From a bacterium (GTDB taxonomy: Bacteria > Auribacterota > UBA3054), in the NCBI GenBank assembly GCA_017963805.1, contig JAGCTE010000040.1:1-64000 (forward strand): a DNA stretch of 64,000 nt. Direction: 5' to 3'. This document shows positions 1 through 64,000 of the stretch, in pieces. Made by a program: the position numbers and the translations under genes. How positions within the stretch are numbered: position 1 is the stretch's first letter; the number at the start of each line of letters is the position of its first letter. The notes beneath the pieces are model-generated. The model was not told the DNA's origin. It did not search any database and saw nothing but the letters and a program-made list of their open reading frames with translations.

Positions 1-2
1 AC

Positions 3-1538
<1,536 letters not shown>

Positions 1539-1571
1539 AAAAACAATCAAATAAAATTAAGGAGACTTATC

Positions 1572-1856
1572 ATGAAAAAGATCAAACCTCTGAGTGATCA
1601 CATTCTGGTCCAGCGCGTGGAATCCCTTTCCCAGAAAGGCGGCATTTTCATTCCTGAATCCGCCAAGGAAAAACCCCAGGAAGCGAAAGTGATCGCCGTC
1701 GGCCCCGGCAAAGTGGAAGACGGCAAGCGCGTTCCCTTGGAAGTCAAGGTGGGCGACAACGTTTTGATCACCAAATACGGCGGCACCGAGATCACCTACA
1801 ACGATGAGAAGTACATCATCCTCCGCGAGGAAGACGTCATCGCCGTCATCGACTAA
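1572..1856 (+). CDS. groES: Co-chaperonin GroES
   Basis: 94-residue Hsp10 lid of the GroEL chamber. It has the family length and pattern: [13 protein letters not shown] at the N terminus, a mobile-loop region ([19 protein letters not shown]) and the closing [14 protein letters not shown]...[11 protein letters not shown]. An AAGGAG ribosome binding site sits 6-12 bases ahead of the ATG. groEL starts 27 bases after its stop, the usual bicistronic order. Confidence 0.98.
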
Positions 1857-3506
<1,650 letters not shown>

Positions 3507-3529
3507 TCGGCCGGCATTTGAAAGCCAAC

Positions 3530-3561
3530 AAAAAAGCGCGGGTGCTCCCCGCGCTTTTTTT
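3530..3561 (+). terminator. Rho-independent terminator after groEL
   Basis: A seven-base-pair GC stem (GCGCGGG/CCCGCGC) with a five-base loop is flanked by an A-run on the left and a T-run of seven on the right. It separates the groESL transcript from grpE. Confidence 0.9.
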
Positions 3562-3572
3562 CTAAGCAAATT

Positions 3573-3581
3573 TGGTATAAT
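3573..3581 (+). promoter_or_regulatory. Extended -10 promoter ahead of grpE
   Basis: TGGTATAAT gives a perfect -10 hexamer with the TGn extension just after the groEL terminator; no good -35 is present. Transcription would start near 3588, about 37 bases before the grpE start. An imperfect inverted repeat (GATAT...ATATC, 3586-3608) overlaps the expected start and contains AATATTAAG, the same nine bases as the half-site in the gcvH palindrome. No CIRCE element is visible. Confidence 0.6.
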
Positions 3582-3624
3582 CATTAGATATCAATATTAA
3601 GTTATATCATTGAGATTTGTAAAT

Positions 3625-4263
3625 ATGAACAGCGAAGAAAACATCCCGGAAGCAAACGAGCAGGCTGCGCCCCAAACGAAGGACAAAAACATAAGGAGAC
3701 TCAGCCCCAAGGAACTGAGGCGGAAGATCTCGCGCCTGCAGTCAAAGCTCGACGAAGCAACGAAACTGGCCGCGGAATCCGAGGCGAACGCCAAGGAGCT
3801 TCAGCAGGCCAAGGAGAAAATAGCGGAGCTGGAGAACCAGCGCCTCTACGACCAGGCGGAAGCCGAGAACTACCGCAAGCGGGCCCTGAGGGAACGCAGC
3901 GAACTTTTGCGCTACAACGGCGAGAACGTTCTGAGGGACCTTCTGGAAGTGGCCGACAACTTCGACCGCGCCATGGCCCACGCCGGTACGGCCGACAAGG
4001 AAAGCCTGCTCTCCGGCTTTGCGATGATAAGAGACGGGCTGCATAAGCTGCTGGGCAAATACGAAGTGAAGGCGATGCCGGGCGAAGGCGAAACGTTCGA
4101 CCCGAACATCCACGAGGCGCTGACGGTCTGCCCGGCCCCCGAAAAGGAAGACGGAACGATATTGGCCGTCGAGCAGCAGGGCTATTACTTCAAGGACCAC
4201 GTGCTCCGTCCCTCGAAAGTCGTGGTGGTGCAGAATCCCAAGGAAGAAAAGCAAGGTGAATAA
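3625..4263 (+). CDS. grpE: Nucleotide exchange factor GrpE
   Basis: 212-residue GrpE that releases ADP from DnaK. It has an acidic N-terminal extension, a long coiled-coil region (about residues 40-95, rich in K/E/A) and the C-terminal beta domain with EGETFDPNIHEALTV and the GYYFKDHVLRPSKVVV motif. I prefer ATG 3625; a TTG at 3610 in the same frame would add five residues. The ribosome binding site is weak (TGAG). dnaJ begins directly at the next base after its stop, so the two are translationally coupled. Confidence 0.96.
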   Translation: MNSEENIPEANEQAAPQTKDKNIRRLSPKELRRKISRLQSKLDEATKLAAESEANAKELQQAKEKIAELENQRLYDQAEAENYRKRALRERSELLRYNGENVLRDLLEVADNFDRAMAHAGTADKESLLSGFAMIRDGLHKLLGKYEVKAMPGEGETFDPNIHEALTVCPAPEKEDGTILAVEQQGYYFKDHVLRPSKVVVVQNPKEEKQGE

Positions 4264-5391
4264 ATGAACGACGAATATTACAAACTCCTGGAAGTGGAGA
4301 AGACAGCCACCCAGGATGAGATAAAGAAAGCTTACCGCAAGATGGCCATGAAATATCACCCGGACAGAAACCCGGGCGACAAGAAGGCCGAGGAGATGTT
4401 CAAGAAAGTCTCCGAAGCTTACGAGGTCTTGAGCGATCCAGCGAAGCGCCAGCAGTACGACCAGTTCGGCGCCGAGGGCATGAAGCAGCAGTTCGGGCCC
4501 GGAGGCTTCCAGTGGTCCAACTTCTCGCACGCCCAGGACGCCGACTTCGGCGATATCTTCGGAAACTTGGGCGACCTTTTCGGCGGCCTCTTCGGCGGCG
4601 AAGTGCGCGCAAGCAACCAGGGCGCCAGCCTAAGGGTGCGGGCGACCGTCACTTTCATGGAAGCGGTCAACGGAACGGAGAAAGTGATCAGCATCACGAA
4701 GCCCGAGACCTGCCCGACTTGCGGCGGCTCCGGAAGCGAGCCCGGCTCCAAGACCGTGAACTGCCCGAAGTGCAAAGGCGCCGGAAGATTGAGGATCCAG
4801 AGTTTCTTCGGCATGATGGAGCAGCCCTGCCCCAACTGCGCCGGCAGCGGCAAAGTGGCCGAGAAGCCATGCCATGAGTGCCGCGGCGAAGGCCGGGTCA
4901 AGCAGTCCAAGAAGATCAAGCTGAAGATCCCCGCCGGCGTGGACGACGGCTCGAGACTTAAAATGAGAGGACAAGGCGAAGCGGGCATAAAAGGCGGCCC
5001 GGCCGGAGATCTCTACATCGACATTCAGGTGAAGCCGCACGAGCTCTTTCAAAGGGAAGGCAACAACGTCATCTGCGAAGTGCCCATTTCTTTCCCGAAG
5101 GCGGCCTTGGGCTGCGAAGTGGAAGTTCCGACCGTCCAGGGACAGATGACGCTTAAGGTCCCCGCCGGAACGCAGAGCGGCAGGCTCTTCCGCATGAAGG
5201 GAAAAGGCATCAAAGACTTGAACGGATATGTGGGCGACCACTACGTAAGATTGATCGTCGAAACGCCGACCAACCTCAACAAGGAACAGATGGAGATGCT
5301 CTCTAAGTTCGCGGAATCCTGCGGCGAGAAAGTCCATCCGGTGGCCGACGATTTCATGAGCAAAGTAAAGAGATTTTTAGGCAAGAAATAA
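4264..5391 (+). CDS. dnaJ: Chaperone DnaJ (Hsp40)
   Basis: 375-residue type I J-protein that stimulates DnaK. Order of domains: J domain (1-70) with the HPD motif in YHPDRNPGD; a G/F-rich stretch; four CxxCxGxG zinc motifs ([32 protein letters not shown]) at about 155-215; then the C-terminal substrate-binding beta domains. Full length, starting one base after grpE ends and ending one base before rsmE begins, so grpE-dnaJ-rsmE form one operon. Confidence 0.98.
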
Positions 5392-6102
5392 ATGTCCCTG
5401 ATCCGTCTTCTGGTTCCTTACCTGCCGAATGTCGGCGAAAGGGCCCCCTTGGAGGAGGCCCAGTACCATCACCTCATCAGGGTGAGAAGGAAGGAAGCGG
5501 GGGATAAGGTCATCATCCAGACGCCGGAGGGCAAAAGAGCCCTGGCGGAAGTCGGCTTCCTTGACAAGTCGCCCTTCGTCGTCTGTCTGGAAAAAATAGA
5601 GGACGTCGCGGGAGTGCTGCCAATCAGGCTTTACCCGGCCTTGCTGCCGGACAGCGCTTTCACCTTCCTCCTCCAGAAGGCGACCGAGATCGGCGTAAAA
5701 GAGATCACGCCGACCATTACCGAATTCACGGTCGCCAAAGTGGGCGACGAAAAGAAGAAGATGCTCCGCTGGCAGAAGGTCTGCGACGAAGCGGCCTGCC
5801 AGTGCGGGGGAGTGCCGGCCCGCGTCAAATTACCCATGAGCTTCAGGGAAGTTTTGGAAAAAGAGAAAAGCGGGCTGAGGATCCTGGCGGACGGTTCCGG
5901 CGTTCAGCTGAAGGATCTTTTGGAGAAGCCCGGAAGCGTCGCGCTCCTGATAGGCCCGGAAGGCGGGCATTCGCTTAGAGAAATGGACGAGGCGGTATCG
6001 GCCGGCTTCATAAAAACCGCGTTCCATCCTTTCATTCTGCGGGCTGAGACGGCCGCCGTCGTCTGCTCCGCCATGCTGCAGCAGCGTTTTGGAGAACTGT
6101 AA
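5392..6102 (+). CDS. rsmE: 16S rRNA m3U1498 methyltransferase RsmE
   Basis: 236-residue SPOUT methyltransferase that modifies U1498 of 16S rRNA using SAM. It shows the N-terminal PUA-like part (QYHHLIRVRRKEAGDKV) and the trefoil-knot SAM site IGPEGGHSLREMDEAV followed by LRAETAAVV, all hallmarks of the family. It directly abuts dnaJ, a gene order common in bacteria (dnaJ-prmA-rsmE), here without prmA. Its stop codon overlaps the ispG start by one base (TAATG). Confidence 0.93.
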   Translation: MSLIRLLVPYLPNVGERAPLEEAQYHHLIRVRRKEAGDKVIIQTPEGKRALAEVGFLDKSPFVVCLEKIEDVAGVLPIRLYPALLPDSAFTFLLQKATEIGVKEITPTITEFTVAKVGDEKKKMLRWQKVCDEAACQCGGVPARVKLPMSFREVLEKEKSGLRILADGSGVQLKDLLEKPGSVALLIGPEGGHSLREMDEAVSAGFIKTAFHPFILRAETAAVVCSAMLQQRFGEL

Positions 6103-7190
6103 TGACCCGCCAGGTGAAAGTGAAAAATATTTTGATCGGCGGGGGCGCTCGGATCCCCGTCCAGTCGATGCTGAACGTTCCCACGTCAGACGCCTCCGCC
6201 TCTTTAAGGCAGATAAGGAAACTTGTGAAGGCGGGCTGCGACCTCGTAAGGCTGACCGTGAACGACGAGGCGGCCGCGAAAGCCCTGCCAGGCATAATCG
6301 CGAAGTCTCCCGTCCCCTTGATCGCTGACATCCACTTCGACTACCGCCTGGCTATTTCCGCGCTGCATGCCGGAATAGCGAAGCTAAGGATCAACCCAGG
6401 CAACATCGGATCCGAAAATAGAGTGAAAGCGGTAGCCGAATCGGCAGGGGAAGCCGGCGTTCCAATAAGGATCGGCGTGAATTCCGGAAGCTTGAGGGAG
6501 GACGTCAAGGAGAAAGTCCTCTTAGGGAAACTGCCTCTTGGCATCGCGATGGGCCGGCACGCCCTTGCTGAAGCGAAACTGCTTGAGCGGTTCGGATTCC
6601 GCGACATCGTTCTTAGCGTCAAGGCCACCAGCGTTCCCGAGACTATAAGGGCCTATGAGTTTTTAAGCGAGAATTGCGATTACCCTTTGCACATCGGGAT
6701 AACGGAAGCGGGGACGATCGAGGACGCGCTCCTCAAGTCTGGCGCCGGGCTAGGCCATCTCCTTATGAAAGGCATAGGGGACACCCTGAGGATCTCCATC
6801 ACGGGACCCGTGAAAAAGGAAGCGGAAGCCGGCAGGAAACTTCTGCAATATTTGGGGCTCAGGCCCTACGGCCCGGAAGTCGTGAGCTGCCCGACCTGCG
6901 GGCGGACTCAGGTCGATCTGGAAAAAACGGCCGCCAAAGTCGGCCGCGCTCTGAGGTCCGTTAGGGAGCTCAGGGACTTCGACTGCAAGGTCGCGGTCAT
7001 GGGCTGCGTCGTCAACGGGCCGGGCGAGGCCTCGGCCGCGGACGCGGGCTTAGCCGGCGGGAAAGGCTACTTCCTGCTCTTCTCCAAAGGCAAAGCCCAA
7101 AGAAGGGTAAGCCCCGAAGAGGCGGTCGAAGCGCTGATCGCTGAGCTTCTGGCGCTAAAAAATGGGAAAAAGGCTAAAATAAATAAATAA
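6102..7190 (+). CDS. ispG: 4-hydroxy-3-methylbut-2-enyl diphosphate synthase IspG
   Basis: 362-residue [4Fe-4S] enzyme of the MEP isoprenoid pathway, converting MEcPP to HMBPP. The N-terminal TIM barrel begins with VKVKNILIGGGARIPVQSML. The C-terminal part carries the cluster cysteines in SCPTCGRTQ and VAVMGCVVNGPGE. The length matches the short bacterial form without the central insertion of plant and some bacterial homologues. It overlaps rsmE by one base. Confidence 0.96.
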   Translation: MTRQVKVKNILIGGGARIPVQSMLNVPTSDASASLRQIRKLVKAGCDLVRLTVNDEAAAKALPGIIAKSPVPLIADIHFDYRLAISALHAGIAKLRINPGNIGSENRVKAVAESAGEAGVPIRIGVNSGSLREDVKEKVLLGKLPLGIAMGRHALAEAKLLERFGFRDIVLSVKATSVPETIRAYEFLSENCDYPLHIGITEAGTIEDALLKSGAGLGHLLMKGIGDTLRISITGPVKKEAEAGRKLLQYLGLRPYGPEVVSCPTCGRTQVDLEKTAAKVGRALRSVRELRDFDCKVAVMGCVVNGPGEASAADAGLAGGKGYFLLFSKGKAQRRVSPEEAVEALIAELLALKNGKKAKINK

Positions 7191-7223
7191 AAATATTATT
7201 CACGAAAAAACAAGGAAGCGTTT

Positions 7224-7790
7224 ATGGACGTCATCGCCACTTTCAAAGAATGCGAAGCGCTGCTGGAAGGCCACTTCATCCTGAGCTCAGGCTTGCACAG
7301 CAACCGTTATCTGCAGTGCGCCAAGATCCTTCAGTATCCAAAGATCGCCGAGGAGCTGGGCGCCGCCATCGCGAAGAAATTTTCCGACATCAAGATAGAC
7401 ACCGTCGTCGGTCCCGCCATGGGCGGCGTGATCATCGCCCAGGAAGTGGCGAGGGCCATCGGCTGCCGCTCCATCTTCTCCGAAAGAGAGAACGGTGCGA
7501 TGACTTTAAGGCGCGGCTTCACGGTCAAGCCCGGCGAAAAGATCCTGATCTGCGAGGACGTCTGCACGACGGGCGGCTCCGCCAAGGAAGTGGGCGCCAT
7601 GCTGAGAGCCAAGGGCGCTGACGTCGTCGGCTACACTTCGATCATTGACAGAAGCGGAGGTAAAGTCGAATTCGACGCTCCGTACCGCGCCCTTGAAACG
7701 CTCTCGGTGGAAACTTACGATCCCAGCGATTGTCCTCTCTGCAAAGCGGGTACCCAGGCGGTCAAGCCCGGCAGCCACGGTTTGAAATAA
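7224..7790 (+). CDS. pyrE: Orotate phosphoribosyltransferase PyrE
   Basis: 188-residue type I phosphoribosyltransferase that joins orotate and PRPP to make OMP in pyrimidine synthesis. The PRPP-binding motif ILICEDVCTTGGSAKE lies at about residues 109-124. The N-terminal GHFILSSGLHSNRYLQC and the catalytic-loop region FSERENGAMTLRRGF are typical. A Cys pair near the C terminus (CPLCKAG) resembles the end seen in some PyrE subgroups. Preceded by AAGGA; argS follows after nine bases. Confidence 0.95.
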   Translation: MDVIATFKECEALLEGHFILSSGLHSNRYLQCAKILQYPKIAEELGAAIAKKFSDIKIDTVVGPAMGGVIIAQEVARAIGCRSIFSERENGAMTLRRGFTVKPGEKILICEDVCTTGGSAKEVGAMLRAKGADVVGYTSIIDRSGGKVEFDAPYRALETLSVETYDPSDCPLCKAGTQAVKPGSHGLK

Positions 7791-7799
7791 GGAAAAAGA

Positions 7800-9449
7800 A
7801 TGCAGAACAAAGTCAAGGAACTTTTAGAGCAGGCAAGAGCGGCCGTCGCTGAAAAGGAAGGCGTGGAAGCGTCTTTCCCGCCCGTTGTCATAACGGTCCC
7901 CAAAGACACGACGCACGGCAATTTCACCAGCAACGCGGCGCTCATTTCCTCAAAAGCTTTCAAGAAAGCGCCCGCCGTTCTGGCGGCCCAGCTTGTCGAA
8001 TATTGCAACGCGAACTGCGGAAGCGACCTCTCCTTTGAGGTCGCTGGTCCCGGCTTCATCAACGTCACGCTTTTGGGCGACGCCAAGAGCTCGGCTTTCA
8101 TGACGCTCTTCAACAGCGGCGAAAAGATAGGCCTTTCCGACATCGGCAAAGGCAGAAAGGTGAACGTGGAATACGTTTCCGCGAACCCGACTGGCCCCCT
8201 GACGGTCGGGCACGGCCGCAACGCCGCGGTCGGTGACGTCATTTCAAGGCTCTTCGCTGCCGTCGGCTACGACGTCACCAAGGAATATTACTTCAACGAC
8301 GCCGGCAACCAGATGAACGTTCTGGCCCGCTCCGTCAGGTGCCGCTACCGCCAGCTCTTAGGCAGCGACGAGCAGCTCGAGGAGAACGGCTACCAGGGCG
8401 AATACATCGTCGACATCGCCAAGGAGATAAAAAAGGATTTCGGCGACTCCCTGAAGGACGCCGACGAACTGAAGACCTTCAAGGAGTACGCCGTAAGGGC
8501 AACCTTCGCGATGATAAAGGACAGTTTGAAAAAGATGCGCGTCAACCACGACGTCTACTTCAACGAGCACAGTCTCTATGATTCCGGCCGTATCAAACAG
8601 ACCTTAGACCTCATCGCTGAAAAGGGCCTGAGCTATGAAAAGGACGGCGCGGTCTGGTACAAGGCCAGCCTCTTTGGCGCCGAAAAGGACCGCGCGCTCG
8701 TCAAGTCTACGGGCGAACCGACCTACCGTCTCCCGGACATCGCCTACCACAGGGACAAATTCGAGCGCGGCTACGACCGCATCGTGGACATCTTCGGCGC
8801 GGACCACATCGCGCAGTACCCGGACGTGCTCTCGTGCCTGAAAACCCTGGGCTACGACGTCGACAAGGTGACGGTCGCCATCTACCAGTTCGTGACGCTT
8901 CTAAGTAACGGCGAAGCGGTCAAGATGTCGACGAGGAAAGCGAACTACGTGACGCTGGACGAACTGATGGACGACGTGGGCGTCGACGCGGTGAGGTATT
9001 TCTTCGTCATGAGAAGACTGGGAAGCCATCTGGAGTTCGACCTGGCGCTGGCGAAAAAGCAGTCGCCCGACAACCCGGTCTTCTACATCCAGTACGCCTA
9101 CGCCAGGATCGCCTCCATTTTCCGCAAGGCGGAAGTGACGTCGGAAAGCCTATCCGGGAAAGAAATAAAAGCGGAGCTTCTCAGCGATCCTTCCGAACAG
9201 GAATTGATAAAGCTTCTGGGCACGATGAAGGAGACGGTCGAGAAAGCCGCGGAACTCTGCGAGCCCCACCGCCTGACAGGGTACCTCGAAAAACTGGCTG
9301 AGGCCTTCCACCATTACTACAACGCGGCGCAGATCTTGGTCGAAGACAAGGATCTCTGCACGGCCAGGCTGGCCCTGCTCTCCGTCGTAAGATGCGCCAT
9401 CAAATGCGGGCTCGACATCCTCGGGATCTCCGCTCCGGAAAAAATGTAA
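7800..9449 (+). CDS. argS: Arginyl-tRNA synthetase
   Basis: 549-residue class I synthetase charging tRNA-Arg. The N-terminal Arg-specific domain precedes the HIGH-type motif ANPTGPLTVGHGRN (about 125-138). The KMSK equivalent is VKMSTRKANYVTLDEL (about 375). The DALR anticodon-binding domain closes the protein (IQYAYARIASIFRKA onward). Length is normal for the family. It lies in a + strand run with pyrE and purC. Confidence 0.97.
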   Translation: MQNKVKELLEQARAAVAEKEGVEASFPPVVITVPKDTTHGNFTSNAALISSKAFKKAPAVLAAQLVEYCNANCGSDLSFEVAGPGFINVTLLGDAKSSAFMTLFNSGEKIGLSDIGKGRKVNVEYVSANPTGPLTVGHGRNAAVGDVISRLFAAVGYDVTKEYYFNDAGNQMNVLARSVRCRYRQLLGSDEQLEENGYQGEYIVDIAKEIKKDFGDSLKDADELKTFKEYAVRATFAMIKDSLKKMRVNHDVYFNEHSLYDSGRIKQTLDLIAEKGLSYEKDGAVWYKASLFGAEKDRALVKSTGEPTYRLPDIAYHRDKFERGYDRIVDIFGADHIAQYPDVLSCLKTLGYDVDKVTVAIYQFVTLLSNGEAVKMSTRKANYVTLDELMDDVGVDAVRYFFVMRRLGSHLEFDLALAKKQSPDNPVFYIQYAYARIASIFRKAEVTSESLSGKEIKAELLSDPSEQELIKLLGTMKETVEKAAELCEPHRLTGYLEKLAEAFHHYYNAAQILVEDKDLCTARLALLSVVRCAIKCGLDILGISAPEKM

Positions 9450-9471
9450 ATTAAAAATTAAGGAATATCTT

Positions 9472-10338
9472 ATGGAAACTGTAAAGATCAACGAATATCC
9501 TCTCCTGAAGACCGGCAAAGTCAGGGAGATCTATGACCTCGGCGACAATCTGCTTTTCGTGGCGACGGACCGCATCTCGGCTTTCGACTCCATTCTGCCG
9601 ACCCTCATTCCGGACAAAGGCAAAGTTTTGGCGGGACTCTCCGAATTCTGGTTCTCATTCTTCGGCGACAAAGTCAAGAATCACTACGTTACGGGCGACG
9701 TCTGCAAGATGTATCCCAAGCTTGCCCCTTACAAGGAATATCTCGACGGCCGCGCCATGGTCGTGAAGAAGGCTCAGATCTTCCCGGTCGAATGCGTCGT
9801 GAGAGGCTATCTCGCGGGAAGCGCTTTCGCCGAATACAAGAAGTCCGGCACGGTCTGCGGTAAAAAGATGCCGGACGGCCTTCTGGAATGCTCCGAACTG
9901 CCCGAGCCGATCTTCACGCCTTCCACCAAGGCGGACGCCGGCCACGACGAGAACATCGACTTCGACCGCATGGCCGACATCGTGGGCTTCGAGGCCGCGA
10001 GCAAGCTGAGGGATCTTTCCCTTTACATCTACTCCCGCGCCAGCGCCTACGCCAAGGAGAAGGGCATCATAATCGCCGACACGAAGTTCGAGTTCGGCTC
10101 CTGCGACGGCGAGATCATTCTCTGCGACGAAGTCCTCACTCCGGACTCCTCGCGCTTCTGGCCGGCCGACCAGTACTGCCCGGGCAAATCCCAGCCTTCT
10201 TTCGACAAGCAGTACGTCCGCGACTACCTCAACGCGATCAAGTGGAACCACGAGCCGCCCGCTCCTCCCTTGCCGCCCGAGGTTGTCACTGAGACCAGAA
10301 ACAAGTACATGAAGGCTTTGGAACTTTTGAGCAAATAG
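9472..10338 (+). CDS. purC: SAICAR synthetase PurC
   Basis: 288-residue phosphoribosylaminoimidazole-succinocarboxamide synthase of purine synthesis. It starts KTGKVREIYDLGDNLLFVATDRISAFD, has VECVVRGYLAGSAF and ends with IILCDEVLTPDSSRFWPAD, all diagnostic. The length corresponds to the longer subtype (about 290-300 residues) rather than the 237-residue E. coli type. An AAGGA lies upstream of the ATG. ftsH begins two bases after its stop. Confidence 0.96.
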   Translation: METVKINEYPLLKTGKVREIYDLGDNLLFVATDRISAFDSILPTLIPDKGKVLAGLSEFWFSFFGDKVKNHYVTGDVCKMYPKLAPYKEYLDGRAMVVKKAQIFPVECVVRGYLAGSAFAEYKKSGTVCGKKMPDGLLECSELPEPIFTPSTKADAGHDENIDFDRMADIVGFEAASKLRDLSLYIYSRASAYAKEKGIIIADTKFEFGSCDGEIILCDEVLTPDSSRFWPADQYCPGKSQPSFDKQYVRDYLNAIKWNHEPPAPPLPPEVVTETRNKYMKALELLSK

Positions 10339-10339
10339 T

Positions 10340-12310
10340 ATGGGAGAAAACAACAAGAAAAGACCCGGCGGAGGCTTCGCGGCCTGGAGACCGAGCCTGA
10401 TCTGGATCGCGGTCCTTGTCGGCGTGATGCTGCTTCTGCAGCGTTTCGGCATGGGCGCGTCCGGCGCGGTGACGCTCTCCACTTCCGAGTTTGACGAAGT
10501 TATAGCCTTAGGCTGCGTGAAATCCGTCACCGCCAGGGAAGGCAGCGTCAACGTCACCGGCGAGCTCGCCGTCAAAGAGATCAGCGAGCTTCCGGAAGGG
10601 CTGAAGAAACAGCTGGCGGAGATGCCGCAGGGGACGAAGAACGTCAGTTTCAAGACGACGGTCACCAACAACCCCGAAGTCGAAGCGGAGAGGATCCGCG
10701 CGATGAAGGAAAAAGGCGTTGACTACACGCTGAAAGAAGCGCCCAAGTGGGGTCTTGTCTCATTCATTCTCCCGATCGTTCTCCTTTTCGCCCTCGGCTA
10801 CTTCTTCTTCAACAGGCTTTCCAGAAACAACATGGGCATGGCCCAGGATTTCGGCCGCAGCCGCGCCAGAAAAAGCGATCCCGGCGAACTGAAGATCACC
10901 TTCGAAGACGTGGCGGGATGCGAGGAAGCGAAAGAAGAGACCAAAGAGCTTATCGATTACCTTAAAGACCCCGATAAATTCACCAGGATCGGCGCGCGCA
11001 TCCCGAGAGGGGTGATCTTGGTCGGTCCTCCGGGCACCGGAAAAACTTTGATCGCCAAGGCGATCGCCGGCGAGGCGGGCGTGCCCTTCTTCTCGATCAC
11101 GGGCTCCGACTTTGTCGAGATGTTCGTGGGCGTGGGCGCCGCCAGGGTAAGGGACCTTTTCGACACGGGCCGCGCCAACGCGCCCTGCATCATCTTCATC
11201 GACGAGATCGACGCGGTCGGGCGCCACAGAGGCTCGGGCCTTGGCAACGGCAACGACGAGAGGGAACAGACTTTGAACGCGCTTTTAGTCGGCATGGACG
11301 GCTTCGAGCAGAACGACGGTGTGATAATCATCGCCGCCACCAACAGGCCAGACGTCCTTGACCCGGCGCTCTTGAGGCCGGGCCGTTTCGACCGCCAGGT
11401 CATATTGGACATCCCCGATCTCAAGGGCCGCGAGGCGATCCTGAAAGTCCATGCCAAGAAAGTCAAAATGGCTTCTGACGTCGATCTGTCGAGCGTCGCC
11501 AAGCAGACTCCGGGCCTCTCCGGCGCCGAGCTTGAGAACATCGTGAACGAAGCGGCCATCTGGGCCGCCAGGCAAAACCACGAGGAAGTCACTATGGCGG
11601 ACTTCGAGGCCGCCAGGGACAAGGTCTGCTTCGGCAGGGAACGCAAGAGCCTTGCGCTCGACGAGAAAGACAGGAAGATCACGGCGGTGCACGAGAGCGG
11701 GCACGCGATCGTCATGGCGCTCAGTGATAAGGGCGACCCGGTGCACAAGGTCACGATCATTCCGAGAGGGCAGGCCTTGGGCGCCACTTTCTCCATGCCT
11801 GAAAAAGACAGGATGCACCGCTCGAAAGCGGAATTGGAAGACATCCTCGTTTCCCGTTACGCCGGGCGCGTGGCCGAGGAGATCGTCTTCGGCGACATAA
11901 CGGCCGGCGCCAGCAACGACATCAAGCGCGCGACGGAAATAGCGCGCCGCATGGTCTGCGAGTGGGGCATGAGCGACAAGCTCTCGCCGAGAGTTTACGG
12001 GCAGCGCGAGGAAACGCTTTTCCTGGGCCGCGAGGTCAGCCGTCAGGTCGATTACAGCGACGAGACCGCCAATCTTATCGACAGCGAGATCAACGCCTTC
12101 ATATCGAGGGCGAAGAGCGAGGCGAAGCAGATCCTCTCGGAACACCGCGAAGCTTTGGACAAACTTGCGGAGGCGCTTCTGAAGTACGAGACTCTTGAAG
12201 GCTCCGAAGTGAAGGACATCATAGAGGGCAGGGAACTGGAACGCGAGAAAACCGACCCGGAACCGGAAGCCAAACCTGAACCTGAAGAACCGGAGAGCGG
12301 GGGAGAGTAA
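10340..12310 (+). CDS. ftsH: Membrane AAA+ zinc protease FtsH
   Basis: 656-residue inner-membrane protease. Two transmembrane helices (about 15-34 and 137-157) flank a periplasmic domain. The AAA+ module has Walker A GPPGTGKT, Walker [12 protein letters not shown] and the second region of homology [21 protein letters not shown]. The zinc site is HESGH at 451-455, with Asp527 (SNDIKRAT) as the likely third ligand. The tail is acidic and Pro-rich (about 635-656). It overlaps folP by one base (TAATG), an ftsH-folP order known from many bacteria. Confidence 0.98.
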
Positions 12311-13146
12311 TGCGTTCCTTTAGCTGGCGGATAAAAGGAAGGGACATCAAGTTTGAACGTCCCCAAGTCGTCGGGATCTTGAATCTGACGCCGGATTCCT
12401 TTTACGCCGACAGCCGCAGCGCGACCCCCGAAGAGGCCCTTTCAAGAGCGAAAAAAATGATCGATGACGGCGCCGACATGCTTGACATTGGCGCCGAATC
12501 GACGCGCCCCGGCTCCGCTCTCATAGATGAGGCGGAAGAGGGGAGAAGGCTCTTTGCGGCGCTCGAAATGATAAGGAAAGCCCTGCCTGATGCGCTTGTT
12601 TCCATCGACACCAGAAGGGCGAATATCGCTGAAAAGGCGCTCGAACTTGGCGCGGACGTCATAAACGACGTCTCGGCGCTCAGTGATCCCGCGATGGCGC
12701 GTGTCGCCGCCAAATTTGGCGCCGGCTTCATACTGACGCATTCTCCCAAGGATCTCGCCAGCGGCAGGAACGCTGACATCAGCGCGGCCAAAGTCGCGTC
12801 CTTCCTCAGGGAGAAGACCGCGGAACTTCTGAAAGCCGGCCTTCCCATGGAATGCGTCGCCTGGGATCCGGGCCTTGGCTTCGGAAAGACGACGGAAGCC
12901 AACTGGCGCCTCGCAAATGAATTTGACAAACTGAACGCTCCCGGACGCCGCGTCATGATAGGCGCCTCAAGGAAGCGTTTCACCAGGCCCGACCCCGATA
13001 AACCCGAGAGCGAAGGCAATTCCGGACTGGCCGGAACAGTGAGGGCTAACCGCATCGCCATTAAAAAGGGCGCATTCCTTCTGAGGGTCCATGACGTAAG
13101 GGAAGCGCGCGGTCTTTTGACGGAAGGAGAAGCGTATGCCTCCTGA
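12310..13146 (+). CDS. folP: Dihydropteroate synthase FolP
   Basis: 278-residue TIM-barrel enzyme joining p-aminobenzoate to dihydropterin pyrophosphate in folate synthesis. It carries VVGILNLTPDSFYADSR, MIDDGADMLDIGAESTRPG and the C-terminal IGASRKRF motif, matching the family signatures. Its last 11 bases overlap the permease gene that follows, so the lipid transporter may be cotranscribed with ftsH-folP. Confidence 0.93.
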   Translation: MRSFSWRIKGRDIKFERPQVVGILNLTPDSFYADSRSATPEEALSRAKKMIDDGADMLDIGAESTRPGSALIDEAEEGRRLFAALEMIRKALPDALVSIDTRRANIAEKALELGADVINDVSALSDPAMARVAAKFGAGFILTHSPKDLASGRNADISAAKVASFLREKTAELLKAGLPMECVAWDPGLGFGKTTEANWRLANEFDKLNAPGRRVMIGASRKRFTRPDPDKPESEGNSGLAGTVRANRIAIKKGAFLLRVHDVREARGLLTEGEAYAS

Positions 13147-14227
13147 AAAAGAGATCAGCACCTGGATCCTTTCGGCGGATTTCGATTACCCCGAATGTCT
13201 GCGCATCCTCAACGCTTACAAGGACCGCCGCAACATAACCGTCTGCCTTTCCGGCAAGGCGGTCAAGACTTGGCCCATCACAAGGTCCGCCGTTTTGGCG
13301 GACGTTCTCGCGAAGCTTGAGAAGCAGAAGATCGAATGGCTCTTCGAGGACATTCCCGAAGAGACCATGCGCTTCATTGATTTCACCAAGGAGCGCAGCG
13401 ACACCATTACGGTCGCGAGGGTGGCCATGGCCGGGAAAAGAAGGATCTACAATCTCATCGCGCGGACGGACCGTTTCCTGAAAATGCTTGTTTATTTATT
13501 CAAGCTGATGCAGGACATCGTTTACTGGACGGTCTGCGGCCCCTTCATTCCCCACGGCTTCCGCTACGCCAGGACGCTCTACGAGATAACGAGCTGCGGC
13601 ATGCGCTCGGTGGGCATCGTGCTTCTCGTCTCCTTCATCATGGGTCTTATCCTTGCCATGCAGGGCGGCGCGCAGCTGGAGAGGCTGGGCGCGGCCGTGA
13701 TGGTGGCGAAGATCGTCGGCATGATCACGGTGCGCGAGATAGGCCCCCTGCTTGCCTCGCTCCTCGTGACCGGCCGCTGCGGTTCCGCCATCACGGCTGA
13801 AATAGGCGCCATGGTGACGAGCGAGGAGATGGACGCCCTCAGGGCCATGGGCATCAGCATCACGAAGTACGTGGTGGTTCCGAAATTTGTCGCGCTGCTG
13901 ATAATTCTCCCGTGCCTCACGCTTTTCGCCAACATAGTCTGCATCTACGGATCATACATTTTCTCCTATTACCAGCTGGGAGTCTCTACTTACGATTACT
14001 TCAACCAGACGGTTTCCGGAATGCACGTCTCCGATGTTTTCAACGGGCTGGCGAAGAGCCTGGCCGACGCTGTCATCATCGCGTATATCGCCGTCTACCA
14101 CGGCCTGACGACCAAGGGCGGCGCCGAGGGCATCGGCAGCTCCACCACCAGAAGCGTGGTGGTGACGATCATCTGGATCGCGCTGGCGCACCTTTTCTTC
14201 ACGATACTTTTCTACTACAACCGCTGA
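13136..14227 (+). CDS. mlaE: MCE-type ABC transporter permease (MlaE/YrbE family) with N-terminal STAS-like extension
   Basis: 363-residue inner-membrane permease of an MCE lipid transporter. The first ~115 residues are soluble and look like a STAS domain fused to the permease, the role played by separate MlaB in E. coli; this assignment is by pattern only. The permease part has about five helices and the family stretch VREIGPLLASLLVTGRCGSAITAE followed by EIGAMVTSEEMDALRAMGI. ATPase, MCE-domain and lipoprotein genes follow immediately, so this is a complete inner-membrane complex. Confidence 0.9.
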   Translation: MPPEKEISTWILSADFDYPECLRILNAYKDRRNITVCLSGKAVKTWPITRSAVLADVLAKLEKQKIEWLFEDIPEETMRFIDFTKERSDTITVARVAMAGKRRIYNLIARTDRFLKMLVYLFKLMQDIVYWTVCGPFIPHGFRYARTLYEITSCGMRSVGIVLLVSFIMGLILAMQGGAQLERLGAAVMVAKIVGMITVREIGPLLASLLVTGRCGSAITAEIGAMVTSEEMDALRAMGISITKYVVVPKFVALLIILPCLTLFANIVCIYGSYIFSYYQLGVSTYDYFNQTVSGMHVSDVFNGLAKSLADAVIIAYIAVYHGLTTKGGAEGIGSSTTRSVVVTIIWIALAHLFFTILFYYNR

Positions 14228-14986
14228 ATGGAACACAACGAGAACATAATCGAAGTAAGCGATCTGAAGCTCAGCTTCGACGACAGGGTGATCTTGGACG
14301 GCATCAGCTTCCAGGTGAAGCCCAAGTCCATCTTCGTCATTTTGGGTGGCAGCGGAAGCGGCAAGACGACGATCCTGAGAAATCTCCTTGGACTGATCAA
14401 GCCGGATTCCGGCAACATCAGGATCTTCGGCACGAACATCGTGGGGCTAAGCGACGACGAACTCTACGGCGTCAGGAAAAGGATCGGCATGGTCTTCCAG
14501 GGCGGCGCGCTCTTCAATTCCATGACGCTGGGCGAGAACGTGGCGCTGCCGCTCGAGGAATACACGACGTATCCGGCCTCCGTCATAGACAATATCGTCG
14601 ACTGGAACCTTAATTTGGTCGACCTTCTCCACGCCAAGCACCTTCTGCCGGCGCAATTGTCCGGCGGCATGAAGAAGCGCGCCTCCATAGCGAGGGCGCT
14701 CTCCATGAACCCGGACATGCTCTTTTTCGACGAGCATACGACGGGCCTTGACCCTGTGATGGCGGCCGAACTGGACGAGATCATTTTGCGCCTCAAAAGG
14801 GAACTCGACATCACGGTGGTGGTGGTGACGCACGACATGACCAGCATAAGAAGGATCGCCGACTGCGGCATCATGCTCTACGACGGACACATCATCACGC
14901 GCGGCACGCTTGCCGAAATGGAGGCGAGCACCGACATCAGGGCGATAGAATTTTTCCGCAATCACGAAGCAAAGGAAAAGGAGTGA
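14228..14986 (+). CDS. mlaF: MCE-type ABC transporter ATPase (MlaF family)
   Basis: 252-residue ABC ATPase powering the lipid transporter. Walker A is LGGSGSGKTT, the ABC signature is LSGGMKKRASIARAL and Walker B with the family-typical ending is MLFFDEHTTGLDP. The MKKR after the signature and the HTTGLDP pattern separate MlaF-like ATPases from general importers. It starts one base after the permease stop. Confidence 0.93.
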   Translation: MEHNENIIEVSDLKLSFDDRVILDGISFQVKPKSIFVILGGSGSGKTTILRNLLGLIKPDSGNIRIFGTNIVGLSDDELYGVRKRIGMVFQGGALFNSMTLGENVALPLEEYTTYPASVIDNIVDWNLNLVDLLHAKHLLPAQLSGGMKKRASIARALSMNPDMLFFDEHTTGLDPVMAAELDEIILRLKRELDITVVVVTHDMTSIRRIADCGIMLYDGHIITRGTLAEMEASTDIRAIEFFRNHEAKEKE

Positions 14987-14990
14987 ATAA

Positions 14991-16001
14991 ATGGCGATAA
15001 GCAGTTCTGACAAAATCAAAGCGATCATTTTCCTTATAGTGAGCGCCTTACTCATGGTCGTCATCATCTTTTCGCTGGTGGGCACACAGTGGATGAAGCA
15101 GAAGGACCATTACTACATCGAATTTTCCGAAAGCTTGGGCGGCTTGTCCACGGGTTCGTCGGTAAGGTTCCACGGCATCAAGGTGGGGAAGGTCGTAAAA
15201 ATGAACATCGACCTTCAGAACCAGATGGGACTTATCGAAGTCGAAGTGACCAAGAACACGCCCGTAAAGACCGACTCCATTGCGACCATCGAGGTCGAGT
15301 CCTTCGTGACAGGCACCAGGTACGTGCAGATAACGCCGGGCAGCGTGGGCGCCGACCTTCTTGCGCCCAACGACCCCGACGTCAAGATACCCTGCTTCAA
15401 GTCGGGCTTCCAGAAATTCGCCGGAAACGTCGTGAACCTGGGCTCCCAGGCGCCCATGCTCGTAACCAACATCACCGCCATGTTCAGCCAGGGGAACGCC
15501 CAGGCTGTCTCCGAGATAGTGCAGAACCAGGTGCCGGTGCTTTTGGACCATGTCAACGCCTTCTTCGCTTCACAGAACGCCATGATGGTCTCGTCGATAC
15601 TTGTGAGAGTCGACGCCCTCATACTGACAAACAGCCAGGCGTTAACGCAGGCTATTGCCGGCTTCAATTCCACCATGTCGGCCGTCAACTCGATGGTGGA
15701 GGAGAACCGCGAGGTGACAAGGGAGCTGCTGCAGAACCTGAACGCCGCCAGCAAGACGGCCGACGGGCTCATGAACGAGAACCGCCAGCTCATCTCGAAC
15801 ATCCTCGTAAAGACGGGAAGCAGCTTGGACGAACTGAAAGACATCATGAACGAAAACAGGCAGCCTCTCCGGGACAGCTTGGAAAAGATCAGCAACTCCG
15901 CTGGCCTCGTGGAGGAATTCGTCTCCGAACTTAAAAATCAGCCTTCAATGCTTATCTACGGCAAAGAACCTCAAAAGGAGGATTGGATCGATGAAGAATA
16001 A
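14991..16001 (+). CDS. mlaD: MCE/MlaD domain protein, substrate-binding part of the lipid transporter
   Basis: 336-residue membrane-anchored periplasmic protein. One N-terminal helix (about 10-32) is followed by an MCE domain (about 38-120) with GLSTGSSVRFHGIKVGKV and FVTGTRYVQITPG. The remaining ~200 residues are predicted largely helical, with repeated Asn/Leu patterns and a tail resembling the long helical barrels of PqiB/YebT-like MCE proteins. The last 11 bases overlap the lipoprotein gene downstream. Confidence 0.9.
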   Translation: MAISSSDKIKAIIFLIVSALLMVVIIFSLVGTQWMKQKDHYYIEFSESLGGLSTGSSVRFHGIKVGKVVKMNIDLQNQMGLIEVEVTKNTPVKTDSIATIEVESFVTGTRYVQITPGSVGADLLAPNDPDVKIPCFKSGFQKFAGNVVNLGSQAPMLVTNITAMFSQGNAQAVSEIVQNQVPVLLDHVNAFFASQNAMMVSSILVRVDALILTNSQALTQAIAGFNSTMSAVNSMVEENREVTRELLQNLNAASKTADGLMNENRQLISNILVKTGSSLDELKDIMNENRQPLRDSLEKISNSAGLVEEFVSELKNQPSMLIYGKEPQKEDWIDEE

Positions 16002-16584
16002 GTCTTGTCTTATCGTTTGCGCGCTTCTGGTTTTGGCCGGCTGCGCCGCGCGCTCTCCGAAAACCACCGTTTACACGCTGGAACTTGACAAGTTCGATGA
16101 CACGGTCGTGGAGGAAACGCTGCCCGTTTCCGTCCTGGTTGAAAACTGCGGCGCAAGGGAGGCTTACAAGACGAAGGCCGTGATCGCTTCGCCCGCTCCC
16201 TTCGAGCTTACGAAAAGGGCGAACGCCGAGTGGGCGGAAAGCGCCGGAACGCTTCTGAATTCAACTATCCAGAGTTACCTCGCTCCGCGCTGCTTTATGG
16301 TCTTGCCGCCCGATTGGAAAGCCAAGGTCAAATACGACTGCTCCGTCCTCGTCTACCTTGAGGCGATGACTCAGGTGAAGCGCGGGAAACTTTGGTTCGC
16401 GGTATTGAGGCTCTCTTACGAAGTGCTTCCCAAGAACGGGGGAGACGCCGTTGTTTCCGGCCGTTTCGACAAGGCCGCGCCTCTTCCCGACGGGGATCTG
16501 AACAACTACGTCATGGCGCAGAGCGCGCTGGCTAAAGAATGGCTGGACGGGCTCTTAGCCAAACTGAAAAAGGCCGGGGAGTGA
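15991..16584 (+). CDS. ABC-type transport auxiliary lipoprotein (PqiC/MlaB-associated family)
   Basis: 197-residue predicted outer-membrane or periplasmic lipoprotein. It has a classic signal with lipobox LAGC (Cys at 18). The mature part has the pattern of the ABC transport auxiliary component (PF03886 type): VYTLELDKF near the start, then VSVLVENCGAREAY and WAESAGTLLNSTIQSYL. Position as the last gene of the MCE operon supports a role as its outer-membrane partner. The family match is judged from pattern and context, not from a search. Confidence 0.75.
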   Translation: MKNKSCLIVCALLVLAGCAARSPKTTVYTLELDKFDDTVVEETLPVSVLVENCGAREAYKTKAVIASPAPFELTKRANAEWAESAGTLLNSTIQSYLAPRCFMVLPPDWKAKVKYDCSVLVYLEAMTQVKRGKLWFAVLRLSYEVLPKNGGDAVVSGRFDKAAPLPDGDLNNYVMAQSALAKEWLDGLLAKLKKAGE

Positions 16585-16588
16585 ATCG

Positions 16589-16617
16589 TTGCCTCACCGG
16601 TTAAAACTTGCTATAAT
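16589..16617 (+). promoter_or_regulatory. Sigma70-type promoter of the gcv operon
   Basis: TTGCCT (16589-16594) and TATAAT (16612-16617) are separated by exactly 17 bases. The expected start is near 16624, giving a leader of about 54 bases before gcvH with an AAGGAG ribosome binding site. Confidence 0.85.
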
Positions 16618-16625
16618 TCGCCATA

Positions 16626-16644
16626 AATATTAAGTCTTAATATT
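16626..16644 (+). promoter_or_regulatory. Perfect palindrome at the gcv transcription start (candidate operator)
   Basis: AATATTAAG-T-CTTAATATT is a perfect nine-base inverted repeat with one central base, placed at about +3 to +21 of the predicted transcript. The position fits a repressor operator. With a one-base centre it would not fold well as an RNA hairpin, which favours a DNA-binding site. The cognate protein is unknown. Confidence 0.5.
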
Positions 16645-16677
16645 AATAATTCAACCAACTTCATTTAAGGAGTTACT

Positions 16678-17064
16678 ATGAGCGTTCCCAGCGAACTTTA
16701 CTACACCAAAGACCATGAATGGGTCAAAGTCGAAGACGGCAAAGCCACCATCGGCATCACCGATTTCGCCCAGCACGAACTCGGCGACATCACCTACGTC
16801 GAGCTCCCGAAGCCGGAAACGACTTTGAGCAAAGGCAACGAAGTCGCGACCATCGAGTCCGTCAAAGCCGCCAGCGACGTCTATTCGCCGATAACCGGCA
16901 CCGTCGACGAAGTCAACGAGTCCTTAGACGCTTCCCCGGACGTCATCAACACCGATCCCTACGGCGAAGGCTGGATCTGCACCTTGAAAGACATCGTCGC
17001 CGACGATCTCAACACCCTCATGAACGCTGAACAATACGAGGCCTTCTTAAAGGAAGAGAAGTAA
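16678..17064 (+). CDS. gcvH: Glycine cleavage system H protein
   Basis: 128-residue lipoyl carrier of the glycine cleavage complex. The lipoylated lysine is Lys63 in IESVKAASDVYSP. The N terminus (YYTKDHEWVKVEDGKATIGITDFAQ) and the C-terminal GEGWICTL are diagnostic. It is preceded by AAGGAG and by the strong promoter described above, and gcvPA follows after two bases. Confidence 0.97.
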   Translation: MSVPSELYYTKDHEWVKVEDGKATIGITDFAQHELGDITYVELPKPETTLSKGNEVATIESVKAASDVYSPITGTVDEVNESLDASPDVINTDPYGEGWICTLKDIVADDLNTLMNAEQYEAFLKEEK

Positions 17065-17066
17065 AT

Positions 17067-18419
17067 ATGTCTAACTACGGATTTGTGCCTCACGGTAGCG
17101 TTGACCTGGCCGAGATGCTCAAAACAGTCGGAGTCAAAAGCGTGGAGGATCTCTACGCCGCCATTCCGGAAGAATTGAGGATCAAGAAGCTGGATCTGCC
17201 CGAAGGCGTTTCAGAATACGAAGTCTCTAAGAGACTCTCGGCGCTTTCCAAACGCAACGATTCCAATCTCGTCTGCTTCATGGGAGGCGGTTTTTACGAT
17301 CATTTCATTCCCGCCGCGGCCGACGCCATCGCTTCCCGCGGTGAATTCACGACCTGCTACACGCCGTATCAGCCCGAAGTCGCGCAGGGAACGCTGCAGA
17401 CGATGTTCGAATACCAGAGCGGCATGTGCCGTCTTACCGGGCTGGAAGTCTCCAACGCCTCCGTTTACGATGGCGGTTCCGCGGTCTTCGAAGCCGCGGC
17501 CATGAGCTACCGCGTGACCGGAAGAAGACGCTTTTTGGTCGACGGGACTATCAATCCCATCTACCGCAACATGCTTGAGAGCTACGCCGCCAACATGAAC
17601 TTCGAGTTCTGCGAAGTTCCGGGCAAAGACGGCAAGGCCGACAAAGAGGCGATAAAAGCGGCCCTCGACAAGACGGTCGCGGCGGTCATCCTCCAGAACC
17701 CCTCTTTCTTCGGCTGCGTGGACGATTACACTGACACGGCTCAGGCCGCCCACGAAGCGGGCTCCCTCTGCGTCATGATCTGCTACCCGCTTTCGCTGGC
17801 TTACCTGAAGACGCCCGGCGAAATGGGCGTCGACATCGCGGTCGGAGACGCCCAGAGCCTTGGTCTTCCCTTAGGCTTCGGCGGCCCGTACCTCGGTTTC
17901 ATGGTGACGACTTTGAAGCTGGCCCGCAAGATGCCGGGCAGGATCTGCGGCGAAACGCACGACAAGGACGGCAACCGCGGTTTCGTTCTGACCCTGCAGG
18001 CCAGGGAACAGCACATCAGAAGGGAAAAGGCCACTTCGAACATCTGCTCCAACCAGAACCTCTGCGCCATCACGGCCACCATTTACCTTGCTCTGATGGG
18101 AAAGGAGGGCCTCTACGAGGCCGCGGAGAGCAGCGCGAAGAACGCCGCCTACGCCCTCAAGAAGCTGACTTCCGTTCCGGGTGTCTCAGCCACCTTCTCC
18201 TCCCCGGTGTTCAACGAGTTTGCCCTGACGCTGCCTTGCTGCGCCGGCAAAGTCTGCGAAAAACTTTTGGAAAAGGGATTCGCCGGCGGCATCCCGCTCG
18301 GCCGTTTCTTCGAAGGCATGGGCAAAGTCCTCTTGGTCGCCTGCACTGAAAAGCGCACCAAAGCCGAGATCGACGCTTTTGCCGAAGCTCTTAAAAGCGC
18401 TATCGAGGAGGTAAAATAA
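17067..18419 (+). CDS. gcvPA: Glycine dehydrogenase (decarboxylating) subunit 1
   Basis: 450-residue N-terminal half of split P protein. It contains the fold-type I PLP scaffold but no PLP lysine of its own; SYFGGG-type region here reads VCFMGGGFYDHFIPAA, and YTPYQPEVAQGTLQTMFEYQS is a family signature. It pairs with gcvPB, whose ATG overlaps the TAA of this gene by one base, ensuring equal synthesis. The split form occurs in many Gram-positive, thermophilic and PVC-type bacteria. Confidence 0.96.
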   Translation: MSNYGFVPHGSVDLAEMLKTVGVKSVEDLYAAIPEELRIKKLDLPEGVSEYEVSKRLSALSKRNDSNLVCFMGGGFYDHFIPAAADAIASRGEFTTCYTPYQPEVAQGTLQTMFEYQSGMCRLTGLEVSNASVYDGGSAVFEAAAMSYRVTGRRRFLVDGTINPIYRNMLESYAANMNFEFCEVPGKDGKADKEAIKAALDKTVAAVILQNPSFFGCVDDYTDTAQAAHEAGSLCVMICYPLSLAYLKTPGEMGVDIAVGDAQSLGLPLGFGGPYLGFMVTTLKLARKMPGRICGETHDKDGNRGFVLTLQAREQHIRREKATSNICSNQNLCAITATIYLALMGKEGLYEAAESSAKNAAYALKKLTSVPGVSATFSSPVFNEFALTLPCCAGKVCEKLLEKGFAGGIPLGRFFEGMGKVLLVACTEKRTKAEIDAFAEALKSAIEEVK

Positions 18420-19873
18420 TGAAACTCATCTATGAAGAATCAACGCCCAAAAGACGCGGCGTCATTCCTCCCAAGAGCGGCATAGAGTGCCAGACTCTTG
18501 TTCCCGAATCTCTCCGCAGAAAAGAGAAAGCTCCTCTGCCGGAAGTCAGCGAACTGGACGTCGTCCGTCACTACACGAACCTCAGCCGTCTGAACTATTC
18601 CGTCGACACCAATTTCTATCCCTTGGGATCCTGCACGATGAAGTACAATCCCAAAGTGAACGAGCAGATAGCGAGACTGGAAGGCTTCACCTCTTTGCAT
18701 CCTTATCTTTCCCTAGTCCCCGGCGGACCTGAAAAAGTCCAGGGCGCCCTGGAAACGATCTACGAGACAGAGCGGAAGCTCTGCGAGATCACCGGCATGA
18801 AGGCTGTAACGCTCCAGCCTTTCGCCGGCGCCAACGGCGAGTTCACCGGCGTCATGCTCATCGCCGCCTACCACAAGGACAGGGGAGACGTGAAGAGAAG
18901 ACGCATGCTCATCCCCGACAGCGCCCACGGCACGAACCCCGCCTCCGCCATGATGGCCGGCTTCGAGATCACGCCGATCCCCTCGGATCCCAAGGGCTGG
19001 GTCGATCTCAAGGCTCTGGAAGAAGCTCTGGGCGACGACGTCGCGGGCTTGATGCTCACGGCTCCGAACACGGTCGGCCTCTTCGACAGTAACGTCGGCA
19101 AGATCAGCGAAATGGTCCACAAGGCCGGCGGCCTCATGTACTATGACGGCGCGAACCTGAACGCCATCATGGGCCACGCCAGGCCGGGCGACCTCGGCTT
19201 CGACGTCGTGCACCTCAACATGCACAAGACCTTCTCGACGCCTCACGGCGGCGGCGGCCCCGGCGCGGGCGCGGTCGGCGTGAAAGAGCAGCTGGTCCCG
19301 TTCCTCCCGACTCCCAGAGTCACGAAGAAAGAGGACGGCACCTTCGAGGTCGGCGTCGCCGACTCAACCAAGAGCATGGGCCACATCGCGCCCTTCTTCG
19401 GCAACTTCTGCGTCATGCTTAAGGCTTACGCCTACATGCTGCAGCTGGGCGCCGAAGGCATCAGGGAAGCGGCTGGGCTCGCGGTCTTGAACGCCAACTA
19501 TCTGAAAGCCAAACTTCAGGACACTTACAAGTTCCCCTTCGCCGATCAGATCTGCATGCACGAGTGCGTCTGCACTTCCGAATGGCAGCTTGAGAAGTCT
19601 CACGTCAACACGCTCGACATCGCCAAGATGCTGCTTGACAGAGGCTATCATGCCCCGACGGTCTACTTCCCCCTGATCGTCCACGAGGCCATCATGATCG
19701 AGCCTACGGAAACGGAATCCAAGGAAACTCTTGACGCCTTCGTGGAATCCATGAAGGAGATCGCCAAGATCACGGAAACGGATCCCGAGGCCTGCCACCG
19801 CGCTCCCGAAAGGACGCCCATCGGAAGGATGGACGAAGTGGCGGCTGCCAAGAACATGATCCTGAAAGCCTAA
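18419..19873 (+). CDS. gcvPB: Glycine dehydrogenase (decarboxylating) subunit 2
   Basis: 484-residue catalytic half of the P protein, decarboxylating glycine with PLP. The PLP lysine is Lys270 in LNMHKTFSTPHGGGGPG. Other signatures are YPLGSCTMKYNPK and LQPFAGANGEFTGVM. It closes the gcvH-gcvPA-gcvPB operon; no T protein gene is in the window, so gcvT must lie elsewhere if the system cleaves glycine completely. Confidence 0.97.
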   Translation: MKLIYEESTPKRRGVIPPKSGIECQTLVPESLRRKEKAPLPEVSELDVVRHYTNLSRLNYSVDTNFYPLGSCTMKYNPKVNEQIARLEGFTSLHPYLSLVPGGPEKVQGALETIYETERKLCEITGMKAVTLQPFAGANGEFTGVMLIAAYHKDRGDVKRRRMLIPDSAHGTNPASAMMAGFEITPIPSDPKGWVDLKALEEALGDDVAGLMLTAPNTVGLFDSNVGKISEMVHKAGGLMYYDGANLNAIMGHARPGDLGFDVVHLNMHKTFSTPHGGGGPGAGAVGVKEQLVPFLPTPRVTKKEDGTFEVGVADSTKSMGHIAPFFGNFCVMLKAYAYMLQLGAEGIREAAGLAVLNANYLKAKLQDTYKFPFADQICMHECVCTSEWQLEKSHVNTLDIAKMLLDRGYHAPTVYFPLIVHEAIMIEPTETESKETLDAFVESMKEIAKITETDPEACHRAPERTPIGRMDEVAAAKNMILKA

Positions 19874-19880
19874 ATTCGCG

Positions 19881-20906
19881 ATGGCAGTACGCAAGAGTAA
19901 AACGGAAGAAAGCTTCAGGCCCGAGGATTTCCTCAAAAAGCTGGAAGCCAACGAAACCGGCAATTTCTACGTATTGCTGGGCGAAGACCATACGCGCGCG
20001 GAGCAGCTCTTAGAGACGCTTCGCGCGCGTCTCGTTCCTCCCGGCATGGAGGATTTCTCCCTGGAGACCATAACCGTCGACAAGGAGAAGAACGGGGCCG
20101 GCGAGATCATCGGCGCGGCGGAGACGATCCCCTTCATGGGAGGATACCGTCTTGTCATAGTCCGCCACGGCGAAGAGCTCGACTCCGAGGCTCTGGAAGC
20201 GCTTTCCGAATACGCTCAGGAGACCTTTGAAAAAAAGCGCCCCGACATGCTCCTCATTATCGTGATGAGCGCGCTGGACAAGCGCCTCAAATTCACCAAG
20301 ACGATCCAGAAGCTCGGCGCCATAATAGACTGCGAGCCCGAGCCGATCAGAGACCTTAGGGAATATGCTAAGAAGCATTTCAACAAGACTCTGACGCCGG
20401 ACGGCGAAAGGGCTTTCTCCGAGATCGTCGGCTCCGACACAAGGAAAGTGGCGGCGGAAATGGAGAAAGTCAGCCTTTACACAGGCGACCGTGAGGAGAT
20501 CACGGAAGCGGACGTCATGGCTATTTGCGCCGACTCCAACATCCAGGACGAATGGGAGCTGAGAAACTGCCTCCTTTCCGGCAGCATGGAGGGAACGCTC
20601 TCCGCTCTCAGAAACCTCCGCTTCGATCCAAGCGGCAGCGAAGAGGGGATCTTCGCGAAGCTGACTTACATTATGAGCGACCTTCCTGTCATCGCGGAGG
20701 CCGCCAAAAGAGGGGACATGCGCGCCGCGAGAGTTTTCCCGGGCAATCCCCGCTATTACGCGATGAAGAATTTTTTGAGCGAACTTCCCGTTGAGAAGCA
20801 AAGGAAGATACTGTCCTTTATGATGTACCAGATGATCGCTTTCCGCGGCAGCAATCTTCCCAAAGATATAATGAACGACTTAGCCTGCATTTCACTGATT
20901 TTATAA
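19881..20906 (+). CDS. holA: DNA polymerase III delta subunit HolA
   Basis: 341-residue clamp-loader delta subunit that opens the beta sliding clamp. The N-terminal half has NFYVLLGEDHTRAEQLLETL and PFMGGYRLVIVRHGEEL, the standard HolA pattern, and the C-terminal helical part resembles the family (KLTYIMSDLPVIAEAAKRG). The end FRGSNLPKDIMNDL varies from the textbook ending. Eight bases follow gcvPB, so readthrough from the gcv operon is likely. Confidence 0.85.
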   Translation: MAVRKSKTEESFRPEDFLKKLEANETGNFYVLLGEDHTRAEQLLETLRARLVPPGMEDFSLETITVDKEKNGAGEIIGAAETIPFMGGYRLVIVRHGEELDSEALEALSEYAQETFEKKRPDMLLIIVMSALDKRLKFTKTIQKLGAIIDCEPEPIRDLREYAKKHFNKTLTPDGERAFSEIVGSDTRKVAAEMEKVSLYTGDREEITEADVMAICADSNIQDEWELRNCLLSGSMEGTLSALRNLRFDPSGSEEGIFAKLTYIMSDLPVIAEAAKRGDMRAARVFPGNPRYYAMKNFLSELPVEKQRKILSFMMYQMIAFRGSNLPKDIMNDLACISLIL

Positions 20907-20907
20907 T
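20902..20907 (+). promoter_or_regulatory. -10 box directly ahead of the sugar transferase gene
   Basis: TATAAT overlaps the holA stop codon and ends six bases before the ATG at 20914. Transcription starting seven bases downstream would begin at or next to that ATG. No Shine-Dalgarno sequence is present, so this could produce a leaderless mRNA. The -35 region (CTTAGC) is poor. Confidence 0.45.
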
Positions 20908-20913
20908 TGATTT

Positions 20914-22371
20914 ATGAGAACTAAGATCGAGAAACTTTTCTATCTTCTCAGGTTGGCGGCTGACATTGTCATCGTGCATATCGCTTTCTACTTCGGCTAC
21001 CACACCTACATGGGGTTCGGCTTCTCGAACAAATATCTCGCCGAGAACATGCGCAGCACGGTCTATTACCTGCCTGACAAGGACCATCTCTACCTGACGC
21101 TCGCGATAGTCTTTTCCTTCATACTGGTCGGCTACAACGTGCTGCGCAAGTATTACCGCGGCGACAACAGCATATTGAACGTCAAGGAATACCAGCACAT
21201 CATATCTTCCTACGTTTTCGCCGCGCTTTTCACCTGCGCCTTCTATTTCCTCTATTACATCTATCTGCACAGCATGGAGCGCAGCTTCACCGACAAGCTG
21301 TTTTCCCGCCGCATCTTCTGCTATTCCTTCACCTACGCTTTCATAATGGTCGTCTGTTTCCGCGCGACCATGAACTGGCTGATCAGCAAGATGCACAAGA
21401 GGGGCATCTTCGTAAGGAACTGCCTTATACTGGGCGCCGGAAACAACGGGAAAATGGTGGCCCGCCGCCTCATGCGCCACACCGCCCACCATTACCTTCC
21501 CCTCTGCTATCTTGACGACTACATTCCCAAGGGCACGGAGATCGAAGTCGAGAAGAACGGCTTCAAACTGAAAGTCGAAGGGACCGTTGAGGATCTTGAG
21601 CGCCTTATCAAGGAGCTTGACATCACCTCCGTCTTCTTCTGCATGAGCGAAGCGCCGGCCGAGAAGATCTTTTCCGTAATGGATCTCTGCTACAACCTTA
21701 ACGTGCCTTTCTATTTCACGCCGAGGCTGTACACCATTCCGCAAGTGATAAGGGGCTACGAGATAGCCGGTATTTTCGTGCTCAGCATCATCCACGACTT
21801 CAGGGTCTCCTGGTACTACAATTTCGTAAAGAGAGCCTTCGACATCACGCTTTCACTTCTGCTTCTGATCCCGGGCATCCCCGTAATGCTGCTTGCCGCC
21901 ATAGCCATAAAGCTTGACAGCAAAGGGCCGGTCCTCTTCTCCCAGGAGCGCGTGGGATTAGACGGCAGGAAGTTCATCATGTACAAATTCCGCTCCATGA
22001 AGACGGAAGCGAGTGGCTCGGAGCTTAAGCCCCAAAGCGGCCGGGATCCCAGGATAACAAGAGTCGGCCACTTCCTCAGGCTGACGAGCCTCGACGAGCT
22101 TCCCCAGATCCTGAACGTGCTGAAGGGCGACATGTCTTTCGTCGGCCCTAGGCCCGAGATGACGTTCATCGTCGAAACTTACGACAAGTGGCAGCAGCTA
22201 AGGCTGAAAGTTAAGCCGGGCATCACCGGCCTCTGGCAGATCAGCGCGGAGCGCAATCTTCCCATCCACGAGAACCTCGACTACGACATGTATTACCTTC
22301 AGGAGCGCTCGCTGCTCCTCGACGTGGTCATCATCTTCAAGACCTTCTTCTTCATCGCCCGCGGTATCTGA
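20914..22371 (+). CDS. Polyprenyl glycosylphosphotransferase (WbaP/WcaJ type)
   Basis: 485-residue initiating enzyme of exopolysaccharide or O-antigen synthesis; it moves a sugar-1-phosphate to undecaprenyl phosphate at the inner membrane. The N-terminal part has about four or five helices, the middle a CoA-binding-like Rossmann domain (NCLILGAGNNGKMVARRL), and the C-terminal bacterial sugar transferase domain (about 300-485) has a membrane segment then GPVLFSQERVGLDGR, FRSMKTEA and SLDELPQILNVLKGDMSFVGPRP. The sugar is not predictable. The next gene overlaps its stop by one base. Confidence 0.93.
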   Translation: MRTKIEKLFYLLRLAADIVIVHIAFYFGYHTYMGFGFSNKYLAENMRSTVYYLPDKDHLYLTLAIVFSFILVGYNVLRKYYRGDNSILNVKEYQHIISSYVFAALFTCAFYFLYYIYLHSMERSFTDKLFSRRIFCYSFTYAFIMVVCFRATMNWLISKMHKRGIFVRNCLILGAGNNGKMVARRLMRHTAHHYLPLCYLDDYIPKGTEIEVEKNGFKLKVEGTVEDLERLIKELDITSVFFCMSEAPAEKIFSVMDLCYNLNVPFYFTPRLYTIPQVIRGYEIAGIFVLSIIHDFRVSWYYNFVKRAFDITLSLLLLIPGIPVMLLAAIAIKLDSKGPVLFSQERVGLDGRKFIMYKFRSMKTEASGSELKPQSGRDPRITRVGHFLRLTSLDELPQILNVLKGDMSFVGPRPEMTFIVETYDKWQQLRLKVKPGITGLWQISAERNLPIHENLDYDMYYLQERSLLLDVVIIFKTFFFIARGI

Positions 22372-24737
22372 TGCTTCAAAAACTGAGAAAAATTTCGGCC
22401 GCGGCGCTTTTCATTATCTCTTTCTGCGCGATCTGGCCGGCGGCCTTCGAATTGGCGCCGCTTGACCCGGCGTACTGTTTCGCGTACGCCATTCTGCTTT
22501 TTTTCGTTTTTGCCGCGGCTTATTACGTTCCAAAAAAGGCGCTCTATATACTCGCTTTCATTCTGCCGTTTTCAGCCGCTCCCAGCAGACTGCTCAACAT
22601 CGGCGCCCATCAGCCGATAGTCTTCTTCGCGCTGATCTTCTCCCTCGGTTACTGGGCCAACAGGCTCGTTACGGGAAAAACTTCCAACGTCGACAAATGT
22701 TTCAAGCTTCCGCTGCTTCTTTTGTTCATGGTCGGAATTTCCTCGGCTGCTTGGACTGTGGCGCGCTACGAAGGGCTGTTCACCAGTTTCAAAACGCCGT
22801 TCTTTTATGACCGCGTGATCAATACGGACGGCAGGACCGCTTCCGAAGCGGCCAGGATAACGCTCTTCTACTGTTTCCTCTTTCTGATGTTCCCGGCGCT
22901 TATCTGGACCGTCTCCTCCATTTTCTCTGAACTGAAGGAGAAGGGGGAAAGGGAAAACTATCTCAAGAAGATCCTCTACGCTTTCACCGCCGGGCTCTGG
23001 CCCGTTCTCGCGCTGGCAAATCTTCAGCACAGGGGCTCGTTTCTTCCCAAGGCTTTTTTGGACGACAGCTGGCTGGAGGCCGGCAGGGTCTCAGGTGGCA
23101 TGTCGGACCCTAACGCGCTCGGCCTTACGATAGCCCTGTACATCCCGATCGCCCTTTACTTCGTCTGGACCGGAAAGATCCTTGACAAGATCGTTTTTGG
23201 AGCGACTGTCTTGGTTTCCTTCGCGGTCATGACCTATTCCGGTTCGCGCTCGTCGCTGCTCTTCCTTTTTGCGTTCTGCCTCTTTTTCCTTGCCGCGCAA
23301 TCCGTAAGGTACGTGAAAAACCATAAGCCCACTCTGATTCAGATCTTAGGATTCGCCGGCATACTGCTTCTCCTTTTGGTTTTTCTTGTCACCACGCCCA
23401 AGCTGAAGCTCGACCCCCATTCCAAGAATCCCGCGATAGCTCGCATAGCGAGACAATTCCGCCGCCTCGATCACGAGCAGGGCGTGACCATTACCGACCG
23501 CCGCGAACTCCAATGGAAGCAGGCCTGGCGGATCTGGAAGGAATACCCCGTGGGAGGCGTGGGCTTGGGAGCCTTTCCTTTGGAAGTCGTAAACTACAAC
23601 AGGGAAGCCGGCGACGAAACGCCCATGGACAATCCCTGGAACCAGTATCTGACCTGGGGAGCCGAGCTGGGCTTCGTCGGCATAGCGGTCTTCGCCTGGT
23701 TTATTTTCCTGCTTTTCAAAAAGGCTTTCGAGAGCGAGAAGGACAGGAAGTTCCTGCTTCTGTCCTCCGTTCTTCTGTCTTTCATGGTGATCTCGTTTTT
23801 CGGAGCGCATCTCAACGCGCCGGAAGCCGCCGCCGCGACAGCCCTGGTCCTCGCTGTCTTCATCTCCGGCCTTAAGGAAGGCAACAGCGAACCGTTGCGT
23901 TTCAGAACGCTGCTTTTTTCCTTCTTCCTGCTCGCCGTTTTCAACGCCGCCTACGCTTACGGAGTCTTCGGGAAATTGGGCGGCGAGGAGCGCCGCCAAA
24001 GGTTCGACCTTCCGAGCGACTTCGGCTTCTACAACAAGGAGCGCTGGATGGGCAACGCCTTCACGTTCAGGTGGAGCGCGCCAAAAGGCGGCATGCTCAT
24101 AGAGGTCCCGGAAACCAACCGCGTCATCAAGCTGAGGATCGCCGCCGTAAGGGAGGAGCCGGTCACCGTCACCTTCTGGTATGACGGCGAATTTCTTGAC
24201 ACCATAAACTTAACGGATCCGAGCTGGCGGGAGATCAAGCTCAACATCTTCCCCTGGCTCAAGGAAAGATCGCTGCTTTGCTTTGCCGTAAACAAACCCT
24301 GGAAACCGGAAGGGGAGAGCCGCAATTTGGGCATAGCTGTCGCGACGGACTACGAATTCACGGACGAATTCTTTAGGCAGGCCCAGGGCGCCATCGGCGT
24401 GGAAGACACAAGATTCGGCAGAGTAGTGGTCATCAACCGGGGTTTTTCCTGGCAGCCCTCTCTGCCCAGCACCAAAGCGCGCCTCGATTTCGAGATGCCG
24501 CTTGCCAAACCGCTCGAGCCGAAGACTCAGGAATACACTCTCTACCTGGGCCGAAACGTGCTCCATGAATTCACGCTTCCCTTCGACGGGCAATCCCACA
24601 CGCTGGAAGTCGATCTGCCGGAAGGCGACCGCGAGGCCCTCTCTCTCAGGGCGAAAAAACTTCTGCCTTACAGGATCCAGAACCAGAAGGAAGTCAGCAA
24701 GGTCGGCGCCCGCGTCAGGGCCATAGGAGATTTCTGA
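22371..24737 (+). CDS. O-antigen ligase/Wzy-like polysaccharide membrane protein
   Basis: 788-residue protein with about 12 hydrophobic segments in the first 520 residues and a soluble C-terminal region (about 540-788). The large loop carries a Wzy_C-like stretch: TDRRELQWKQAWRIWKEYP, GVGLGAFPLEVVNYN, then PMDNPWNQYLTWGAELGFVG. Such proteins polymerise or ligate lipid-linked glycans on the periplasmic side. The C-terminal domain is mostly beta by pattern and not recognised. Pairing with the initiating transferase points to one glycan pathway. Confidence 0.75.
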   Translation: MLQKLRKISAAALFIISFCAIWPAAFELAPLDPAYCFAYAILLFFVFAAAYYVPKKALYILAFILPFSAAPSRLLNIGAHQPIVFFALIFSLGYWANRLVTGKTSNVDKCFKLPLLLLFMVGISSAAWTVARYEGLFTSFKTPFFYDRVINTDGRTASEAARITLFYCFLFLMFPALIWTVSSIFSELKEKGERENYLKKILYAFTAGLWPVLALANLQHRGSFLPKAFLDDSWLEAGRVSGGMSDPNALGLTIALYIPIALYFVWTGKILDKIVFGATVLVSFAVMTYSGSRSSLLFLFAFCLFFLAAQSVRYVKNHKPTLIQILGFAGILLLLLVFLVTTPKLKLDPHSKNPAIARIARQFRRLDHEQGVTITDRRELQWKQAWRIWKEYPVGGVGLGAFPLEVVNYNREAGDETPMDNPWNQYLTWGAELGFVGIAVFAWFIFLLFKKAFESEKDRKFLLLSSVLLSFMVISFFGAHLNAPEAAAATALVLAVFISGLKEGNSEPLRFRTLLFSFFLLAVFNAAYAYGVFGKLGGEERRQRFDLPSDFGFYNKERWMGNAFTFRWSAPKGGMLIEVPETNRVIKLRIAAVREEPVTVTFWYDGEFLDTINLTDPSWREIKLNIFPWLKERSLLCFAVNKPWKPEGESRNLGIAVATDYEFTDEFFRQAQGAIGVEDTRFGRVVVINRGFSWQPSLPSTKARLDFEMPLAKPLEPKTQEYTLYLGRNVLHEFTLPFDGQSHTLEVDLPEGDREALSLRAKKLLPYRIQNQKEVSKVGARVRAIGDF

Positions 24738-25570
24738 TGCTGTATATCGTAGCGACGCCTTTAGGCAACCTTGAAGACCTCACTCCCAGAGCCCTCAGGA
24801 TCTTCCGGGAAGTTGACGCCATCGCGGCCGAGGACACCCGTCACACGATCCAGCTCCTGAGCCACTTCAACATCTCAAAGCCGCTTTTCGCTTTCCATCA
24901 GCACAACGAGCGCGAAGCGACGGAACAGCTGGTAGAAAAGCTGACGAGGGGAGAGAACATCGCCCTCGTCTCCGACGCCGGCTACCCCTGCGTTTCCGAC
25001 GCCGGAAGCTACCTTACGCAGACTCTCCGCGACAGGAACATTCCCTACACCTGCCTGCCGGGCGCCTGCGCAGTGGACCTTGCCCTCGTCCTTTCCGGGC
25101 TGCCGACCGAGACCTACGCCTTCCTGGGCTTCCTTCCCAGAGAGGGCAAGGAAAGGGAACGCGCCTTCGCGAAGATCGCCAAAAGCGAAGATACTGTTGT
25201 GGTTTATGAAAGTCCTTTGAGGATCATCAAACTCATAAAAGACCTCAAACCTTATATAAAGGAAAGAAGGATCGCCCTCGTGAGGGAAATGACCAAGATC
25301 CATGAGGAATGCGTCAGAGGCTTGGCGGAAGAAGTCATAACGGAACTTGAAGCGAGAGCGGAAGTGAAAGGGGAGTGCGTTCTCGTTATAGAAGGCAGGA
25401 AAGAAGAAGTCCAGGAGCAGACCGGAAACATAGAAGACGCCGTCAGAAAAGTTCTTCTTCTGAAAAAGAAGGCCGATCTTTCGCTTTCCCAGGCCGCCCA
25501 GGCGGTCTCCCTCATAACAGGGCACAACAGAAAAGAGCTCTACAAACTGGCGCTTGAGCAGGAAGAATGA
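24737..25570 (+). CDS. rsmI: 16S rRNA 2'-O-methyltransferase RsmI
   Basis: 277-residue SAM enzyme that methylates the ribose of C1402 in 16S rRNA. It begins LYIVATPLGNLEDLTPRAL, followed by VDAIAAEDTRHTIQLL and ALVSDAGYPCVSDAG, the family signatures. A short helical C-terminal extension ends KKADLSLSQAAQAVSLITG. Overlaps of one base with the gene before and four bases (ATGA) with the one after indicate tight coupling. Confidence 0.95.
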   Translation: MLYIVATPLGNLEDLTPRALRIFREVDAIAAEDTRHTIQLLSHFNISKPLFAFHQHNEREATEQLVEKLTRGENIALVSDAGYPCVSDAGSYLTQTLRDRNIPYTCLPGACAVDLALVLSGLPTETYAFLGFLPREGKERERAFAKIAKSEDTVVVYESPLRIIKLIKDLKPYIKERRIALVREMTKIHEECVRGLAEEVITELEARAEVKGECVLVIEGRKEEVQEQTGNIEDAVRKVLLLKKKADLSLSQAAQAVSLITGHNRKELYKLALEQEE

Positions 25571-26745
25571 CCGAAGAGACGATCATAGAAAACGACAGGC
25601 TCTTCCAAAGCGAAATCGGCACCGTCGTAAAAATAACTTCCGACGGCAAAGCGATAGTCCGCCTCTCCCGCACCAAGGCCTGCGAATTCTGCGGACAGTG
25701 CTCCGTCTCCAAAGAGGACGGCATGATGGAACTCGCCGCCGATATCCCGGAAGGCGAATCTCTTTGCCTAAACGACAAAGTCAGGATCGAAAAAAAGCCC
25801 AAAGTCCAAACGAGGGCGATCCTGCTTCTTCTCATCCTGCCCCTTTTGGGCCTGCTTCTAGGTTCTGGCATAGGACATCTCGTCTTTTCCCCGAAAGAGC
25901 CCCTTGTAGCCCTCACGGCGCTTCTTGGCCTGATCCTGGCTTTCATCATCTCCACCGTACTGATAAGAATGAAAAAATGGCACCGAGGCGCCGGCCTCAC
26001 GGTTAAAAAACTTTTTAGCCTGATCTTGCTCTCCGCTTTGATCCTGTGTTCTTGCAAAAGAGCTCCCGCCGTTCAACCCTCAAGAGCCGAGTCGGACGCG
26101 GAGTACAAAAATCCCATGCCGGTTTCCCCGGATGAAGAGTTCATGAACCAAAAGCAGATCTTCTGCGAATACCTTCCCGTTCCGGACAGCGTGCTGGATA
26201 GAATGAAAGGCAAATCTTTTCCTGACGATTGTGAGATAGACAGAAGAGAATTGGCATACTTGAAGGTAAAATATTACGGTTTTGACGGAGAGGTCCACAT
26301 CGGCGAATTGGTGCTTCACAGAAAAGCGGCTGACAAAGTGGCCTGGATATTCGTTTCCCTTTTTCAAAGCCAATACCGGATAGAGAAGATCAAGCTCATA
26401 GACGATTACGACGCCAGCGACGAGGCCTCCATGACTGACAACAACACGAGCGCTTTCTGCTACAGGACCATAGCCGGCAGGAAGAAACTCTCAAAGCACG
26501 CCCTGGGGCTCGCCATCGACATCAACCCCCTCTACAACCCCTGCGTCACCTACAACGAGGACGGCTCCATTAAAAAGGTTGAGCCCGAAGCGGGCAGGCC
26601 GTATATTGAAAGGGACGCTTCCGATCCCAGGCGCATCACCAAAGACAGCGAGATCTACAAGCTCTTCATAGAAAACGGTTTCAAATGGGGCGGCGACTGG
26701 GGGAACCCCAAGGACTACCAGCACTTCGAGTATAAGCAGGAATAG
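25567..26745 (+). CDS. Fusion of an RseC/MucC-like membrane domain with an M15 peptidase lipoprotein
   Basis: 392 residues with two unrelated parts. Residues 1-138 look like RseC: a small N-terminal domain with the cysteine cluster CEFCGQC (39-45) and two helices (about 84-106 and 113-133). A second signal-like stretch then follows (KKLFSLILLSALILCSC, 148-163) with a lipobox LCSC at Cys163. The rest is a DD-carboxypeptidase of the M15/VanY type with zinc ligands His311 and Asp318 (SKHALGLAIDINP) and His386 (YQHFEY). Met135 (base 25969) could be an internal start giving a free lipoprotein. RseC acts in sigma-E/SoxR signalling in proteobacteria; M15 enzymes trim peptidoglycan. The start overlaps rsmI by four bases. 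Confidence 0.8.
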   Translation: MTEETIIENDRLFQSEIGTVVKITSDGKAIVRLSRTKACEFCGQCSVSKEDGMMELAADIPEGESLCLNDKVRIEKKPKVQTRAILLLLILPLLGLLLGSGIGHLVFSPKEPLVALTALLGLILAFIISTVLIRMKKWHRGAGLTVKKLFSLILLSALILCSCKRAPAVQPSRAESDAEYKNPMPVSPDEEFMNQKQIFCEYLPVPDSVLDRMKGKSFPDDCEIDRRELAYLKVKYYGFDGEVHIGELVLHRKAADKVAWIFVSLFQSQYRIEKIKLIDDYDASDEASMTDNNTSAFCYRTIAGRKKLSKHALGLAIDINPLYNPCVTYNEDGSIKKVEPEAGRPYIERDASDPRRITKDSEIYKLFIENGFKWGGDWGNPKDYQHFEYKQE

Positions 26746-26767
26746 TCTGCCATTTTTCCTTTCCTTA

Positions 26768-26776
26768 TGCTAAAAT
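26768..26776 (+). promoter_or_regulatory. Extended -10 promoter ahead of the leuB-like gene
   Basis: TGCTAAAAT supplies an extended -10; CTGCCA 18 bases upstream of the hexamer is a fair -35. The transcript would start near 26783 and contains AAGGAAAGG just before the ATG at 26808. Confidence 0.55.
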
Positions 26777-26807
26777 AAAATATTAAACAAAAAAATAAGG
26801 AAAGGAA

Positions 26808-27899
26808 ATGAAAGAAGTTAAAAGAGTGGCTGTTATTCCCGGCGACGGCACGGGACCGGAAGTCATAGGAGAGGGCTTGAAAGTCATAAAAGCCGTCCTG
26901 CCGTCCTGCTCTTGTGACATTGAGTTCAAGCATTTCGATTTCGGCGGCGAAAGGTACATGCGCACTGGCGAGACTCTGCCCGAGGGCGCAATAGAGGAAC
27001 TGAAGACTTTCGACGCCATCTATCTCGGCGCGATCGGGCATCCCGACATCAAGCCCGGCATCCTTGAGAAAGGCATTCTTTTGAAGCTCAGGTTCGAGCT
27101 GGACCAGTATATCAACTTAAGGCCTGTCCGTCTTTTCCCGGGCGTCGAGACGCCCCTTAAAGGCAAAGGCCCGGAGGACATCGACTACACGGTGGTCCGC
27201 GAGAATTCCGGCGACGTTTACACAGGCATGGGCGGGGCGATGATGGTTGGCACTCCTGACGAGGTTGCGACTCAGGTCATGGCTTATTCTAGGAAGCAGG
27301 TCGACCGCTGCCTAAGGTACGCTTTCGAATACGCCAGGAAATACGGCAAGGCGGCCAGGGGCAAAGCGGACAAGAGCAAACTCGCCCTGGTCGGCAAGTC
27401 CAACGTTTTGACCTACGTCTTCGACATGTGGAACAGGGCTTTCGCCGAGATCGGCGAGGAGTATCCCGATATCAAGCGCGAATATTACCACGTGGACGCC
27501 ACGACGCTCTATCAGGTGGCGAGCCCCGAGATGTTCGACGTGGTGGTCACCACTAACTTGTTCGGCGACATCATAACCGATTTGGCGGCCATCACCCAGG
27601 GCGGCCTGGGCGTCGCGGCGGGCGGCAACCTGAATCCGGAAGGCGTCTCGATGTTCGAGCCGATCGGCGGCACGGCGCCCATGTGGACCGGCCAAAACAA
27701 GATCAACCCCTTGGCGGCCATCTGGTCCGGCGCGATGCTTCTGCAGAGCCTCGGCGAAGAGAAAGCCGGCGACGCCATCGTCGAGGCGATAGGGGACACC
27801 ACGCCGAAGATGAAGAGCATGGCCGCGGGACAAATGGGTTACAGCACCACGGAAGTGGGCGATCTTGTCGCCCAATCAGCGTTGAAGAGATTAAGTTAA
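26808..27899 (+). CDS. leuB: 3-isopropylmalate dehydrogenase-like decarboxylating dehydrogenase
   Basis: 363-residue member of the isocitrate/isopropylmalate dehydrogenase family, NAD-linked by its pattern. Motifs: IPGDGTGPEVIGEGL at the start, LRFELDQYINLRPVRLFPG, TVVRENSGDVYTGMGG, VTTNLFGDIITDLAA and EPIGGTAPMWTGQNKINP. LeuB is the most likely assignment, but tartrate/D-malate dehydrogenases share this branch, so substrate is not proven. asd follows 18 bases later behind AGGAGG, making an amino-acid biosynthesis pair. Confidence 0.8.
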   Translation: MKEVKRVAVIPGDGTGPEVIGEGLKVIKAVLPSCSCDIEFKHFDFGGERYMRTGETLPEGAIEELKTFDAIYLGAIGHPDIKPGILEKGILLKLRFELDQYINLRPVRLFPGVETPLKGKGPEDIDYTVVRENSGDVYTGMGGAMMVGTPDEVATQVMAYSRKQVDRCLRYAFEYARKYGKAARGKADKSKLALVGKSNVLTYVFDMWNRAFAEIGEEYPDIKREYYHVDATTLYQVASPEMFDVVVTTNLFGDIITDLAAITQGGLGVAAGGNLNPEGVSMFEPIGGTAPMWTGQNKINPLAAIWSGAMLLQSLGEEKAGDAIVEAIGDTTPKMKSMAAGQMGYSTTEVGDLVAQSALKRLS

Positions 27900-27917
27900 A
27901 AAGGAGGAAACAGATCT

Positions 27918-28916
27918 ATGAAAAGAGTTGCTATAGCCGGCGCGACCGGCGCGGTTGGAACGGAAATGCTGAAGACGCTGGAAAAGAGAAATTTTCCCGT
28001 GTCCAGCCTCAAACTTTTGGCTTCCGAGCGTTCCGTGGGACGCAAATTGGTTTTTAAAGGCAAAGAGATAGCGGTGGAATTGCTGCGCCCCGAGGCTTTC
28101 GACGACGTGGACATCGTGCTTTCTTCCACGTCGGGAACGCTGTCGAAGCAGTTTTCTCCGGCGGCTGTCGAGAGAGGAGCGGTCGTTGTCGACAACACCT
28201 CAGCCTTCAGAATGGATCCCAAGGTGCCCCTGGTCGTTCCGGAAGTGAACCCCGAGGACATCAAGTGGCACAACGGCATCATCGCGAATCCGAACTGCTC
28301 CACCATCATCGCCAACGTTCCCCTGTTCCCGATCTACAAGAAATTCGGGCTTAAGAGATTCGTCAGCTGCACGTATCAGGCTGTCTCCGGCGCCGGCGCC
28401 TGGGGCATCGAGGAGCTCCGCGAACAGACGAAAGCCTATCTCGCCGGCGAACCGATCGTAAAGAACAAATTCCCGCATCAGATCGCCTTCAACGTCTTCT
28501 CGCACAATTCGGCCATCGGGCCCGACGGCTTCAACGAGGAGGAAGCGAAGATGATCAGGGAGACTAGGAAGATCTTCCACGACAACTCCATCATAATAAG
28601 CGCCACCTGCGTGAGAGTCCCGGTCTTCCGGGCGCACACGGAAGCGCTGCACTGCGAGCTTGGTGTGAAAGCCTCGCCCGACGAGATCAGGGAAGTCCTT
28701 TCCACGGCTCCAGGTGTCAAGATAATCGACGACGTTCCGAACAACCACTTCCCGATGCCCATCGAATCCACCGAGGAATACGAGGTGAGAGTGGGCCGCA
28801 TCAGGGAAGATTACCTCTTCCCCAACGGAATAGCGATGCTTATTTCCGGCGACCAGCTGCTTAAGGGCGCTGCCCTGAACGCTGTCCAGATCGCGGAATT
28901 GCTTTTGAATCTTTAA
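27918..28916 (+). CDS. asd: Aspartate-semialdehyde dehydrogenase
   Basis: 332-residue NADP-dependent enzyme making aspartate semialdehyde for lysine, threonine, methionine and diaminopimelate synthesis. GATGAVGTEMLKTLEKRNFP is the nucleotide site; the active-site cysteine is Cys127 in NPNCSTI; substrate residues lie in TYQAVSGAG and RVPVFRAHTEA. Full length. A mini-MscS gene follows after 21 bases. Confidence 0.96.
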   Translation: MKRVAIAGATGAVGTEMLKTLEKRNFPVSSLKLLASERSVGRKLVFKGKEIAVELLRPEAFDDVDIVLSSTSGTLSKQFSPAAVERGAVVVDNTSAFRMDPKVPLVVPEVNPEDIKWHNGIIANPNCSTIIANVPLFPIYKKFGLKRFVSCTYQAVSGAGAWGIEELREQTKAYLAGEPIVKNKFPHQIAFNVFSHNSAIGPDGFNEEEAKMIRETRKIFHDNSIIISATCVRVPVFRAHTEALHCELGVKASPDEIREVLSTAPGVKIIDDVPNNHFPMPIESTEEYEVRVGRIREDYLFPNGIAMLISGDQLLKGAALNAVQIAELLLNL

Positions 28917-28937
28917 CCAACACACAAGGTAAAAATT

Positions 28938-29498
28938 ATGCAGGAAACCAATGCTTTAACGACCGCGGGCGCCAATCTTAGGGCCCTCGTCGACATCCCC
29001 GGCGCTCCCGGCTGGGTCGACATGCTCGTTCTGATCCTGGGACTGATCTTCGCGACGATCATCATCAACTTGATCATTACGCTGATCGGCAACCTCATCT
29101 CCAGCTTCAAGCCCCACAAGAGAACGGTCATCTCGCTCGTCGTGGTAGTCTTCCACGTCCTGATGTGGCTGATCTTCATCACGGTCTGCATGACTGTGAT
29201 CGGCGTCGACTTCGTTCCGCTGCTGGCTTGCCTGGGCGTCGGCGGCATCTCCTTAGGCATTGCTCTTAAGGATTCCATCGCCAGCTTGATGGCCGGCATC
29301 ACTTTGATCGTGGGCGAAGTCTTCGTGATCGGCGACGTCATCAACGTGGCCGGCGTGGAAGGCGAAGTGGAAGAGATCACCATCCGCTATACGAAACTGC
29401 TGGCTGGCGGGGAAAGGATCTACGTCCCGAACCTGAGTATAGTGAATTCGATAGTGGTCCTGAAGAAGTCCGTGAGACTTCCCAAGGCCCAGGCGTAA
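28938..29498 (+). CDS. Small MscS-family mechanosensitive channel
   Basis: 186 residues, much shorter than E. coli MscS (286). It has about three helices (25-50, 65-88, 92-118); the last is the pore helix with the Gly/Ala pattern GVGGISLGIALKDSIASLMAG. The beta domain follows (VFVIGDVINVAGVEGEVEEITIRYT then IYVPNLSIVNSIVV). The chain stops there and lacks the large cytoplasmic alpha/beta cage. Compact family members of this size are known; I see no frameshift. Confidence 0.85.
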   Translation: MQETNALTTAGANLRALVDIPGAPGWVDMLVLILGLIFATIIINLIITLIGNLISSFKPHKRTVISLVVVVFHVLMWLIFITVCMTVIGVDFVPLLACLGVGGISLGIALKDSIASLMAGITLIVGEVFVIGDVINVAGVEGEVEEITIRYTKLLAGGERIYVPNLSIVNSIVVLKKSVRLPKAQA

Positions 29499-29510
29499 CG
29501 CTTGCCGGGC

Positions 29511-30485
29511 ATGGCCGAGATAATTCGCAACAGCTTCAGTTGGTCTTTCAGTCAGGCCAAGGATTTCTCGGCCTGCCCGCGCCGGTATTACTGGCAAAGG
29601 TACGGTTCCTGGGGCGGATGGGAGGACATGGCTCCCAAGGGAGTGAAAGCCGCCTACCGCCTCAAGCAGATGAAGAACCGCTTCGCGCTTTCCGGCATCG
29701 CGGTGGATCTCGCCGTGAAAGCGGCGATAAAGTCCGTTTCCCAGGGGAAAGAGACGACTTTGGAGGAAGCGCTCGATCTGGCCTCCGCTTATTTGAGAAA
29801 GGCCTGGATCGAACACATGGAGTCCCGCTGGCAGGCGAACCCGAAGCGTTACACCTGCATAAAGGAGATCTACTACGGGGAGTTTTCCCCCGACGACGCG
29901 GAAGCAAGGCTGATGTGGGCCGCGGGCATAAAGGAAAGAGTCGGGCTCTGCCTCGAGAATTTTTACGGGATGATATTGCCGAAGATAAGGCAGTATCTCG
30001 CGAAGGGGAGCCTGGTGGCTTTTTCCGAGACGGATTTTTTTGAGAAGGAAAGTTTCACGCTGGGCGGGATAAAGATCTACGCTTCGCCGGACACGGTGAT
30101 ACAGCTCGACGACAAGCTGGTCATCCTGGACTGGAAGACCGGGCGGCCGCGGCAGTTCTACGCCCACCAGATGGAAACTTACGGCTTGTGGGCGCAGTGC
30201 CGCCACGACGTGCCGGCCGACGAGATCGAGCTCGAATTGGTCTATCTGCCGGACGGGACGACGCAGAAGGTCCCTTACGGAGATGAGGAGGCGAAACAGA
30301 CTTTCGGCTACATAAAGGAGACCGTGGACGACATGAGCGACAAACTGAAAGACAGGGACATAGCGAGGAACGAACCGCTGAAAATGGCTTGTTTTGAGCA
30401 GACTGACAAACTGGAAGTGTGCGCCCACTGCAACTTCATGGAATTGTGCGACAGACGCTTCGCGCTTCACGCTTGCAAGAAATAA
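29511..30485 (+). CDS. Cas4/AddB-like PD-(D/E)XK nuclease with Fe-S cysteines
   Basis: 324 residues from the ATG at 29511 (a TTG at 29502 would add three). Four cysteines are spaced as in Fe-S nucleases: Cys22 (ACPRRYYWQR) near the start and Cys304, Cys307 and Cys313 (CAHCNFMELC) near the end. The catalytic core has VIQLDDKLVILDWKTGR (Asp207, Lys209), then a QMETYGLW helix. These features match Cas4 and the AddB/RecB-type exonucleases. No cas, recB or addA gene is nearby, so this looks like a stand-alone DNA-processing enzyme. Confidence 0.8.
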   Translation: MAEIIRNSFSWSFSQAKDFSACPRRYYWQRYGSWGGWEDMAPKGVKAAYRLKQMKNRFALSGIAVDLAVKAAIKSVSQGKETTLEEALDLASAYLRKAWIEHMESRWQANPKRYTCIKEIYYGEFSPDDAEARLMWAAGIKERVGLCLENFYGMILPKIRQYLAKGSLVAFSETDFFEKESFTLGGIKIYASPDTVIQLDDKLVILDWKTGRPRQFYAHQMETYGLWAQCRHDVPADEIELELVYLPDGTTQKVPYGDEEAKQTFGYIKETVDDMSDKLKDRDIARNEPLKMACFEQTDKLEVCAHCNFMELCDRRFALHACKK

Positions 30486-31436
30486 ATGGAAAAGGCTCCG
30501 AAAAAGAAAAGACGCAGCTTCATGAGCAGGCACCCCCGTATCCGCTCGGTCGTTTACGGGATCTACGCGCTTCTGTTCGCGCTCATAGGTATACTTCTCT
30601 TCCCCTTGGGTCTTATTCCCAGGAGGTGGACTTACAAGCTTGGGCGCTTTGTCGGGCTTCATGTCACGTATTACGCGATCAGGCGGAAATGTTTTTTGAA
30701 TCTTTTCTACGCTTACGAAGACCGGATGAACGCTAAGCGCGCCGAATATCTGACGAAGAAGATAGCTGTCAACCTTACCTACAGTTTCCTCGACTGCTTC
30801 TATCTCTGGATGTTCAAGTGGCGCTACAGGAAATACGACCCGGTGGAGGAGTGGAGCGACTGGGGGATCGTCAGCAAGAGCATGGAAGCGGGGCACGGCG
30901 TAGTGGTCGCCACGGCCCACTATCACTGCTTCGAAGTGATGCCGGTGCACTTCTGCTACACGCGCCAGGGTTTCGACGGGGGCGTGATAGCGCGCACTTT
31001 CCCCTCGCCTTTGGCGGTCAAGCTTTACACCTGGCTGAGGAAGCGCTACAACATCCTCTCTTTTTACAACGACGCGAAAAGCATAATAAGGACTCTTAAG
31101 CGAGGGCGCGTGGTGGGAGTTTTGCCGGATCTTTACGCCAAGAGGAAATACAAAGTCCCGACGACTTTCTACGGAAAGCCTACGACGACTTTCGACATTC
31201 ACTTCAGGGTGGCGGCCCTTTGCGACTGCCCGGTCGTGCCGGCATTTTTGATGCGCAAGAAAAGCTGCCCCTGGAAATACGGGCTGATGTTCTACGATCC
31301 CATTTATCTTTCGAAAAAGCCCAGCGAGGAGGAAGTCGACGCGAAGGTCCAGCAGCTTTCCTACGTTTTCGAATACCACATGCGCCGCTTCCCGACAGGC
31401 TGGATCTGGTTCCACAACAAATGGCGGATTTTCTAA
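30486..31436 (+). CDS. LpxL/HtrB-type lysophospholipid acyltransferase
   Basis: 316-residue membrane-associated acyltransferase, probably a lipid A late acyltransferase homologue. An N-terminal anchor (about 18-42) is followed by the HX4E catalytic motif in ATAHYHCFEVMP (about 145-152) and downstream VGVLPDLYAKRKYKVPTTFYGKP, which resembles the LpxL substrate block. The end has GWIWFHNKWR, typical of the family. It directly follows the nuclease (one-codon gap), and its presence supports a lipid A-bearing outer membrane. Confidence 0.85.
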   Translation: MEKAPKKKRRSFMSRHPRIRSVVYGIYALLFALIGILLFPLGLIPRRWTYKLGRFVGLHVTYYAIRRKCFLNLFYAYEDRMNAKRAEYLTKKIAVNLTYSFLDCFYLWMFKWRYRKYDPVEEWSDWGIVSKSMEAGHGVVVATAHYHCFEVMPVHFCYTRQGFDGGVIARTFPSPLAVKLYTWLRKRYNILSFYNDAKSIIRTLKRGRVVGVLPDLYAKRKYKVPTTFYGKPTTTFDIHFRVAALCDCPVVPAFLMRKKSCPWKYGLMFYDPIYLSKKPSEEEVDAKVQQLSYVFEYHMRRFPTGWIWFHNKWRIF

Positions 31437-31452
31437 ACAAGGACGACTTTTT

Positions 31453-32532
31453 ATGGCTAAAGACGATTCTATAGCGGTCTGCGTAATGGCCGGCGGAATA
31501 GGGGAGAGGTTCTGGCCTCTCTCGAGAACGATGCGCCCCAAGCAGCTTCTCGCCATAACGGGCGAGAAAACGATGCTGAGGGAAACTATAGCGCGCCATG
31601 CCGGGATCTCGGACAACGGGAACGTTTACGTTATCACTACCAAGGAGCAAAGCGAGCTCATCAAAAAGGAGCTTCCGGAGATCCCCGGGAAGAACGTCAT
31701 ACCGGAGCCCTGCGGACGCAATACCGCCCCCTGCGTGGCCTTGGGCGCGGCGCTTCTCTTCGCCAAGGATAAGGAGTCCGTCATGGTCGTCGTTTCGTCC
31801 GACCACCACATCCCCGATGCCGAAGCGTACCGTCAGACGATCTTTGACGCGATATCTTTGGCGCGCCAGGAACACGCCCTCGTCACGATAGGCGTGGTGC
31901 CGCGCTACCCCGAGACAGGCTACGGCTACATCGAAGGGAAGACCGAGATAAGTTATCCCGGAAAAACAAAGGGTCTTCGTGTCACGCGCTTTTTGGAGAA
32001 ACCGCCCCTTGAGGTCGCCGAAGTTTTGTACAGGACGCCTGGCGTTTTCTGGAACGCCGGCATGTTCGTTTTCCGCGCCGCGGACATCCTCGACGCTTTC
32101 GCGCGCTATATGCCGGAGAGCAACGCCGAGCTCGGGGAAATAATCAAAAAGGCCGGGACTCCGGACGAGCGCGCCGCGATCGAGAACTACTACCGCGTCG
32201 TCGAAAAGATCTCGATAGACAACGCCGTCCTTGAGAAGGCCGGCAACGTCGCCGTTTTGGCCGCGGAGTTCCAGTGGAACGACGTGGGAAGCTGGACTTC
32301 CGCTTCCGCGCACTGGCCGGAAGACGGGAAGGGCAACCGATTGAAAGGCGAGATCAAACTCCTCGAATGCGAGAACTGCATCGTCGGCAACTACCATGAG
32401 GGCCTGGTGGGAGTGATAGGCCTTAAAGACGTGGTGGTGATAAGGACGGACGACGCGACCCTAGTCTGCGCCAAGGACAAGGTCCAGGACGTCAAGAAAC
32501 TTTTAACCGGGCTCGATGAGAAATACAGGTAA
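31453..32532 (+). CDS. manC: Mannose-1-phosphate guanylyltransferase
   Basis: 359-residue nucleotidyltransferase making GDP-mannose from mannose-1-phosphate and GTP. The GT-A fold starts with CVMAGGIGERFWPLSRTMRPKQLL and has PCGRNTAPCVALGA, GYGYIEGK, FLEKPP, NAGMFVFR and EFQWNDVGSW, all matching the family. It has the shorter single-function form without the C-terminal phosphomannose isomerase domain. It is preceded by AAGGA and overlaps ruvX by one base. Confidence 0.94.
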   Translation: MAKDDSIAVCVMAGGIGERFWPLSRTMRPKQLLAITGEKTMLRETIARHAGISDNGNVYVITTKEQSELIKKELPEIPGKNVIPEPCGRNTAPCVALGAALLFAKDKESVMVVVSSDHHIPDAEAYRQTIFDAISLARQEHALVTIGVVPRYPETGYGYIEGKTEISYPGKTKGLRVTRFLEKPPLEVAEVLYRTPGVFWNAGMFVFRAADILDAFARYMPESNAELGEIIKKAGTPDERAAIENYYRVVEKISIDNAVLEKAGNVAVLAAEFQWNDVGSWTSASAHWPEDGKGNRLKGEIKLLECENCIVGNYHEGLVGVIGLKDVVVIRTDDATLVCAKDKVQDVKKLLTGLDEKYR

Positions 32533-32990
32533 TGCGGATCTTAGCCGTTGACATAGGAAGCGTAAGGACCGGACTCGCCGTCTCGGACCCGCTTGGAATG
32601 ACGGCCCAGCCGCTGCCGACCATAGAGGGCGGCGGAGCGAAGGTCAACGCCAAAAGCGTCGTGGAAGTGGTGAAGAAATACGCCGCGGAAAAAGACGAGG
32701 CGCGCCGGATAGGGACGGTCGTTTTGGGGAATCCCATCATGCTGAACGGCAAGAAGAGCGAGAGAAGCCTGATTTCGGAAGAATGCGCCAGGCTGCTTGA
32801 AGAATACCTTAGGCAGCAGGTCGCTTACCCTGTGGAAGTCATATTAAAGGACGAGCGGCTGACATCCGTCGCCGCGGAAAGATGCATGCTGAGTTTGGAT
32901 GCCAGCCGCAAGGTCAGGAAAGAGAAAAAAGACCAGCTGGCGGCCCAGCTAATTTTGGAAAACTACCTGGAGACAAGACGCCGTGCCTAA
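32532..32990 (+). CDS. ruvX: Putative pre-16S rRNA nuclease / Holliday junction resolvase YqgF
   Basis: 152-residue RNase H-like fold protein needed for 16S rRNA 5' maturation in E. coli and proposed as a resolvase. It has ILAVDIGSVRTGLAVSDPLG at the N terminus, VVLGNPIMLNGKKSERS in the middle and VILKDERLTSVAAERCM, then the DQLAAQLILENYLE ending. Catalytic acids are in the first and third motifs. It overlaps the small gene after it by eight bases. Confidence 0.92.
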   Translation: MRILAVDIGSVRTGLAVSDPLGMTAQPLPTIEGGGAKVNAKSVVEVVKKYAAEKDEARRIGTVVLGNPIMLNGKKSERSLISEECARLLEEYLRQQVAYPVEVILKDERLTSVAAERCMLSLDASRKVRKEKKDQLAAQLILENYLETRRRA

Positions 32991-33435
32991 AAGATTGAAG
33001 ATCCTTATAGTCCTTTTGACGCTGCTAATAGGCGGCTGCATGCTGCCGAGGATGTTCGTGGCGGCCTTCATTCCGTTCCAGAGGCTGATGATCTGGAGCG
33101 CGGCGATGGGAGCCCGCTACGGCGCGCCTTTGGTAATGCTTTTGGTGGACGCCTCGCCGGAAGCCGAGCCGTACAAAGTCCAAGGAGAATTTCCGGAACC
33201 CTATCTTGCGGACGAGCCGGCTACTCCCGAATTCCTGGCTCAAAGGGAAGATCTTGTGAAAGTCTACATTTTCAGGGGCGAAAACTTGAGCGAGGAGCGC
33301 TACAGAAAGATACTGCTTGACGCCGCGATGAACGGGCAAACGCTTTGCGCCGTGCCTTTGGCGGCTGAAGATATCCCCCGCGTAAAAGAAACGCTTGCTC
33401 AAAACGGCGTCGAACTTGAGGAGGGCGAACTGTGA
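32983..33435 (+). CDS. Predicted small lipoprotein or membrane protein, unknown function
   Basis: 150 residues, starting at a GTG that overlaps ruvX by eight bases. The signal-like N terminus ends in the lipobox IGGC (Cys19), followed by a second hydrophobic stretch (about 25-52). The C-terminal ~65 residues (VKVYIFRGENLSEERYRKILLDAA...) look like a small alpha/beta domain. I do not recognise a family. It overlaps the next gene by four bases, so the two are probably made together. Confidence 0.7.
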   Translation: MPKRLKILIVLLTLLIGGCMLPRMFVAAFIPFQRLMIWSAAMGARYGAPLVMLLVDASPEAEPYKVQGEFPEPYLADEPATPEFLAQREDLVKVYIFRGENLSEERYRKILLDAAMNGQTLCAVPLAAEDIPRVKETLAQNGVELEEGEL

Positions 33436-34442
33436 AATTTTTCTTTTTCCTAGTTGTTCTGGCTTTGCTGGGAATCTTTTTGGCCTACAGATATCAGGAG
33501 GCGCACCCTGAAAAACAGGGGATCTTCAGTTACGATCTGAAGGAGAAGGAAAAAGAAAGCACCATCACTCCTCCTTCCGTTTACCGCGTGCTCGAGGCAA
33601 ATTCGGCGGACCGCTTCATCGTGCTCCGCAACAACGTGGAGACCCAGAATTTCCACCTGGTCGGCCTGATCGGGATCCCCTCTGACGGGAAAGACGTTTT
33701 CGAGTGCGGGAAAAGCGCGGAGGAGCTGAAAGCTCTGAGCGCCAAAGGGCTCGCTTTCGCCAAAGACCTTGTGGTCGGCAGGTCCGACCTCCACGTCAGG
33801 GAAAGGAACAGGGAGCACAAAGGGGAAACGCTCTTAGTTGAAGGCGACATCCTTTTGACAAACGGCGTTTCCCTGTCGGAACTGGTCATCAAAAACGGCT
33901 ACGCCAAGAGCGACCCGGACGCCGTGACGGATTACGAGGGTTTTGAAAAGGAGGCCAGGCGGAAAGAAAAAGGCGTTTGGTCCAATTCCGTTCCCTTGAA
34001 AGACCGCTTCAAGGTATCCTCGAGCATAAGGCAGAAGGGTTTGACCAGGGACAGTCACGCCCAGCAGGCCTCAATGACCAAGGATATCCTTGAAACGGTC
34101 GCCAGCGAGGAACGCTGCGTCACGGTCGATCTCGACATTTTCGTCAAGCCTCCCATGACCAGGAGCTACGAGCTTATGGTCATATGCGACTACGGCATGG
34201 ACGAAATTATGGGAGCCGACGAGGGCGGGGAGAAGAGGGTCCAAAAAGACACGGAACACACCAAGGAAATCCTGAAGCTGACGACCTTAACGACCAATCT
34301 CAGCCTGAGGTCCTCCGCTTTCGAAATGAGCAAGATCACAAAGGGCGGACGCACTTTCAGGCAAGGCATCTTTTGCTCTTCCTGCGTGTTAAGAGTCTTT
34401 TTGGAGGGCGAGGAGATCCACTTTGACGAGGGCAAATTTTAA
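33432..34442 (+). CDS. SNase-like (thermonuclease-fold) secreted protein with altered active site
   Basis: 336 residues with an N-terminal membrane anchor or signal (1-20). Residues about 58-185 resemble a staphylococcal nuclease domain: FHLVGLIGIPSD in the place of the usual RLIGIDAPE, LVEGDILLTNGVSLSELVIKNGYA, and FEKEARRKEKGVWSN, the family ending. The canonical catalytic arginine in YGRTLA is not visible (here HKGETLL), so activity is doubtful. The last ~130 residues are not recognised and contain cysteines. Domain call is by eye. Confidence 0.6.
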   Translation: MKFFFFLVVLALLGIFLAYRYQEAHPEKQGIFSYDLKEKEKESTITPPSVYRVLEANSADRFIVLRNNVETQNFHLVGLIGIPSDGKDVFECGKSAEELKALSAKGLAFAKDLVVGRSDLHVRERNREHKGETLLVEGDILLTNGVSLSELVIKNGYAKSDPDAVTDYEGFEKEARRKEKGVWSNSVPLKDRFKVSSSIRQKGLTRDSHAQQASMTKDILETVASEERCVTVDLDIFVKPPMTRSYELMVICDYGMDEIMGADEGGEKRVQKDTEHTKEILKLTTLTTNLSLRSSAFEMSKITKGGRTFRQGIFCSSCVLRVFLEGEEIHFDEGKF

Positions 34443-34502
34443 CTGTTTCAAAAAAGTAAATGGCCAATATTCTTTCCACCATTTTTTTTGAATCTTTCAG
34501 TA

Positions 34503-34511
34503 TGTTAAAAT
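34503..34511 (+). promoter_or_regulatory. Extended -10 box ahead of the giant GspK-like gene
   Basis: TGTTAAAAT ends four bases before the ATG at 34516 and seven before the ATG at 34519. No Shine-Dalgarno sequence is seen. Transcription would begin at the second ATG, so a leaderless mRNA is likely. The -35 region is only a T-run. The intergenic region 34443-34515 holds nothing else. Confidence 0.45.
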
Positions 34512-34515
34512 AGTT

Positions 34516-37500
34516 ATGATGAATGGGACGAATATCAAAATTACGAGACCTGCCGGCGTGGCGCTCCTGGCGGTCCTGACGATCCTGACGGTCCTCTCCC
34601 TTTTGGCCGGCAGCTTCGCGGTGTCGATCTCGATCGACGAGAACGCCTCCCGCCAGACTCAGGCTGAGCTTGGCTTGCGCATGCTTTACCAGAGCGGCGC
34701 CGCCCACGTCAAATCCGCGCTTATGAGCGCCGCCATGACGGAAACGAAAAGCCCGGGCGAGATGCTCTCGCAGACGAAAGCCCTCCAGCCGGCGACCAAA
34801 GACGGCTTCGGCCCCTGGGTGTACGTTAAGAACGAGAACGGCGACGCCATCGGACGCTACCGCGTCAAAGTCGAGGACGAAGCCGCCAAGCTCAATATCA
34901 ACAAAGCCTTCCTGACCGAGAAATCCCAGGGTTCCGGCTGGGACACCGGCGAAGTTTCCATCCCCGACGCCCTGGGTGTCACGGTCGCCACGGCCAAGGA
35001 CCTCCTCAAGTACAAATACGGCCTGAACAATGTGCCCGGCGACAGGGGAGACGACGACCAGAACAACGCCCTTTTGATGACGGACGGCCTTGACAACAAC
35101 GCCAACGGCGTCGTAGACGAGTACGACGAAGGCGTCAACGATCCCGGCGAATACCTGCCGAGCCGCCCGAGAGGCGACGACCGCGCTTTCTCCACTTTGC
35201 GCGAAGTGATGCCCTTTTTGCTTACCTCCGACAACTTCAAGAAGCTTTCCGAAGCCAGCCAGGAACGCGCGGTCAGGGAGCTTTACAAGAGGGCGACGCT
35301 CTATTCCACCGACATGCCGGGCAGCTCGACGCTTCCCAACGACCTGCCGTCCGAGATCAACAGTATCACCGGCTCGGAACTGAGGAAGCGCCTCAACTCT
35401 ATGCCGAATCCCGTCGAGGGCCAGTCGAGGGCGAGAAACCAGCTGGCGGCCAACATGATCGACTACCGCGACGAGAACCACGTCATGACGACTTTGGGCA
35501 GCGACATCTACGGCGCGGAAGCCATCTGCTTCAACGAAGTTTTGGCGAACGAAGACTCCATCACCTTCTGGGTCAGGGACTCTTCCGCGACAGACGGCCT
35601 TGTCAGGGACTGGGTGAAGCCCAGATACTGGGAAGACCAGTACGATTCCAGGGACAACAGCCGCCTTCTGCACTGCCCCCTGTGGTACTACTGCTGCATA
35701 ACCGACAAGGTCATCAACAACAAGCTTTTCTGGCACCATTCCATCAGGATGAACAACACCTGGAAAGTCATCAATTCAGGCAACTCATCCAAGGGACACA
35801 TCAACATCAGCAACGGTTCCTTCGGCCTGCCGGACGGCCCCGGCGAAGCCCAGTCCTCCGCCAACCCGCGCTTCTTGAACTGCGACGGCGACGCCTGGGG
35901 CGGCAGCAGCCCGAGCCAGAGCTACCGCGACACCTACGTAAAGCTCATAAGCATGATGAGCAAGCGCGGCAAAACGGAAAGCGGCGCGGTCAGGTTCGAC
36001 GACAACATGTTCAAAAACATGTACGTCGTCATCTGGGCCTGGCGCGGCAACAAGCAGCTCGGCCAGTTCAAAGTCACTTCCTCTTCCAAAAGCGGCAACA
36101 TAAAGTTCAGCACCTCGGAAGTCGATTCAGGCAGATCCCTTAACTCCATCTGCCAGGCCGAGGGCATCACCAACGGCCAGTCCCTGGCCGTAAGCTTCCT
36201 GGCCTGGTCGCAGGGCATTTCCGCCATTCTCCCGAAAGTCAACTGGTACCACTGCGTCAGAAGACCGGACGGCGCCGGGCGCTACTACAAGGTTATGATC
36301 ACCAACGACCCGGTCGACTCCTTCAAAGGCTACAACTGCCGCACGCTCGGAGTCACCGGCAACGCCAGCAACGAGCACACGATCCTTGAGGATGACAAGG
36401 CCTGGGAATACAAGGACGGCAAGCCTCAGAAAGTCGACGCCACCGGCTGGATGGACATCATCGTCAAGTCGTCCGAGAAGGTCAATCACAGCACCAAGCA
36501 GTACCAATCCCTCGGCTACCTAAGGCTGATCGCCCCGGAAGTCGTCGAGATGTACAACGCCTCCGAAACGGCGGTCTCCCTCGCGAACTGGAAGGTCGTC
36601 TGCAACACCGGCACCTTGGCGACCGAGATCGGCAACATCAGAAGAACGACCTACTACGACAACAAGGCCGGCGGACGCATCGTGGACGACAACCCCGCGG
36701 TCATGCCGAGAAACCACTTCTATCTCGTCAACGACGCCGAGCTTTTCGACATGCGTTACGGCAACGGCGACATGCTCTGGGGCTCCGCCGCCACCGAAAG
36801 GATCCCGGTCTTCGAGATGGACTCCAAGCACTGGGGCATCTCTTTCAAATTAAAGAAAGTGACGCACGGCGACACGGAATACTATTACTACATTGACAGC
36901 GGTCAGACGGTCCTCGACAAGAAGCTGTTCCAGGGCGAATCCATCCGCCTCATCTACAAAGGCGAAGAGGACAACCCGAGATCCTGGCACGGCCGCATCT
37001 TCCCGCTGCTTTGGTGGGAAGACGAGGACGGCAAGCGCATCAGAGTCTGGAACGAGTACGCCCGCTACAACGTCAACACGCCTCCCGTCAAGAACTGCGA
37101 AGTCATGTTCCTCGGCCTGCCGGCCCGCGGCGGCATCGTCTCCCTGACTTTGAAGAATGAGTACAACCAGGTCACGGCCCGTACCGTCGAATACGGTTCG
37201 GTCGACGTCAAGGAAAAAGGCTACAGCACCGAGAAAGAGGATCCGACCCACTACAAATGGATCAAGCGCGCCAACCCGACCATAGGCGGGACCGAGGATC
37301 TGGCCCTCAACACCGTCATGCGCGCCAAGAAGAATCGTCCGACCTGGATCAAGAATGGACCTTTCGGCAGCGTTGCCGAAATGGGCATGGTAAGGACCGC
37401 CAGAGACTTTGAGAACTTAGGCTCCGCCGGCGGCGAAGCGAGCGGCAAGATGAAAGTTGCGACGCTTGCCGACTACTTCTGCACCGGATCGCTGCGTTTG

Positions 37501-38610
37501 AACGCCGTGGACGGCAACGTCGAAGTCAAGGGCTGGGAACCCAGCAAATTCGAAGTCGAGAGATATGACGCGGCCTCGATCTCGGCTAAGGACGCGAAGT
37601 GGGAAGTCGACCAGTGGAAAGGCCATACGCTCCGCTATCTCACCGGCCCGATGCGCGGCGAGACCTTCGCCATCCACGGCAACACGGCCAGCAGCCTTAA
37701 GCTTGTCGCCGAGGACAACCGCAACAGCCCGAGATCCGTTCCCCAGCGCCTCATAAACAAGCCCAACAAAGGCGACGAATTCACAGTGGGCCCCGGATAT
37801 CTGACGCCCGTGTGCTACACCAGGAAAGCCAACCAGGAAGGCGAATGGGTCTGGCACGACGCCATTCCCGTCAAGGGAACGTACAACCTTTACGTTTACG
37901 GCCTGAACGACGCCATTTCCACGACGGAATTCCTCGAGGAGAACTACAACGCGAGCCTTGACGTCGATCTCTGGAACTACACTACCGGCGACTGGGACAA
38001 TCTCTGCAAACGCAAAAAATACAACAAGGAAGACAGCTTCCTGGCCGGCAAGATCACGCCTGACCACATCTCCGTCAACGGCGACATCAAGATGCGCCTG
38101 ACGCCGCACGACGTCATCGACACGACGAAGGCGTACGCGGAAGCGGCCGCCAGAGGCGAGATCAACCAGCCTTACCGTTCCGGCTACGCCTGGTTCAACT
38201 ACGTCATGATAAGCCCTGTGCCGGTCGTTGGCAGGATCAATTTCAACACGGCCACCAAGGAGCTTCTTGCCGCGCTGCCGGGCATCACGCCGGTCCTTGC
38301 CAACAACATCGCGGAAGGCCTGGACGAGAACGGCAAGCCGACGCTTAAGCCCTACAAGACGCCCAGCGACATCCTTAAAGTCAAAGGCATGAAGCTCGGC
38401 AACTACAGGCGCTTCGCCAACCTCGTCTGCATCGACTCTTACGTTTACACCGCGAAGATCGAGGCCGAGCTCTTCGACGACGTGGACCACGACGGCGTCT
38501 ACACGCCCGAGGTCGACCACCAGAGCGCCAACGGCTTGAGGCACTATATCCTGAAGAGCAACCCCGGCTCCGACATCGAGCACTGCATTGAAGAACTGGA
38601 GGAATTCTAA
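34516..38610 (+). CDS. Giant GspK-like minor pseudopilin with split lamin-tail domain
   Basis: 1364 residues, about four times the length of E. coli GspK. The N terminus (RPAGVALLAVLTILTVLSLL) is a prepilin-type segment cleaved after Gly and lacks Glu5, as GspK does. A calcium-loop-like stretch at 190-202 (DGLDNNANGVVDE) follows. A lamin-tail-like start (ICFNEVLAN, 337-345) is separated by ~330 residues from its matching half (VEMYNASETAVSLANWKV, about 677-694). The C terminus has a helix-hairpin-helix block (GRINFNTATKELLAALPGI, from 1239) and another DxDxDG-like loop (DDVDHDG). It may start at ATG 34516 or 34519. trxA overlaps its stop by one base. Confidence 0.75.
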   Translation: MMNGTNIKITRPAGVALLAVLTILTVLSLLAGSFAVSISIDENASRQTQAELGLRMLYQSGAAHVKSALMSAAMTETKSPGEMLSQTKALQPATKDGFGPWVYVKNENGDAIGRYRVKVEDEAAKLNINKAFLTEKSQGSGWDTGEVSIPDALGVTVATAKDLLKYKYGLNNVPGDRGDDDQNNALLMTDGLDNNANGVVDEYDEGVNDPGEYLPSRPRGDDRAFSTLREVMPFLLTSDNFKKLSEASQERAVRELYKRATLYSTDMPGSSTLPNDLPSEINSITGSELRKRLNSMPNPVEGQSRARNQLAANMIDYRDENHVMTTLGSDIYGAEAICFNEVLANEDSITFWVRDSSATDGLVRDWVKPRYWEDQYDSRDNSRLLHCPLWYYCCITDKVINNKLFWHHSIRMNNTWKVINSGNSSKGHINISNGSFGLPDGPGEAQSSANPRFLNCDGDAWGGSSPSQSYRDTYVKLISMMSKRGKTESGAVRFDDNMFKNMYVVIWAWRGNKQLGQFKVTSSSKSGNIKFSTSEVDSGRSLNSICQAEGITNGQSLAVSFLAWSQGISAILPKVNWYHCVRRPDGAGRYYKVMITNDPVDSFKGYNCRTLGVTGNASNEHTILEDDKAWEYKDGKPQKVDATGWMDIIVKSSEKVNHSTKQYQSLGYLRLIAPEVVEMYNASETAVSLANWKVVCNTGTLATEIGNIRRTTYYDNKAGGRIVDDNPAVMPRNHFYLVNDAELFDMRYGNGDMLWGSAATERIPVFEMDSKHWGISFKLKKVTHGDTEYYYYIDSGQTVLDKKLFQGESIRLIYKGEEDNPRSWHGRIFPLLWWEDEDGKRIRVWNEYARYNVNTPPVKNCEVMFLGLPARGGIVSLTLKNEYNQVTARTVEYGSVDVKEKGYSTEKEDPTHYKWIKRANPTIGGTEDLALNTVMRAKKNRPTWIKNGPFGSVAEMGMVRTARDFENLGSAGGEASGKMKVATLADYFCTGSLRLNAVDGNVEVKGWEPSKFEVERYDAASISAKDAKWEVDQWKGHTLRYLTGPMRGETFAIHGNTASSLKLVAEDNRNSPRSVPQRLINKPNKGDEFTVGPGYLTPVCYTRKANQEGEWVWHDAIPVKGTYNLYVYGLNDAISTTEFLEENYNASLDVDLWNYTTGDWDNLCKRKKYNKEDSFLAGKITPDHISVNGDIKMRLTPHDVIDTTKAYAEAAARGEINQPYRSGYAWFNYVMISPVPVVGRINFNTATKELLAALPGITPVLANNIAEGLDENGKPTLKPYKTPSDILKVKGMKLGNYRRFANLVCIDSYVYTAKIEAELFDDVDHDGVYTPEVDHQSANGLRHYILKSNPGSDIEHCIEELEEF

Positions 38611-38930
38611 TGAGCGGATTACCACTTACCAAAGACAATTTCGAAGCGGAAGCCCTGAAATGTGAGGGCGCTGTCATAATCGATTTCTGGGCCACCTGGT
38701 GCGGACCGTGCAAGGCCTTCATGCCAATCGTGGAAGCCTTCGCGAATGAACACCCTGAGATCAAGTTTTGCACGGTGAACGTCGACGAGGCCCCGGAGAT
38801 CGCCGAACGCTACGAAGTGATGAGCATACCGACTTTGGTGTTCCTTAAAGGAGGGGAGTTGAAAGAGATCTCCGTCGGCTCCCTTCCTCCCAAAGTCCTC
38901 GAGGAAAAAGCCGCGAAAGCCTTCGCATGA
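38610..38930 (+). CDS. trxA: Thioredoxin
   Basis: 106-residue thioredoxin with the active site WCGPC (Cys31, Cys34), FWATW before it and the cis-proline motif MSIPTLVFLKGG. No signal peptide, so it is cytoplasmic. It overlaps the giant pseudopilin gene by one base and the next gene by four bases, but the chain of overlaps alone does not show a shared function. Confidence 0.95.
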   Translation: MSGLPLTKDNFEAEALKCEGAVIIDFWATWCGPCKAFMPIVEAFANEHPEIKFCTVNVDEAPEIAERYEVMSIPTLVFLKGGELKEISVGSLPPKVLEEKAAKAFA

Positions 38931-39988
38931 CATTTTTCGCAAAAGACCTGTGGCCGTCAGTTTTGGCGGCCTTTTTAATTAGCGCGGCAGCGTCCAGGCT
39001 GCTCGCTTATCTTTATGTGAAAAAAGGCTGGTGCGCCCCCAGCCGCACGGGCGGCGCAATGCCTCTGACGGGCGGGATAGGGATCCTGGCGGGATTTGTT
39101 TCATGCCTATTGATCTTTTGGATTTGCCATAGGTTTGATCAGCTGATCGACATCAGCTTCTTCTTATTTTCAATTATTGTTTTGGGATTGCTCCTGCCTT
39201 TTTTTGTCCTTGGTCTTCTTGACGACTTTGTCCACTTCAGGCCTCTTCCCAAACTGTTGCTTTTCATTCTGGCCGCCGCTTTGCAGCTGATCCTGATCTT
39301 TTCGTGCCTGATCGTTCTGAGTTTCAGCGGCTACAGTTTCCCGCCTTCTTCTTTTCTTCTTCCGCTCCTTGTTGTGTTTCTGCTTTTTTTCTTTGCCAAT
39401 TCTTACAATTTTTTGGACAACGCCAACGGGCATTGCGCTGTCGCGGTCTTGGGAACGGTCTTGGCGGCTTTTTTTACTTCCGGCACCGAGATCAATGAAG
39501 CTGAGATCGCGATATTCCATCTGGGCCTGGCGGCTTCGGTCGTCGGTTTTTTGATCTGGAATTTCCCGTTTAAACCGAAACTTTACCTTGGAGACGCTGG
39601 CAGCCTCTTTTTGGGAGCTTTGACAGTCTTGATGGTCGCGCTTTCCCGACCCGGGGAAAGTCATGTTGTTTTGGAATGCGCGACGCTTCTGGCGTTCCCT
39701 TTGTACGACACCTGTGCGGTCATGCTTCTCAGAGTCCTAAGGGGACAGAATCCGACCATCGGCGGGCAGGACCATTATTCGCACAGACTGATGAGGGGAG
39801 GATTCCCTCTGTGGCTGGTTAATTTGATTGCTTTTACGGCGGCGGGCGTTCTGCCCGTGATCGTGTTGAAACTGCCTTCTCAAACCGTCTTTTTCGGCCC
39901 TTTCGTCATTTGGGCGTTTTTGCTTTTCCTCGACGTTCTGGCCGCTTTGTTGGCAAAAATGGCGCGGAATTCTTCCGAAGCGGACTAG
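38927..39988 (+). CDS. Glycosyltransferase family 4 (WecA/MraY-like) phospho-sugar transferase
   Basis: 353-residue integral membrane enzyme with about 10 helices. Family motifs: LGLLDDFVHF (the DD motif), NSYNFLDNANGHCA (the usual NFMDGxDG with both glycine and second Asp replaced) and LYLGDAGSLFLG. The DD, NFLD and GDAGS aspartates remain. It probably loads a sugar-1-phosphate onto undecaprenyl phosphate. Base use is richer in T and TTT/TTG codons than its neighbours, partly because of membrane residues. A hairpin at 39989-40009 follows the stop. Confidence 0.85.
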   Translation: MTFFAKDLWPSVLAAFLISAAASRLLAYLYVKKGWCAPSRTGGAMPLTGGIGILAGFVSCLLIFWICHRFDQLIDISFFLFSIIVLGLLLPFFVLGLLDDFVHFRPLPKLLLFILAAALQLILIFSCLIVLSFSGYSFPPSSFLLPLLVVFLLFFFANSYNFLDNANGHCAVAVLGTVLAAFFTSGTEINEAEIAIFHLGLAASVVGFLIWNFPFKPKLYLGDAGSLFLGALTVLMVALSRPGESHVVLECATLLAFPLYDTCAVMLLRVLRGQNPTIGGQDHYSHRLMRGGFPLWLVNLIAFTAAGVLPVIVLKLPSQTVFFGPFVIWAFLLFLDVLAALLAKMARNSSEAD

Positions 39989-40009
39989 GCAAGGCTTTAT
40001 AGGCCTTGC
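39989..40009 (+). terminator. Hairpin after the GT4 gene, possible weak terminator
   Basis: GCAAGGC and GCCTTGC form a seven-pair stem with a seven-base loop immediately after the TAG. The U-run is short and interrupted (GGTTTG), so termination would be weak or partial. Confidence 0.45.
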
Positions 40010-40012
40010 GGT

Positions 40013-40041
40013 TTGACATTTCGGGGCGTTTTTAATATCAT
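40013..40041 (+). promoter_or_regulatory. Sigma70-type promoter of the TIM-barrel-rpsP-trmD-rplS operon
   Basis: TTGACA (40013-40018) and TATCAT (40036-40041) are separated by exactly 17 bases. The expected start near 40048 leaves a leader of about 105 bases before the first gene. Confidence 0.85.
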
Positions 40042-40047
40042 TTCTAA

Positions 40048-40153
40048 TAAGTTTTATACCGTGGAAAAATATCTCCGGCGGCGCGAGTCAGCACACGGTT
40101 CCCCAAAAAGTGTTGGGGAAACGCGATCCAACCGGATAATCTAATGAGGAACA
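40048..40153 (+). ncRNA. Structured 5' leader of the rpsP operon, class unknown
   Basis: A perfect eight-pair hairpin (TTCCCCAA/TTGGGGAA, 40099-40120, loop AAAGTG) sits beside a six-pair stem ACCGTG/CACGGT (40058-40063 with 40094-40099). TCCGG (40074-40078) can also pair with CCGGA (40132-40136), which would cross the second stem as a pseudoknot. The ribosome binding site GAGGAA lies right after it. I could not match it to a known riboswitch; a ribosomal-protein autoregulation site is an alternative. Confidence 0.5.
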
Positions 40154-40963
40154 ATGAAACTAGGATTAACCACCGCAAGTTTCGACACGGCCATCCAGGG
40201 CGGCCGTACCAATTTGGTGAAGATCATCGAATCAGCCGGGAATCTGGGCTTCGAAGGCCTGGAAATCATCAATAAGAAAGAGGTTTGGCGCAAGGATATC
40301 AGCGATGATATCAAAGTCAACCTGGTCAGGATGCGCGAGAAAAAGCAGCGTTACTTCGCCTACGGCGTGAGCTTCGATCTCGCTTTGGCGGACGACACGC
40401 TCCGCTGGCGCATGATGAACAAAGTCAGGGAAGCCGTTCTTTTGGCCGCCGTCACGAACGTCAGCTACGTTACGCTTTACGGCTGCATGACGGAAGAAGG
40501 CGCCGCCTTCGCCGAAAATAAGGACGTTCTGGTCAAGACGATCAAGGACTGCCTGGATCTGGCGGAAATGAAGCACGTGACGCTCTGCCTTGCCAACGAC
40601 AATCCTACCCTGAACGGCATCGCCAATCTTAAGGCCGTCTGCGAGGAAGTCGCCTCAGAGAACTTCAAGCTCAGCTTGGACCTTGGACAGATCGCCATGG
40701 GCGGCGAATCCCCCGTGGAAGCCCTGAAGGCTCTGAGCAAGTATGTCGCCGAAGTTTTGGCGACCGACGTGAAGGAAGCCGAAGGCGGTCAGCTTGAGTT
40801 CTGCGCGGCCGGCGAGGGCAAAGTCCCGTTCGCCGAAGTCATCGCGCTGCTTCGCCAGCTTTCCTTCGAAGGCTTCATCAGCGTTTACTACAAGGGCAGC
40901 GAAGAACCCGCCGACGGCGTGAAGCGCTGCGCCGAGAATCTCAAAAAGCTTTTGAGCGAATAA
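40154..40963 (+). CDS. TIM-barrel sugar phosphate isomerase/epimerase-like protein
   Basis: 269 residues of the xylose isomerase-like TIM-barrel family (AP endonuclease 2 group). It begins KLGLTTASFDTAIQGG, has NLGFEGLEIINKKEVW and later LSLDLGQIAMGGESPVEAL and EGKVPFAEVIALLRQLSFEGFISVYYKG, the usual order of metal and substrate strands. The substrate is unknown. It is the first gene behind the structured leader, and rpsP follows after 12 bases with GAGGA ahead of it. Confidence 0.8.
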   Translation: MKLGLTTASFDTAIQGGRTNLVKIIESAGNLGFEGLEIINKKEVWRKDISDDIKVNLVRMREKKQRYFAYGVSFDLALADDTLRWRMMNKVREAVLLAAVTNVSYVTLYGCMTEEGAAFAENKDVLVKTIKDCLDLAEMKHVTLCLANDNPTLNGIANLKAVCEEVASENFKLSLDLGQIAMGGESPVEALKALSKYVAEVLATDVKEAEGGQLEFCAAGEGKVPFAEVIALLRQLSFEGFISVYYKGSEEPADGVKRCAENLKKLLSE

Positions 40964-40975
40964 GAGGAAAAATAT

Positions 40976-41260
40976 ATGGCTACTAAAATCAGACTTAGAA
41001 GAACAGGTACCACCAATCTGGCCACTTTCCGCATCGTCGCCGCCGACGAACGTTCTCCCAGAGACGGCCGCTTCCTCGAAACTTTGGGTTCCTACGACCC
41101 GAGGAAAGAGGGCGACGAGAAAGTCCAGCTGAACGTCGAGCGCGCCCAGTATTGGGTGAACGTCGGCGCCCAGGTGACCGAGAAAGCCGTTTCGCTTTTG
41201 AAGTCCAAAGGTGTCGTTTTCCCGAGCAAGGCCACCAAGAAAGCCAAAACTCAGGAATAA
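40976..41260 (+). CDS. rpsP: 30S ribosomal protein bS16
   Basis: 94 residues. ATKIRLRRTGTTNLATFRIVAADERSPRDGRFLETLGSYDP matches bS16 throughout, with VNVGAQVTEKAVSLLKSKG at the end. In most bacteria the order is rpsP-rimM-trmD-rplS; rimM is missing here. A short AAAAGC...GCTTTT hairpin lies between this gene and trmD. Confidence 0.97.
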   Translation: MATKIRLRRTGTTNLATFRIVAADERSPRDGRFLETLGSYDPRKEGDEKVQLNVERAQYWVNVGAQVTEKAVSLLKSKGVVFPSKATKKAKTQE

Positions 41261-41287
41261 AAGCAATCCGCTTTTTTGCTCTTTCAC

Positions 41288-41968
41288 ATGAAAATCGATG
41301 TGCTGACCCTTTTCCCCGGCTCCCTTGAAGCGTATTTGAAAGAGAATATCGCGAGGAGGGCGAGCGAAAGCGGTCTTTTGGAAGTGAGGCTTCACGATTT
41401 TCGCGAATACACTCACGACCGGCATCGCACAGTTGACGATTCCCCCTACGGCGGAGGCCCCGGAATGCTGATAGGCCCTGCGCCGATCTTCGAGGCCATG
41501 GACGACCTTCAGCTCTGGGACGCATACAAGATCTTTCTTACTCCCAGCGGCAGGCCGTTGAGCTACGGCGTCGCCCGCGATCTTTCGAAGCGCGACCGCG
41601 TGATGATCCTCTGCGGACATTACGAAGGCGTAGACCAGAGAGTGCGCGACATTATGGACGAGGAGATCTCGATAGGGGACTATGTCATCAGCAACGGTTC
41701 GGTCGCCGCCATGGTCCTGATCGACACCGTGACGAGGCTCGTGCCGGGGACGCTGGGAAACGAAGAGAGCGCGGAGAACGATTCGTTCTGCGACGGTCTT
41801 CTCGAGTATCCCCAGTACACCCGCCCCGAGGAATACCGCGGGATGAGAGTGCCGGACGTTCTGCTGAGCGGGAACCATCAGCTCATCGCCAAATGGAGAA
41901 GGGAAAAGCAGCTTGAACTGACGAAGCTGCGGCGCCCCGAACTTTTGGAGAAAGAGAAAACGGAATAA
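41288..41968 (+). CDS. trmD: tRNA (guanine-N1)-methyltransferase TrmD
   Basis: 226-residue SPOUT enzyme making m1G37 in tRNAs. I chose ATG 41288 (MKIDVLTLFPG); an upstream TTG at 41276 in frame is unlikely. Signatures: TVDDSPYGGGPGML, LCGHYEGVDQRV, EEISIGDYVISNG and the knot motif. No clear Shine-Dalgarno sequence lies before the ATG, so it may be translated more weakly than rpsP and rplS, as trmD is in E. coli. Confidence 0.96.
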   Translation: MKIDVLTLFPGSLEAYLKENIARRASESGLLEVRLHDFREYTHDRHRTVDDSPYGGGPGMLIGPAPIFEAMDDLQLWDAYKIFLTPSGRPLSYGVARDLSKRDRVMILCGHYEGVDQRVRDIMDEEISIGDYVISNGSVAAMVLIDTVTRLVPGTLGNEESAENDSFCDGLLEYPQYTRPEEYRGMRVPDVLLSGNHQLIAKWRREKQLELTKLRRPELLEKEKTE

Positions 41969-42000
41969 TCGGAAATAATTAACAAAAATAAAGAAATACT

Positions 42001-42354
42001 ATGAGCAACTTGATCGAAAAAATCCAAGGCCAGAAAAGAGCGGAAGCCCTAGTGCCTTTCCGCGTTGGCGACACCGTCAAGGTGAACCAGAAGATCCGTG
42101 AAGGCGACAAAGAGCGCATCCAGGTCTTCCAGGGCGTCGTTATAGCCCGTCAGGGCGGCGGCGCCGGCGAGACCTTCACGGTCCGCAAGATATCCTTCGG
42201 CGTCGGCGTTGAGCGCGTCTATCCCGTCAATTCCCCGAACGTGGTGAGCGTCGAGGTCGTGAGGGAAGGCGCCGTCCGCCGCGCGAGGCTGTACTACCTC
42301 CGCGGCCGCGTTGGCAAAGCCGCCAAGATCTCTGAAAAGCGTCGCGCCAACTAG
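42001..42354 (+). CDS. rplS: 50S ribosomal protein bL19
   Basis: 117 residues with [35 protein letters not shown] and the closing [16 protein letters not shown], the bL19 pattern. It starts 32 bases after trmD and is followed by a GC-rich hairpin. It ends the rpsP operon. Confidence 0.97.
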
Positions 42355-42365
42355 GCGCACTTTTG

Positions 42366-42392
42366 GGCCCCGGCGGCTTACCGCCCGGGGCC
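42366..42392 (+). terminator. GC-rich hairpin after rplS
   Basis: GGCCCCGGCGG pairs with CCGCCCGGGGCC (one bulged C) around a CTTA loop. The trailing sequence (TAACTCTT) has only a few T, so it may be a partial terminator or a transcript-stabilising end. Confidence 0.6.
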
Positions 42393-42419
42393 TAACTCTT
42401 AAAAATTACAAGAAAAACT

Positions 42420-44135
42420 ATGGCATCTGAAGATCTTATTCTGGATATTTTGCTTGAACAAGGCAAGATCACACAGGAGAATATTGACAAGTGTCGCGAC
42501 AACCTCGGCGTCAGGGCCAACACAATGCTTGAGCTTCTGTGCCTTGACGGCGTCATCAAGGAAGAGGAGCTGGTCGCCTTTTTGGTCGACTATCTCTCCG
42601 TTCCTTCCGTGACACTCTCCGACAACACTATCCCCCCCGAAGTAATCCAGTGCGTCCCCGGCGATTTCGTCAGAAAGAACCATCTCATGCCTTTCAAACT
42701 GGAAGCGAACACGCTTACGGTCGGCATGGTGAACCCGATGGATGTGGACGTGGTAGATAACCTGACCGTCGAACTTAACAAGAATCCCCAGACTCAGGGC
42801 ATTTCCGTCGAGACCGCCATCGCCGGCCCCATCGACATCCAGAATGCCATAGACCTTTACTACCGCGGACAGCAGTTCGAGACGGCTGTTAGCGAAGCGG
42901 AAGAAGGGGATTACAGTGAAGCGCTGAAAGGCATAGGCAACATCTCGGGCGGCGAGGGCGAGGACGAAGCCCCGATCATTCGTTTCGTTTCCGCCATCAT
43001 CACCCAGGCCTACCGCATGCGCGCTTCCGATATTCACATTGAGCCTCTTGAGAAACGCATTCGTATCCGCTACCGCATCGACGGCGTTTTGAAAGAGATG
43101 GAATCGCCCCCGAAGAGACTGCAGGGCCCCATCATGTCGCGTTTGAAAATTATGTCCGGCATGAACATGGCCGAGCGCAGGATCCCTCAGGACGGCCGTA
43201 TTAAATTCAAAGTCGACAAGGTGGTCCTTGACCTGCGCGTCTCGAACCTCCCCGGTACGCACGGCGAATCGGTGGTCATGCGTATTCTGGACAAATCCTC
43301 CCTGATGCTCGGTCTAAGTGAACTGGGCTTCCTTGACGAGGACGAGAACACCTTCCGTCACCTGATCTCGATGCCTAACGGCGTGCTTCTGGTGACGGGC
43401 CCCACTGGTTCCGGCAAGACCACGACGCTTTACGGCTGCTTGAACTTCCTCAACAAACCGGACGTCAAGCTGATCACCGTGGAAGACCCTGTCGAATACA
43501 TGCTGGGCGGCATCAACCAGGTCCAGGTCAACGACGAGATCAACTTCACGTTCAGCCACGCCCTCCGTTCCATTCTGCGTCAGGCCCCGAACATCATCAT
43601 GGTCGGCGAGATCCGAGACAGAGTGACGGCTGAGATCGCGACCCAGGCGTCGCTTACGGGACACCTGGTCTTCTCGACGCTGCACACCAACGACGCTCCT
43701 TCCGCCATTACCCGTCTTATAGACATGGGCGTGAAACCCTTCCTTGTGGCCACGTCCGTCATCGGCGTCATGGCCCAGCGTCTCGCCCGTACCGTCTGCA
43801 AGAACTGCGCCTGCGAATACGTTCCGGACCCCCAGGTCTGCAAGGTGATGCACCTTTCCGACGAGTACATCAAGAGTCACAAGTGGATCCACGGCGCCGG
43901 CTGCGAAGTTTGCAACGGCACCGGCTACAAAGGACGTAAAGGCCTTTTCGAGATCATGGTCGTTAACGACGCAATCCGCAGGCTCGTCTACGAGTGCGTG
44001 CCGGCCAACGAGATCCGCGCCGAAGCCCGCAAGAACGGAATGGCCACGCTGCGCGAGGACGGTCTTAAGAAGGCCGAGCGCGGTATCACGACGCTTGAGG
44101 AAGTCTTGCGTATAACCGCGGTCGACGAGGCCTAA
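42420..44135 (+). CDS. Type II secretion/type IV pilus assembly ATPase (GspE/PilB), first copy
   Basis: 571-residue AAA+ motor. An N-terminal MshEN-type domain (1-150) precedes Walker A GPTGSGKTTTL, the ASP box MVGEIRD region and Walker B-like motifs (IIMVGEIRDRVTAEIA), then HLVFSTLHTNDAPSAITRLIDMG. A zinc-binding insert with CKNC and CEVC pairs follows (about 460-510). Start: weak ribosome binding (ACAAGAAAA). The second ATPase starts 15 bases after its stop; only one GspF follows both. Confidence 0.93.
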   Translation: MASEDLILDILLEQGKITQENIDKCRDNLGVRANTMLELLCLDGVIKEEELVAFLVDYLSVPSVTLSDNTIPPEVIQCVPGDFVRKNHLMPFKLEANTLTVGMVNPMDVDVVDNLTVELNKNPQTQGISVETAIAGPIDIQNAIDLYYRGQQFETAVSEAEEGDYSEALKGIGNISGGEGEDEAPIIRFVSAIITQAYRMRASDIHIEPLEKRIRIRYRIDGVLKEMESPPKRLQGPIMSRLKIMSGMNMAERRIPQDGRIKFKVDKVVLDLRVSNLPGTHGESVVMRILDKSSLMLGLSELGFLDEDENTFRHLISMPNGVLLVTGPTGSGKTTTLYGCLNFLNKPDVKLITVEDPVEYMLGGINQVQVNDEINFTFSHALRSILRQAPNIIMVGEIRDRVTAEIATQASLTGHLVFSTLHTNDAPSAITRLIDMGVKPFLVATSVIGVMAQRLARTVCKNCACEYVPDPQVCKVMHLSDEYIKSHKWIHGAGCEVCNGTGYKGRKGLFEIMVVNDAIRRLVYECVPANEIRAEARKNGMATLREDGLKKAERGITTLEEVLRITAVDEA

Positions 44136-44150
44136 AAAGGAGAACAATAT

Positions 44151-45845
44151 ATGGCATTTGATATTGAAACTTTAGGTCAAGCTCTGATAGATTCCGGCAC
44201 TGCGACCCAGGAACAGATCAACGAGGCCGTGCAGGAAGCGACAGCCAACGGCGTTCCCGTCGAGGTCGTTCTGGCCCAGAAGAACATCGCGACGGCGGAG
44301 CAGATCCACGAAGCGGTCTCGATGGCTTACGGCATGCCGTTCGTCACCCTTGATTACAAGCACATTCCCGAGGATGTTCTCGACCTTATCACGCCTTCTT
44401 CGGCGGAACTTTACCGCGCCATTCCTTTCAAACGCGAGGAAAACGGCGCCGTTAGTGTCGCCATGGCCGACCTTGAGAACCTCTCCGCCGTCGACACCAT
44501 CCGCTACAATCTTGGCGTCGACGTCACTCCCGCTCTGACGACCGACGACCAGATCGAAGCGGTCCTGGAAGGATACTATAGAAAGAAAGCCGAGTCCCTG
44601 GACGAGCTGATCAACGACCTGGCGGCCCTGAAGCCCGAGGAACTGGCCGAGGACGAAAACTCCGCCCAGGCCCAGAGCGGCCCTGTCGTCAAGCTGCTCG
44701 AGCTCATATTGGTCCAGGCTGTGAAAGACGGCGCTTCCGACGTGCACTTCGAACCGTTCGAAGACGTCTTCAAGATCCGCTACCGTGTGGACGGCTCGCT
44801 TTACGAACTGGTCCCGCCGCCGAAATCCCTGGCCCCGGCTCTTGCTTCCCGTATCAAAGTTATGGCAGGCCTTAAGATCGCCGAAAGGCGTCTCCCTCAG
44901 GACGGACGTATCACGGCCCGCATCGCCGGCCGCCAGATCGACCTGCGCGTCTCCACTCTGCCGACCATGTTCGGCGAATCGGTGGTGGTGCGAATCCTTG
45001 ACCGCGAGGCGGTCAAGCTCGATCTGCGCAACCTCGGCTTGGAAGACGACGTCAGGGAAAAACTGACCGAGATCATTTTGAGGCCGAACGGCATCGTTTT
45101 GGTGACCGGGCCTACCGGCTGCGGCAAGACCACGACGCTTTACGCTTGCTTAGCCAGGATCAACGACATCGAATCGAAAGTCATTACCACGGAAGACCCG
45201 GTGGAATACGACGTGGAAGGCGTTGTCCAGGTGCCGATCAACGAAGCGGTCGGCCTTACTTACGCCAGATCCCTTCGTTCCATTCTGCGTCAGGACCCCG
45301 ACCGAATCATGGTGGGGGAGATCCGCGACTTGGAAACGACCCAGATCGCCATTCAGGCTTCGCTGACCGGCCACTTGGTTTTGTCCACGCTGCACACGAA
45401 CGACGCGCCGACGACCATCACGCGTCTTATCGATATGGGCACCGAGCCCTTCCTTATCGGCTCCACCCTCCAGTGCGTCGTGGCCCAGCGTCTTATCAGG
45501 AAGATCTGCCCGTTCTGCAAGGAAGAGTACAAGCCGACTCCGGAAGAGCTGAAGCGTCTTGACCCGCAGCATCCGGACGCCTACGGCGACGTCAAGTTCT
45601 ACCGCGGCACCGGCTGCCCGCACTGCAACAACTCGGGCTACCGCGGCCGCACCGGCATCTACGAGATGCTCGAGATCAACGACGAACTGCGCGACATGAT
45701 CAACGACCGCGCGCCCGCGACCGCTTTGCGCGACAAGGGCCGCGAGCACGGCATGCGCAGCCTGCGCGAGGACGGCATCCTTAAGATCAAACGCGGCATC
45801 ACGACCATTTCCGAAGTCTGCCGCAGCACGATCGCCCACGGTTAA
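44151..45845 (+). CDS. Type II secretion/type IV pilus assembly ATPase (GspE/PilB), second copy
   Basis: 564 residues, related to but clearly diverged from the gene before it. N-terminal MshEN-type domain, Walker A GPTGCGKTTTL, RIMVGEIRDLETTQIA, LVLSTLHTNDAPTTITRLIDMG, then zinc pairs CPFC and CPHC and EDGILKIKRGITTISEVCR at the end. AAGGAG lies upstream. Tandem GspE-type ATPases are unusual; one may be a PilB-type extension motor and the other its partner. Confidence 0.93.
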   Translation: MAFDIETLGQALIDSGTATQEQINEAVQEATANGVPVEVVLAQKNIATAEQIHEAVSMAYGMPFVTLDYKHIPEDVLDLITPSSAELYRAIPFKREENGAVSVAMADLENLSAVDTIRYNLGVDVTPALTTDDQIEAVLEGYYRKKAESLDELINDLAALKPEELAEDENSAQAQSGPVVKLLELILVQAVKDGASDVHFEPFEDVFKIRYRVDGSLYELVPPPKSLAPALASRIKVMAGLKIAERRLPQDGRITARIAGRQIDLRVSTLPTMFGESVVVRILDREAVKLDLRNLGLEDDVREKLTEIILRPNGIVLVTGPTGCGKTTTLYACLARINDIESKVITTEDPVEYDVEGVVQVPINEAVGLTYARSLRSILRQDPDRIMVGEIRDLETTQIAIQASLTGHLVLSTLHTNDAPTTITRLIDMGTEPFLIGSTLQCVVAQRLIRKICPFCKEEYKPTPEELKRLDPQHPDAYGDVKFYRGTGCPHCNNSGYRGRTGIYEMLEINDELRDMINDRAPATALRDKGREHGMRSLREDGILKIKRGITTISEVCRSTIAHG

Positions 45846-45891
45846 TTGGAAAAATTACAACTAATATCGATTTCATAAATCGGAGGAAATC

Positions 45892-47013
45892 ATGAGCACT
45901 GCTCCAAAAAAGAAAAGCAAATTCGGCGACATCCGAATCGGCGGTCAGAAAAAGGCCACTGTTGCTGACATCGCGTTGTTCACGCGTCAGCTGGCCACGC
46001 TTCTCGACGCGGGTCTGCCCCTGGTCAGAAGTATCAGATTGCTCCAGCAGCAGCAGCCCCCCGGAACCCAGCTGGGCTCCGTTCTGAAGGAAGTCGTGGC
46101 CGGCGTGGAAAGCGGCAAGACCTTCTCGGACTCCCTTTCCAAGTTCCCGAAAGTCTTCGACGCCCTTTTCGTCAACATGGTGCGCGCCGGTGAGGCCGGC
46201 GGCGTCATCGAGACCGTACTTAACCGTCTGGCGGACTTCAGCGAAAAGAGCGAGAAACTGAAAAAGCGCGTGAAAGGCGCCATGACCTATCCTATCGTCA
46301 TTTTGACCATCGCCATGCTGGTCTGCGTGCTCTTGCTGGTCTTTGTCATTCCTAAATTCCAGGGCATGTTCGAACAGCAGGGCAACAAAATGCCTTGGAT
46401 CACCCAGACTCTTATCGACCTTTCCCACGGTTTGGTCAACATCTTTAAGAGCCCCATCAAACTCGTCATCGTCGCGGCTGTCATCTTCGTCATCGTGACG
46501 CTCTGGAAGGCCTTCAAGCGTTCCAAAAGCGGCGCTTACATGATCGACAGATTCCTCATTTCGGCGCCGGTCTTCGGCACCCTGATCAGGAAGTCCATCA
46601 TCGCCCGCTTCACCCGTACCCTGGGCACACTTCTGAACGCCGGCGTCCCCATTCTGCAGGCTCTCGACATCGTGAAAGACGCTGTGGGCAACCTGGTCGT
46701 CGCCAGAGTTATCAACAAGGTGCACGCCTCCATCAAAGAGGGCGGATCCGTTACCGAGCCCCTGGCTGAGTCCGGCATCTTCGACGGCATGGTGACAGGT
46801 ATGTTGTCTGTCGGTGAGGAAACCGGCACGATGGCCCCGATGCTCCTCAGGATCGCCGACACTTACGACGACGACGTGGACTCCGCGGTCGACAGCTTGT
46901 CCTCCATCATCGAGCCGTTGCTGATCGTCTTCCTGGCCTTGATCGTCGGTACCATCGTTATCGCGATGTTCCTGCCGATGACCGCCATGTTGAAAGGCGT
47001 CGGCGGCGTCTGA
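45892..47013 (+). CDS. Type II secretion/type IV pilus inner-membrane platform protein (GspF/PilC)
   Basis: 373-residue platform protein with two repeated GspF domains and three hydrophobic segments. The first repeat is FTRQLATLLDAGLPLVRSIRLL and the second FTRTLGTLLNAGVPILQALDIV; EEGGSVTEPLAESGIF and SVGEETGTMAPMLLRIAD are typical. AGGAGG precedes the start. A good terminator follows 25 bases after the stop and ends the ATPase-platform unit. Confidence 0.95.
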   Translation: MSTAPKKKSKFGDIRIGGQKKATVADIALFTRQLATLLDAGLPLVRSIRLLQQQQPPGTQLGSVLKEVVAGVESGKTFSDSLSKFPKVFDALFVNMVRAGEAGGVIETVLNRLADFSEKSEKLKKRVKGAMTYPIVILTIAMLVCVLLLVFVIPKFQGMFEQQGNKMPWITQTLIDLSHGLVNIFKSPIKLVIVAAVIFVIVTLWKAFKRSKSGAYMIDRFLISAPVFGTLIRKSIIARFTRTLGTLLNAGVPILQALDIVKDAVGNLVVARVINKVHASIKEGGSVTEPLAESGIFDGMVTGMLSVGEETGTMAPMLLRIADTYDDDVDSAVDSLSSIIEPLLIVFLALIVGTIVIAMFLPMTAMLKGVGGV

Positions 47014-47037
47014 TGATTTGGAACCGTTTCGGAATGG

Positions 47038-47066
47038 AAAGGCCGCTCATGTGCGAGCGGCCTTTT
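47038..47066 (+). terminator. Rho-independent terminator after the GspF gene
   Basis: AAAGGCCGCTC pairs with GAGCGGCCTTTT around a six-base loop (ATGTGC), with a T-run ending TTTTCTTT. It separates the secretion genes from icd. Confidence 0.9.
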
Positions 47067-47086
47067 CTTTGAAGTGAGGAGAACGA

Positions 47087-48289
47087 ATGAAGATCAAAAT
47101 GACAACGCCTCTGGTCGAGATGGACGGCGACGAGATGACCAGGATCATCTGGAAGCTCATCAAAGACATCATTATCCTGCCCAATATCGACCTTAAGAGC
47201 GAATACTACGATCTCGGCCTTGAGAACAGGGAAAAGACCGGAGACCAGGTCACAAAAGACGCCGCGGAGGCCAACAAAAAGTACGGCGTGGCCGTCAAGT
47301 GCGCGACCATAACGCCGAACGCCGACCGCGTGAAGGAATATTCGCTTACCAAGATGTGGCCGTCTCCGAACGGCACCATCAGGGCCATTTTGGACGGCAC
47401 GGTCTTCAGGACGCCCATCCTCGTGAAAGGTCTTGTGCCTTACGTCCCCAATTGGAGAAAGCCCATCACCATCGCGCGCCACGCCTACGGCGACATCTAC
47501 AAGAACAGCGAGATGACGGTCCCGGCCGGCTCCAAGGCGGAACTCGTCGTGACGGCGCCCGACGGAACCGAAACACGCCAGTTGATCCATGATTTCAAGG
47601 GAAACGGCATCGTCCAGGGCGTCCACAACACCGACGAGTCGATCGGCAATTTCGCTGCGTCCTGCTTCGAATTCGCGCTGTATAAAAAAGAGGACCTCTG
47701 GTTCGCCGCCAAGGACACCATCTCGAAAAAATACGACCACCGCTTCAAGGATATCTTCAACGAGATCTATGAGGATGCCTACAGGGCTAAGTTTGAGAAA
47801 GCCGGGATAACCTTCTTCTACACCCTTATCGACGACGCGGTCGCGCGCGCGGTGAGGTCGGAAGGCGGCTTCATCTGGGCCTGCAAGAACTATGACGGCG
47901 ACGTCTTCTCCGATCTTATCGCCACGGCTTACGGAAGCCTGGCGATGATGACGTCCGTTCTGGTCTCTCCCAGCGGCGCCTGCGAATACGAGGCGGCTCA
48001 CGGCACGGTCCAGCGCCACTACTACAAGTATCTCAAGGGCGAAAAGACTTCCACCAATTCCGTCGCCACTATTTTCGCCTGGAGCGGGGCTCTGAGGAAA
48101 AGAGGGGAGCTGGACGGGAATTCCGAACTGGTCTCCTTCGCCGACAGGCTAGAATCGGCGACGCTTGGGACCATAGAGGAAGGGGAGATGACCAAAGATC
48201 TCTATCTCGTTTCCACGCTTGAGAATAAAAAGGCCCTGGGCACCGAGGAATTCCTCGAGGCGATAGCGGGCCGCCTCGCGCAGTCTTGA
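47087..48289 (+). CDS. icd: NADP-dependent isocitrate dehydrogenase, eukaryotic-like (type II)
   Basis: 400 residues. The sequence begins [19 protein letters not shown], typical of eukaryotic-type dimeric IDH rather than E. coli Icd. Other motifs: [87 protein letters not shown] and the C-terminal MTKDLY. It catalyses oxidative decarboxylation of isocitrate. GAGGAG lies 6 bases upstream of the ATG. No clear promoter follows the terminator, so the source of transcription is uncertain. Confidence 0.95.
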
Positions 48290-48314
48290 CTTTGAGAGGC
48301 GTATCTGATAGCAT
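48286..48314 (+). promoter_or_regulatory. Sigma70-type promoter overlapping the icd stop codon
   Basis: TTGACT (48286-48291, sharing its TGA with the icd stop) and TAGCAT (48309-48314) are exactly 17 bases apart. It would drive ftsB and the two tRNA genes; the start is expected near 48321 and an AAGAGG ribosome binding site lies before the ftsB ATG. Confidence 0.75.
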
Positions 48315-48338
48315 ATTGAAACCATATTTTAAGAGGTT

Positions 48339-48602
48339 ATGCGTTTTATCATCATTCTTTTGGTCCTGACGATCCTTGCGATCTTCGCGATCCTCACCTT
48401 CCAGCCCGCCAGCGTTGAGCTGAGGGAACTTGAGAAGACGGAGAGAGAAAAAGCCGCGGAAGCCGCCAGGCTGAGGATCGAGAATGAGCAGCTGAAAAAG
48501 GAACTGCACCTCCTGAAGTATGACAAATTTTACCTCGAGAAGTTCGCCAGGGAAAATTTCGGCCTTAGCAAAACGAACGAGTTGATCTTCAAATTCGAAT
48601 AA
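48339..48602 (+). CDS. ftsB: FtsB/DivIC-like septum formation initiator
   Basis: 87 residues: one N-terminal membrane helix (about 3-21), a leucine-zipper coiled coil (about 28-65) and the short family ending FARENFGLSKTNELIF. FtsB acts with FtsL and FtsQ at the division site. Identity is inferred from architecture and the VAREKLGL-like ending. Its stop codon is 7 bases before the initiator tRNA with no terminator between, so mRNA and tRNAs are apparently one transcript. Confidence 0.75.
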   Translation: MRFIIILLVLTILAIFAILTFQPASVELRELEKTEREKAAEAARLRIENEQLKKELHLLKYDKFYLEKFARENFGLSKTNELIFKFE

Positions 48603-48609
48603 ACAGTGC

Positions 48610-48686
<77 letters not shown>

Positions 48687-48695
48687 AAAATATTT

Positions 48696-48772
48696 GGCGG
48701 AGTAGCTCAGTTGGTCAGAGCAGCGGAATCATAATCCGCGTGTCGTGGGTTCGACTCCCTCCTCCGCTACCA
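48696..48772 (+). tRNA. tRNA-Met (CAT), probably elongator
   Basis: 77 bases with encoded CCA. Acceptor GGCGGAG pairs with CTCCGCT (G1:U72 wobble), anticodon stem GCGGA/TCCGC, loop ATCATAA with anticodon CAT. It lacks the unpaired 1-72 end, so it is not the initiator. A tRNA-Ile2 (lysidine-modified CAT) is the alternative; the body resembles elongator Met tRNAs more. Confidence 0.9.
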
Positions 48773-48778
48773 ATTCTT

Positions 48779-48807
48779 ACGGCGGTCGTTTGACCGCCGT
48801 TTTTTTT
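48779..48807 (+). terminator. Rho-independent terminator after the tRNA pair
   Basis: A nine-pair stem ACGGCGGTC/GACCGCCGT with loop GTTT is followed by seven T. It ends the ftsB-tRNA transcript, and the next promoter starts four bases later. Confidence 0.93.
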
Positions 48808-48810
48808 ACC

Positions 48811-48839
48811 TTGACACCCGTACCTTATTCTCATAAAAT
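48811..48839 (+). promoter_or_regulatory. Sigma70-type promoter of the DHH phosphoesterase gene
   Basis: TTGACA (48811-48816) and TAAAAT (48834-48839), exactly 17 bases apart. The start would fall near 48846, only about four bases before the ATG at 48850, and no Shine-Dalgarno sequence is present: a nearly leaderless mRNA. Confidence 0.8.
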
Positions 48840-48849
48840 ATTAATAATA

Positions 48850-49893
48850 ATGAAATATTCTAATTCACAGTTCCGCTCGATGCTGATCAGCGATCGCACC
48901 GAAAGAAAGATCCCCCGGCTCGAAGGACTCGTCGGGAAGAACGACAGGCTTGCCATCCTTATGTACGGCGAGCCGGACCCGGACTCCCTTTCCTCGGCCT
49001 GGGCTCTCATGGAGTTCACAAAGGACCTTGCCGGAAGCGTTGAGATCATATCCCTGGAACCCATAAAGCGCCAGCAGAACCAGCTTTTCGCCCGCAAACT
49101 GAAGATCCCCTTCACTATCCAGCACGATATCGCCTGGGACAAATACACGAAATTCGCCCTCGTCGACGCTCAGCCGGACTTTTTCAAGCCGCTTTTGCCC
49201 ATCACCTTCGACGTCATAATCGACCATCATCCCAAGAAGGGCAAATATCCTTTCAGGTTCTCGGACATCAGGCCCCGCTACGGTTCGACCGCCACGATAC
49301 TCCTTGAGTATCTTCTGACTTCCCAGGTGACCGTCGGCAAACGGCTTGCGACCGCCCTCTGCTACGGATTGAGCACCGACACGGACGATCTGGTCCGCGG
49401 CGTCTCGACGCAGGATGTGGCGGCTTACGGTTATCTTAAGCCCAAGTGCGACTTCCAGCTCCTGCATTCCCTGGAGCTTGCTGAGATACCCAGGACTTAC
49501 GCCCCTTATTTTACGGAGGCCCTCCAGACGGTCCAGGCCGGAGGCTTGTGCCCGGTCATCTGTTTCTCCAAACTGCCTTCCGCGGACATCTGCGTACATA
49601 TTGCCGACTTCCTCTCCCAGTTCACCAGCATGAAGTGGGTGGCCGTAGGCGGCGTCTGCGACAACGTCATGCACGTTGTCATGCGCGAGAGCTCTTTGGG
49701 GGCGGACGTGGGCAAAATAGCGAGGGCCAAGCTCTCGAAATACGGCAGCGCCGGCGGCCACAGGGGCAAATCCAGGGCCGCCATACCCAAAGAGGTGGTG
49801 GAGGGAGCGCTGGGCAAAGATCCCTCCAACGCGGCCCTCACAACGTGGCTGAGGGGCATTCTGATATCCGGAACGAAAAAGAGTCTTAAATAA
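48850..49893 (+). CDS. DHH-family phosphoesterase (NrnA/RecJ-like)
   Basis: 347 residues from ATG 48850, chosen because the promoter lies just upstream; an in-frame GTG at 48745 lies inside the tRNA and is not credible. Motif I-like ILMYGEPDPDSLSSAWAL, then ALVDAQPD, the DHH motif in DVIIDHHPKKGK, and YGLSTDTDDL. The C-terminal DHHA1 domain ends with SAGGHRGKSRAAIP. Such enzymes cleave short oligonucleotides or cyclic-dinucleotide-derived dinucleotides; the exact substrate is unknown. topA follows after 14 bases. Confidence 0.85.
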   Translation: MKYSNSQFRSMLISDRTERKIPRLEGLVGKNDRLAILMYGEPDPDSLSSAWALMEFTKDLAGSVEIISLEPIKRQQNQLFARKLKIPFTIQHDIAWDKYTKFALVDAQPDFFKPLLPITFDVIIDHHPKKGKYPFRFSDIRPRYGSTATILLEYLLTSQVTVGKRLATALCYGLSTDTDDLVRGVSTQDVAAYGYLKPKCDFQLLHSLELAEIPRTYAPYFTEALQTVQAGGLCPVICFSKLPSADICVHIADFLSQFTSMKWVAVGGVCDNVMHVVMRESSLGADVGKIARAKLSKYGSAGGHRGKSRAAIPKEVVEGALGKDPSNAALTTWLRGILISGTKKSLK

Positions 49894-49907
49894 AATTAAG
49901 GAGTTTT

Positions 49908-52286
49908 ATGGCAAATCGCGGACTTATAGTCGTTGAGTCGCCTTCCAAGATTAAGACCATCCATCAGATCGTCGGCAACAAGTATGTTATAAAAGCGACG
50001 ATCGGCCACATCATGGAGATGCCAAAATCGCGTCTCGGAGTCGATGTGGAGGACGGCTTCAAAGTAACCTTGAAACCTCTTCGCGGCAAGAGCAACGTCA
50101 TAAGCGACCTGAAGAAGGCCGCCTCGGAAGCCGGCGAGATATATTTGGCAACCGACCCTGATAGGGAAGGCGAGGCCATTGCGGAACACGTCTACAGCAT
50201 TCTCCCGCACTCCAAGAGGATCCACCGCATCATGTTCAACGCCATCACGCCGTCTGAAATAAACAACGCGCTCGAGAATCCCACGACCATAAACTTGAAG
50301 AGAGTGGACGCCCAGAAGGCGAGGAGAGCCATCGACAGGCTGATCGGATATCTGCTTTCCCCGGAAGCCTCCTTCTACATGGGCGAAAAGAATTTTTCCG
50401 TCGGCCGCGTCCAGAGCCCGGCGGTCGGCTTGATCGTCGAAAGGGAAAGGGAAATAGCCAACTTCCAGCCGGTGCCGTACTGGCTCATAAAAGCCGATTA
50501 CGAGATAGGGAAACAGGTCTTCACGGCGCAGCTCAAGAGCGGAAGAGTCGAGAACGAAGCCGAAGCGGAGAAGATCTATGAAGCGCTGAAGAACGCCAAG
50601 GACCACACCGTCAAGGCGATCGAGAAGTCCGAATTCTCCCGCAACCCCATGCCTCCCTTTATCACCTCGACTTTCCAGCGCGCGGCTTTCAGGGCCTACC
50701 ACTTCGATCCCAAGTTCTCCATGGAGATCGCCCAGACGCTCTACCAGGGCGTCGAGATCAGGGGCCGCCAGGTCGCTCTCATCACTTACATGCGAACCGA
50801 CTCCACCAGGATCTCGAAAGAGGGCATGGATATGGCCCAGAAACAGATCGAGAAGCAGTACGGCGAGCAGTATTACCAGCGCCGCTTCTACAAGAGCAAA
50901 AAGGGCGCCCAGGACGCCCACGAGGCCATTCGCCCGGCGCATCCCGAGATCACGCCGGAATCCGTTAAGGACGTCCTTACGGAGCCCTGCTTCAAGATCT
51001 ATTCGCTGATCTACAAGCGCTGGCTCGCCTCGCAGATGAAGCCGGCCCTTTACGACAAGACGAAAGCGACCATCATGTCTGACGGCATCGAGATGGAAGC
51101 GGAAGGCAAGACGCTGAAGTTCGAGGGATACCTCAAGGCTTACGGCTACGATCTGTCCGAAGAGGAAGAAGACGATTCCGAATCCGGCCTCCCGCCCCTT
51201 TCTGAAAACGTGAGCCTTGCCATGAAAGAGGCCCGCTGCGAAAGAAAAGAGACCCTGCCCCCGCCGCGCTACAACAGCGGAAGTCTGGTCGAAAAGCTGG
51301 AGAAGCTCAACATCGGCCGCCCCTCGACTTACGCCACGATCGTCGACAAGATAAGGGAAAGGCAGTACGTCGAGGAGACGCGCCCGAAAAGGGAGTTCAA
51401 GCCGACGGAAAGGGGATTCAGGCTCTACGACTACCTGAAGGAAAAACGCCCGCTGGTCATGAACTACGACTACACCGCGGATCTTGAAAAAGACCTGGAC
51501 GAGATAGAGGACGGCGACAAAGATTACCAAACCGTCATGGACAAGCTCTTCGAGCCCCTGAAGGAGGTCTACTCCAACCAGTCGGGGTTCATGGTCAGCA
51601 AGCCGACCTTAAAGCAGCTCGACATGGCCAAAAGGCTGGCGTCCGCCGCCAAGATCGAGATCCCGGAAAGCGCGCTGGTCAACGCCAAGGAGCTCTCCAA
51701 GTGGATCGACGAGACGAAGGACAAGCTTGGCAGCAGCCTTGTTTTGCCGCCCAGCGAGAAGCAGCTCTCCTACGCCGAGAAGCTCTCCAATGACACCGGC
51801 ATTCCCATAACGGACGAGATGCGTCTGTCGGCTGAGAAGATCTCCAGCTTCATAGACACCGCTTCCAAAATTTTGGAGCACAAGATGAGAAGCGCCATGC
51901 ACCCCATCAGGGTGAACTACGTCATCGACGAAGAACAGCACACCAAGGAGCACGGCGAGCTGAACATTATCGACATAATCGACGAGAAAGAGAAGAAAGC
52001 CGTCGGCCTTAAGACAGGGCTTTCCCAGACCACCTGGATCCCCAGGAGCCAGATCGTCTTTTTGAGCGACGACGTCATAACTCTGAAGAGCGAATGGGCG
52101 CTCCAGAAGTTCATTGAGAAGAAGCCCGACCAGAAAGCTTTCGCCAACGGCAAGGGCAAAGGCAAGGGCGCAAAAGCCAAAGCCAAAGCCAAGGAAGCCA
52201 CCGCGGAAAAAAAGACCGCCGCCAAGAAACCGGCCGCCGGGAAAACGGCGGCCAAAAAGACCGGCGCGAAAACTAAGAAAGCATGA
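49908..52286 (+). CDS. topA: DNA topoisomerase I (type IA) with an unusual C terminus
   Basis: 792 residues. The Toprim domain (LIVVESPSKIKTIHQIVG, ATDPDREGEAIAEH) and catalytic Tyr294 (ALITYMRTDSTR) are intact, with DAHEAIRPAHP and LNIGRPSTYATIVDKI further on. The zinc ribbons typical of the C terminus are absent: no CxxC pairs. In their place are two repeats (about 566-604 and 615-652; both with the pattern KQL..A..L...... followed by S..ID) and a Lys/Ala-rich histone H1-like tail (about 745-792). AAGGAG precedes the start. It overlaps the next gene by four bases (ATGA). Confidence 0.95.
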   Translation: MANRGLIVVESPSKIKTIHQIVGNKYVIKATIGHIMEMPKSRLGVDVEDGFKVTLKPLRGKSNVISDLKKAASEAGEIYLATDPDREGEAIAEHVYSILPHSKRIHRIMFNAITPSEINNALENPTTINLKRVDAQKARRAIDRLIGYLLSPEASFYMGEKNFSVGRVQSPAVGLIVEREREIANFQPVPYWLIKADYEIGKQVFTAQLKSGRVENEAEAEKIYEALKNAKDHTVKAIEKSEFSRNPMPPFITSTFQRAAFRAYHFDPKFSMEIAQTLYQGVEIRGRQVALITYMRTDSTRISKEGMDMAQKQIEKQYGEQYYQRRFYKSKKGAQDAHEAIRPAHPEITPESVKDVLTEPCFKIYSLIYKRWLASQMKPALYDKTKATIMSDGIEMEAEGKTLKFEGYLKAYGYDLSEEEEDDSESGLPPLSENVSLAMKEARCERKETLPPPRYNSGSLVEKLEKLNIGRPSTYATIVDKIRERQYVEETRPKREFKPTERGFRLYDYLKEKRPLVMNYDYTADLEKDLDEIEDGDKDYQTVMDKLFEPLKEVYSNQSGFMVSKPTLKQLDMAKRLASAAKIEIPESALVNAKELSKWIDETKDKLGSSLVLPPSEKQLSYAEKLSNDTGIPITDEMRLSAEKISSFIDTASKILEHKMRSAMHPIRVNYVIDEEQHTKEHGELNIIDIIDEKEKKAVGLKTGLSQTTWIPRSQIVFLSDDVITLKSEWALQKFIEKKPDQKAFANGKGKGKGAKAKAKAKEATAEKKTAAKKPAAGKTAAKKTGAKTKKA

Positions 52287-53404
52287 ATCCCAATAGAGAG
52301 AAATTAGCCGAGCGCTACGAGTTTTTCCAGAACGTCTTTTTCCTTCTGGACTACCTTGTGCTGGGTCTCTTCCTTTTCATCCTCCTCGTCGGGGGGAGGG
52401 GATCGCTTTCGCTTGCGGTCTGGCACAGGACTGTGGAAGCCGTCAACGGCAATTTCTGGCTTTCGACGCTGCTTTTCGTTTTCATCGTCCAGGCCGCCTA
52501 CCAGATCGTCACGTTCCCTTACACCTACGCGAAAGATTACAGGCTTGAAAAAGTTTTCGACCTCAGCAACCAGACTTTTGGCGGCTGGTTTTGGGACCTA
52601 ATAAAAAGCGCTTTCCTGACTACGCTTCTGCTTCTGGCCGCCCTGCTCTTCTGCTACGCCATGATGCGCTTTTTGGGGCAATGGTGGTTTCTGGCGGCGG
52701 GCGCCGGCTGGATATTCCTGCAGATCGTTCTGGGCATGCTCTTCCCGGTCGTCATTCTTCCGCTCTTCTACAAGAGCGAGGAGATAAAGGAGCACCCCTG
52801 CAAAGAGCGCCTCATAAAAATGCTCGAATCCAACGGATTGAAAGTGACGGGCCTTTACAGGCTCGACCTTTCGGAGAAGACGAAGAAAGCCAACGCCATG
52901 CTCTGCGGCCTCGGCGCGACGAGGAGAGTCATGATGTCCGACGCTCTGCTTGAATATCCCGAGGACGAGATCATCGCCGTCATGGCGCACGAAGTCGGCC
53001 ATTACAAAAGGCGCCACATCTGGAAGCTGGCCGCCCTGCACGCGGTTCTGATCCTGCTCGGCCTTTTCTTGCTCTCGAAAGTTTTGGCTCTTTACTGCGC
53101 CAGGGCGGGCATCGATTATTCCGCGGCCGGATCGTACCCGGTGTTCCTGCTTTTCTTCTCCCTCTGGCAGCTTGTCACGATGCCCATAACGAACGGCTTC
53201 TCGAGGAAGTGCGAAACGGAAGCCGATCTTTTCGCGCTCCAGTCGACCGGGCTTGGCAAAGCTTTCGCTTCGGCCCTAACGAGGCTGGCGGAGGGAAACC
53301 TCGCGGTCCTTTATGTGCCGCGAATCATTGAGATTTTTCTATACAGTCATCCCGCCACCGGCAAAAGGATAAAAATGGCGGAAAATTGGGAAGGTAAATT
53401 ATGA
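52283..53404 (+). CDS. Ste24/CAAX-like M48 membrane metalloprotease
   Basis: 373 residues with about six hydrophobic segments. The zinc motif is HEVGH at 236-240 (MAHEVGHYKRRH), and CETEADLFALQ supplies the likely third ligand (Glu). Family features include LFPVVILPLFYKSEEIKE and YRLDLSEKTKKANAMLCGLG. This is the CAAX prenyl protease 1-like branch; in bacteria it is thought to act in membrane protein quality control. It overlaps topA and hisS by four bases each. Confidence 0.9.
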   Translation: MNPNREKLAERYEFFQNVFFLLDYLVLGLFLFILLVGGRGSLSLAVWHRTVEAVNGNFWLSTLLFVFIVQAAYQIVTFPYTYAKDYRLEKVFDLSNQTFGGWFWDLIKSAFLTTLLLLAALLFCYAMMRFLGQWWFLAAGAGWIFLQIVLGMLFPVVILPLFYKSEEIKEHPCKERLIKMLESNGLKVTGLYRLDLSEKTKKANAMLCGLGATRRVMMSDALLEYPEDEIIAVMAHEVGHYKRRHIWKLAALHAVLILLGLFLLSKVLALYCARAGIDYSAAGSYPVFLLFFSLWQLVTMPITNGFSRKCETEADLFALQSTGLGKAFASALTRLAEGNLAVLYVPRIIEIFLYSHPATGKRIKMAENWEGKL

Positions 53405-54666
53405 ACGAGATACAGTCTCTGAGAGGAACGGCCGACATTCTTCCGCCGCAGAGCGCCCTTTGGAACGAAGTGGAACGCAAGGTCAGGGAGCATTTCGAAC
53501 GCTACGGCTATGAGAACATCAGAACGCCCATAATCGAGCAGAGCGAGCTTTTCATGCGCTCCATCGGCGAAGACACCGACATCGTGGAAAAGGAGATGTA
53601 CACCTTCTGCGACCGCAAGGGGAGAAGCATAACTTTGCGTCCGGAAGGCACGGCCTGCGTCGTCAGGGCCGCCATGCAGCACGAGCTTCTGGGCCAAAAG
53701 ATCAGGAAGTTCTACTACATGGGCCCGATGTTCCGCTACGAAAGGCCCCAGGCCGGGCGCCAGCGCCAGTTCCACCAGCTGGGCGTCGAGATGTTCGGCA
53801 CTTACAGCCCGCTCGCGGACGCCGAGACCATCTCCATGATGGTGAGGCTTTTTGAAATGCTCGGCCTAAAGGGCGTCTCCGTCAACATCAATACGCTTGG
53901 CGACAAGGAAAGCCTTGAAAAGTACCGCGGCGTCCTAAGGGAACGCGCGCGCGCCAACTTCGACAAGTTCTGCCCTGACTGCCAGCGCAGGCTGGAAAGA
54001 AACGTGCTGAGGCTTCTGGACTGCAAGGTGCCAACCTGCCAGGAGATCTTCAAAAGCGATCTGCCGAGCATCAAGGACTGCCTCTCCGATGAAGCGAAGA
54101 AGCACTACGAGACCGTCCTGAAGGCGCTGGACGACATGGGCATCAGCTATTGTGAGAAGCCCCAGCTCGTGAGAGGCCTCGACTACTACACGCACACCAT
54201 TTTCGAAGTGACGCACAACTCCCTGGGCTCCCAGGACGCCTTGGGCGGCGGAGGCCGCTACAACGACCTCGTGGAGAGCATGGGAGGCGCTCCTACGGGC
54301 GCCGTGGGCTTCGCGATAGGCGAGGAAAGGCTCATGATAGCGCTTTCCGCCATCAGAAAGGAAGAGGAGTGTCTTCCCATGACCGACCTCTTCATGGTCT
54401 CGATGGACGAGGAGGCGATAGGGGAGAACCTTGTGCTTTCGGATTCGCTGCGCTCTGTCGGCGTTTCCGTCGCCCTGCTGCCGGAAAAAGCTTCCGTCAA
54501 ATCCCAGTTCCGCCAGGCCAACGCCTCCCTTTCCCCCTTTGTCTTGATAAGGGGAGGGGACGAAAGGGCAAAGGGCGTCTGGAACCTTAAGGACATGAAG
54601 AACGGCACCCAGAAAGAAGTCACCAAGGAAGAAATTTTAGCTTTCTTCAAGGAGATAAAGAAATGA
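53401..54666 (+). CDS. hisS: Histidyl-tRNA synthetase
   Basis: 421-residue class II synthetase. Motif 1 and 2 are SLRGTADILPPQ... and TLRPEGTACVVRA with FRYERPQAGRQRQFHQLGVE; histidine motifs are QLVRGLDYYTHTIFEV and ALGGGGRYNDLVESMGG. The C-terminal anticodon domain covers about 325-421. It overlaps the protease gene before it and the nitroreductase gene after it by four bases each. Confidence 0.97.
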   Translation: MNEIQSLRGTADILPPQSALWNEVERKVREHFERYGYENIRTPIIEQSELFMRSIGEDTDIVEKEMYTFCDRKGRSITLRPEGTACVVRAAMQHELLGQKIRKFYYMGPMFRYERPQAGRQRQFHQLGVEMFGTYSPLADAETISMMVRLFEMLGLKGVSVNINTLGDKESLEKYRGVLRERARANFDKFCPDCQRRLERNVLRLLDCKVPTCQEIFKSDLPSIKDCLSDEAKKHYETVLKALDDMGISYCEKPQLVRGLDYYTHTIFEVTHNSLGSQDALGGGGRYNDLVESMGGAPTGAVGFAIGEERLMIALSAIRKEEECLPMTDLFMVSMDEEAIGENLVLSDSLRSVGVSVALLPEKASVKSQFRQANASLSPFVLIRGGDERAKGVWNLKDMKNGTQKEVTKEEILAFFKEIKK

Positions 54667-55310
54667 ACAGATCAAGGCTGACGAACATCATTTTGACGAC
54701 CATCCTCGTAATAGGCGTCGCCATCCTCGTCGTCCAGATGCAGAACGCCAAGGAAAAACGCAACGCCAAGGGCGCGGAATACGGGACGGCCGCGGCCGAA
54801 ATGAAAACGGGTGAAAAAAGCGCCCTGGACGTCATCTTCTCGAGGAAGAGCGTCAGGCATTACACGGATCGGGAAGTGGAAACGGAAAAACTCATGACGC
54901 TCGTCAAGGCCGGCATGGCCGCGCCGACGGGCATGAACCGCCAGCCCTGGTCCTTCATAGTGGTGACCAACATGACGCAGCTTGCCCCCATAAGCGACAT
55001 GACAGGCCTCATGATGCTTAAGAAAGCCAAGGCCGCCATCATTGTCCTCGGCAAGAAGGACGAGAAGTTCTGGCAGCAGGACTGCTCGGCCGCGACCGAG
55101 AACATTCTTCTGGCCGCCGAAGCCCTGGGACTGGGCGCCGTCTGGTGCGCCGGGTATCCTTTGACGGACCGCGTTGACAATTACAAGAAACTCTTCAATT
55201 ACAGCGAAGACTACGAAGTCCTTTCTCTCATCTCCATCGGCTATCCCACGGGCGAAGACCAGCCCAAGGACAAATACAAAGAGGAAAAGATCCACTGGAA
55301 CCGCTGGTGA
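54663..55310 (+). CDS. Membrane-anchored nitroreductase-family protein
   Basis: 215 residues. A hydrophobic N-terminal anchor (about 7-25) is followed by a charged linker and a nitroreductase fold (FMN-binding): FSRKSVRHYTDREV, AGMAAPTGMNRQPWSFIVV, DCSAATENILLAAEALGLGAVWCAGYP and LISIGYPTGE. The anchor sets it apart from soluble nitroreductases, and its linker suggests an extracytoplasmic or membrane-tethered placement. Substrate unknown. Confidence 0.8.
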   Translation: MNRSRLTNIILTTILVIGVAILVVQMQNAKEKRNAKGAEYGTAAAEMKTGEKSALDVIFSRKSVRHYTDREVETEKLMTLVKAGMAAPTGMNRQPWSFIVVTNMTQLAPISDMTGLMMLKKAKAAIIVLGKKDEKFWQQDCSAATENILLAAEALGLGAVWCAGYPLTDRVDNYKKLFNYSEDYEVLSLISIGYPTGEDQPKDKYKEEKIHWNRW

Positions 55311-55319
55311 CGACAGGTG

Positions 55320-56993
55320 ATGTTTCGCGCAAGGCAACTGATACCTTTGCTGCTCTTCGCAGCCTATCTGATCCTTGAGGCCGGATACGTTGTCGGCAAA
55401 AGGGTCGCGCCGGATTATCCCAACATCAGAACGTCCGACGTCGGCGAGGCCGTTTCGGTCTCCAGGGGACGGACAACTTACCAGATCTATCCAGTCGACC
55501 TTCCCGAAAACGGGATGATGTTCCTTAATTTTTTCGGCAGCCTGAAAGGAAAGGCTGACAAGCTGCCGGAAATGAATTTCGCCATAGTTAGCGAGGCGGA
55601 AAAGGAAACGCTTCTGAATCCCGACACGGCCGTGAGCTTTTTCAAGAAAGTTCTCTCGGGCGGCGACAGTGTCGAGCATTCGGCTTTCCAGCGGCGAAAG
55701 CATTTTTTGCTCAAGCAGCCTGTGGGGAAAGGGAAGAATTTCCTTGTCGTGGGAAACACCGCGCCAACGGTCCTGAAAGGCGAGAGGATCTTCTTTTTCG
55801 TCGCCAACAGGGCCGGGAAGCTCAGGAGCTTCTGGCCTTACGCGCTTGTTTTCCCGCGCAATTTCGTCATCGCCTGCCTGGTGTTTTTCTTCGCCTTCGT
55901 CCTCTACGAAAGGACGAAGGGGTTCCGGCGCTTCGCCACGGTTTTCACAGCTTGCGGGATATTGGCGTTCATCGCCTCGTTCACGCCCTTCAACGTTTTC
56001 TGCTCGGCCATAGAGGGGCCGAAAGCCAAGAATTTGATCTGGAAAGAAGTCTCCAGGGAGTTCAGGCGGGGCGGCGACGTCATGAGGATACCCTTGGAAA
56101 AATGCTCGCCCTATTCGGCCTGCTTCATAAGGGTGAAGGGGCGCGCCCTGGACGAATCGGAACACTCGCTCATCTACACCGACCTTTACAAGGCTCCCTC
56201 GTACGACAGTTCGAGCACCGAGAATCTTATGACCTTCTTCAAGGAGAAGACTAGCGAAAAGCTCTATGTGTTCGACTCTGCGCATTCGTTTTTTGACGAC
56301 ATTTCACTGCGTTTCTGGCACGAGGGAAGGGGAGGCGCCGCTTTGATAGAGAACGTCAGGCTGACGGAGGCGAAGCTTCCCTCCGGCATAATGAAGGTCT
56401 TGCTCAGCGTTTCCGAATCCTTCCTGGAGTGCTTTTTTGTCTTTTGGTTCGCGCTTTTTTCGACCTTCTGCTTTTTGATCGTCTATTTCAAGCGGAATTT
56501 TTATTCCAAGCTCGCGTCGTTCGTTTTGGCTTTCGTCTCCCTCGCGATCCTGCTTGCCCCGATCTATTCCTTCGGGAAAAAGGAGCCGATGCTGGCCACG
56601 ACCAGCGAGCGCTTCCTTCTCGGATTGAAGCCGCTTTCTTTCTACGCTCTGGTGTGGCACAACGAGCCCAAGCCTGACATTTCTCCGGAAGAGCTGGAGG
56701 CGCCCATGTCCGGCAGTCTGACCGTCGCCTCCTACAGCGACAAGGTTCTCGGCGCGCGCTTCGACATCTATCCGGACGACACCGACACGTTCCTGCGCTT
56801 CTTTACCCACACTTTCAGCAACATCAGGATCAACGCGCAGCGGGAGCTGGTGGTCTTGAAAGATTTCAGGCTGGTGAAGCTCAACGACGCTTACCTTGCG
56901 CTGAGAATGGTCGCCTGGCTCTGGCTTATTGCGCTGATCTTCGGCTCGCTTTGCCAGGCCGCGAGGCTGATCATAAAGGGGGACTTGGCATGA
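55320..56993 (+). CDS. Unknown membrane protein with alternating soluble domains
   Basis: 557 residues starting at ATG 55320 (a GTG at 55317 is one codon earlier). About seven hydrophobic segments alternate with three soluble regions (about 30-165, 225-350 and 425-500) that look beta-rich. I do not recognise a family. It overlaps the glycosyltransferase gene downstream by four bases, so it probably belongs to the same surface-glycan function. No catalytic motif is visible. Confidence 0.7.
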   Translation: MFRARQLIPLLLFAAYLILEAGYVVGKRVAPDYPNIRTSDVGEAVSVSRGRTTYQIYPVDLPENGMMFLNFFGSLKGKADKLPEMNFAIVSEAEKETLLNPDTAVSFFKKVLSGGDSVEHSAFQRRKHFLLKQPVGKGKNFLVVGNTAPTVLKGERIFFFVANRAGKLRSFWPYALVFPRNFVIACLVFFFAFVLYERTKGFRRFATVFTACGILAFIASFTPFNVFCSAIEGPKAKNLIWKEVSREFRRGGDVMRIPLEKCSPYSACFIRVKGRALDESEHSLIYTDLYKAPSYDSSSTENLMTFFKEKTSEKLYVFDSAHSFFDDISLRFWHEGRGGAALIENVRLTEAKLPSGIMKVLLSVSESFLECFFVFWFALFSTFCFLIVYFKRNFYSKLASFVLAFVSLAILLAPIYSFGKKEPMLATTSERFLLGLKPLSFYALVWHNEPKPDISPEELEAPMSGSLTVASYSDKVLGARFDIYPDDTDTFLRFFTHTFSNIRINAQRELVVLKDFRLVKLNDAYLALRMVAWLWLIALIFGSLCQAARLIIKGDLA

Positions 56994-59251
56994 AAAAGCT
57001 GTTTTCTTTCCTGAAAAAAGCCTGGCCGTACCTTCTTTTGGCAGCGCTTCTGGCCTTCGCCTTCTACCTTCGCTTTTATCACATCTCCTGGCGCGGGATG
57101 ACCTATGACGAATGTCTGACGGAGGAAAGGTCGCACTGGTCCCTCTGGCGCCTGTGGCGCTTCTACATCACGAGCCGCGCGCCCGTGAACGCGATCATAT
57201 ATTACATCGACGGTCATCTTTTCACCTTCTTCACCAAGTTTGACGTGCTGAGGGAATGGCAGATAAGGCTGCCGTCGGCGGTCTTCAGTTTCCTTACCCT
57301 GCCGTTCTTGTTCCTTTTGGGGAAGCGGCTGAAGGACGAATGGAACGGATTGCTCCTGGCTTCGGTCGGTGCGGTCTCCTTTTTGCTCCTGACCCACGCG
57401 AGGGAGGCGCGCTACTATTCCTTCGTCTGCTTCTTCACCACCCTGCTTGTCATAGAAGTCGTCAACATACTGAAAAAGGCTCCGGGAGGGAGGGACTCCC
57501 TGAGGGACTACGCCCTGTACGCCCTCGCGGCGGTCGGCGGCATGGGTTCGCACCAGGGCTTTTATTTCCTTTTCGCTTTTTCAAACGTGTTCCTGTGCGT
57601 CTACGCTTTCTTGCCGCTGGCGCTTTTGGCCTGGGAAAAGAGGAGGGAATTCGCCAAGCTCGGCCTGAAAGGCTCGCTTAACGTTTTCGGGAGCGCTTTC
57701 GAGACCTTTTACGGCAAATTCATAATGCTTGTCATGCCCTGCCTCGTCTACTGCTACCAGTTCCTTCTGGTGACCGGCGCGGACAAGCCTTACACTCCGA
57801 CGGGAAGCGGCAGCACGCATTTGATCCCGGAGCTCTCCTTTTCCGTCGTCGGGGGGATCTGCGAGAGGCTGTGGGTCGGCGCGCCTTTTTCCCACATAGT
57901 CCTCTACCTTTCCATCGCGGCTTTTTTGATCCTGCTCTTCACGAAGCTTAGGCTGATAGCCGTCTATTATTTCTTCGTCAAGCTTTCCACTTTCGTTCTG
58001 CTGAGGCTTTTGACGCAGCGCCTAACCTACGAGCAGTTCAGGGACAAGTACATCATTTTCGTCCTTATCCTCGACATGTTTGTCCTGACGGCGGCCGCCA
58101 GCTATGTCATCGAATGGCTCTGGACGCTGACCGGATGGTTGCTGACCAGGAACGAGAAATGGCGCCGCGCGGTGATATCGTGCGGCAGGGCCGCGTCCGT
58201 CATAGGCTTCTGCGTCCTGATCTGCTATGACGGCAACGCCTATGCCGAGTCGGAGAAGCTCTTCAACGAGCAGCTGGAAGGCGTGCGCTACGTTTTCGAC
58301 TACCTGGAGACGGCCTACCGGCCGGGAGACATCGTGATCTACCAGGCGGAGCCGAACTCCTGGGTGCACAAGAACTGTCTCTACGAACAGAGCCTCAGGC
58401 CGGAGACCAAAAACTGGACCGTCTCCGAATCCATTTACCTGCCCTTCATGAAGGACAAGATAAGGAAGCAGGGAAGCTACGTCTGGTGGATCCTGATGTA
58501 CAGGCCGCAGGCGGGTTTCAGGCCGTATTTTTACCATGAGATGAGAGCCTTCGGGTCCGACGTGAACGACAGGAACGCAATGATAATGTGCCGCTCCGCG
58601 GAGAAGGTCAAGACTTTGGCGGACGCCATATACCTTACGCTCGAGCTGTTCCGCTGGACGGATCTGCACAGGCATATCCAATACGAGAATCATTTGATCA
58701 ACAGGGGACTGAAGGTCATCAGTTCGGACGGCGCGGTGTTCACGAACCTTATCGCCAAGACCGTCGAGAGGTCCAAGGTCTACACTCCGACGGTGGGGGA
58801 CGTTCTGAAAGATCCCAACCTCGAATTCTACGCCTACCGCCTCATCAACGAATGGTACGCCGGAATGAAGGCCGAGCCTAGGGAGAAGAAGCCGGTGCTC
58901 GTTACGGTCCTCGAAAGAGCCGTCTACGATTATCTTTCCAGCTGCGCTTCCAAAAATCTCGCCGCGGAGGAGAAGAGCCGCGTCGCCCTGCTCAAGGCCA
59001 GGAACGGCTGGTGGTATTACGACAGGATCTACCGCTTCACATTCGACGAGTTCCCGCGCCCCTACATAGAGCCTGCTTCGCTGGAAGGCTTCCTTTCCCT
59101 GGAGGAAATATACAAGAACAGAGTCCGCTTCGACGCGGCTTACCTTACGCTCAATCCCGACATGGCGAAGGATTGGAACAAACTTTTAAAACGCGCCCGC
59201 AGCGATTACAACGAGAAGAAAAATGGAAAAAATCTACAAAATAATCCCTGA
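56990..59251 (+). CDS. GT39/ArnT-like polyprenyl-linked sugar glycosyltransferase
   Basis: 753 residues from ATG 56990 (MKKLFSFLKKAWPYLLL). About ten helices in the first 430 residues. The GT39-type extracytoplasmic motif with an acidic pair is TYDECLTEERSHW, followed by REWQIRLPSAVFSFLTLPFLF and THAREARYYSFVCFFTT. The C-terminal ~320 residues are soluble and not recognised. Such enzymes transfer a sugar from a lipid carrier to a protein or glycan. It overlaps the GH20-like gene by 29 bases. Confidence 0.85.
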   Translation: MKKLFSFLKKAWPYLLLAALLAFAFYLRFYHISWRGMTYDECLTEERSHWSLWRLWRFYITSRAPVNAIIYYIDGHLFTFFTKFDVLREWQIRLPSAVFSFLTLPFLFLLGKRLKDEWNGLLLASVGAVSFLLLTHAREARYYSFVCFFTTLLVIEVVNILKKAPGGRDSLRDYALYALAAVGGMGSHQGFYFLFAFSNVFLCVYAFLPLALLAWEKRREFAKLGLKGSLNVFGSAFETFYGKFIMLVMPCLVYCYQFLLVTGADKPYTPTGSGSTHLIPELSFSVVGGICERLWVGAPFSHIVLYLSIAAFLILLFTKLRLIAVYYFFVKLSTFVLLRLLTQRLTYEQFRDKYIIFVLILDMFVLTAAASYVIEWLWTLTGWLLTRNEKWRRAVISCGRAASVIGFCVLICYDGNAYAESEKLFNEQLEGVRYVFDYLETAYRPGDIVIYQAEPNSWVHKNCLYEQSLRPETKNWTVSESIYLPFMKDKIRKQGSYVWWILMYRPQAGFRPYFYHEMRAFGSDVNDRNAMIMCRSAEKVKTLADAIYLTLELFRWTDLHRHIQYENHLINRGLKVISSDGAVFTNLIAKTVERSKVYTPTVGDVLKDPNLEFYAYRLINEWYAGMKAEPREKKPVLVTVLERAVYDYLSSCASKNLAAEEKSRVALLKARNGWWYYDRIYRFTFDEFPRPYIEPASLEGFLSLEEIYKNRVRFDAAYLTLNPDMAKDWNKLLKRARSDYNEKKNGKNLQNNP

Positions 59252-60908
59252 GCCGAAACGCATAGTTTACGGCGAGAAAAGCTATTTGATAAAGAAGCCG
59301 CTCAGCGAGAAGTTCCGCGCCGAGATCGCCACGGCCTGGCACGACTTCCCGCACACGGCCGAGAAGACGCTCCAGGAAAACGGCATCAAGATCCGCTTCT
59401 TCGAAGTCGCCAACATGGAAAAGGACGCCTACTCCATCAAAGTCACGGAGAACGGCGTTTTGGTCTCGGCCGGCGGGTACGAAGGCTTGTGCGGGGCGTT
59501 CCAGACCTTTCTGAAGATATTGGACGCCACGACCGACAGCATCCGCTGCATGGAGATCGAGGACGCCCCGGACTGCCGGGTGAGGGCTTTTCATCTCGAC
59601 CTTTCGGTCTACAATTACAAGATCGAGTACGTCAGGATTATTTTGGACAAGCTGGCGGCCCTGAAATACAATGCCGTCATCATCGATTACCGCGGCATGT
59701 TCCCGTATTCTCTGCCGTACGCCTCCGCTTTCTACGGCTACAGCCCGGAGCAGGTCTCGAGAATGGTCGCCTACGCCAAGAGGCTCGGCATAACCGTTAT
59801 CCCGCTTCTGCCCGTGCTCAGGAGCGTGAACTTCATCTGGGAGCTTGAGCCCTACATCTGGCTCTCCAATCTGCCGGAAGTGAAAAACGACCGCCTCGCC
59901 AAGGTCAAATCGGAAATGCCCGAGGCGAGGGAACTGATGAAAGGGCTCTGCCGCGACCTTGCCAAGGCTCACGGTGGAAAGTACGTTTTCCTTGATTTCG
60001 CGGGACGCGAAGAGGACAACTCCTTCACCCAGGAGCTCAGCCATGATCAGGAGGAATACGCCCTGGAGCTCTGCTCCGTCCTGAAAGAGGAGGGGAAGCT
60101 GCCCATAACCTGGTCCGACATATTGAACGGCGATCTTCTCGACAGGTGGCCGAAGGGCGGCGCCGTCCTTATGCGCGACAACCGCGAACTGGACAGCGCG
60201 GAGCGTTTCCAGAAGGCCGATCAAGCGGTCTGGAACAGCTATTATGCCCTTTCTTTCCCCGCGACCGAAGTGAGCATACGCCTGAAATCCCATCTCCAGG
60301 CCTTGTGGAGCATCAAGCAGGACAAAAACGAGCAGGGCGGCGTGGTCTTGGCTTACAGCAGCCACAACTGCCAGCGGCTCGACACGCCGCTTTCCCCGCA
60401 GCTTATGCAGGGGGCGATGAGAATGCCCATCGTTCTCGCCTGGGAAGCCGTTTACAGGGCGGGCTCGCTGTTGTGGCGCAAGACCTCCACGGAGGAGAGC
60501 CTGAAGGAAGGCTGGCCGATCTTCTATTTCGGCTCCGAAAACGAGAAAGTCAAGGAATTCTCCTCTTACATGGAGAATTTCCACCTCAGCGATTCCGACG
60601 ACTATCCGAAAGCCACCAAGGAACTTATGAAAATGGCGGAGGCTCTCAAGCCCCATATCCAGCGCGACATGCTGGACCTTGTCTACTTCTACGCCAGATA
60701 CCGCCTCTACAACCGCTACATCGACCAGCAGTTCTCCCGCAGAAGGGAGATAATGCACGTGGACAAGGTCATAGTCTCGACAAAAGAGATGCACAAGCTC
60801 TGGCAGACCGCCATGCACGACAAACTCCCCTTGGAGACCGTTTCGCTCATGCAGCGCTACCTCTTCGGATACGTCGAGGAACTGGTCCGCCGGGCGGTGA
60901 AACGCTAA
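59223..60908 (+). CDS. GH20-like protein (beta-N-acetylhexosaminidase fold) with altered active site
   Basis: 561 residues without a signal peptide. The first ~110 residues match the GH20b-type N-terminal domain, and about 115-430 the TIM barrel (YNYKIEYVRIILDKLAALKYNAVIIDYRG). In GH20 the acid pair is in HIGGDE; here residues 259-265 read FAGREED, so the catalytic Asp is Arg262, with Glu263 kept. The rest is poorly defined. It overlaps the GT39 gene by 29 bases. A cytosolic location and the altered pair argue against normal hydrolysis. Confidence 0.65.
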   Translation: MEKIYKIIPEPKRIVYGEKSYLIKKPLSEKFRAEIATAWHDFPHTAEKTLQENGIKIRFFEVANMEKDAYSIKVTENGVLVSAGGYEGLCGAFQTFLKILDATTDSIRCMEIEDAPDCRVRAFHLDLSVYNYKIEYVRIILDKLAALKYNAVIIDYRGMFPYSLPYASAFYGYSPEQVSRMVAYAKRLGITVIPLLPVLRSVNFIWELEPYIWLSNLPEVKNDRLAKVKSEMPEARELMKGLCRDLAKAHGGKYVFLDFAGREEDNSFTQELSHDQEEYALELCSVLKEEGKLPITWSDILNGDLLDRWPKGGAVLMRDNRELDSAERFQKADQAVWNSYYALSFPATEVSIRLKSHLQALWSIKQDKNEQGGVVLAYSSHNCQRLDTPLSPQLMQGAMRMPIVLAWEAVYRAGSLLWRKTSTEESLKEGWPIFYFGSENEKVKEFSSYMENFHLSDSDDYPKATKELMKMAEALKPHIQRDMLDLVYFYARYRLYNRYIDQQFSRRREIMHVDKVIVSTKEMHKLWQTAMHDKLPLETVSLMQRYLFGYVEELVRRAVKR

Positions 60909-60931
60909 GCCTTTGCCAGGTCGGTTCCGCC

Positions 60932-60960
60932 TTGACAAAGGGAAGGCGTTTGAATATAAT
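60932..60960 (+). promoter_or_regulatory. Sigma70-type promoter of rpsU
   Basis: TTGACA (60932-60937) and TATAAT (60955-60960), both perfect, are exactly 17 bases apart. The start near 60967 leaves a leader of about 83 bases to the GTG start of rpsU. Confidence 0.93.
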
Positions 60961-60966
60961 TCTTAA

Positions 60967-61049
60967 CGATAATTTTTACCCTACCACAGGCGCACGGTGC
61001 GCTTGCGGGAGTGGGTCACATGTACATTCATTAAATCCGAGAGGAATAC
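60967..61049 (+). ncRNA. Structured 5' leader of rpsU, class unknown
   Basis: An eight-pair hairpin (CAGGCGCA/TGCGCTTG, 60987-61005, loop CGG, one G:U pair) is enclosed by ACCC/GGGT pairing (60978-60981 with 61012-61015). The ribosome binding site GAGAGG lies outside the hairpin. The leader could be an autoregulatory site for bS21; I know no matching Rfam family by eye. Confidence 0.45.
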
Positions 61050-61244
61050 GTGTTAACAGTTACGGTTCGTAAAAACGAAACAGTTGACAAGGCGATCCGT
61101 CGCCTGAAAAAGAAAGTCGATCGCGAAGGCGTTCTTAAAGTCGTGCGCCAGCACGCCCAGTATGAAAAGCCCAGCGAGAAAAAACTGCGCAAGCAGAAAG
61201 CCGCCCGCCGCAACGCTCACCGCCTGATGAAGCTCTACCGCTGA
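61050..61244 (+). CDS. rpsU: 30S ribosomal protein bS21
   Basis: 64 residues. VTVRKNETVDKAIRRLKKKVDREGVLKVVRQHAQYEKPSEKKLRKQKAARRNAHRL fits bS21 (split here: TVDKAIRRLKKKV, VRQHAQYEKPSEK, RKQKAARRNAHRL). It uses a GTG start supported by GAGAGG 6 bases upstream. A PUR-domain gene follows 34 bases later. Confidence 0.93.
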   Translation: MLTVTVRKNETVDKAIRRLKKKVDREGVLKVVRQHAQYEKPSEKKLRKQKAARRNAHRLMKLYR

Positions 61245-61278
61245 TTCGGACGATCCCTGGCGGGAAGCGAGGTAAACC

Positions 61279-61548
61279 ATGTTTCCCAAACAGAACAACT
61301 ACAACGCCAACGAAAAGCTCATCCTGACAAAGAAGATCGTCTGCGAATGCAAACTCTTCTACGTTGACTACAAAGAAAACAAACGCGGACGCTTTTTGAA
61401 GATCAGCGAAAAAGATTCCGCCACCAAGAGAACGATAATCGTCCCCGCGGAGGCCATAAAAGAACTTTCCGAGATACTTCAGGAAGTGGTTGTTCTGGGA
61501 AATGAGAAACCGGAAGCGACAGAAGAAAAAGAACAGCAACAGGAATAA
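61279..61548 (+). CDS. PUR-alpha-like ssDNA/RNA-binding protein (DUF3276 type)
   Basis: 89 residues. The core KLFYVDYKENKRGRFLKISEKD...TIIVPAEAIKELSEIL resembles the PUR repeat of DUF3276 proteins from Bacteroidetes, spirochaetes and PVC bacteria; the tail is acidic and Gln-rich. PUR domains bind single-stranded nucleic acid. Link to rpsU and the pseudopilins is positional only. The domain match is by eye. Confidence 0.7.
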   Translation: MFPKQNNYNANEKLILTKKIVCECKLFYVDYKENKRGRFLKISEKDSATKRTIIVPAEAIKELSEILQEVVVLGNEKPEATEEKEQQQE

Positions 61549-61557
61549 AAGAAAGCC

Positions 61558-62124
61558 ATGAAACAGACTGTTAACAAGGGTTTCACCCTCATAGAGATCT
61601 TGGTGGTCATCAGCGTTATCGGCATCCTTTCAACGCTTTCCGTGGGCGTCGCGACTGTCGCCAAAGCGAGGATCAAATCCTCCGCCGCCGAAGCCGTCAT
61701 CCAGCGCCTTGAGCTCGCTCTCAGCCAGTACCACAACGATTTCGGCTGTTATCCTCCGACCGGCAGCGACGCCGCCGACAACTCCGTTATGATCGGCTGC
61801 CTGACCGGCGACCTCAACATGGACGGCAAGTACACCGGCGACGAAGGCGACATCCCGTCCAACCACCCCCGCTGGAAAAAGCCCTACATCGACATCGACA
61901 AGAGCTTTCCCGTCAGAGCCGGCAAGCTCATGGACCCCTGGGACGTTCCTTACCGCTACTGGGAAAACCAGAGGGAATGCCCCCGCTGCCCCTACAACGG
62001 CAACATGTATCTCTTGTATTCCTGCGGCCCCGACAACAAGGCGACCGAGATGACAAGGGACGAAGTAATCGATTTCGGCGCGGACTACAACCGCGACAAC
62101 ATCATAAACTGGATCATCGAATGA
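61558..62124 (+). CDS. Type II secretion pseudopilin (GspG-like), first of five
   Basis: 188-residue secreted pilin-like protein. The prepilin peptidase site is Gly8|Phe9 in KGFTLIEILVV, with Glu5 conserved. The mature part has YHNDFGCYPPTGSDAADN, a GspG-like Tyr/Pro pattern, and DPWDVPYRYW, the calcium/GspG signature. It is separated from the next pseudopilin by 29 bases including a GAGGAG site. Confidence 0.85.
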   Translation: MKQTVNKGFTLIEILVVISVIGILSTLSVGVATVAKARIKSSAAEAVIQRLELALSQYHNDFGCYPPTGSDAADNSVMIGCLTGDLNMDGKYTGDEGDIPSNHPRWKKPYIDIDKSFPVRAGKLMDPWDVPYRYWENQRECPRCPYNGNMYLLYSCGPDNKATEMTRDEVIDFGADYNRDNIINWIIE

Positions 62125-62153
62125 TCAAGAAAAAACCCACTGAGGAGTCAAGT

Positions 62154-62636
62154 ATGAAACGCATCCAAGGTTTTACCTTAATTGAACTGCTCGTTGTTAT
62201 CGCCATCATCGGCGTACTCAGTACGCTCGGCGGCGCCGGCGCTTCCATGGTCCAGAAACAGGCCAAGAAGACTCAGACCGCCACCATTATGCAGAACGTC
62301 TCCCTTGCGTTGGAACAGTACAAGACCGACATGGGCATCTATCCCCAGACCGACGATCCCAAGGAGATCGCGAACGCTCTCACCGGCTTCACGGATGAGC
62401 CCGACAAGCGCGATGAAAAATATTACAAGAACCCCAACTGGAAGGGCCCCTACTACACGACCGAGCCCAAAGCCTTTTACCGCCGCCAGAACAACCAGGC
62501 CATAGCCGACGCGTGGGGAAATCCCTTGAATTTCAACATCCTTGCCCCGAAGCTCAATCCTTATAAGTTCGACATGTGGTCCAGCGGCCCCGACGGCAAC
62601 AACGACAATGGTCTCAAGGACGACGTCAGACCGTAA
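62154..62636 (+). CDS. Type II secretion pseudopilin (GspG-like), second of five
   Basis: 160 residues from ATG 62154, chosen for the GAGGAG site 7 bases upstream. Prepilin cut Gly6|Phe7 (IQGFTLIELLVV) with Glu5. The mature part repeats the GspG theme: YKTDMGIYPQTDDP, DAWGNPLNFN and WSSGPDG. It is a paralogue of the first pseudopilin. Either may be the major pseudopilin. Confidence 0.9.
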   Translation: MKRIQGFTLIELLVVIAIIGVLSTLGGAGASMVQKQAKKTQTATIMQNVSLALEQYKTDMGIYPQTDDPKEIANALTGFTDEPDKRDEKYYKNPNWKGPYYTTEPKAFYRRQNNQAIADAWGNPLNFNILAPKLNPYKFDMWSSGPDGNNDNGLKDDVRP

Positions 62637-62653
62637 CTGAAAAATATAGCGCA

Positions 62654-63265
62654 ATGAACGAGAATCGCCCTAGATATAGCGGTTTCACGCTGATGGAACT
62701 TCTGGTAGTGATCGGCATTATCGGCGCTATCAGTTCTATCGGCGTGGTGAGCTTCTCCGCGGTCGGACGCAACATGCGCATCGAGAGCGCGGCGAACGCC
62801 ATCAAAGACCGTATCTTCTATGCGCGCACTTCCGCCATCACCCAGCGAAGGAAATTCGCGATCCGCATGACCGTCACGCCGACCAGGAAAGTCTGGAAGC
62901 TTCAGACCTTCGACTCCGGCTCCGACAACGTCATCGACTACGAGAATGACCTTACCGTCGACACCAGGCCCTACTATCTCGACCATCGCCTGAACATCAA
63001 AGCGGAACCGCCCATAGAGATCGAATTCTCTCCGGAAGGAGGGATCACCTACGCCTCCCACAACCCGATCGTGATAGAAGACAAGACAGATCTCCAGGAG
63101 ATCTGGGAGATGCCTGTTCAGATCTACAAAGCGGCGGGTATCGCGCGAGTAAAACCAATCAACCGCATTTTCCCCGACGACAACAAGCAGGTGCAGGCTA
63201 AGGCCGCCGAAAGCAAGCAGGTGGAAAGTGAGGACGCAGCCTTCGAGGCCCTAGGACTTGACTAA
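62654..63265 (+). CDS. Type II secretion pseudopilin (GspH-like), third of five
   Basis: 203 residues from ATG 62654. Prepilin cut Gly10|Phe11 (YSGFTLMELLVV) with Glu5. The pattern SIGVVSFSAVGRNMRIESAANAIKDRIFYARTSAITQRRK is GspH-like (helix then Arg-rich bend). The rest is not assigned. It overlaps the next gene by one base. Confidence 0.82.
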   Translation: MNENRPRYSGFTLMELLVVIGIIGAISSIGVVSFSAVGRNMRIESAANAIKDRIFYARTSAITQRRKFAIRMTVTPTRKVWKLQTFDSGSDNVIDYENDLTVDTRPYYLDHRLNIKAEPPIEIEFSPEGGITYASHNPIVIEDKTDLQEIWEMPVQIYKAAGIARVKPINRIFPDDNKQVQAKAAESKQVESEDAAFEALGLD

Positions 63266-63867
63266 TGAAAGAAATTAAGACATACGGTTTCAGCTTGATC
63301 GAGATCATGGCCGCGCTGGCCATCCTCTCCATTGGCATGAGCAGTATCATGGCTGTCTTCCCGGCCGGCATGGAGTCTTTCCGCAAGGCCAGGGACAACA
63401 CGGTCCTTGCCAACCTTATGCGTTCTAAGGTCAGCGAACTGACCTACGAACTGGGAAGCCCCATCGGCCGCGGCGACAACGCCACCAGGATCGCCAAGCA
63501 CTACCTGAAGGCCGACACGGCTTTCGCCCGCTACATGTCTGAGGACGACAAGTCGAAGCGCACTTCCACCCCCGTTATGGTCTCGGAAGTTTATCCCTTC
63601 GAGCAGAACCCCCGTTATTTCTGGCAGTACACGGTACATGACATCGGCAGGGAAGGCGACACCAAAATAGGCGAAAAAGGCGTCAAGGGCGTCTTCTTCC
63701 AAATAGAGATGAACGTTTACGACCGTTCGCAGATCCAGGAGGAGCTCGTTCCTCTTGATCATTCAAGAGTCAAGGAAGACCAGGTCAACAAACCGATCCT
63801 GCGCCAGATCTTCCGAGTACATAACCCTTATCCGGCGATAACCTATGGCAAGAACGCTAAGAAGTAA
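63265..63867 (+). CDS. Type II secretion pseudopilin (GspI-like), fourth of five
   Basis: 200 residues. Prepilin cut Gly8|Phe9 (YGFSLIEIMAAL) with Glu5; AILSIGMSSIMAVFPAGMESFRKARDNTVLANLMRSKVSEL fits GspI/PilV-type minor pilins, where a short N-terminal helix is followed by such a repeat. It overlaps the fifth pseudopilin by 23 bases. Confidence 0.78.
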   Translation: MKEIKTYGFSLIEIMAALAILSIGMSSIMAVFPAGMESFRKARDNTVLANLMRSKVSELTYELGSPIGRGDNATRIAKHYLKADTAFARYMSEDDKSKRTSTPVMVSEVYPFEQNPRYFWQYTVHDIGREGDTKIGEKGVKGVFFQIEMNVYDRSQIQEELVPLDHSRVKEDQVNKPILRQIFRVHNPYPAITYGKNAKK

Positions 63868-64000
63868 ATTCTCGGGTTTCACACTGATCGAGATCCTTGT
63901 CTCTCTCGGCGTTCTGGGCATCCTGATGTCGTCTTTGATGGTCGCGTTCCGCTCGACCTTCGACACCGTCACGGAGACCCAGCTTAGGGCCGAGATGAAC
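63845..64000 (+). CDS. Type II secretion pseudopilin (GspJ-like), fifth of five, cut by the window end
   Basis: The open frame starts at ATG 63845, 23 bases inside the gene before it: MARTLRSKFSGFTLIEILV. Prepilin cut Gly11|Phe12 with Glu5. Only the first 52 residues are visible. Position as the fifth pseudopilin and the similar start suggest GspJ. The 3' end is outside the window. Confidence 0.75.
   Translation, partial: MARTLRSKFSGFTLIEILVSLGVLGILMSSLMVAFRSTFDTVTETQLRAEMN

Follow-up and report, generated by a model that had tools for sequence, protein, structure and literature searches.

The fused gene and its modules

In the window, a stretch of 64,000 nucleotides of bacterial DNA, positions 25567 to 26745 form one uninterrupted open frame with an ATG start (the features of this gene and rsmI are all on the + strand) which encodes a protein of 392 amino acids. 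Pfam profile searches of this protein detected RseC_MucC at residues 24 to 132 (55.8 bits versus a gathering cutoff of 24.4) and Peptidase_M15_4 (PF13539) at residues 304 to 389 (79.9 bits versus a cutoff of 25), confirming the claim of a preliminary description that an RseC domain and an M15 peptidase share one frame. The RseC module, delimited by the Pfam match and an alignment of the junction, comprises residues 1 to 149 (25567 to 26013) and ends in KKL, the point at which split relatives carry a stop codon. Present within this module are a cluster of cysteines, Cys39-Cys42-Cys45 (CX2CX2C; 25681 to 25701), and two TM helices (residues 78 to 107 and 111 to 135; 25798 to 25971) predicted from an AlphaFold2 model and hydropathy. 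The module is followed by an internal signal segment ending in a lipobox (residues 150 to 163, with LCSC ending at Cys163; 26014 to 26055), recognized from the sequence and the AlphaFold2 model, then by a linker found to be hypervariable when five fused proteins were compared (residues 164 to 204; 26056 to 26178) and, finally, by the Peptidase_M15_4 domain (26476 to 26733), in which His311, Asp318, and His386 are located. AlphaFold2 modeled residues 146 to 162 as a third helix after the two TM helices, with linker residues 165 to 181 being of low confidence. The three cysteines, the LCSC motif, and the His/Asp/His residues all occupy the positions assigned to them in the preliminary description, and the lipoprotein-type signal is, as it had claimed, internal rather than N-terminal.

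The upstream operon neighbor, rsmI (24737 to 25570), overlaps the fused gene by 4 nt (ATGA) and is itself preceded by an O-antigen-ligase-family gene, while an isopropylmalate-dehydrogenase-type gene and a semialdehyde dehydrogenase gene are located downstream of the fused gene. In genome G001 (L034), no match to the leuB or asd gene of the window was detected in the DNA around the fused gene, indicating that the downstream neighborhood differs. A lipid A acyltransferase family gene is present at 30486 to 31436 of the window and suggests a diderm envelope.

The cysteine spacing of the RseC half was CX2CX2C throughout the genus and in two other loci of the same phylum (L018 and L112) and was CX2CX5C in L015 and E. 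coli. Both termini of E. coli RseC are cytoplasmic, as determined with PhoA/LacZ fusions (PMC11729352), and autotrophy of C. ljungdahlii requires rseC, acting via RNF (PMC9124969). As the available portions of these papers tie RseC to SoxR reduction and RNF, the label of envelope stress initially attached to this half was too specific. RnfC was found above the cutoff in six of the eight genomes of the genus in a profile search.

The peptidase residues His311, Asp318, and His386, which we take to be the zinc ligands of M15 peptidases, were also kept in the M15 rows of the alignment used as input for the fold (alignment A1; 34 chosen rows of 112 loci, with L102 omitted for a stop). The only PDB sequence matches were to the endolysins Ply500 (2vo9) and LysB4 (6akv) and involved ∼21 to 28 residues at the C terminus. 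Structural matches obtained with VIA-align were weak (Z scores of 5.9 for Ply500 2vo9 and 5.4 for VanY 5hnm), with unrelated rows scoring alike and the M15 part being little probed, and a Foldseek search against the PDB detected no match at an E value of ≤0.001. Relatives of up to ∼54% identity, matching the peptidase half alone, were observed in records from gut Prevotella and Lachnospiraceae and have in common with it a ∼100-residue extension before the M15 domain. Partial M15 similarity was detected in 4 of 50,697 phage records, none of which covered 80% of the query, and a pattern search of viral contigs was without a match. The sequence of the M15 half is consistent with a putative peptidoglycan peptidase.

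Fused and split states within the genus

A search for both modules in one chain found the fused gene in five of eight genomes of the genus, including that of the window (G000, G001, G003, G004, and G007), and hence supported the fusion envisaged in the preliminary description; the other three genomes (G002, G005, and G006) had two separate genes. The four other fused proteins exhibited 61 to 94% identity to the query, and the matching records were ruminant-gut contigs designated 'Bacterium isolate RGIG...'. Each of the eight genomes (83 to 93% complete) had a single RseC_MucC match and a single Peptidase_M15_4 match, with no second, unfused copy of either part. As the fused gene is the sole source of both matches in the five fused genomes, both functions probably rest on this gene. 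No fusion was detected beyond the genus, each non-genus match among 44 phylum genomes covering one half; in G008, from the same order, the RseC and M15 parts were on separate contigs. Long open frames in G028 and G035 were considered as fusions and rejected, the added length being upstream of the RseC match and apparently noncoding.

In the split genomes, RseC ends with LTLKKL and a TGA stop that shares bases with the start codon of the peptidase gene (ATGA), the two genes being in different frames. The split peptidase gene opens with a signal peptide, and in G002 and G006 this signal terminates in a lipobox-like motif. The peptidase of split G005 (L037, 3438 to 4181) has a signal-like start but, unlike G002 and G006, no lipobox, indicating that lipidation is not universal for this M15 peptidase. 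Relative to split G002, the fused genomes are short by a net 8 nt spanning the TGA stop and the ATG start. The resulting junction, Leu149-Phe150 (26011 to 26016), is identical in all five fused genomes. This alignment shows that the fused frame is explained by a net 8-nt deletion in which the TGA and the ATG were lost. We infer that the split state is ancestral because split genomes are present in both rpoB clades (see below) and because the loss of a few bases is a simpler event than the restoration of both codons, each in its own frame. Small deletions fusing neighboring operon genes are a known kind of event. Larger deletions, between distant genes, are treated in a preprint from 2026 about fusions that arise by deletion (PMC12803068).

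An artifact of assembly or sequencing, in which a frameshift error joined two separate genes, was also considered, as separate genes are indeed carried by three genomes of the genus and all of the genomes are drafts. The same junction was, however, present in five genomes, four of which were also read as records from different animal samples (L031 to L034), and the fused proteins have diverged by up to 39%; we regard this explanation as practically impossible. The preliminary description had foreseen that relatives might have separate genes and that the fusion might be a sequencing error. The former is the case in three of the eight genomes, while the latter fails because five of the eight congeneric genomes share the fusion.

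A second alternative, also put forward in the preliminary description, is that ATG 25969 (Met135; 25969 to 25971) is the start of a separate, nested M15 lipoprotein gene whose product is made in addition to the fused product or in its place. Met135 is present in four of the five fused genomes and is followed by signal-like residues. This residue is located, however, within the C-terminal tail of RseC, with KKWHRGAGLTxKKL coming next, and the position is variable: G001, although fused, has Ile here, and the three split genomes, in which this stretch is plain RseC tail, have I, R, and K. Furthermore, G001 has no in-frame ATG, GTG, or TTG across the 60 codons preceding the lipobox Cys. The genus comparison thus identifies Met135 as a residue of the RseC tail rather than a conserved start. 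The region upstream of ATG 25969 was also without Shine-Dalgarno-like pairing (+0.6 kcal/mol versus -5.3 kcal/mol for the RseC start); position 20914 of the window, likewise assumed to be a gene start, also scored +0.6 kcal/mol. A nested start was rejected as a general explanation and is, in our estimation, very improbable, with a minor internal product in G000 being possible.

Exchange of alleles by recombination

The rpoB tree separated G000, G001, G002, G003, and G004 from G005, G006, and G007, such that fused G007 was among split genomes, and a clade of fused genomes was rejected by rpoB (p-AU, 6.85e-50). The same two groups were apparent from the identities of LspA, Lgt, and the O-antigen-ligase-family protein, where these sequences were available. 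The M15 tree placed all five fused rows to the same side of a branch within the genus (modest support, 88/64), and a single clade of fused rows was not rejected (p-AU, 0.157). This tree omitted 35 of 82 loci, whose peptidase had not been located by the motif used, and contained one untrustworthy row, L009, with a branch of 4.15.

The DNA identity between G003 and G000, both of which are fused, was 80 to 91% across rseC and 96 to 99% from ∼25924 onward, while that between G003 and split G006 was 86 to 93% across rseC and went down to 35% at the junction. The rsmI-rseC-M15 stretch (24737 to 26745; L031 to L037) is a mosaic between species with a step in identity at the 3′ end of rseC. The conflict between rpoB and M15 is explained by these steps in DNA identity. 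The comparisons show, at the level of DNA, that recombination at the 3′ end of rseC has carried the peptidase half, and with it the fused or split state, from one species to another. One or two deletion events may have occurred; if the two groups of fused alleles represent separate deletions, then the lipobox has been kept for a shorter time than assumed.

The internal signal and its possible processing

Conservation of the signal segment was assessed by alignment of the five fused proteins, with segments taken from residue 12 onward. Invariant positions amounted to 9 of 14 in the signal segment versus 4 of 41 in the linker (residues 164 to 204). L160, S162, C163, and K164 were invariant in all five proteins, with lipobox positions -3, -1, and +1 unchanged, and the lipobox was LCSC in three fused genomes and LSSC in two. 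The linker behind the lipobox was of two very different types among these proteins. Relative to the lipobox consensus given in the available part of one source, Leu-Ala/Ser-Gly/Ala-Cys (PMC9360617), LCSC fits at Leu -3 and Cys +1 and departs at Cys -2 and Ser -1. Profile searches detected Lgt and LspA in all eight genomes of the genus. A second, weaker LGT-family match (∼60 bits) was present beside the main Lgt in six of the eight (L139 to L142).

We propose that rseC, encoding an inner-membrane protein of the RNF/SoxR-reducer kind with the N terminus inside, two TM helices, and the C-terminal tail inside, became joined to the gene for an M15 lipoprotein. As the C terminus of E. coli RseC is cytoplasmic according to the portion of the report available (PMC11729352), the peptidase would need one more membrane passage. 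The AlphaFold2 model and hydropathy suggest that this passage could be supplied by helix 146-162, located behind a basic KKWHRGAGLTVKK loop, and the former N-terminal lipoprotein signal would then have become an internal third membrane segment passing the peptidase to the periplasm. Lgt would acylate Cys163 and LspA would cut before this residue, such that two products would come from one chain, an RseC bearing a third helix and an M15 lipoprotein in the periplasm, a situation close to that preceding the fusion. Lipidation and cleavage at Cys163 are suggested because the lipobox was kept in the five fused proteins and because Lgt and LspA are encoded in all eight genomes; we put the chances of these two steps at about even or a little better.

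The main rival explanation, which we consider unlikely, is that the chain is left uncut and functions as an inner-membrane protein with three TM helices, a cytoplasmic RseC Cys cluster, and an anchored periplasmic M15 domain, an arrangement that might link wall cutting to redox state. The single frame in five of the eight genomes is consistent with such a tether, as are the departure of LCSC from an ideal lipobox and the potential of helix 146-162, as modeled, to serve as a plain TM anchor. A mere anchor, however, would not need the conservation of lipobox positions -3, -1, and +1 in all five proteins beside a linker that keeps 4 of its 41 positions constant, and the presence of both LspA and Lgt in every genome of the genus also argues against an uncut chain.

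Our preferred reading, that of a genuine in-frame fusion of operon genes which was spread by recombination and whose internal signal exports the peptidase, with LspA presumably cutting the chain, is on the whole probable, albeit with considerable doubt. A further proposition, on which we are evenly divided, is that the fusion separates itself, one frame producing a redox-type protein of the inner membrane together with a lipoprotein of the periplasm through cutting by signal peptidase II at the internal lipobox; a chance fusion would thereby be neutralized, and the fused allele could spread among species by recombination.

The presence of both states within one genus, with the deletion resolved to the base, means that a gene fusion has been caught in the act. 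The locus also poses the question of whether a lipobox that follows two transmembrane helices can serve as a substrate for LspA. If it can, operon neighbors could fuse and yet keep separate products. Annotation that seeks lipoprotein signals at N termini only would miss such a protein. In a literature search covering a minority of subscription journals, no report was found of a fusion of RseC with an M15 peptidase or of a membrane protein in which an internal lipobox is used.

Like members of the RseC_MucC family, including the RseC proteins of E. coli and C. ljungdahlii, the fused protein has an N-terminal domain rich in cysteines and a pair of predicted TM helices, but it differs in having CX2CX2C rather than the usual CX2CX5C spacing, as given in the accessible text of PMC11729352, and in extending past the usual C terminus of this family with a signal and a peptidase domain. 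The Pfam match and the His/Asp/His residues are shared with M15 peptidases (PF13539), such as the L-Ala-D-Glu endolysins Ply500 and LysB4 and also VanY, whereas the N-terminal extension of ∼100 residues before the Pfam domain and the placement behind RseC are differences. Bacterial lipoproteins that are substrates of Lgt and LspA have, like the fused protein, a basic stretch, a hydrophobic stretch, and a lipobox-like end, here at Cys163; their signal is usually N-terminal, whereas this one is at residues 150 to 163 of a membrane protein. The FbcH polyprotein (cytochrome b/c1), a heme protein, is cut by signal peptidase I at an internal signal. In both FbcH and the fused protein, a polytopic membrane protein is joined to an exported domain through an internal signal, but while FbcH uses signal peptidase I, the fused protein, with its lipobox, would use LspA.

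Follow-up and report, generated by a model that had tools for sequence, protein, structure and literature searches.

The K1 locus

The window, a stretch of 64,000 nucleotides of bacterial DNA, contains an open reading frame (ORF) that we call K1. The sequence-only reading had singled out this ORF, and we confirmed it: it runs from the ATG at 34516 to the stop at 38610 and encodes 1364 aa. K1 orthologues within the genus are 81 to 94% identical. The arrangement of K1 and the thioredoxin gene is preserved in L021-L025 and L041, and the synteny of K1 with GspE and GspF is preserved in the genus. The pseudopilin operon lies near the end of the window; its GspJ gene starts at 63845 and extends beyond the window. 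The machinery encoded in the genome comprises three GspE proteins, two GspF proteins, secretins, PilM/PilN, one prepilin peptidase, and a GspM-like protein that carries a PDZ domain. G008-G014 have extra T2SSE matches in frames of about 360 to 400 aa.

The AlphaFold model of K1 covers residues 111 to 1310 (pLDDT 81, pTM 0.77). The Foldseek matches for this 1200-residue model were long and spurious, and the domain matches reported here came from a second structural comparison. Cry-toxin, Eph-receptor, and other jelly-roll rows, obtained with the K1 model and the insert 1 model, were taken as a common fold only. A PHROGs search for K1 as a phage protein returned no match. Insert 2 of the lamin-tail domain (LTD; residues ~753 to 862), the CBM-like domain at residues 988 to 1236, and the multigene family had been absent from the sequence-only reading.

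Table 1. Features of K1 and its neighborhood (window positions; residues are those of K1)
Feature	Position	Strand	Evidence
K1, giant GspK-like pseudopilin gene	34516-38610	+	ORF; dispersed paralogues; same-genus orthologues
Prepilin-type leader	34516-34557	+	predicted cleavage after Gly14 (ITRPAG/VALLAV), without Glu at +5
GspK-like N-terminal scaffold, residues 14-335	34555-35520	+	NCBIfam NF037980; paralogue identity 44-52% within genomes
Calcium-loop-like DGLDNNANGVVDEYDEG, residues 190-206	35083-35133	+	putative calcium loop, binding inferred only
LTD piece 1, first strand ICFNEVLAN (337-345), residues 333-346	35512-35553	+	lamin structures; splice test
Insert 1 in LTD, residues 347-668	35554-36519	+	variable CBM-like beta-sandwich with nested module, folds independently (modelled)
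LTD piece 2 (VEMYNASETAVSLANWKV..., ~677-694), residues 669-752	36520-36771	+	Pfam LTD 668-700; lamin structures
Insert 2 in LTD, residues 753-862	36772-37101	+	partial match to CBM-nested module
LTD piece 3, residues 863-899	37102-37212	+	end of lamin alignments at model residues 784-789 (K1 894-899)
CBM6/35/36-like jelly roll, residues 988-1236	37477-38223	+	nested module ~1018-1065; MiXBM, CBM6, CBM35 structures
Helix-hairpin-helix (HHH) domain, GspK/ComEA type, residues 1240-1301	38233-38418	+	HHH_3 E 2.3e-10; ComEA 8dss
Second calcium-loop-like stretch DDVDHDGVYTPEVDH, residues 1323-1337	38482-38526	+	similar stretches in paralogues
Thioredoxin gene, start overlapping K1 stop by one base	38610-38930	+	Pfam Thioredoxin E 5.6e-26
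Two GspE/PilB-type assembly ATPase genes	42420-45845 (42420-44135, 44151-45845)	+	T2SSE E 2e-135, 4.9e-140; MshEN domains
GspF-type platform protein	45892-47013	+	T2SSF E 2e-62
Pseudopilin operon G, G', H, I, without K at end	61558-63867	+	N_methyl, T2SSG, GspH-type matches; ORFs

K1 as a probable GspK-type minor pseudopilin

Judging from sequence and synteny, which support a predicted GspK fold (pilin plus alpha-domain) for its N-terminal domain, K1 is a GspK-type minor pseudopilin. The NCBIfam GspK model NF037980 matched K1 residues 14 to 136 (E 6.1e-9, 35.8 bits) and K2 (E 4e-15) and gave up to 67 bits in relatives; all of these scores are far below its curated cut-off of 130 bits, and K1 is therefore not filed under NF037980. 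GspK generally lacks Glu5. In the 63 alignment rows that cover the leader, with its hydrophobic helix, the leader Gly is invariant (63/63), and Glu never occurs at position +5, which holds A, M, T, or S instead. A profile search found XcpX 5vtm at E 1.3e-4. T2SSK matched at the place of the HHH/SAM-like C-terminal domain, below its cut-off in K1 and above it in L123. The HHH domain in the AlphaFold model aligned with ComEA 8dss at Z 9.9 and rmsd 1.8, and the GspK/ComEA-like tail described from the sequence was also recovered by Pfam (Table 1). GspK had no row among the structural matches of the K1 model; that list was filled by other domains, so it is no counter-evidence.

Flanking calcium-loop-like stretches had been described, and two such putative loops are present in K1. 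In the DGLDNNANGVVDEYDEG loop, the Asp/Asn/Glu/Gly positions are at least 90% conserved among 62 sequences. Calcium sites are known in XcpX (PMC6211770).

In our phylum sample of 44 genomes, we examined eight genomes from other families, and in all eight a homologue of 0.9 to 1.3 kaa directly follows pilin genes. In six of the eight, the order before the homologue is G-G-H-I-J, which is the GspK position. In the order of the window, GspJ is the last gene of the pseudopilin operon, with K1 located 23 kb upstream of the operon. The GspK-like identity first read from the sequence is thus upheld by the leader without Glu5, the NF037980 match, the HHH tail, and the orthologues in the slot after GspJ.

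K1 and GspK/XcpX (5vtm, 3ci0) are alike in the leader, the N-terminal similarity, and the HHH tail, and K1 homologues in relatives stand where GspK does, as the last pilin gene. In GspK/XcpX, as in K1, the pilin fold also carries an additional inserted domain (PMC8179133). However, K1 is four times as long, with the LTD and CBM-like domains inserted.

A lamin-tail domain split in two places

The sequence-only reading proposed that two LTD pieces about 330 residues apart belong to one domain. Pfam matched only the second piece in intact K1 (residues 668 to 700, 18.6 bits, profile 22-48). When the inserts were excised in silico, a single LTD match spanned the junction (27.2 bits, profile 6-48); both scores are below the PF00932 gathering score of 34.3 bits. 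Three paralogues treated in this way gave 26 to 28 bits (profile 6/7-73).

The K1 model answered the structural side of the proposal. The tail domains of lamins A/C and B1 align over K1 residues 332 to 899, with 106 to 114 of 107 to 118 residues aligned at Z ~9, beginning at model residue 222 to 224 (K1 332 to 334). Lamin A/C 1ifr aligns across both inserts (110/113 residues, Z 9.0, rmsd 3.0). Therefore, the lamin alignment across the gap, the rise in score on splicing, and the conservation of the split all bear out the one-domain reading. The K1 LTD has its fold in common with lamin A/C (1ifr) and lamin B1 (3jt0) but differs from them in having two interruptions, of about 320 and 110 residues.

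Both LTD pieces are kept in 70/70 aligned family members covering both places, 279 to 408 residues apart; the 71st row, L025, begins beyond piece 1, where its contig ends. Because all relatives covering both places keep both pieces, the spacing is, on the alignment, not chance. In other families of the phylum, the spacing is 118 to 191 residues. It is 23 in one family, which is weaker evidence than the rest because the LTD of the outgroup L122 is visible only in the phylum alignment and gave no match with the joined LTD profile. Kept in the phylum as a graded nesting series, these spacings clearly exemplify domain insertion in steps. The nesting order is the variable insert within the LTD and the LTD within GspK. 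A search of the available literature found no paper that connects lamin tail domains with pseudopilins.

Inserts and CBM-like domains

Residues 988 to 1236 align with MiXBM 7ehg (Z 11.3, 126/134 residues) and with CBM6 and CBM35 (both Z 10.1), which places the region in the CBM jelly-roll fold. No Pfam CBM family matched this region at E up to 0.1. Insert 1 modelled alone gave pLDDT 80 and pTM 0.85; its best PDB matches were CBM35, MiXBM, and CBM36 at Z 7.6 to 6, where values below 8 can be noise. Insert 1 scored 38.5 against the C-terminal CBM region, and the maximum in 60 shuffles was 21.8. With hhalign, about 50 positions of insert 2 matched the CBM-nested module (P 3e-6), and a profile comparison of insert 2 with insert 1 gave no significant similarity. 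The CBM-like folds of K1 are modelled structural likenesses without a sequence family. Together with the variable insert, they make the binding head that had been suggested for K1 plausible.

Another idea is that the LTD and the HHH domain are DNA-binding parts of an uptake pilus, with K1 as its DNA-capturing tip. The HHH domain is structurally closest to ComEA, and the available text of papers on secreted bacterial nucleases mentions lamin tail domains. However, an HHH/SAM-like C-terminal domain is normal in GspK, and T2SSK models match the same place. Moreover, the most variable part is the CBM-like sandwich, which would not be expected in a DNA receptor. We consider a DNA-capturing tip highly improbable.

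A dispersed K-gene family

Four further K paralogues are dispersed in the genome of K1, for five copies in total, and one MAG of the order has at least 14 K-type genes. In this order, the K gene left the operon and multiplied, unlike GspK/XcpX. In the tree, K1 to K4 each fall into a stable group of orthologues throughout the genus. The HHH domain has been lost from K5, a protein of 1002 aa that sits on a very long branch and whose placement is unsure. The neighbors of the paralogues are housekeeping genes, and no pilin-like gene was found within 8 kb of the K copies whose flank reached 8 kb. Most paralogues are away from pilus genes; in the eight other-family genomes, the homologue is adjacent to pilin genes.

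Among the paralogues of one genome, scaffold identity is 44 to 52%, versus 18 to 29% for insert 1. The leader, scaffold, and HHH domain show 44 to 59% identity among paralogues, and LTD piece 1 shows 67 to 89%. The divergence of the insert may also mean weak constraint. Each of seven genomes carrying from five to many K genes has one GspI and one GspJ; the count rests on these seven because the fragmented MAGs G009, G012, and G014 yielded neither gene.

The dispersal away from pilus genes, and the lack of an HHH domain in K5, would also suit giant envelope proteins that only borrowed a prepilin leader and act by themselves, either periplasmically or at the surface. We judge this improbable. 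The place of the homologue behind GspJ in operons of other families of the phylum, the preservation of the leader, scaffold, and HHH domain among paralogues, and the synteny of K1 with GspE/GspF in the genus all point to a filament subunit.

The N_methyl model missed the K proteins. Therefore, a survey based on N_methyl would probably overlook them, and K-like tips are probably under-counted.

Discussion

We think it reasonably likely that K1 is a GspK-type minor pseudopilin with a large head, and that alternative K proteins cap one pilus with differing ligand specificities. The capping of one pilus is suggested because GspI and GspJ are single-copy, whereas there are 5 K-type genes in this genome and at least 14 in that of a relative. 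There is a precedent in GspK at the tip of the T2SS. The analysis directly shows the sequence, the nesting of domains, the conservation, the copy numbers, and the operon position in relatives; from these we infer the cleavage, tip location, exchange, and binding of K proteins as follows. The K1 leader would be cut after Gly14 by the single prepilin peptidase of the genome, after which the K1 helix would associate with GspI and GspJ at the pseudopilus tip, the pseudopilus being built by the GspE, GspF, and GspG of the cluster. The scaffold, made of the N-terminal domain and the HHH domain, would display the LTD; the LTD would display the variable CBM-like sandwich, and the second CBM-like domain would adjoin. 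Different K proteins may be exchanged on the same pilus to bind different ligands, most likely glycans or polysaccharides. More tentatively, we suggest that each genome of the order may hold a repertoire of 5 to at least 14 giant GspK tips, dispersed and exchangeable, with one GspI-GspJ pair, each tip having a CBM-like head nested in an LTD within GspK.

Alternatively, the K heads may be secretion-specificity receptors that capture different periplasmic exoproteins, such as secreted glycoside hydrolases, for export, without contact with the outside. The machine looks T2SS-like, with the PDZ-bearing GspM-like protein, and in the genus of the window, where three genomes were searched, no PilT-type retraction ATPase was among the three T2SSE matches. 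However, none of the K genes has a linked cargo, the paralogues have housekeeping genes beside them, and CBM-like folds suggest glycans over proteins, though such folds bind proteins too. We regard such receptors as rather unlikely.

Ideas close to exchangeable K tips are already known. PilB and PilC are modular pilins of Streptococcus sanguinis in which a small pilin scaffold bears an adhesive module, the likely location being the tip (PMC8179133). However, their module is grafted at the end, whereas the K domains sit one within another. The Kil Tad pilus of Myxococcus xanthus is a single pilus with four interchangeable tip complexes that have variable domains (PMC12075869). Kil, of the Tad class, exchanges whole co-encoded tip complexes, whereas the order of the window multiplies the GspK-type subunit only. 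Verru_Chthon cassette protein A (NCBIfam TIGR02600, a 1296-position model) is very large and GspK-like, as K1 is. TIGR02600 matched K2 at the N terminus (47.6 bits) and relatives at the N or C terminus; 47.6 bits was the best score, from end regions only and far below the cut-off of 332.3 bits, and K1 itself had no listed match. The K genes stand singly, as seen in the neighbors of K1 to K5 and in the 8-kb flanks, unlike the Verru_Chthon A-B-C-D cassettes. A literature search on the Verru_Chthon cassette found no paper.

The K family bears on where the tip specificity of the T2SS and type 4 filaments comes from. The K proteins combine a constant scaffold with a divergent insert, in many copies with one GspI and one GspJ; therefore, the idea of exchangeable tips lends itself to a single-gene swap.

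A nested lamin tail domain in a giant GspK-like protein

The two lamin tail domain (LTD) pieces of K1, a giant GspK-like pseudopilin, are parts of one domain, and four lines of evidence concur on this. The sequence-only reading had proposed a single LTD split by about 330 residues, to be abandoned if structure prediction put the pieces in separate domains. Our AlphaFold model covers residues 111 to 1310 (62 sequences; pLDDT 81, pTM 0.77), and solved lamin tail domains align to it across both pieces, starting at residues 332 to 334 and ending at residues 894 to 899. Lamin 1ifr aligned over 110 of 113 residues (Z 9.0, rmsd 3.0). We then cut residues 349 to 667 and 753 to 861 out of K1 in silico and rescored the Pfam LTD profile. 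The match rose from 18.6 bits (profile positions 22 to 48) to 27.2 bits (positions 6 to 48, spanning the join). Three paralogues responded to splicing in the same way, with the match extending to position 73. Each of the 70 aligned members spanning both sites keeps both pieces, separated by 279 to 408 residues. Among relatives the spacing is graded: one family has 23 residues, as judged from the alignment alone, seven genomes have 118 to 191, and the window's own genome has 288 to 337. A second, smaller insert (insert 2, residues 753 to 862) also interrupts the K1 LTD. The claim of one split domain therefore stands.

Coordinates of K1 and other features
Feature	Location	Remarks
SNase-like gene	window 33432-34442	upstream of K1
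K1	window 34516-38610 (+)	1364 residues
Thioredoxin gene	window 38607-38930	cytoplasmic-type
Two GspE/PilB ATPase genes	window 42420-45845	full-length, head to tail, before GspF
Pseudopilin operon G, G', H, I, J	61558-64555	no K gene at end
K5	L012:8890-11898	own genome, contig C69; 1002 aa
GspM-like/PDZ fusion	L105:12548-13996	own genome, contig C46
T2SS-like operon with PilT-type ATPase	L126:222-12079	other family; also at L124

GspK-like identity and multiplication

K1 starts with a prepilin-type leader, ITRPAG/VALLAVLTILTVLSLLAGSF. Across the 63 K-family rows covering this site, the cleavage Gly never varies, and position +5 holds A, M, T or S but in no row Glu. GspK is the only T2SS pseudopilin known to lack Glu5. 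The NCBIfam GspK model matched K1 at residues 14 to 136 (E 6e-9) and its paralogue K2 (E 4e-15), though neither score comes near the curated cut-off of 130 bits. Pfam found a terminal helix-hairpin-helix (HHH_3), the second LTD piece, a weak T2SSK match, and nothing else.

In eight genomes from other families of the phylum, a K homologue of 0.9 to 1.3 kaa immediately follows pilin genes, in six of them after the five-gene order G-G-H-I-J; the sequence-only reading had suggested looking beside secretion genes. The window's operon, in contrast, lacks K. These positions suggest that the phylum uses the giant K as its GspK, and that in the window's order the gene moved out of the operon and gained further copies. 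GspI and GspJ, by contrast, remain single-copy in each of the seven genomes that yielded them. Five K members lie scattered among housekeeping genes in the own genome, and all 14 other genomes of the order have several each. In the named collection, MAG JAUVKG carries 14 or more distinct K genes and MAG JAOZNZ 12 or more, tallied at one model position only. All copy numbers are lower bounds, and every genome is a MAG. In the tree, K1, K2, K3 and K4 each cluster with orthologues from the other ruminant MAGs, so the repertoire is stable rather than switched by cassettes. Within each of four genomes, K proteins share 44 to 52% identity in the GspK scaffold and 49 to 59% in the HHH, and only 18 to 29% in insert 1 (residues 347 to 668). 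K5 retains the leader, split LTD and CBM-like part, and lacks the HHH tail and most of the GspK alpha-domain.

Inserts, head and proposed role

K1 residues 988 to 1236 are modeled as a CBM6/35/36-like jelly roll (7ehg, Z 11.3, 126 of 134 residues); Pfam gave no CBM match for this region. Insert 1 modeled alone folds confidently (pLDDT 80, pTM 0.85). Its top structural matches are CBM35, MiXBM and CBM36, at Z of only 7.6 to 6, a range prone to chance likeness. Profile comparison tied insert 1 and the CBM region near the C-terminus together, scoring 38.5 where 60 column shuffles reached no more than 21.8. In L126, Pfam gave a weak galactose-binding-like hit (E 0.03) within the corresponding insert. 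Together, these results make it probable, but not certain, that insert 1 is another copy of the CBM-like unit. Insert 2 resembles a short module nested in the C-terminal CBM (P 3e-6).

The order of steps that we infer is as follows. Prepilin peptidase would cut the K1 leader after Gly14, and the helix would then associate with GspI and GspJ. This complex would prime the pseudopilus and, by analogy with proposals for GspK, display the K1 head at its end. Alternative K proteins could cap the same filament, each with a different head. This is plausible because both modular minor pilins carrying binding modules (PMC8179133) and one pilus with alternative tips (PMC12075869) are known. Given the CBM-like folds, our first guess is that the heads bind glycans; the main rival is that they select secretion cargo.

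GspK is already known, as are modular pilins, pili with alternative tips, and GspK-like proteins of very large size (NCBIfam Verru_Chthon cassette A). What is new is the nesting of the domains, the way it is graded across the phylum, and that only the GspK-type subunit has multiplied.

Neighboring genes and pilus machinery

Two GspE-type ATPases and GspF lie 4 to 8 kb downstream of K1, syntenic throughout its genus. The thioredoxin gene start overlaps the K1 stop codon by one base, as it does in K1 orthologues L021 to L025 and L041. Cysteines are commoner in the K1-like subfamily (mean 14.8 versus 10.6). The SNase-like gene diverges faster within the genus (42 to 72% identity) than most syntenic neighbors. 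The own genome also encodes secretins, PilM/PilN, a GspM-like protein, three GspE and one prepilin peptidase; a GspM-like domain fused to a PDZ domain adjoins PilM/PilN and the third GspE. No PilT-sized match was found in three genomes of the window's genus. In another family, the T2SS-like operon does include a PilT-type ATPase, beside GspE, GspF and G-G-H-I-J-K.
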